The notes under the pieces were generated by a model. It was not told the DNA's origin. It searched no databases and was given only the letters and a program-made list of their open reading frames with translations. Shown piece after piece: positions 1 to 22,947 of a DNA stretch of 22,947 nucleotides (position 1 is its first letter; each line of letters opens with the position of its first letter). The stretch comes from a virus. The translations under genes were made by a program, and so were the position numbers. Where the stretch lies: positions 1 through 22,947 of IMG/VR virus record IMGVR_UViG_3300025085_000200; one strand, given 5' to 3'.

Positions 1-5
1 TAATA

Positions 6-15
6 AAAGGTGATT
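6..15 (+). promoter_or_regulatory. Shine-Dalgarno site of the tail tube gene (GGTGAT type)
   Basis: AAAGGTGATT sits 4 bases before the ATG at 20. Almost the same arrangement, AGGTGATTAAATGG, recurs at 2908-2921 before the tape measure. GGTGAT pairs with the AUCACC of the 16S rRNA 3' end; this form is very common in archaea but is also compatible with bacteria. Confidence 0.7.
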
Positions 16-19
16 AAAA

Positions 20-2296
20 ATGGTAAGTAATGAAGTTTGGATGGACAGCGGGGCGATGGTATCTATGATACCTGAACAAGATATATTTTTAGGAACATTT
101 GCGAGTGGGGTAAATTCTGATACATCTACTGGGGCAATTGCTTCTGCTACTGTTAAAACGGCGGGAACTCAAGTTTTAGCAAGTCAAACAACAATTGATA
201 GTGCTGGTATTGTTGCTGGACAACCTACAACAGGAACAGGTGGAGAATTACTTTTAACCCTTTCAGCGCATACAACAGTTTTAACTTTTATAGATGCTAC
301 TGCCACTAATTACGAAGATGGTGTCGGTCCTGCTGGTCAAGATGGTTTTTTTACTCTTTCAATTGCAGGTGTTGATGGAACAGAAACAGTTGCAGTTATT
401 TTAAATGACGACAATGTATCGCCTAAAGCCACAGGCGCAGATAGAGATATTACAGTTTCTTCCCCAATTGCTTCGGGAACCTCTGGAAGTCAAATTGCAG
501 AAATGGTTCTTCAAGCCCTAAGTGGTGAAGATGTTTCAGTTTCAAGAACATTAGGTGTTCTTACTATTACAAATACCGTAGGTGGTTTTGTTGCAGATAC
601 AACAGAAGATGTTAACGGTGGTGTAACCGTAACTTCAAATACTGTTGGTGGCGCAGTTACAGCCGCCACAGTTGTAGCCGGAGGTAGTGCTTATAATATT
701 ACTTCTGTTGGAGATGAAGTGACATTTACTTCATCGGGAACAGACCCTGTTATTGAAATTGCTCTTGTAGAAGTTCCTTCTACTAACGCAGTTTTTACTC
801 TTAACCCTTCTTTTACAGGAGAACTTCTTCTTGTTCCTAATCTGTATCGTGGGTGTATTTTAGAATTTTATTTAAACAGTGGCGACACTTTTACTGACAA
901 GGCCATGATTATTTCAAATACGGCTACTACAATTACAGTAGCAAATACTATTGATTCGGCAATTATGTCTTCGGCATCAAGTTACTACGGTGTTATTCAA
1001 CATATTGGCGCACCTGTTCCAGCACCTAAAGATAGTTCCAACCCCCGACTTCTTTCCGATACTTGGATTGGACTTACAGACCAAGTTACAATTCCTTCTA
1101 CCGCAATTGAAATGAAACAAATTGCACTTTCTTCGGGAACTCGAAATATGGCTTATCAATTTAAGGGTGCAGAAACTACCTCCGGTGGTTCTTTTTCCTT
1201 ATCTGCAAATAACTTTTCATGGCTTTACTACGCATTAGGTTCAAAAGAAATTACCACAGTATCTAATCAAGGTTCGGTGACAATGGATTCGGATGATTTC
1301 TTTACTTCAACCGGTCTTACTGGAAATAATTTTATCTATGATTCTAATGTAAATACAGCAGGTTTTCACCGAACAATTGGTAATGTAGTATGCCCTCCAT
1401 TAAATAAACAAAAGGGTATGGATGATACAGATATTAAAAGTGTTAATCTTACTCAAACCAATGGGGCAATTACAAATAAAATTACTTATACTTTTAGTGA
1501 AAATAATACAGCAGACCTACCTTCATTTGCTCTTGAATACACACTTAAAAAGCCAGCAAGTATGGCTACGGAAGAAGTTGATATTACTTCGACTACTGTT
1601 AACAGCGTAGCAAGAGATATTTCGGAAACAGTTTATTCTAAGATTTACCCCGGTTGTCAAGTTGAAAGTGTTAATCTTACAGCAGATGCCGGACAGGAAA
1701 TGAAAATGACAGTTAATTTTAACTCAAAGAATACATTTACTGCACCAAACAATTATGTGACAGCAAACAAAACTACTGACCTTCAAGAATGGGTAAACTT
1801 TGGTTCTCCAGCAGGGGGGCAATCATCTATTAGCGAAGAACAATTACGACCTTTTTTCTTCTCCGATGGCACTATTGAAATGTTTGGACAAGAATATATA
1901 CGCATCGAGAACATGACTTTGGACATTTCAAACAGCCTACAACCAAAGAGATTTATTGGTCGATATGATAAGAACAGCCAAACGCATATTCCGGGTCAAA
2001 GAGTATATAATCTCTCCTTTACAGGTTTAGTTACTGACAACCTTCTCTTTGAGGAACTGCGTAATAATGCTGCTACTTCTCTATCAGGAACTGACGGCAA
2101 TCAAATTAAACTTACCTTTACTAAGGACACTACAACCAATGATGAAACATTGTCAATGGTTTTCAAGGACTACATGGTAACAAGTGCAGACTTCCCACTT
2201 ACAAATGACAAAGGGCCGATTACAGTTAATTGGGCTATTCAACCTCTTGAGTTGCACTCATGCACTCATACAACAAATTGGATTATTCAAGGATAA
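20..2296 (+). CDS. Major tail tube protein with large N-terminal insertion (probable)
   Basis: This 758-residue protein is Thr/Ser/Gly/Val-rich, predominantly beta, without signal peptide or membrane segment. It lies directly before a G/GT-type chaperone pair and the tape measure, the position of the major tail tube protein in long-tailed viruses, where it would polymerise into the tail tube. Residues 1-40 and roughly 330-758 look like the tube fold. Residues about 40-290 are a low-complexity beta-rich stretch with repeated T-N-T-V-G-G type motifs, probably one or more surface-exposed inserted domains, because tube proteins are normally 150-400 residues. The start is supported by the Shine-Dalgarno site AAAGGTGATT at 6-15. 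It could alternatively be a minor tail or decoration protein. The call rests mainly on gene order. Confidence 0.62.
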   Translation: MVSNEVWMDSGAMVSMIPEQDIFLGTFASGVNSDTSTGAIASATVKTAGTQVLASQTTIDSAGIVAGQPTTGTGGELLLTLSAHTTVLTFIDATATNYEDGVGPAGQDGFFTLSIAGVDGTETVAVILNDDNVSPKATGADRDITVSSPIASGTSGSQIAEMVLQALSGEDVSVSRTLGVLTITNTVGGFVADTTEDVNGGVTVTSNTVGGAVTAATVVAGGSAYNITSVGDEVTFTSSGTDPVIEIALVEVPSTNAVFTLNPSFTGELLLVPNLYRGCILEFYLNSGDTFTDKAMIISNTATTITVANTIDSAIMSSASSYYGVIQHIGAPVPAPKDSSNPRLLSDTWIGLTDQVTIPSTAIEMKQIALSSGTRNMAYQFKGAETTSGGSFSLSANNFSWLYYALGSKEITTVSNQGSVTMDSDDFFTSTGLTGNNFIYDSNVNTAGFHRTIGNVVCPPLNKQKGMDDTDIKSVNLTQTNGAITNKITYTFSENNTADLPSFALEYTLKKPASMATEEVDITSTTVNSVARDISETVYSKIYPGCQVESVNLTADAGQEMKMTVNFNSKNTFTAPNNYVTANKTTDLQEWVNFGSPAGGQSSISEEQLRPFFFSDGTIEMFGQEYIRIENMTLDISNSLQPKRFIGRYDKNSQTHIPGQRVYNLSFTGLVTDNLLFEELRNNAATSLSGTDGNQIKLTFTKDTTTNDETLSMVFKDYMVTSADFPLTNDKGPITVNWAIQPLELHSCTHTTNWIIQG

Positions 2297-2341
2297 GTTT
2301 AAAGACCAACCCTTGCGTAGTTATTAACAAGGTGAATACCT

Positions 2342-2716
2342 ATGGATAAAAAGACAGTAAAAAATAAATCAGCCCTATTTGCGACAACAGAAAGCGTATT
2401 GCATTACATTCGTGTAGCCCCTGACAGTGATGAATACCTAAAGGTTTGGATTAAAGAACCTACTTTCCTGCAACTGGAGAAGGCACAGGCTAAACTTATT
2501 AATCTAAACTCACGCACACAGGACATTTCTCTCGAAATGGATACACTATTTCGTTACCTTTGGGAAGCATTCGTTGATAAAACAGAACCTCAACTTTCAC
2601 CAGTAGAAGTTATACGATTAAACCCTTATGTCGGTAATCAAATTAAAGAAATCTTACCAGACCCGTTTGATTATGAGGGGGATGAAGATTTAAAAGAACC
2701 TACCGAACAGCCTTAA
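2342..2716 (+). CDS. Tail assembly chaperone, short form (lambda gpG-like)
   Basis: This 124-residue acidic, mostly helical protein sits between the tail tube gene and the tape measure, the standard place of the tail assembly chaperone that coats the tape measure during tail building. The C-terminal end is rich in Asp/Glu (residues 108-122). Near its 3' end, at 2689-2695, is a slippery heptamer T TTA AAA in the correct phase, followed by a long -1 frame ORF that lacks its own start. This is the G/GT arrangement. The start ATG is preceded by AAGGTGA at 2329-2335. Sequence similarity to any named chaperone was not established; the assignment rests on position, size and the frameshift signal. 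Confidence 0.75.
   Translation: MDKKTVKNKSALFATTESVLHYIRVAPDSDEYLKVWIKEPTFLQLEKAQAKLINLNSRTQDISLEMDTLFRYLWEAFVDKTEPQLSPVEVIRLNPYVGNQIKEILPDPFDYEGDEDLKEPTEQP
2689..2695 (+). promoter_or_regulatory. Programmed -1 ribosomal frameshift site (TTTAAAA)
   Basis: The sequence reads T TTA AAA in the zero frame (codons GAT TTA AAA GAA), matching the X XXY YYZ rule. Both tRNAs can re-pair in the -1 frame as TTT and AAA. The zero-frame stop is 19 bases downstream (2714-2716). A weak stem is possible just downstream: CCTAC (2699-2703) with GTGGG (2717-2721), one G-U pair, 3-base spacer. A second possible stem is GGGGAA (2721-2726) with TTCTCC (2733-2738). These stems are short, and whether either stimulates slippage is unknown. 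Confidence 0.8.
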
Positions 2717-2913
2717 GTGGGGGGAAAATAGATTCTCCAGTAATCTCTTCTCGGATAACTTTATATATCTTGGCAAAGGAACTTAATATTAGTCCCGCCG
2801 AGGCATATCAAATGCCGTATTCTATGGTTCGGGATTTTATGGTTATGTTTTCTATCTCTAAAGAAGAAGAAGCGAAACAAATAGAGGCTACAAAGAATAA
2901 AATGAATAGGTGA
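2695..2913 (+). CDS. Tail assembly chaperone, -1 frameshift extension (GT-like T domain)
   Basis: After a -1 slip at 2689-2695, translation continues for 72 codons to the TGA at 2911-2913. This gives a fusion of 118 + 72 = 190 residues. The extension begins R-T-Y-R-T-A-L-S-G-G-K and contains L-A-K-E-L-N-I-S-P-A-E-A-Y and Y-S-M-V-R-D-F-M, which resembles the compact helical T domain that links chaperones to the tape measure. The -1 frame is open only from 2686 (a TGA lies at 2683-2685), so slippage must occur between 2686 and 2713, exactly where the heptamer lies. There is no well-placed ATG with a ribosome site: the first in-frame ATG is 2812, inside the conserved-looking region. Standard gene callers would miss this piece. 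Confidence 0.82.
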   Translation, partial: RTYRTALSGGKIDSPVISSRITLYILAKELNISPAEAYQMPYSMVRDFMVMFSISKEEEAKQIEATKNKMNR

Positions 2914-2917
2914 TTAA

Positions 2918-4825
2918 ATGGATATGAACGCATTGAGAAGACAACTCGATTCATTTAATACAGATTTAGAAGATGTAAATAAATTACTATTAGAAACAGA
3001 TGATGCTTCCGAAGGTTTAGTCCGAAAGATGAAGGAACTTTCTGGGATTGGTTCAAAGGGCGGTATTATAAGAAGTATTGTCACCCGTTTTTCGGTAGCA
3101 GTTCCCTCGTTATATAAATTAACTCAACAGGTTTCTTCATTATTATTAATATTTAGGTATGTTGATACTGCAAGAACTGAAAGTTTAAAAGAAGAGGCTA
3201 AGGTTGTAGAAAGTCTTAGGCGTAGAGAAGACATACAACGAAGGTTGTATAAATTAGAAAAGGTTCGTAGAACTGGAAATCTTACTGCACTTGAAAAAGA
3301 ACAGTATTACAATGACGCTTCTATTAAAAATTTAATGAAGAGTATGTCTTTTAACGACGCACTATTAAAAACTCAAGAAAAAATGTCACTTATAAAAAAT
3401 AAAATAGCAAAGGCTGATGATAAAATATTTAAAGCGGCAAGAAAAAGATATGTTCGAGATAATTACGGTGGTAATTTAACTGGTGGTAATTTATTAGGCA
3501 AGGCTTCAATTTTGATGGCTGATGAAGAATTAAAAGGTTTAGGACAAAGAAAAAGAGGACTTGGCGATGAAATGGTTAGTTTATTAGACCGAGAATTCAC
3601 TTTGAAGGATGATATAGATTCGGGATATTTGACTGATTCTGGAAAAAAACAAGCAGAAAGGGATTTAAAGATAGTACAGGATTTAATTGCTGCCGTAGAA
3701 GATTCTATGCAACTTATACAGGATGATATGAAAATTGCCTATTCAAAAAGAGATGACTTAATAGAAAAAGAATCGGGTTCATTTAGAGTTAAGGGTAATG
3801 CAGGTAATAGGAAATTTGAGGACTTAACACCTTTTGAAAAGCAAATGGCAAAGTATGAAAAGTTGAAAGAAAAAGTTAATACTAAGTTTAACAAAGTAAA
3901 AGGTGGAATTGAAGGTTTTTTTAGTAAAGGTAATATGAAATTGATGGCGCAAAATGCTATGAAATTTGGGAAGATATTAATGTATGCTCTTGGTTTTATT
4001 TTAGTATTGGGTATTATCGTCTATATGTTAAGAAGAATAAGATTCTTTGAAAAGGCTGGAGAAATATTTTCAAAGATTAAAGAAAAATTAATTCCCCTTA
4101 CGGAAATGTTCACAGAAAATATAGGAATTTTTATTACCGAAATAATGAATGTATTTGGTGCTATAAAGGATATTTTTGTAGGTTTATTTTCTGGAGATGG
4201 AGAAAAAATTTGGAAGGGCGGTGAAAGATTACTAAAAAGTTTATGGAAGGCCGTTAAAGCGTATGCTAAAGTTTTAGTAAGCGGTGGATTACTCGTGTTG
4301 GCTGGACTTGCTGGAACATATCTTACAGTTTTTGGAGGGTTATTATTAGGTGTGGGTGAAACTATAAAAGACGCAATTATAAATGCTATTAAAAGCCCAT
4401 TTAAAACTTTTAAAAAAGGTATAAAAGGTTCAGTAAGTGGTGGCGCTTTAGGTGCAGTTGCTGGAGGTATATTGGGAAGTGTAATTCCGGGTGCTGGAAC
4501 TGTTGCAGGTGCGACTGTCGGTGGAGTTATTGGTAGTACTATTGGTGGTTTTTCTGGAATGGCAGGAATGGCTTCAGGGGGAACTAATTTATTAGGAGGT
4601 GCTTATTTAGTAGGAGAAAATGGGCCTGAAACAGTTTTACTTCCCGGTGGAAGTTCAGTTATAAACAATACAAACACCCGTGGTTCTATGGGAAATACAG
4701 TAAATGTTTATGTTAATGGAAGAGTAGGTGCTTCCGAACAAGAGTTAAATCAACTTGCGGATAAAATAGGACAAAAGATTTCTATGCGTATGAATAGATT
4801 TTCACCAACAGGATTAAGAGGATGA
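2918..4825 (+). CDS. Tail tape-measure protein
   Basis: This 635-residue protein sets tail length and is ejected with the DNA. The N-terminal half (1-350) is highly charged and helical with coiled-coil character. A membrane segment follows at about 352-371 (A-L-G-F-I-L-V-L-G-I-I-V-Y-M), then a second hydrophobic stretch at about 452-482. A Gly/Ala-rich region follows at about 505-557, and near the C-terminus is V-G-E-N-G-P-E-T-V-L-L-P-G-G (about 566-580), a motif found at the end of many siphovirus tape measures. At about 1.5 angstrom per residue, the usual rule, the tail would be near 95 nm. The gene starts 4 bases after the chaperone extension stop, with AGGTGATT at 2908-2915 as the ribosome site. 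Confidence 0.9.
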   Translation: MDMNALRRQLDSFNTDLEDVNKLLLETDDASEGLVRKMKELSGIGSKGGIIRSIVTRFSVAVPSLYKLTQQVSSLLLIFRYVDTARTESLKEEAKVVESLRRREDIQRRLYKLEKVRRTGNLTALEKEQYYNDASIKNLMKSMSFNDALLKTQEKMSLIKNKIAKADDKIFKAARKRYVRDNYGGNLTGGNLLGKASILMADEELKGLGQRKRGLGDEMVSLLDREFTLKDDIDSGYLTDSGKKQAERDLKIVQDLIAAVEDSMQLIQDDMKIAYSKRDDLIEKESGSFRVKGNAGNRKFEDLTPFEKQMAKYEKLKEKVNTKFNKVKGGIEGFFSKGNMKLMAQNAMKFGKILMYALGFILVLGIIVYMLRRIRFFEKAGEIFSKIKEKLIPLTEMFTENIGIFITEIMNVFGAIKDIFVGLFSGDGEKIWKGGERLLKSLWKAVKAYAKVLVSGGLLVLAGLAGTYLTVFGGLLLGVGETIKDAIINAIKSPFKTFKKGIKGSVSGGALGAVAGGILGSVIPGAGTVAGATVGGVIGSTIGGFSGMAGMASGGTNLLGGAYLVGENGPETVLLPGGSSVINNTNTRGSMGNTVNVYVNGRVGASEQELNQLADKIGQKISMRMNRFSPTGLRG

Positions 4826-4829
4826 TAAA

Positions 4830-5525
4830 ATGCCGGTAAGCACAAAGGACTTAATGACAAATGCAGGAAATACAGGTTATGGCTACGACCATGCAGTTTT
4901 TCTAAACTTTGCCTCCCGTGGAGATAACGGAGATGGTTCAATTACCAACCGTATTATGTTAAAAGCAGAAACAGTGGGAATATCTACTACGAGAAATGTA
5001 GCGCCAATTCCTATTCCCTTGTCGGGTTTAATTACAGGGGAATCTACTACGATGGCAATTGACATGGGTATCGCTAATAAGACATTCAATATATCGGGAA
5101 TTATTACCGAGCAACATATTGTAAAACAGTATGATAACACTACAAAAAAATCCGTAGTTATGACAGCACCTGAAGTAGCGCAATTAATTCACGCATCCGT
5201 AGATTCTTCATTTGTGCAGAAACATCAAAATCTTACAGAACTTGTAATTCTTTACCCTTCCCGTGTAGGAGATGATTATGCTTATCATACAGGTGTGACT
5301 GAAACTACGAAATTAGAAGACCTACCTTTACTACCCTTCTCCTATCATTCAAGAAAATTAGATAGAGCAAATACTATCGGTGGCGGTTCTATGCCTTCTC
5401 CTTCTAATACTGAATTTGAAGGTATTACGGGATTTATTGAAAACTTTTCTACTGACTTTATTCCCGGCTCTCCGTTCCTTACATTTAACTTTTCCTTTAG
5501 ACAAGCCTTTACTCCTCTCGGTTGA
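4830..5525 (+). CDS. Tail protein of unknown role (possibly distal tail or baseplate)
   Basis: This 231-residue protein is not recognised. It has mixed alpha/beta composition with no membrane segment or signal peptide. It contains a motif-like I-P-L-S-G-L-I-T-G-E near residue 63-72 and ends in a beta-rich F-I-P-G-S-P-F-L-T-F-N-F-S-F. It follows the tape measure by 4 bases and is preceded by GAGGATGAT (4818-4826). The gene after a tape measure commonly encodes the distal tail protein that caps the tube, and the size fits, but no sequence signature proves this. It could also be a small baseplate or adaptor protein. Confidence 0.6.
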   Translation: MPVSTKDLMTNAGNTGYGYDHAVFLNFASRGDNGDGSITNRIMLKAETVGISTTRNVAPIPIPLSGLITGESTTMAIDMGIANKTFNISGIITEQHIVKQYDNTTKKSVVMTAPEVAQLIHASVDSSFVQKHQNLTELVILYPSRVGDDYAYHTGVTETTKLEDLPLLPFSYHSRKLDRANTIGGGSMPSPSNTEFEGITGFIENFSTDFIPGSPFLTFNFSFRQAFTPLG

Positions 5526-5530
5526 TTACT

Positions 5531-6574
5531 ATGCAGACAATATACTCGAAAGATAAGAAGTCATTGCAGTTCCCTGCAATGTGTGATGGGTATGTTAAGA
5601 TTCAACATAAAGATGATAGTGGCAATGTGCCTTTACAAGAAGTTGGCATGTGGGGAAATAGTGGAGATTTTACAATTGAAATGCTTGTAACACCTTATGA
5701 TGTAAATGGTAATGCAGCCGGAAATGTTTTTTATTCAAGTATTAAATCTTTATCAAGACACACAAAGGGGGCGACTTATTTACCCACTGCTAATAGACAT
5801 GATGTTGAAATGATTTTATTTCATAACACAAATTTAAGTATTTCTTTGGTTAATACAACAACAGATGCTTTTAATCAACCTGCTGAATATGCGGTCAAAT
5901 TTTCTATGACAATTGGAACTACTACAACTTCTATTACAAGTGATACAGTTATCAGTGCTACGAGGGTAGATGATAACTATTTAAATTCTCAGTCTTCGGG
6001 TTATGTCTATGATGGACATACACCAGTGGCACATATAAGTTCATTAACTGTAAATTCTATTAATACATCTACAAGAGTTATAACTCTTAGTGGAACTGCT
6101 TCGGGTTTCGGAATAGGTCAAACAATTTATACAAGTACAGGTCTATTAGTGGGAACTATTACAAATGTAAGTGGGGCAGATATTACAATGGATAGTATTT
6201 CTAATACCCCTTCGGGATATGTTTGTCAAGAACTTACTAAAGATTCAGCATATGTAGAAGTTCCTCACCATATAGCAGTTTCATACAGAAATTCTGGAAA
6301 AATGAGCGTTTTTTATAACGGTAATTTGGTTAAAGACGGAGTGCATGATGCAGGTGGTAATTTTGCTTTAGACCCCTCCGATGTTTATTTAGGTCAAAAC
6401 CCTAATGCTGGTTCTTTTCAAACTATTAGAAAATCACAGTTTATGGGCGAGTTTCACGAAATATCTATGGTAAGTAAATATAAATCGGCGTTTAGAAGTA
6501 TCAATAGTCTTATGCCAAATTACAGAGACTTACTTTTATATCTTGATTTTGAGGAGGCTAATTTAGATGGCTGA
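5531..6574 (+). CDS. Concanavalin A/LamG-like tail protein with inserted beta module
   Basis: About 347 residues from ATG 5531; an upstream in-frame TTG at 5522 would add three residues and overlap the previous stop, and neither start has a strong ribosome site. The protein reads as a jelly-roll lectin-like (LamG/concanavalin) domain: G-D-F-T-I-E-M-L-V near residue 47, then H-H-I-A-V-S-Y-R-N-S-G-K-M-S-V-F-Y-N-G-N-L-V and D-V-Y-L-G-Q-N near residues 245-295, ending L-L-L-Y-L-D-F-E-E-A. Between the halves lies a separate small beta module (about 168-235, rich in Thr/Ser/Gly) resembling segments of the next protein. A role in glycan binding on the host surface, at the tail tip, is inferred. The gene overlaps the hub gene by 8 bases. 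Confidence 0.68.
   Translation: MQTIYSKDKKSLQFPAMCDGYVKIQHKDDSGNVPLQEVGMWGNSGDFTIEMLVTPYDVNGNAAGNVFYSSIKSLSRHTKGATYLPTANRHDVEMILFHNTNLSISLVNTTTDAFNQPAEYAVKFSMTIGTTTTSITSDTVISATRVDDNYLNSQSSGYVYDGHTPVAHISSLTVNSINTSTRVITLSGTASGFGIGQTIYTSTGLLVGTITNVSGADITMDSISNTPSGYVCQELTKDSAYVEVPHHIAVSYRNSGKMSVFYNGNLVKDGVHDAGGNFALDPSDVYLGQNPNAGSFQTIRKSQFMGEFHEISMVSKYKSAFRSINSLMPNYRDLLLYLDFEEANLDG
6551..6557 (+). promoter_or_regulatory. Shine-Dalgarno site of the large hub gene
   Basis: GAGGAGG lies 9 bases before the ATG at 6567, inside the end of the preceding gene. It fixes the start of the 2325-residue protein and indicates translational coupling in the tail operon. Confidence 0.7.
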
Positions 6575-9500
6575 CGATGTTTATGTATTTAACGAGGGTC
6601 AAGCAATCCCTACGGATTTTACTGCTACTCCAAGTGCAGGGACATTTAATCGTAATACATCTGTTAACCCTAATATTATTACAGAAGACGGAACAAATAC
6701 AACCGCATTAGGAATACATTGTTATGAAATACATTCGGATTCAGCATCTTCTATGGGAAGTGGAACTGTAAGTTCAAGTAAAGTAAATAGACTATATCCA
6801 CTAAATACAACAATAGAGAGTTATGCTGAAAATAAATTTGATAGCACTAATTATAGGGTTATCATAGACACTGATTCTGCTACCGGTTTAAAGGAAGGTT
6901 CGCATTTATTAGGAAGTAGTAGTTGCACAAGAGATTATTTTATTGTAATTTACGCAGACGATATTTACAAACATCATGTTGCTAAAATTACAGAACAGAC
7001 ACTTTATGAAGGGAACTTTTACAAGTTTGATTTTACTCCAAGTTTGAAGGAAAACATTTCTGCTGGAACAAAAGTAGCAATATATCAAGGCCCTCTTGAA
7101 ACAGATAATGTTGTAGCCGTTGGTTATGGTCTGTTAAATGACCCTGACCCAAGTAGTGGAACAAATACTACTGATGAAAGACATGACAAATATGTAAATG
7201 TAAGCAGACCTACTTTTTACTTTTATGAAGGAGATAGTTTAGAACCCAATACAAAATATACAGTCTTAAAGACAAGCACTAATTCTACGGGGCCACAAGT
7301 TAGTGTTTTTAAAACAGCCCCTATTACCTCGGATAAATTATTAGACAAATCATTTTTTACACATACTGCGGTTATTGTAGATGTGAACAAGTCGAATGAT
7401 GATGATGTTTCGCAACCTAAAGGTATTAATTCTTACACAGCGGTAGGTAGTAATTACACCTTCGCAAAAGAAACATACGCCCAATCTTCTCTAAATATCT
7501 ATGATTCCGATTTAGGTTTTAATACTTATTTACAGTTTGTTGATTCACCTGAAAGAACACAATTACTTTCGACACCATACCATTTAAATACTTCTAAAAC
7601 TGTCACTACGAGAGGTAATCAATTTGAGGCAAAGTATTATGATACTGAAAGAATACTTGAACATAAAATTCGTGACTATGAAGATATTAAAATTAAAGAA
7701 ATTATCCATACCCAAAATGTTTCTACTATTCCAGAAAGCGCATTGCCCGGAGTTTTTAGTAGAAAGAGTAGCACTACGATAGAAGTTACAGGACTTTTAG
7801 TAGGACAAGATTTAAGAACATTATTATACGATGCTTCTACTGGTGTTTTTGAACCTTTCTTTGTGGATAACTATTATTATGAATGTGCTTATGCTGTAGC
7901 CACAGCAATTAGCGCACCTGTTGATGGTGTGCAAACAATAACTATTTCCAATTCAAGGGCCGTAACTTCAAACTTTTGGTCGGGTTCTGCATCAGTTCAT
8001 ACCTTTTCGGATAAAACAGCCTACCGTAAATTTTATTCAAGAGTTACCGGAACGATTTTAATAGGACATGAAATTGATACAGAATACGATGGCACTACAA
8101 TTACAAGAAACGGGATTACATTAACTGAAAAGGAATCGGATATTTATAATTTAGAATATTCTATACAGGGAACAAATTACGGTAGAGTATTAAATGTAAG
8201 TAAGGGAGATAAAAATAATGGATATGTTACCTTAGTGAGCGAACCCAGTTCTTCATACTTTAGCACTTACACCAGTCCCTTAAGTGGTAATTTAATAGTA
8301 TCTAAAACTGTTTTTGAAGGAAAGGTGGAGTCAAAGGAAACAAGTGTGGAATCGACAGGTGCTTTTAAATTATCAATAAGTGGTAGAGATGAGATAGCGA
8401 CACTTTTAAATACGCCCGTTAATCGCAATTATACTTACTCTCAAGAATACATCTATTCAACTTTTAACCCTTATAATACTAATTACACAGACACGGGGGA
8501 AGATGTTTCTTCTATTTCGGGTGCAGTAATTACTGCAACTAATACTGTTACAGGTCTCGTTTTTGGTGATGTTCTTTATTGTAAATCCGGAGGTAGTTCA
8601 CAATCAACCGGTGATTATTACTATCTTTTAGGAGTGGTAAAATCTGTTTCTGGTGCAAATATTACATTAGTCAAAGATTGCTATTTTACTACACCCGATA
8701 GTCTTTATACTGGGGAAGATACGGTAGTAGGAACAACTATTTTTAAAGCAAACAGAACTCTTTTGGCAGGTAAAACTTTAGAAACCTCTTTAAGAACAAA
8801 CCAAAGGGCTACTACATTAATTGGGACCGCAGATAAAGGTGCGGTATTTACAGATGGAAAATATTTTAATTACGGACTCCTTAATTCGAGTGATGATTCA
8901 AGTCAATATTCCGATACAGAAAGATTAACTGCTTTAGGTAGTGGAGGAAATACAAATGGTATTGATATTGATAACTTATTAAATACCGTAAATACCTCTA
9001 CGATATATTTTGATTCACCGGTGGGTTTTGATTTTGAACACCATACTATTTCTTCTATGGTAGATTTTCCTATTTTAAATTCAGTGGATTTAAAAAATGG
9101 GCTTACACAATATGAAATAGGGTATGTTTCCCCAATTGTTTTGGGTAGGATAGAAACAACAAATATTAATGATGATTTTATAGATACGGAATTACTTTCC
9201 CAAAATTTAAGAAAGGGTCATAATATTCATTTAATTAACGGACAAGGAATGAGGCTCGGTGGATATTTACATCTATTAAATAACGAATTAAATGCAGATA
9301 AATCACCAAAGACATTTAATAATATTTTTCAAGATGATTCGGCATTTGGGTCAACTAAAAAGAGTCAATATGCTACAAGGTTTAATACACCCATATGGAG
9401 ATATTCTAATTTAAGTAAATCTAAATTATTAAGAAGAAGGACACATGGAATAAGTATTTCTGGAACATCAGGAGTTCATAGTAATAATAATCATTACGAA

Positions 9501-12500
9501 AAACCAAGTAATTATAATTTTTATGCTTCGGGCTATAAAGCAAACTCGACTACTATTCCGCTTGCCGATTACCATGCAGACGATACACTTTCTTATAGAA
9601 AAGAGTTACCTATTGAGGGAACAGGGGTAGACCCCGTAGTTGGTGCTAAGTCGTATTTAATGACCCGTTATCCCGAATTTTATCATAACAGTATTTTTAA
9701 TTATGGTAGAATTTCAAAGGGTCCAGCACTCCTAATTGGTTCTCCTTCATTTAGATATGAACTTAATTGGGGTATGTATGATAATTATTCAGGACCCCTT
9801 CATATATTTTCAGTAGGAGATATTTACCCCGAAAGTAAAAAGAATGTAAATAATATAGGGTTCACGGAAACCGCAACAGTGAATGGCATTTCGCAAACAT
9901 ATAGCAGAAATTTAGAAGACTATTCGGTAGTTTTTAAAGGTGAAGAAAAGGGTTCGGAAAAAACTATTGTGCATGAAAATTGGCAGGGTAAGACTACCAT
10001 AAAGAATAGACTTGATGATGATTATTTTTACAGAACTATACAAAGTACAACGGGAGATTTAAGAAGGGCAAATTTATTAAGATTAACGGAAGTCACTTAT
10101 GATTACTTATTTAATGAAGTCGATTTTGAAAATTATAAGATGAATAATTTTGGAACTGAAGAAACAAAATTAATACATAGGGGACATGATGGAACTACAC
10201 AAAAAACATATTTAGTTAAATCATTTCCCGAAAGTGGATTTAGCCCCATACATATTACCTTAGCAGCAGATATTCCAACCGCAACCGATGGCAATAGAAG
10301 AACTATTACTGTTAATGATGTAAGATTCTATAATGCAAGTTATAATTATTATTTATATACCGACCCCCATAGTAATGATACACAAGCATTAGAAACAGGA
10401 GGTATGCCTCAGTTTATCGGAAAGGTAGCAAGTGTTAATACCAGTACAGATGTTGTCACATTTGGTACAGATTACTCTACATCTGTTCAAGGTTATTCAA
10501 GTGGAGAAAAACTTTATGTTATCGTCAGTCCTCTTGATTTAACCACTCCAAGTATTTATTCAAATAATTATTATATTAACGCAGGGTTTGATAATCAACT
10601 TGCTCATACTATACAAAGTTTGACAAATGGTTTAACTTTAGATGATAACACCACTTATAATTATAATAAAGCATTGGCTATTACATCATATGGTGATGGT
10701 TTAGGAGATGATGATATTGGGTCAGATGTTTTAGATGGCGACGGTAATGCTTTAACAGGGGATATTTCAAATTCAAATAAAAAACCTTTGGATAGTATGA
10801 GTACAGAGAATTTAAATGCAATCTTACTTCCTAATCCATATAACATAGAAACATATAAAACTACATCATTTGGTACAAATCAAATGTTTTTGTGGAAAAC
10901 AGATGCTAATTTTAATGGAAATACTGTCACAATTAGCGGTGCATCGCTTCTTGATTACTTTAGAGATACAGTAGGAGAAGTAGTAGGGGCAAGTTTTCTT
11001 ACAAATATTTCTAATTCTTTTGGCTCTACACCAGAATATAATATAGGGTCAACTGTTTCCTTTTCAATTTCAGGTGGTTTTAGTCGAATAACAAAAAATT
11101 CTGGAAGTGGCGGTGATTGGACCAGTTCTCGAATAGTAGCAGGTAATTATATAAACATTACAGGTGCTACGAATGCCGCTAATAATGGGGAGTTTTTGGT
11201 TTTATCAGTGCCTAATATTAATACAATTTATATTGATAACCCTAATTTAGTCGTAGATAATTTTAACGCTATCACTTGGTCTAAATCAGTTTTCACTGAA
11301 GATACAGTAATAGAAATTTCAAATGTAGGTGTGGGATATGATGGTAATTATAAAATTGCTACTTTGACTAATACTCAATTTACTTTAGATACGGATAAGT
11401 CAGGAACTGCGGCAGCATTTGGGGCAAGTGCAGATAAAACAGATGTAATTATTAAACTATATCAATCTACGGGTTCAAATTCAAAAACTTTAGACACTAT
11501 TATACCTCATAGAATTTTACAGGACACTCTTCGTGATGATACAGTAGATACAAGTTTTGGATTTGATTATACAGGAACAAAATTAATAATTGCTGGTATT
11601 TGGTCTGGAAATGCAAGAGCAGTTTCACCAAGTATTACAGCAAATATATCGGGAGCAATGTATGACTTTGAACCAAAGAGAGTTATTTATAGAGATGTAA
11701 ACATAGTAGGAAAACAGTTTGCCTCATCAGCAAATGTCCGAATAGACGGAGTTTCTCATACTTTTAATAGAGGTAAATTTTTAGACTATGGTTATGATGG
11801 AGATGATAACGGTTTAGGTATTTTACAAAGAAATGAAGATACGGGTGGAGATGATTTTGCGGGTGTCACACCTGTTGAGATTTTATTTAAACCCTACATT
11901 GATGTATCGGATTTTATAGTTCACGGAACCGCACTTGATGATTCACTGACAAGTTCCGAAAGAGTTCTTTCTATTACAATTAATCATTTAAATATGGGTA
12001 GGGGACAAACCCCAACTGATAATCACTGGATTCATTATTCAAATAATTTAACTGGGTATTACCTAAAGGGGGAAAAATTACATAAGATTATTTCACACAC
12101 CGTATCTAAAGATACTACCACCTTTATTCATTATCTTAAAATAGACAATGCTTCGGGAATAACAGTAAGCAGTAATGGAACCACTAATTCTACTGATACA
12201 GATGAATTAACATTGTTAAAAATAAATCAAATTTGCACATATGATTTTTCACCAAGGGAAATAGAACTTAATACATTATCAACTTTATATACAAGAAAAC
12301 CCAGTACGAATCAAATGCTCGAAACAATAGCATCTGCAACACATTTTACTGGGGATAATGTGTCAAAGGGTAATGTTAAGAACGAAGGGGTTCGCTCTAT
12401 GTATTGTCTCATTGAACCCGATGGCGGGGGAGGAGATTATTTAGTTCCGAGAGCAGATGCTGATATGTCTTATACAAATAGTTTTAATGACGGAACACAT

Positions 12501-13544
12501 AGAATTTTAATGACAGATGGTGTAAATAGTCTTGAAACTGAAATGTTTGTAAGAGAATCTACTGATAAAATAGAATTTTTAAATATGAAAAAGATGGTAG
12601 GTTCACCTTCTATTGGAAGTATATTTACTATTACGGTAAATCAAAACCCGTCTTTTAGCCCTAAATCTTTATCTATATGTTCACCTTTTAACATTAGTCT
12701 TGATTCCGAAGATATTGTTGACGATATATTAACTTCCAAAGGAATTTCTTATACAAAAGACACAAGCACTGATAATTACTATATCGGTTCTAATTTTACA
12801 GGTGAAAATGCTTATGCTGCAATTAATAATGTATTGTCGTTTAAGAAAAAGAAATTAACCATAGATGGTAATACTATACGGGTAGTTTCAAATGAAGAAG
12901 AAAAAGAATATAGAAGTATTGAATTTAATGAAGAAGATAATATCCATAAAATTTCGAGCATTAAAAAAGATAAATCATTATACGATAACTTTAACGAAGT
13001 AGTGGTATTTGGTGACGGCGTAAAGGGAACTGCTAAAAATTACAGAGAAATTAAAAAACGAGGTTCAAAAACTAAGGAGGTATATGATTTTTCATTAGTC
13101 ACTAATACACAAGTATCAGAAAAGGCCCAACAACTTTTAAAATTCTACACAAGCCTACAATCTGCAATACAAATAGAAGTCGGTGATAAGATACCACTAC
13201 TGCAACCCGGAAATATCGTATCAGTTTATTACCCCTCGGAGGGAATATTTAGAAACGACTATATGGTTATTGAGATTGAAAAGACTATTGGAATGCCGAC
13301 CAAGTTATTACTCGGAGAATATAACCGTGACTTAGCAAATACCTTTACAATGTTAATTTCGGAAACACGCAATTTACAAGGTAGGGCAAAGCAAAAAGTT
13401 TATACGAGTGTGACCTCTCCTAATATTGATATACAGTCACTACGAGTTAAGTTTGTTAAGGCGACAATAACTAAGACTAATTCAACTGCGACAGAATTAG
13501 GATTTACATACACATTAGGATTCAATACGGGGATGGGACTATGA
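6567..13544 (+). CDS. Giant tail hub / host-recognition protein
   Basis: At 2325 residues this is the largest gene here. Two separated parts look like a gpD/gp27-type tail hub (the ring that joins tube and tip). Residues about 580-618 read F-E-G-K-V-E-S ... I-S-G-R-D-E-I-A-T-L-L-N-T-P-V. The C-terminal part, about 2035-2300, carries the typical hub order: A-Y-A-A-I-N-N-V-L-S-F-K-K-K-K-L-T-I-D-G, N-E-V-V-V-F-G-D-G-V, a K-A-Q-Q-L-L-K-F-Y helix, then L-L-Q-P-G-N-I-V-S-V-Y-Y and Y-M-V-I-E-I-E-K. Between them are about 1,400 residues of Ser/Thr/Asn/Gly-rich beta sequence, probably a string of surface domains. No membrane segment or peptidase motif is evident. Residues 1-575 are unrecognised. The hub call is by motif memory, not a search. 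Confidence 0.66.
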   Translation: MADDVYVFNEGQAIPTDFTATPSAGTFNRNTSVNPNIITEDGTNTTALGIHCYEIHSDSASSMGSGTVSSSKVNRLYPLNTTIESYAENKFDSTNYRVIIDTDSATGLKEGSHLLGSSSCTRDYFIVIYADDIYKHHVAKITEQTLYEGNFYKFDFTPSLKENISAGTKVAIYQGPLETDNVVAVGYGLLNDPDPSSGTNTTDERHDKYVNVSRPTFYFYEGDSLEPNTKYTVLKTSTNSTGPQVSVFKTAPITSDKLLDKSFFTHTAVIVDVNKSNDDDVSQPKGINSYTAVGSNYTFAKETYAQSSLNIYDSDLGFNTYLQFVDSPERTQLLSTPYHLNTSKTVTTRGNQFEAKYYDTERILEHKIRDYEDIKIKEIIHTQNVSTIPESALPGVFSRKSSTTIEVTGLLVGQDLRTLLYDASTGVFEPFFVDNYYYECAYAVATAISAPVDGVQTITISNSRAVTSNFWSGSASVHTFSDKTAYRKFYSRVTGTILIGHEIDTEYDGTTITRNGITLTEKESDIYNLEYSIQGTNYGRVLNVSKGDKNNGYVTLVSEPSSSYFSTYTSPLSGNLIVSKTVFEGKVESKETSVESTGAFKLSISGRDEIATLLNTPVNRNYTYSQEYIYSTFNPYNTNYTDTGEDVSSISGAVITATNTVTGLVFGDVLYCKSGGSSQSTGDYYYLLGVVKSVSGANITLVKDCYFTTPDSLYTGEDTVVGTTIFKANRTLLAGKTLETSLRTNQRATTLIGTADKGAVFTDGKYFNYGLLNSSDDSSQYSDTERLTALGSGGNTNGIDIDNLLNTVNTSTIYFDSPVGFDFEHHTISSMVDFPILNSVDLKNGLTQYEIGYVSPIVLGRIETTNINDDFIDTELLSQNLRKGHNIHLINGQGMRLGGYLHLLNNELNADKSPKTFNNIFQDDSAFGSTKKSQYATRFNTPIWRYSNLSKSKLLRRRTHGISISGTSGVHSNNNHYEKPSNYNFYASGYKANSTTIPLADYHADDTLSYRKELPIEGTGVDPVVGAKSYLMTRYPEFYHNSIFNYGRISKGPALLIGSPSFRYELNWGMYDNYSGPLHIFSVGDIYPESKKNVNNIGFTETATVNGISQTYSRNLEDYSVVFKGEEKGSEKTIVHENWQGKTTIKNRLDDDYFYRTIQSTTGDLRRANLLRLTEVTYDYLFNEVDFENYKMNNFGTEETKLIHRGHDGTTQKTYLVKSFPESGFSPIHITLAADIPTATDGNRRTITVNDVRFYNASYNYYLYTDPHSNDTQALETGGMPQFIGKVASVNTSTDVVTFGTDYSTSVQGYSSGEKLYVIVSPLDLTTPSIYSNNYYINAGFDNQLAHTIQSLTNGLTLDDNTTYNYNKALAITSYGDGLGDDDIGSDVLDGDGNALTGDISNSNKKPLDSMSTENLNAILLPNPYNIETYKTTSFGTNQMFLWKTDANFNGNTVTISGASLLDYFRDTVGEVVGASFLTNISNSFGSTPEYNIGSTVSFSISGGFSRITKNSGSGGDWTSSRIVAGNYINITGATNAANNGEFLVLSVPNINTIYIDNPNLVVDNFNAITWSKSVFTEDTVIEISNVGVGYDGNYKIATLTNTQFTLDTDKSGTAAAFGASADKTDVIIKLYQSTGSNSKTLDTIIPHRILQDTLRDDTVDTSFGFDYTGTKLIIAGIWSGNARAVSPSITANISGAMYDFEPKRVIYRDVNIVGKQFASSANVRIDGVSHTFNRGKFLDYGYDGDDNGLGILQRNEDTGGDDFAGVTPVEILFKPYIDVSDFIVHGTALDDSLTSSERVLSITINHLNMGRGQTPTDNHWIHYSNNLTGYYLKGEKLHKIISHTVSKDTTTFIHYLKIDNASGITVSSNGTTNSTDTDELTLLKINQICTYDFSPREIELNTLSTLYTRKPSTNQMLETIASATHFTGDNVSKGNVKNEGVRSMYCLIEPDGGGGDYLVPRADADMSYTNSFNDGTHRILMTDGVNSLETEMFVRESTDKIEFLNMKKMVGSPSIGSIFTITVNQNPSFSPKSLSICSPFNISLDSEDIVDDILTSKGISYTKDTSTDNYYIGSNFTGENAYAAINNVLSFKKKKLTIDGNTIRVVSNEEEKEYRSIEFNEEDNIHKISSIKKDKSLYDNFNEVVVFGDGVKGTAKNYREIKKRGSKTKEVYDFSLVTNTQVSEKAQQLLKFYTSLQSAIQIEVGDKIPLLQPGNIVSVYYPSEGIFRNDYMVIEIEKTIGMPTKLLLGEYNRDLANTFTMLISETRNLQGRAKQKVYTSVTSPNIDIQSLRVKFVKATITKTNSTATELGFTYTLGFNTGMGL

Positions 13545-13894
13545 TAACAGCAGAAGGAAAAACAAATTTAAGAGACCATATTATCTCAACCTTTACACAC
13601 TTTCAGGTGGGAACAGGTGGGGATTCAACAAATCCTAATGCGGGAGATTTAGATTCACCTTTAGGTTTAAAGGCTACAATTTCAAGTGCAAGTGGACAAG
13701 TCATTTCAAGTGGAGAAACTTCAATTGATTTTTCATTTACTATATTGGGTTCTGCGTATGTTGGTAATACAATTAAGGAAGTAGGCATATTTGATTCGGG
13801 GAATACTTTATTAGTTCGAGTTAATTATGATGGAATAGGACCACTTACAAGTTCGGATGAAGTAGAGTTTATAATTACGGTGGAGGTAGATTAA
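13541..13894 (+). CDS. Small tail-fibre-associated protein
   Basis: This 117-residue, beta-rich protein has two hallmarks of a family found beside phage tail fibres (DUF3751-like or fibre N-terminal domains). One is the F-Q-V-G-T-G-G-D-S-T-N-P signature near residues 21-32. The other is I-K-E-V-G-I-F-D-S-G-N-T-L-L-V-R-V near 79-95, followed by a short beta ending. Members are thought to attach or support the distal fibre. Its ATG overlaps the hub stop (ATGA), and its own stop overlaps the next start (TAATG), so the three genes are translationally coupled. The exact structural position is inferred. Confidence 0.66.
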   Translation: MITAEGKTNLRDHIISTFTHFQVGTGGDSTNPNAGDLDSPLGLKATISSASGQVISSGETSIDFSFTILGSAYVGNTIKEVGIFDSGNTLLVRVNYDGIGPLTSSDEVEFIITVEVD

Positions 13895-15384
13895 TGGTAG
13901 CAAATGCAGGAAAAATAACAACGATGGGTGGAACTACTGGATTAGTGGACCAAACGGATAAAATGCACACGGGAATTTTAAAAGCATTAGAAGCGTATAA
14001 CAAAGAAGATATTTGTATCAGTCATGCAGGTTTTACTATTACAGACGGAGGGGCTTATACTCAATATAATTTACTGCAACCAATTCAGTTTAGAACGCGA
14101 GGGCAATTTAAACTATATGAGACTAATATTTCTGTAACCTATGATACTACTACAACGACAGCAAAACCAACTGCGACTCAAACACAACACCCTAATTATA
14201 CTCGCTATGATTTGATTTCTATGACTCCTGCTGATACACCTACTTTGGTAATTACATTAGGAACTTTAAATGGTGCTAATGGCTTAGTTCCTGACCTACC
14301 CGCAGGTAATATTCCTATTGCATTAATTGAAGTTACGGCAGGAACAGACCCTGATAAGATTGATTATAATTTACAATTATATACATTAGATTTAAACGCC
14401 GATGTTTATTTAGGAAAATTTAAAATTAAAGGCGACCAAACAGTGGGGGCTGGACAAGATGGATATGTTTTGACTTATGACAATTCTGATGGAAAGGTCT
14501 CATTAGCAGAAGCGGCAGGAGGTAGTTTAGATATTGATGGTTATTCAGCATTAGGAGGAACTGGCCTACACCAAACACAAGACCATTTTGTATTTTCCGA
14601 TAATGGAACAGAAAAGAAAATTACATTTTCTAATTTAGAAGATGCCGTATTTGGAAATGTTTCGGGAGATATAGCAATTGCGGCTGGAGGTGCGGCTACA
14701 ATACAAGCAAACAGCGTTGCATTAGGAACAGATACAACAGGAAATTATATGACGAATGTTTCTGCTGGAACGGGAATAGATGTGACCCATACTCCGGCTG
14801 AGGGTTCAACGGCTACTGTTGCAGTAGATGTTTCGGACTTTATGACTAATGGTGCTAATAATAGAATAGTTACTGCTACAAGCGCAGATGCGATGAATGC
14901 AGAAGCAAATGCTACTTTTGATGGTTCTACATTAGCAATCACAGGTGCTATTACTGCAACTACAACAATTACAGGTGCTACAACTACGGGAACAACAAGT
15001 TTAGTCACAAATGGATTATTACAACAACAACCAGAAGCCTTAGATATGAGTACATCACCAGTGATGTCAGGAACTAAAAGTATTGTTTATGTTTTTGATA
15101 TATCGGGTACAGGACCACCGAATCAAGTTGAATTGCCAAACCCTACTGCAAATCCTAATGCAGTATTTACAATTCGTAATTTTGGTTCAAATCCAATAAC
15201 AATTGTTGTAGCGGGTGGTGCGCCTATTGACGGCAATATATTAACGGGTACTGGTGCAACCCATCACGCTTTAATTACTACCCCCAATCAAATTGATTTA
15301 CCGGTAGGACAACATGTGACAGTTCAAGCAGTAGATGATTCGATAACGCCATTAATAACGGGTTATTATATCATAGGAAACTGA
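13894..15384 (+). CDS. Tail fibre / receptor-binding protein
   Basis: This 496-residue fibre-like protein has a globular attachment region (about 1-180, with T-G-L-V-D-Q-T-D-K-M-H at 16-26). A Gly/Ala/Thr-rich shaft with repeat-like segments follows, such as L-G-T-D-T-T-G-N-Y-M and S-A-G-T-G-I-D-V (about 276-300), and I-T-G-A-I-T-A-T-T-T-I-T-G-A-T (about 349-363). The C-terminal tip domain (about 390-496) contains F-T-I-R-N-F-G-S-N-P-I-T-I-V-V. The shaft resembles fibres common in marine metagenomic viruses. It is the last large gene of the tail operon, the usual place for the host-range determinant. AGGTAGATTA before the ATG gives a ribosome site. No enzymatic motif is visible. Confidence 0.76.
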   Translation: MVANAGKITTMGGTTGLVDQTDKMHTGILKALEAYNKEDICISHAGFTITDGGAYTQYNLLQPIQFRTRGQFKLYETNISVTYDTTTTTAKPTATQTQHPNYTRYDLISMTPADTPTLVITLGTLNGANGLVPDLPAGNIPIALIEVTAGTDPDKIDYNLQLYTLDLNADVYLGKFKIKGDQTVGAGQDGYVLTYDNSDGKVSLAEAAGGSLDIDGYSALGGTGLHQTQDHFVFSDNGTEKKITFSNLEDAVFGNVSGDIAIAAGGAATIQANSVALGTDTTGNYMTNVSAGTGIDVTHTPAEGSTATVAVDVSDFMTNGANNRIVTATSADAMNAEANATFDGSTLAITGAITATTTITGATTTGTTSLVTNGLLQQQPEALDMSTSPVMSGTKSIVYVFDISGTGPPNQVELPNPTANPNAVFTIRNFGSNPITIVVAGGAPIDGNILTGTGATHHALITTPNQIDLPVGQHVTVQAVDDSITPLITGYYIIGN

Positions 15385-15389
15385 TGTAA

Positions 15390-15430
15390 TGGAAAAATAT
15401 TAAATAGTCGTTATTAGTTCGTTTATAATA
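15390..15430 (+). promoter_or_regulatory. Possible archaeal-type promoter before the small-gene cluster
   Basis: This 46-base gap is the only real gap between two + strand genes in the second half of the tail arm. It contains the AT-rich elements AAAAATATTAAATAG (15391-15405) and TTTATAATA (15422-15430), and no Shine-Dalgarno site precedes the next start. A TATA box near 15395-15403 would place a start site close to the next gene, compatible with a nearly leaderless transcript. AT-rich background makes this weak. Confidence 0.25.
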
Positions 15431-15439
15431 GTGGTAGCC

Positions 15440-15649
15440 ATGTCGGATTTAGATGAAGTCCTTGAAAGAGATTCGGATGGTAAGATTAATTGGCTTGTCT
15501 CGAAAGTGAATGACATTGATACACGAGTTCACACTATTGAAACAAACCATTTATTTCACATGGAAAAGGACATGGCTATGCTACGAAAAGGAGTTTATAT
15601 TCTTGCCGCAATCGGTATTACATATTTAACAGGGGTGCAATTAATATGA
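15440..15649 (+). CDS. Small membrane-anchored coiled-coil protein (XhlA-like, possible lysis accessory)
   Basis: This is a 69-residue protein from ATG 15440; an in-frame GTG at 15431 would add three residues. The N-terminal two thirds are charged and helical with heptad character (V-N-D-I-D-T-R-V-H-T-I-E-T). A single hydrophobic segment near the C-terminus follows (Y-I-L-A-A-I-G-I-T-Y-L-T-G-V). This layout resembles the XhlA/haemolysin-like small phage proteins that sit beside holins, but the similarity is in architecture only. It overlaps the next gene by 4 bases (ATGA). No Shine-Dalgarno site is visible. A lysis role in an archaeal host is speculative. Confidence 0.6.
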   Translation: MSDLDEVLERDSDGKINWLVSKVNDIDTRVHTIETNHLFHMEKDMAMLRKGVYILAAIGITYLTGVQLI

Positions 15650-15909
15650 CATGGGAAGCAATTCTAAAAGGCGTAAAGGTTCGACCAAAGCATTTAGATT
15701 TATTGGTTGAGTTTATTGAAATGCTGCAAGAGCCTGTAAAGCCTACCGAGTTTATTTCTTTTATGGATGAAAGAAACTTGTCAAATGTTCCTTCAGCGGG
15801 TCCAGTAAAAGTAGCCGCAAAAAAAGACAATAGATTTAATTTTCACGGCACAGGTAGAGATTTAAAAATAGGACTTGAAGGAGTCCACCAAGTATTAGGG
15901 GATGAATAA
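15646..15909 (+). CDS. Hypothetical small protein with M-T-W-E-A-I-L-K N-terminus
   Basis: This 87-residue soluble protein is not recognised. The N-terminus M-T-W-E-A-I-L-K-G resembles those of two tiny proteins downstream (16357 and 16607), suggesting a shared N-terminal tag or fold. The middle (19-55) is helical. A Lys/Ala linker follows (A-A-K-K-D-N), then F-H-G-T-G-R-D-L-K. AGGGGTG at 15631-15637 is its ribosome site, and its ATG overlaps the previous stop. It lies between two genes for predicted membrane proteins, so it may belong to the same late small-gene operon. No function is proposed. Confidence 0.6.
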   Translation: MTWEAILKGVKVRPKHLDLLVEFIEMLQEPVKPTEFISFMDERNLSNVPSAGPVKVAAKKDNRFNFHGTGRDLKIGLEGVHQVLGDE

Positions 15910-15910
15910 A

Positions 15911-16354
15911 ATGAATAAAAATAAAGACACATTTAATGACCGAATGGTAAAGCGAACAGTATTGCCAGCAATTTATCTATGGCTTCTTGCCGCAGGTTCA
16001 GTAGTGGCTATGGGTATTTTGAAACCCGATGTAGTATTGAATAATCTTGATGGATTTATTGCTCTTATCGCAATTATCGGAGGAACAGCCGCACCTGCCC
16101 TTTCAACAGTTTTGCGTATGTGGGAATCGGAACAGACTATTGAGATTGATAATATGGGTGTTGAAATGGAACACGAGCGTGACCGTGATGCACTAAAGAA
16201 GCAACACTTAATTGACTTAGAAAAAATTCAACAGAAGCACGAACATGCTTTATCTACCGCCGCTCAAGAACATCAGCATATTGTTGAAAAGCATAAAGAG
16301 ACTATTGTTAAACTTACACCTATCCATAAGATGGGCGAAGATACTGAGGAATGA
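15911..16354 (+). CDS. Two-helix membrane protein with coiled-coil tail (holin-like candidate)
   Basis: About 147 residues from ATG 15911; ATG 15902 is in frame but GGGGATGA (15898-15905) is correctly spaced only for 15911. Two membrane segments are visible: L-P-A-I-Y-L-W-L-L-A-A-G-S-V-V-A-M-G (about 18-38) and F-I-A-L-I-A-I-I-G-G-T-A-A-P-A-L (about 49-68). A long charged helical tail follows, rich in His, Glu and Lys (about 75-140). Two close membrane helices and location after the fibre gene fit a class II holin, but the long coiled-coil tail is unusual for one, and archaeal virus lysis is poorly known. An alternative is a virion membrane-associated or superinfection-exclusion protein. Confidence 0.62.
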   Translation: MNKNKDTFNDRMVKRTVLPAIYLWLLAAGSVVAMGILKPDVVLNNLDGFIALIAIIGGTAAPALSTVLRMWESEQTIEIDNMGVEMEHERDRDALKKQHLIDLEKIQQKHEHALSTAAQEHQHIVEKHKETIVKLTPIHKMGEDTEE

Positions 16355-16506
16355 ATATGTGGCGAGATACTTTAAAAAAGGATGCTGAAACATATTTTAA
16401 AGAAAAAATTGCTGAGTATGAGCGCAGGTTAAAAAGAGACCCGAATGACGACAAGGCTAAAGATGCCTTGAAATATTATAAAGAACAATTAGGTGAAGAA
16501 GAATGA
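16351..16506 (+). CDS. Tiny helical protein, M-W-R-D-T-L-K-K type
   Basis: This 51-residue protein (49 if started at ATG 16357) is almost entirely charged helix: W-R-D-T-L-K-K-D-A-E near the start and E-Y-E-R-R-L-K-R-D-P-N-D-D-K-A in the middle. From the second Met it begins M-W-R-D-T-L-K-K, matching the M-x-W-x-x-x-L-K pattern of its neighbours. It overlaps the previous stop (ATGA at 16351-16354) and the next start (ATGA at 16503-16506). The unbroken ATGA chain across several tiny ORFs is the main evidence that they are real. Function is unknown. Confidence 0.55.
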   Translation: MNMWRDTLKKDAETYFKEKIAEYERRLKRDPNDDKAKDALKYYKEQLGEEE

Positions 16507-16610
16507 CTCGTTGTAATTATTTAGATGCTTGGTTTGATGAACAATCAAAGATAGTAGATAAAGAAGAAAAGAAAACTAAAAAAGATTTTGTCACTGGTGA
16601 AAAGAAATGA
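16503..16610 (+). CDS. Tiny hypothetical protein (35 residues)
   Basis: This 35-residue ORF begins M-T-R-C-N-Y-L-D-A-W-F and ends in a Lys-rich tail. It starts at an ATGA overlap with the preceding tiny gene and ends in an ATGA overlap with the next one. A ribosome site could be provided by the GGTGAAGAAGA stretch at 16490-16500. It has no recognisable domain. It is likely translated by coupling, but its small size leaves real doubt. Confidence 0.4.
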   Translation: MTRCNYLDAWFDEQSKIVDKEEKKTKKDFVTGEKK

Positions 16611-16783
16611 GTTGGGAGAACATTCTAAAATACAATCGAGAGCATTATGTTCGTGCAGGTCGTAAGCATAATGACCCTGAAACAATTAGTGTTCATCAAA
16701 GAATTTTAGAAATAGTTAATGACAATAATATTCCAAGAAGAGAATTAGGTCAACGAATAAAAGATATTTTAGAAGAGGAATAA
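16607..16783 (+). CDS. Small hypothetical protein, M-S-W-E-N-I-L-K type
   Basis: This 58-residue protein is basic then acidic, with a helical C-terminus (R-R-E-L-G-Q-R-I-K-D-I-L-E-E-E). Its N-terminus M-S-W-E-N-I-L-K parallels M-T-W-E-A-I-L-K of the 87-residue protein at 15646. GGTGAAAAG (16596-16604) just upstream is a good ribosome site. It is the last gene of the rightward tail operon before the non-coding junction with the convergent replication operon. Function is unknown. Confidence 0.58.
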   Translation: MSWENILKYNREHYVRAGRKHNDPETISVHQRILEIVNDNNIPRRELGQRIKDILEEE

Positions 16784-16910
16784 CTTTAGGCTAAAAAATG
16801 AAATCGAAAAATTTGCATAAAAAAAAGCCCCGACCCCCTACGGGGCCGAGGCCAAAAAAAGTATTTTTCTCACTGTTATTAACAGGTCATTTTTTTAGTT
16901 TGAAACTCAA
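16784..16910. other. Non-coding junction between convergent operons
   Basis: About 127 bases without a convincing gene separate the last tail-arm ORF from the 3' end of the leftward replication operon. It holds a GC-rich hairpin bracketed by two A-runs and, further right, two T-runs (16863-16867 and 16890-16896) that could end the rightward transcript in the archaeal manner. The + strand ORF starting at 16798 crosses the hairpin and is antisense to the exonuclease, so it is not accepted as a gene. Confidence 0.7.
16819..16846 (-). terminator. Hairpin plus U-tract terminator for the replication operon
   Basis: Read on the - strand, a perfect 6-bp stem (GCCCCG/CGGGGC, 16827-16832 with 16841-16846) with an 8-base loop is followed by eight U residues (A-run 16819-16826 on +). 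It lies about 65 bases past the stop of the last replication gene. On the + strand the stem is not followed by T, so it serves mainly the leftward transcript. A perfect GC stem with U8 looks like a bacterial intrinsic terminator; archaeal RNA polymerase can stop at the U-tract alone. Confidence 0.75.
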
Positions 16911-17504
16911 TTACCACTCTAAATCAATTTTTACCAACTCTCCTAAGTCTTCATCGAAGAAACTTAGATTACCATTTTCTACTCCCATTTTCCACACATC
17001 TAAAGTAAGTTGAGAATCTTTTAGACAATACTTTGCCACATCTTCATACTTACCTTCATTCCACCATCGGACAGCCATAAGTCCGTCACCGGACTTTTGT
17101 GAATTAAGATTACACTTAGCGAGATTATCCAATTGAACTCGCTTACCTGCCGCCTTTGTCATCATTCTTGATGTATCAATACAGCGTGTTTCTTTCTCTT
17201 CGAGATACTTACGGACAATATAAATGTCCATTGAATCTCGCAACGCAGGTAAATCAAAGGCTACAATATTATGCCCTAATAATTTACCACCCTTTTGAAA
17301 GTGGTCGTCTAAGTCATACTTAAGTTGTTTTAATTCTTTAACAACTGCACCTTCTATTTCCATAGGCTTATCAATATAAACCGTGTTATTCTCTCCATCC
17401 GTAGTAGTTACACAAGTAACTTTCCACATATGGGTATTCTGCCAACCGCCAATATCTGCGGCTGTATTTCCTGTTTCTATATCAAACGACAATATATTAT
17501 TCAT
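16911..17504 (-). CDS. DEDD-type 3'-5' exonuclease (PolB exonuclease-domain-like), stand-alone
   Basis: This 197-residue protein has all motifs of the ribonuclease-H-like exonuclease found in family B DNA polymerases. Exo I is S-F-D-I-E-T (D8, E10). Exo II is G-H-N-I-V-A-F-D (N79, D84). Exo III is Y-C-L-K-D (Y159, D163), the DEDDy type. Length covers the exonuclease domain only; no polymerase domain follows. It would remove 3' nucleotides, with proofreading for the viral polymerase likely. It is the last gene of the replication operon, overlapping the 62-residue ORF by 8 bases. It could also act in recombination or as a general nuclease. Confidence 0.85.
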   Translation of the reverse strand: MNNILSFDIETGNTAADIGGWQNTHMWKVTCVTTTDGENNTVYIDKPMEIEGAVVKELKQLKYDLDDHFQKGGKLLGHNIVAFDLPALRDSMDIYIVRKYLEEKETRCIDTSRMMTKAAGKRVQLDNLAKCNLNSQKSGDGLMAVRWWNEGKYEDVAKYCLKDSQLTLDVWKMGVENGNLSFFDEDLGELVKIDLEW

Positions 17505-17685
17505 TTTTTTTCACTTCCATATTTTTAATTAAATCAACGGGATAATTCATGTCCATCATTTCTATGACTTTCAATAGCATTTCTTCGTCTATGTAATTAA
17601 TAAACAAATCAATCATATCTTCCCTTGAAACTTCTTCTTCATCAAGCACTTGTCTAAAGCGCAATATTCTATTCTTCATAAACAT
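17497..17685 (-). CDS. Hypothetical acidic protein in the replication operon
   Basis: This 62-residue, helical, strongly acidic protein (E/D-rich, with D-E-E-E-V-S-R-E-D-M) has no recognisable domain. Its ATG overlaps the helicase stop (TAATG) and it overlaps the exonuclease start by 8 bases, so it is embedded in a coupled chain, which argues that it is real. AGGAAGGAA just upstream (end of the helicase gene) can serve as ribosome site. A small partner of the helicase or exonuclease is possible, from position only. Confidence 0.6.
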   Translation of the reverse strand: MFMKNRILRFRQVLDEEEVSREDMIDLFINYIDEEMLLKVIEMMDMNYPVDLIKNMEVKKNE

Positions 17686-19187
17686 TATTCCTTCCTCCTA
17701 ATATACACTCGGTTATTCATTTTTTTATTCTCGAACAAATGTTCTACACTATTCCATTCCCTATAAAAGGTTGGTCGACTTTTCTTAGTCATTTTCATAT
17801 AGTTATTTACCAATTCGGTCTTTGACACCCAACCGTCTTTCTTTGGGGCAGTTTGATAAACTTTAGCAATCATCTGTTCACGACCCTTTTCTGCCATTCT
17901 CTTAGGACTCTTTTTCAACTTATCACTAAACCAAGTGGTGATTGAATCAAAACTTTGGTCTGTAAGCATTCTTGCTTGGTCGATATGTCTTGCTGTTATT
18001 TTATCGCTCTTTTCAGCACAAGCACAAAGAGCCGCCGCATTACACATGTTATTAATTGTATTCATCAAGAAGGTATTTAGTGCGGCATATATATGGTCGG
18101 GGAAACCTTCCATGTATTTACGCATACCTCGCCAAACAGTCTTAAGTCTTTTCTGTGCGTCGGGAGTAAAGGTAGTAACAGTTCTTTTATCTCCTGTTTC
18201 CTTATATCTCGCATCTGCCCAACAATAAATGTCGTAAAGCATTTCCGAGAACTCAACTGTAAAGGCATCCGAACCATTTTCATCTTCAATAATATTACCT
18301 ACCATATCCAAATATTCTTCTTCCATTTGCATTTTTAATGATTCGGGGACTTCTCTTACATATAACCACATACGCTGAAAAACACCCTTTGTGAGAATAA
18401 CCTTTTCTAATCCCTGTGGTGGTAATGTAGTTGCCCATAAACTTCGCTGACAATCTACAACTAAATCCTTACCCCATTCAGTCAAACGCTTTTTGATTAA
18501 GTGGGTATCAGAATCTAAACGATTCATAAACTTTTGAAACATCATTACAGTATCTTGCTTGTGCTGTGTTTCCTTGAAGATACCCGAATGTTCAAACTCA
18601 TCAAAGGCAATAATACCAGAACCAAACAAAGCACCGTTAATATTAATGTCAATTTCTTCAGGCATTGGGTTTCCATCAATGTCTAAGTTTTCTTCACCAC
18701 GCACCCAATCAGGATTAGGTTGCCCTATTTTAATAGTTCCTAATAATGCTTGGTCTGTAAATGCGTCAGGGTTTTGTAGGTTGTATTCACTGACCCCATT
18801 TAATGGTCCTCTTGGGTTATCTCCCCTCATTGGATGCTCATTAACTAAGGTAAAGGTTCTTTCCCAAACGGGTGAAAGAAAGTCAAACATTGTAGTCTTT
18901 CCACTACGAGCAGTTTGAATCCAACAGTAATGTATTCTTGGGTCAAGCGAAAGACGGCCTACCGGAACTCTTAGTTTGTCTTTTAGTAATTGGCCGAGGG
19001 TTACAAAAAAGGCCATTTCTGCTGGATAGTCATTATACAATGAAAACTGTGTAACAACATCTGTCCACCTTTGAACTACCTTCGGCATTGTAACAGAACT
19101 TCTTCTTTCTGTTTCCACATCTCCATTCTGCATTTTTTCCAATGCTTCATATAATTCCCATTCGTCTACTTCTAAATCTTCTACCAT
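17685..19187 (-). CDS. AAA+ ATPase, probable replicative helicase with winged-helix C-terminus
   Basis: This 500-residue protein has Walker A T-A-R-S-G-K-T-T (92-99) and Walker B G-I-I-A-F-D-E-F (191-198). Sensor-1-like W-A-T-T-L-P-P lies near 251-257, and G-V-F-Q-R-M-W-L-Y-V-R-E-V-P (268-281) has an Arg (R272) in an arginine-finger-like position. The region after about 430 resembles a winged helix (G-W-V-S-K-T-E-L-V-N-N-Y) with an Arg/Lys-rich end. The order and the primase neighbour suggest a replicative helicase related to MCM or other viral AAA+ helicases. The A-R-S-G-K-T-T P-loop is not the usual MCM form, and it lacks the MCM N-terminal zinc domain. A DUF3987-type ATPase is an alternative. 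It starts at a TAATG overlap with the nuclease gene. Confidence 0.72.
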   Translation of the reverse strand: MVEDLEVDEWELYEALEKMQNGDVETERRSSVTMPKVVQRWTDVVTQFSLYNDYPAEMAFFVTLGQLLKDKLRVPVGRLSLDPRIHYCWIQTARSGKTTMFDFLSPVWERTFTLVNEHPMRGDNPRGPLNGVSEYNLQNPDAFTDQALLGTIKIGQPNPDWVRGEENLDIDGNPMPEEIDININGALFGSGIIAFDEFEHSGIFKETQHKQDTVMMFQKFMNRLDSDTHLIKKRLTEWGKDLVVDCQRSLWATTLPPQGLEKVILTKGVFQRMWLYVREVPESLKMQMEEEYLDMVGNIIEDENGSDAFTVEFSEMLYDIYCWADARYKETGDKRTVTTFTPDAQKRLKTVWRGMRKYMEGFPDHIYAALNTFLMNTINNMCNAAALCACAEKSDKITARHIDQARMLTDQSFDSITTWFSDKLKKSPKRMAEKGREQMIAKVYQTAPKKDGWVSKTELVNNYMKMTKKSRPTFYREWNSVEHLFENKKMNNRVYIRRKE

Positions 19188-19867
19188 TAGTATTTCACCT
19201 CTTGTTCTTCGTTTAACGCTTTTGAAATATTGGTGGCCGTCACTTTACCAATACCTTTTACTTTCATAATGTCCTTGATTTCGCATGTAGCGATTTCTAA
19301 TAATGACCCGAACTCACCTAAGAGATTACGAGCCTTTTCAATTGTAACTCCTTGTATAGTACAAAGAATGTCTAATCTCACATCATCTGTTCTTGTTTTC
19401 TTAGGTAACATTTTCTGTAAGTCTATTTCTTTATCACAGTGGTGTTCACAAGCGACTATAAAATGCGCCGCCGATTCTACATCTGCTACCCAAATAGGTG
19501 TTGTTTTTGTGTTCAATGCTATGCTCGATAATGCGCCTATAAACATCTTCTGTAACTTAAGTCTCCACCCTCTATTATTATAAGAGTTTCTTACATGGTT
19601 AAGATAAGAACCTGCATCGGAAAGATTACCGTATATGATAATGTAATTTCTCACATAAGAATCTTCCATGTTGCTAATTTGATTAAACATTCTCTTGTTA
19701 CGCACTGATTGTAGGAAGTCTTCGACACTTTTTGCTTCAATGCAAACATCGCCTATAATGTAATCTCCTACTTCCAAGAATATCTTTTCTGCTTCTATAT
19801 TAGATAACATACAATACTGTATTACCAGTTCACTTAAGACTGAATCTTCTCTACTGTCTATCAACAT
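19187..19867 (-). CDS. ERCC4 (XPF/Hef-type) structure-specific nuclease with HhH domain
   Basis: About 226 residues from the ATG at 19867; an upstream in-frame ATG at 19909 would add 14 residues inside the primase gene. The ERCC4 nuclease core is M-L-I-D-S-R-E-D (D4), V-G-D-Y-I-I-G (D35) and I-E-A-K-S-V-E-D-F (E44, K46, D50), matching the family G-D-x(n)-E-R-K-x-x-x-D except that the Arg is Ala. Two helix-hairpin-helix elements lie at about 173-189 and 203-218 (V-K-G-I-G-K-V-T-A). Archaeal XPF/Hef and MUS81-like enzymes with this layout cut flaps, forks and branched DNA. There is no helicase domain, so it resembles short archaeal XPF. Its ATG overlaps the primase stop by 7 bases. Confidence 0.86.
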   Translation of the reverse strand: MLIDSREDSVLSELVIQYCMLSNIEAEKIFLEVGDYIIGDVCIEAKSVEDFLQSVRNKRMFNQISNMEDSYVRNYIIIYGNLSDAGSYLNHVRNSYNNRGWRLKLQKMFIGALSSIALNTKTTPIWVADVESAAHFIVACEHHCDKEIDLQKMLPKKTRTDDVRLDILCTIQGVTIEKARNLLGEFGSLLEIATCEIKDIMKVKGIGKVTATNISKALNEEQEVKY

Positions 19868-20907
19868 TCTAATGCCCCCTGTGGGTATCTCCAGCACTTT
19901 CCTATGCAATACCCCTTGCTGATTAAAGTTTGACAGGAGGGGGACATATATCGCTTTTTAACGACATATGAAACACCACTTAAAGTCTTTCTTTCGTCAT
20001 AGTCAATCCATACATCTTCATTGGATGCAATCTTTTTAATTTCACCTGAAATAATACCAATAATATCTACAAGTGCATCGCCACCTACTTCTCTTGGTGA
20101 ACAGTCTAAACCCTTTTCAACAACTGTTAAGTCGGATAAGAACTCATTATACCATTGAACCAAGTAATGGCGAGATTCGTGTAATGGATTATGAGTCATT
20201 ACTGCTGCATTAAGACACGGAAGAATAGGTAAATCCCCCGGACTTTCAACATAATCAATTTCAATTTCTGCCGCTTCCATTTCCTTAACTTGAGGCCATT
20301 CTACTAAACCTTCACCATACCAAATAGGAGGTTGCTTACGAGGTTTCTTTGCTAAGTTGGTAATTGCCGACAATGGCTTTTTTAAATCACTACGGATTAG
20401 ATTTATAGAAAATAACTTAGCGCCCAAATGAAAGGTGTTTTGAGTTCTTCTCAATCGAGCAGTATTTATTACTCGGTTATCTAATCGAGGCGACTTACCA
20501 CATATATCGTGACATATGTTAAAGAAAGCCTTTACTCTTCTCAGGTCAAAAGTTCTTTTACCATAAACGAATATGTAGAAACCTCTACCACTAAAAGCCA
20601 TGTTGTGTTTGTAGTTATTTTCTGTAAGCCACTTGTGTAATATTTTCATATCATTCCATGCTTCCTCTAAAGATTCATCACCATGAGCATCAATGTCTAA
20701 AAATAACCTGTCGATAACTACCGTATGTTCAAGCCCTCTATCTTTAGAGAACTCTTCGTAATCATAGACGGAGGTATAAACATTCATCCTACCGTTATGT
20801 GCCTTAACGAACTCTTTGTATTTTTCTTTGTTCTGCACTACAACCCTTCTTGGTTGTATCGCATTCTCTAATGGACTTCCTGCCCACATTTCTCTCGGAT
20901 AATTCAT
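19861..20907 (-). CDS. Archaeo-eukaryotic primase: PriS catalytic domain fused to PriL-like Fe-S domain
   Basis: This 348-residue protein makes RNA/DNA primers. Residues 40-175 carry PriS motifs: R-L-F-L-D-I-D-A-H (metal ligands D71, D73), F-S-G-R-G-F-Y-I-F-V (105-114, where the usual His is Y111), and R-L-D-N-R-V-I-N-T-A-R-L-R-R-T-Q-N-T-F-H (141-160). The C-terminal part (about 225-348) matches the PriL C-terminal cluster domain: L-P-C-L-N (C231), then Y-M-S-P-S-C-Q-T (C325) and G-Y-C-I-G-K-C-W-R-Y-P (C334, C338), the spacing of the four [4Fe-4S] cysteines. Thus both primase subunits appear in one chain, as known from some archaeal plasmids and viruses. It starts just after a zinc-ribbon ORF, with AGGTGATGA as ribosome site. 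Confidence 0.85.
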   Translation of the reverse strand: MNYPREMWAGSPLENAIQPRRVVVQNKEKYKEFVKAHNGRMNVYTSVYDYEEFSKDRGLEHTVVIDRLFLDIDAHGDESLEEAWNDMKILHKWLTENNYKHNMAFSGRGFYIFVYGKRTFDLRRVKAFFNICHDICGKSPRLDNRVINTARLRRTQNTFHLGAKLFSINLIRSDLKKPLSAITNLAKKPRKQPPIWYGEGLVEWPQVKEMEAAEIEIDYVESPGDLPILPCLNAAVMTHNPLHESRHYLVQWYNEFLSDLTVVEKGLDCSPREVGGDALVDIIGIISGEIKKIASNEDVWIDYDERKTLSGVSYVVKKRYMSPSCQTLISKGYCIGKCWRYPQGALEC

Positions 20908-20911
20908 TTCA

Positions 20912-21016
20912 TCACCTGTCTATTAAATCTAAAAAACTTCTTGACTCGCATATTGAGCAAATGTTTTTATTCTTGTCTGTAAGTTCTGCCTTACAGTATT
21001 TGCATTTCTTTTTCAT
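20912..21016 (-). CDS. Zinc-ribbon mini-protein (CxxC-x11-CxxC)
   Basis: This 34-residue protein (M-K-K-K-C-K-Y-C ... I-C-S-I-C-E-S) has two C-x2-C pairs (C5/C8 and C20/C23), a minimal zinc knuckle or ribbon, and a short acidic/hydrophobic tail F-L-D-L-I-D-R. Its ATG begins directly after the stop of the 116-residue gene, and its TGA (20912-20914) lies 4 bases before the primase ATG, with AGGTGATG shared as that gene's ribosome site. This tight placement and conserved-looking cysteines support a real gene too short for usual callers. It may bind DNA or assist the primase, but this is inferred only from position. Confidence 0.75.
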   Translation of the reverse strand: MKKKCKYCKAELTDKNKNICSICESRSFLDLIDR

Positions 21017-21367
21017 TTACAACACCTTTGTGTCTTTTTTAATCTGTTTTTTTAACTCTTCCTTTGTGAGAGTTATCTTATTTTTCTGTTCTTCTATTGT
21101 AGGAGGAACTTGAGAAACTTGAGAAAGCATTACTGGTGCTTCATCAATAAGTTCAAGCATCTGATTCTTAGCATAAAAGGTGGCTTTATCCATCCACTTA
21201 CTCCTTATCATTTCCATACATTCTTCGCCTAAGAAATCAAGCATCTCTTCCCAAGAAGGTTCTTCCATGTTGTTTATGATATTGAAAATAACATCATCCA
21301 TTTTCATTAACTCCTTAAATGTCCAATTGTATTCTGTAATCTCTTTGATAATCTTAGAACCAATCAT
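21017..21367 (-). CDS. Hypothetical helical acidic protein in the replication operon
   Basis: About 116 residues from the ATG at 21367, chosen because GGAGGGGG (21375-21382 read on -) precedes it. A longer in-frame start at 21469 would run over 100 bases into the nuclease gene and has no ribosome site. The sequence is mostly alpha-helical with Trp/Met-rich segments (N-W-T-F-K-E-L-M-K; P-S-W-E-E-M-L-D-F-L-G-E-E) and a Lys-rich C-terminus. It overlaps the nuclease stop by 14 bases and abuts the zinc-ribbon ORF. No domain is recognised; function is unknown. Confidence 0.65.
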   Translation of the reverse strand: MIGSKIIKEITEYNWTFKELMKMDDVIFNIINNMEEPSWEEMLDFLGEECMEMIRSKWMDKATFYAKNQMLELIDEAPVMLSQVSQVPPTIEEQKNKITLTKEELKKQIKKDTKVL

Positions 21368-22253
21368 AATTTGTTCCCCCTCCAGTTGCCTCACAGTGTT
21401 CAAAATGTCCACAGTGAACACACTTCTTATGAAAATAAGAGAAAGGGAACTCCTTTGACATATATCCATCTACCAACTTTTGTATAGAATTTTCAACAGA
21501 AGTCATAGAACGCTTCTTAACATCTTCAACAAAGATGTAGTTACTTTTAGGGAAAATCCAACCCCAGTGAGTAATTCCATATTGTGGGTCTAATCCAGCC
21601 GCTACTAAATCATCTTCATCTGCGTTTTCGTAAAGCAGTTGATAGAAGGCCATTTCCTTTCTCATGTTTGTTTTCTTACTGTCTTTCCAAGCACCTGTCT
21701 TTAATTCAAACGGAATGTAACCATCGTCATCAAAAAACATTCTATCAATAATACCCTGTAAGTGAATAGTAATACCGTTAACACGATAAGTAGCATTTAA
21801 CAATATTTCGTTACCGATTGGTATAAAATGTTCTACCGTTCCTTCGTGAACGCACTCGATAAATCTTTCTGCTTGCCATGCAGACAAAGCCCTGTATAAA
21901 TCTTTAGTATCTTCATCTTTACCTTCTGGGTAGTAATCCCTAAAGTGTTTAACAAGTTTATTAGAATCGTCAATAAAGGGCATAGCCTTTTCAGTATCAA
22001 CCATTTTCCAGAAATCTTCTTGAGCATTGTGAACAATTGTTCCTCTTAACATAGCCTCCGATGTTTTCTGTTGTTTCTTACCTTCTGCGAATGGGTCATA
22101 ACTGTAACGATAAGAACCATTACAAAAGTTAAATGTTCCAAGTGAAGACTTAGTAATCTTCAGGGTTGGCCCTTCTAAATCATCAGGATTCCATTGATAG
22201 GTAAAACCATTATCTAAATCTTTTTGTGTCCATTCGGTTGCATATTCATTCAT
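21354..22253 (-). CDS. Cas4/RecB-like PD-(D/E)XK nuclease with Fe-S cysteines
   Basis: This 299-residue protein has the full Cas4-family layout. T-K-S-S-L-G-T-F-N-F-C (C44) is the N-terminal cluster cysteine. G-T-I-V-H-N-A (H75) supplies the catalytic His. G-I-I-D-R-M (D170) and F-E-L-K-T-G (E183, K185) form the PD-(D/E)XK core. R-K-E-M-A-F-Y-Q-L-L-Y (Q205) is the QhxxY motif. C-V-H-C-G-H-F-E-H-C (C278, C281, C287) completes a [4Fe-4S] site. Such enzymes resect DNA ends 5'-3' and occur in many archaeal viruses, where they serve replication or recombination. No CRISPR genes or repeats are in the window. Its ATG overlaps the preceding stop of the HNH gene. Confidence 0.88.
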   Translation of the reverse strand: MNEYATEWTQKDLDNGFTYQWNPDDLEGPTLKITKSSLGTFNFCNGSYRYSYDPFAEGKKQQKTSEAMLRGTIVHNAQEDFWKMVDTEKAMPFIDDSNKLVKHFRDYYPEGKDEDTKDLYRALSAWQAERFIECVHEGTVEHFIPIGNEILLNATYRVNGITIHLQGIIDRMFFDDDGYIPFELKTGAWKDSKKTNMRKEMAFYQLLYENADEDDLVAAGLDPQYGITHWGWIFPKSNYIFVEDVKKRSMTSVENSIQKLVDGYMSKEFPFSYFHKKCVHCGHFEHCEATGGGTNYDWF

Positions 22254-22735
22254 TCTTTCACTTCCTTAAGTGCATCAATTAAGGCTGATGCTTCACCTCT
22301 TGTCATATCCTCTCGGATAGATTCTTCACCGCCCAACTTTACTATGTAATTTCTTTGGGCTTCAGTTACAGGACCATTATGGTTCTTTACAGTCTTTGTT
22401 TGAGTAATACCTTTTTCTTCAAAAGCAGCCCTACGCAAACTTGCAGTTGTATTATCGTGACATTCTTTACATACCTCTACTACATTACTGCGGGAATGAA
22501 TAAGGTATTCCTTATTTATTTCTCTACATCTATGCTGTGATATAATATGATGCCACTCGGTTTTGCCTTCTGCAAAACAAATACTACAATGCCCCTGTTT
22601 ATTCCAAAATTGTCTTTCATCTTTTACAACCTTTAAGAACTCCTGTTCAATGGCTTCTATTTCTTCTTGCTTCTTTTTCTTGCGTTGCTGTAACGCTCTT
22701 AATGTTTTATAATATGTTCCTTCTTTTTTTCCCAT
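22250..22735 (-). CDS. HNH endonuclease-like protein with C-terminal accessory module
   Basis: About 161 residues from the ATG at 22735, whose TAATG overlaps the upstream stop; a longer start at 22795 lies wholly inside the upstream gene and is less likely. GAGGAGTGG just upstream gives a ribosome site. The N-terminus is Lys/Glu-rich coiled coil (about 10-50). The HNH domain reads C-S-I-C (C2), W-H-H-I-I-S-Q-H-R-C, S-N-V-V-E-V-C-K-E-C-H-D-N, giving two zinc-binding C-x2-C pairs and the catalytic His pair. The C-terminal segment T-E-A-Q-R-N-Y-I-V-K-L-G-G ... T-R-G-E-A-S-A-L-I is a small helical module found appended to many phage proteins (DUF3072-like). Cleavage target is unknown. Confidence 0.8.
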   Translation of the reverse strand: MGKKEGTYYKTLRALQQRKKKKQEEIEAIEQEFLKVVKDERQFWNKQGHCSICFAEGKTEWHHIISQHRCREINKEYLIHSRSNVVEVCKECHDNTTASLRRAAFEEKGITQTKTVKNHNGPVTEAQRNYIVKLGGEESIREDMTRGEASALIDALKEVKE

Positions 22736-22947
22736 TACCACCACTCCTCTAAAGTTGTTTGGTTTATATCTTTTTTTATGAGTTTTATAGGCCACTCCAT
22801 GCTTTCAAATATAAGCATAGCCTTCTTAATAATTTCTCCATTAGCGATAAACTCCCAATCGGGTGTGAACATACCTTCAATGTCCTTGAATTTCAAGAAC
22901 GAAATGTATTCACAGGATTTAGATACACCTTTAACGATGTAACACTT
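22735..22947 (-). CDS. C-terminus of a replication protein, probably family B DNA polymerase (partial)
   Basis: An open frame of 70 residues enters from the right edge and ends at TAA 22735-22737, overlapping the HNH start. The end reads P-D-W-E-F-I-A-N-G-E-I-I-K-K-A and I-F-E-S-M-E-W, finishing T-T-L-E-E-W-W. This resembles the thumb end of archaeal family B polymerases, where a D-x-Y-I-x-N-x-x-x-x-A-x-x-x-x-x-x-x-F segment is followed by a final x-L-x-x-W. The match is by eye over a short stretch and unverified. The polymerase motifs would lie right of the window. A stand-alone exonuclease in the same operon is consistent with a replicative polymerase here. Confidence 0.5.
   Translation of the reverse strand, partial: KCYIVKGVSKSCEYISFLKFKDIEGMFTPDWEFIANGEIIKKAMLIFESMEWPIKLIKKDINQTTLEEWW

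Follow-up and report, generated by a model that had tools for sequence, protein, structure and literature searches.

We identified a 34-residue open reading frame (ORF) in the replication gene cluster of a virus record as a real gene under selection, judging from its homologues and their codon changes. We consider it somewhat probable that its product is a micro-protein with a single zinc-finger domain, an optional part of the replication operon that acts as an adaptor or regulator and not as a dedicated subunit of the primase encoded next to it. Its reading frame lies between the preceding gene and that of the primase in what would be a polycistronic replication operon, and it is presumably translated along with both. 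One zinc would be held by four ligands, Cys4 here and Cys3-His in sister viruses, within a minimal treble-clef-like fold, in which a short hairpin is followed by a helix starting from the second ligand pair. Once folded, the protein may bind to nucleic acid or to another protein in the course of replication or early expression, and its role as adaptor or regulator would be an optional one.

The gene cluster and its small ORF

The window, by which we mean the whole stretch of DNA analyzed, is a 22,947-base virus record with assembly genes (tail tube and tape-measure-like matches) on the plus strand and a replication cluster on the minus strand. The order of the minus-strand cluster is HNH-like gene, PD-(D/E)XK nuclease, gene of unknown family, small ORF, primase, ERCC4 nuclease, 500-aa protein, 62-aa protein, and exonuclease, with the following features.

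22250..22795, minus strand: HNH endonuclease-like gene (PHROG HNH families, E about 1e-5)
21354..22253, minus strand: PD-(D/E)XK (RecB-like) nuclease (Pfam PF12705, E=3e-14; synteny)
21017..21469, minus strand: upstream gene of unknown family, a 150-codon ORF with a charged tail
20912..21016, minus strand: gene for a 34-residue zinc-finger-like micro-protein (C5, C8, C20, C23; homologues and purifying selection)
19861..20907, minus strand: archaeo-eukaryotic primase, 348 aa, by structure match to PriS
19187..19909, minus strand: ERCC4-type nuclease with helix-hairpin-helix (Pfam PF02732, E=4e-16)
17685..19187, minus strand: 500-aa protein with conserved synteny and no significant family match in Pfam and PHROG searches
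16911..17504, minus strand: 3'-5' exonuclease or RNase H-like gene at the cluster end (PHROG 403, E=2e-9; Pfam PF13482, E=5e-7)

The small ORF runs from 21016 to 20912, ATG to TGA, and its product is MKKKCKYCKAELTDKNKNICSICESRSFLDLIDR. The protein starts with MKKKCKYC and carries CSICES further on, giving the two C-x2-C pairs C5/C8 and C20/C23. The TAA of the upstream gene (21019-21017) directly contacts the ATG of the small ORF, and the small-ORF TGA (20914-20912) is separated by 4 bases from the primase ATG at 20907. The true start of the upstream gene probably lies inside the 150-codon ORF, because the 5' part of that ORF overlaps the nuclease gene. Its charged tail, identified by eye, is common to the gene that abuts the primase in many relatives without the small gene. 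Of the 158 window ORFs that span 25-60 codons, the small ORF alone has a C-x2-C...C-x2-C arrangement, and 60 dinucleotide shuffles of the window yielded one such ORF among 13,100 ORFs of the same size range. The coordinates confirm what a preliminary description of this DNA had reported, namely two C-x2-C pairs, tight packing between two genes, and a stop codon within 8 bases of the next ATG. Its placement of the ORF directly upstream of the primase also holds, since the downstream neighbor matches PriS in structure. We likewise agree that this is a real small gene with zinc-ligand residues, for which zinc binding is predicted.

Relatives of the cluster occur in virus contigs of up to 96 kb, and eleven of the records measure 86-96 kb. 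All 16 relatives searched have a family B DNA polymerase, and a Cpn60/TCP1-family chaperonin was found in 5 of 12 records. The MCM helicase, a magrovirus marker, exceeded the cutoff in none of 12 records and gave weak matches in 2. Magrovirales have genomes of 90-110 kb with their own PolB and archaeo-eukaryotic (AEP) primase and with replication and assembly modules in opposite orientation, and they are associated with marine Poseidoniales archaea (PMC10768690, PMC12999244). These features suggest a magrovirus-like virus with an archaeal host; the source is an uncultured marine tailed virus, probably of archaea. The records of L045 and L048 had the family B DNA polymerase matched as two separate ORFs; a PolB-NTD/CTD, like this split polymerase, is named in the legend of an Aoguangviridae genome figure (PMC10768690 or PMC12999244). 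At E<=0.01, the GenBank phage collection gave no relative for any of three proteins: the primase of the window, its 500-aa protein, and the primase of a second group of records (described below). Two metagenome-assembled genomes (MAGs) labeled Altibacter and Maricaulis (L051, NZTP01000016.1; L052, NZMJ01000151.1) also carry this type of viral primase. Because L051 and virus record L020 have identical primases, L051 and L052 look like virus contigs binned into bacterial MAGs.

Conservation, selection, and predicted fold

We collected relatives by primase searches, which gave 51 loci (L001-L014 and L016-L052), and later by scanning with degenerate DNA patterns. A homologous small ORF occupies the slot before the primase in 24 of the 51 primase-bearing relatives; these include near-copies and represent fewer than 24 independent lineages. 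The zinc-ligand layout of the family is C-x2-C or C-x4-C, followed by C-x2-C or C-x2-H. The window protein, L001-L005, L009-L011, L014, L025, L027, L029, and L030 are Cys4 members, and L016-L018, L022, L024, L028, L032, L033, L035, L036, and L050 are Cys3-His members with C-x4-C, such that both ligand sets and both spacings are found within one slot. Conservation of the cysteines in relatives had been proposed as a check, and the zinc-ligand positions are indeed kept, as C4 or C3H, in all 24 loci, a result that is partly built in because the ORFs were picked by ligand pattern. No ligand-less version of the ORF was present in the junction sequences of the other 27 loci. Loss of the cysteines or of the reading frame in close relatives, which had been named as evidence against the gene, was seen in no slot that holds it.

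All ligand columns are occupied in 20 of 20 aligned members, which were chosen by pattern, and the invariant columns of this 20-row alignment are C5, C8, K9, T13, and C20, of which K9 and T13 lie outside what the first search pattern required. The cysteine codons alternate between TGC and TGT while the cysteine itself is retained. Pooled pN/pS values were 0.34, 0.38, 0.37, and 0.44 in four clades of 5, 4, 3, and 7 members, a set of 19 from which L025 and its near-copies were left out, and single pairs ranged from 0.06 to 0.88 after correction. Amino acid changes are two- to threefold rarer than silent ones in the small ORF (Fisher P = 4e-13 for five pairs that were chosen post hoc, two of them perhaps nonindependent). 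By this record of codon changes, the ORF at 20912-21016 is a real, selected gene.

ORF length is 33-47 aa across the 24 primase-adjacent loci, and the junction with the primase differs among clades. The small ORF stops 4-8 bases upstream of the primase start in the window clade, overlaps the primase by 4 bases in L009-L011 and L014, and enters the primase gene in another frame by 31-43 bases or slightly more in the C3H and L025-like C4 members, where the overlapping tail is dictated by the primase N terminus. We rejected a programmed frameshift that would join the small ORF to the primase, because their frame relation varies among close relatives (offset of 109 bases in the window and 110 in L001 and L009).

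An AlphaFold2 model of the 34-mer built with 20 sequences (mean pLDDT, 82; pTM, 0.42) has two short strands forming a hairpin and a helix at residues 21-32 that begins at the second cysteine pair. In a zinc ribbon, both ligand pairs sit on beta-hairpin knuckles, while a treble clef consists of a knuckle, a hairpin, and then a helix with the second ligand pair at its N terminus. The modeled outline is closer to a minimal treble clef than to a zinc ribbon. The profile results can be set beside this model: Pfam Zn_ribbon_3 scored 15.2-15.9 bits against the window protein, below its cutoff of 27, and reached E<=0.1 in 8 of 20 family members (best, 0.0013). The CxC6 cysteine cluster PF18721 reached E<=0.1 in 10 of the 20 (best, 3.5e-5), and the window member was not among them. 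The label "zinc ribbon" in the preliminary description is not borne out by the subthreshold Zn_ribbon_3 score and the helix at the second cysteine pair. A PDB look-up with the 34-mer model returned no significant match (best Foldseek E, 1.8; best Z, 3.4), which is not evidence of a new fold. Net charge counted by eye is about +4 for the window member and about 0 for L001; the family is not uniformly basic, so nucleic acid binding is not clearly indicated.

Relation of the small gene to the primase

The AlphaFold2 model of the downstream protein, built with 33 relatives (mean pLDDT, 82), has a PriS-like catalytic domain at residues about 1-207 followed by a C-terminal part. It matched PriS subunits with Z scores of 13.5 to 1zt2 and 1g71 and a Foldseek E of 2.6e-5 to 5of3, and by this modeled structure, the gene at 19861-20907 is an archaeo-eukaryotic primase with a PriS-type catalytic fold. 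A PDB profile search with the primase alignments gave nothing significant (archaeal NHEJ polymerase, E of 0.8-0.9). Across 33 aligned relatives, the C-terminal half holds four invariant cysteines, C231, C325, C334, and C338, in a setting that by eye resembles the PriL iron-sulfur domain. The position after SGRGF, presumably the motif II histidine of primases, holds His in one clade and Tyr in that of the window.

Archaeal PriS has a zinc-binding motif inside the catalytic subunit. No invariant cysteine was present in residues 1-207 of the viral primase among the 33 aligned relatives, so the viral enzyme appears to be without this motif. In addition, residues 30-327 of 1g71 align to residues 1-189 of the primase model; the aligned range is longer in the archaeal protein, so inserted parts of archaeal PriS are missing from the viral enzyme. 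Both observations would suit a trans-acting zinc module, in which the micro-protein docks on the PriS-like domain, supplies the missing zinc motif, and aids template recognition or primer length control. So would the recurrence of the gene directly ahead of the primase, seen in 24 of the 51 loci and, among 30 stretches matched by our degenerate patterns, in 21 (20 of which are already counted among the loci). We nevertheless regard this explanation as quite unlikely given where the gene is absent and where else it is found.

A dedicated primase subunit would be expected always to accompany the primase, and the small ORF is missing from the primase slot in 27 of 51 loci. In five of these, an unrelated ORF of 52 codons extends to the primase, and in the others the upstream gene does so. 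On a primase tree built from 49 full-length rows, of which 24 (counting the window) have the gene, the distribution needs 5 changes of presence, at least 4 of which are forced by well-supported branches. Absence is clean, with both flanking genes open, in L023, L026, and L031 against the carriers L022, L025, and L068, and such gene-less and gene-bearing neighbors can have primases that are about 97% identical (335/346 residues for L022/L023 and 331/343 for L025/L026). The gene-less L026 primase has an extra cysteine (Asn to Cys near residue 288), but a cysteine is also found there in the gene-bearing L009 and L017. We searched for the gene elsewhere in the gene-less records with a core-only profile, A4, which matched 9 of 9 positive records and 0 of the 20 gene-less records searched (of 27; five were 88-96 kb and most others fragments); its single extra match was weak, at 11 bits, and lay within a positive record. 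Matches of another profile, A2, in gene-less records were rejected as the out-of-frame primase N terminus by their place and profile range; they arose because A2 also covered the segment of the ORF lying over the start of the primase gene. The primase therefore seems to work without the small protein, and the small gene appears to be optional.

The family also occupies a second genomic location. The degenerate-pattern scan of the viral collection, with pattern spacers checked against known loci and L025-like C4 members outside its reach, returned 30 stretches, 17 C3H and 13 C4. A primase follows in 21 of them, all but L068 being records already counted, and no primase follows in the other nine: L056, L058, L059, L062, L067, L070, L075, L078, and L082, some of which are near-copies. 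ORF starts are ambiguous in L058 and L059. Five of the nine were read further (L056; L067 with L083; L070; and L084 and L085, the records of L059 and L082), and the remaining four were viewed as the matched stretch alone. In these five, the small gene is flanked by genes for 214-237-aa and 91-106-aa proteins, with a clamp loader downstream, and the cluster also holds a nucleotide kinase in L070 and an AAA_24 ATPase in L056. The second-context ORFs encode 34-35 aa in the C4 members L070 and L085 and 62-63 aa in the C3H members L056 and L067. C4 and C3H ligand sets are both present in both locations; thus, the gene moved within, or was swapped between, replication clusters. In the second context, the gene preceding that of the small protein carries a CPLC/CPMC motif of its own (L070:497-1207, L056:7184-7825, and L067:358-1005), and no family match was found for its L070 and L056 copies.

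A divergent primase of the same kind was located in 3 of the 9 second-group records, 11-14 kb downstream of the small gene, a distance that further argues against a module docked on the primase. The same nuclease lies upstream of it, and the ERCC4 nuclease follows it in the two records that reach that far. Directly before this primase, however, lies a different, unrelated small C-x2-C...C-x2-C protein of 50-64 aa with a longer, ribbon-like cysteine spacing (L083:11625-11819, L084:12268-12450, and L085:15890-16042), and this repeated use of the slot could mean that compact primases favor a small zinc protein alongside. The repetition may also be a coincidence, as three related records are few and small CxxC ORFs are common in these clusters, numbering 0-4 per 7-16-kb locus across 18 loci with the window-type family counted. 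A gene whose product by eye resembles a cytosine-C5 DNA methyltransferase lies at L085:14763-15899, with the RecB-like nuclease on one side and the small zinc-ribbon-like gene on the other. The suggestion in the preliminary description that the protein might be a primase accessory is weakened by the 27 loci that do without the gene, by the three near-neighbor pairs with clean absence, and by the nine pattern matches that no primase follows; its other suggestion, a regulator, may hold and is one of the two roles in the reading that we favor. A broader speculation, which we hold to be highly improbable, would have a compact PriS-PriL fusion primase without an internal zinc motif served by exchangeable, separate mini zinc proteins, each of them dispensable. 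One group would use the treble-clef-like C4/C3H finger and the other the unrelated ribbon-like protein, and zinc proteins of the host or other viral ones could stand in.

The position of the ORF, which ends close to or overlaps the primase start, might instead reflect a translational switch that acts on the primase as Mu Com acts on mom, and in L056, L067, and L070 the small ORF likewise runs into the start of the gene after it. Extracts of the literature provide the precedent of Com (PMC6483171) and cite Brz as a regulator (PMC7230728). We found no clear occluding RNA structure at the primase start: the mean unpaired fraction from -15 to +6 was 0.52 in gene-bearing and 0.58 in gene-less sequences, as computed for 20 of the 25 gene-bearing rows (window included) and for 17 of the 27 gene-less loci, with some of the start codons set by hand. 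A GGTGA motif at the primase start is kept in the gene-less L023 and L031 and not in L026, and the gene that is overlapped is not the same in the two contexts. A switch of this kind is unlikely on these data.

The adaptor or regulator that we favor was also weighed against an effector directed at the host, which would bind host RNA polymerase, the ribosome, or a defense protein at an early stage of infection and whose place in the operon would set only its timing. Patchy presence, relocation, and fast sequence change are typical of accessory early genes, and the family has all three, with the fast change falling outside the ligands. This explanation is nonetheless very unlikely in our view, since the gene stays inside replication clusters in both contexts and profile searches gave no telling similarity.

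Comparison with known systems

The small gene is not described among the matches listed for open-license literature on magroviruses, archaeo-eukaryotic primases, and small zinc proteins (titles and abstract starts). The comparisons that follow draw on extracts of the cited papers. The neighboring primase resembles PolpTN2 in that a PriS-like domain is followed in one chain by a PriL-like part carrying four Fe-S cysteines, but PolpTN2 has at least 923 residues, going by the name of a deletion, against about 345 here; its published text does not mention zinc (PMC3973330). Mu Com is a 62-aa Cys4 zinc protein that activates mom translation (PMC6483171). Like the window protein, it is a small Cys4 protein encoded in one operon with a neighbor, in its case the gene that it regulates. 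It differs in having a disordered tail and in binding an mRNA hairpin near a translation-inhibiting structure, a kind of structure that was not seen here. AFV1p06 of the virus AFV1, a 59-aa DNA-binding zinc-finger protein, offers a likeness from an archaeal virus but has a eukaryal zinc-finger fold, both according to PMC7230728, and is set beside the window protein by description only. Cellular small zinc-finger proteins of <70 aa share the single zinc-finger domain, and C4 and C3H sets are both mentioned for them. Unlike the window family, they have knockout phenotypes, and many of their C4 fingers carry C(P)XCG where the window protein has CKYC and CSIC.

Such a family of about 34 residues, traceable in marine viruses known by sequence alone, is of interest because micro-protein genes of this size are readily overlooked in annotation. 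The pairs L022/L023, L025/L026, and L068/L031 are natural contrasts for the role of such proteins, and the recurrence of a four-cysteine protein in front of the primase hints at how single-chain viral primases deal with the zinc element. There is a likeness in setting to the HF1-group haloviruses (Serpecor1 and Hardycor2), which have numerous CxxC micro-proteins of <100 aa, none in the assembly region (PMC7230728). Both are tailed archaeal double-stranded DNA viruses with CxxC micro-proteins, if the archaeal host predicted here is correct. The window family differs from the HF1-group proteins in its recurrent slot before the primase, its two ligand sets, and its traced absence and relocation. 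Small viral CxxC proteins are already known, and what is new here is that one family has been defined, along with its ligand swaps, a tally of the loci that have it or lack it, and its two places in the genome.
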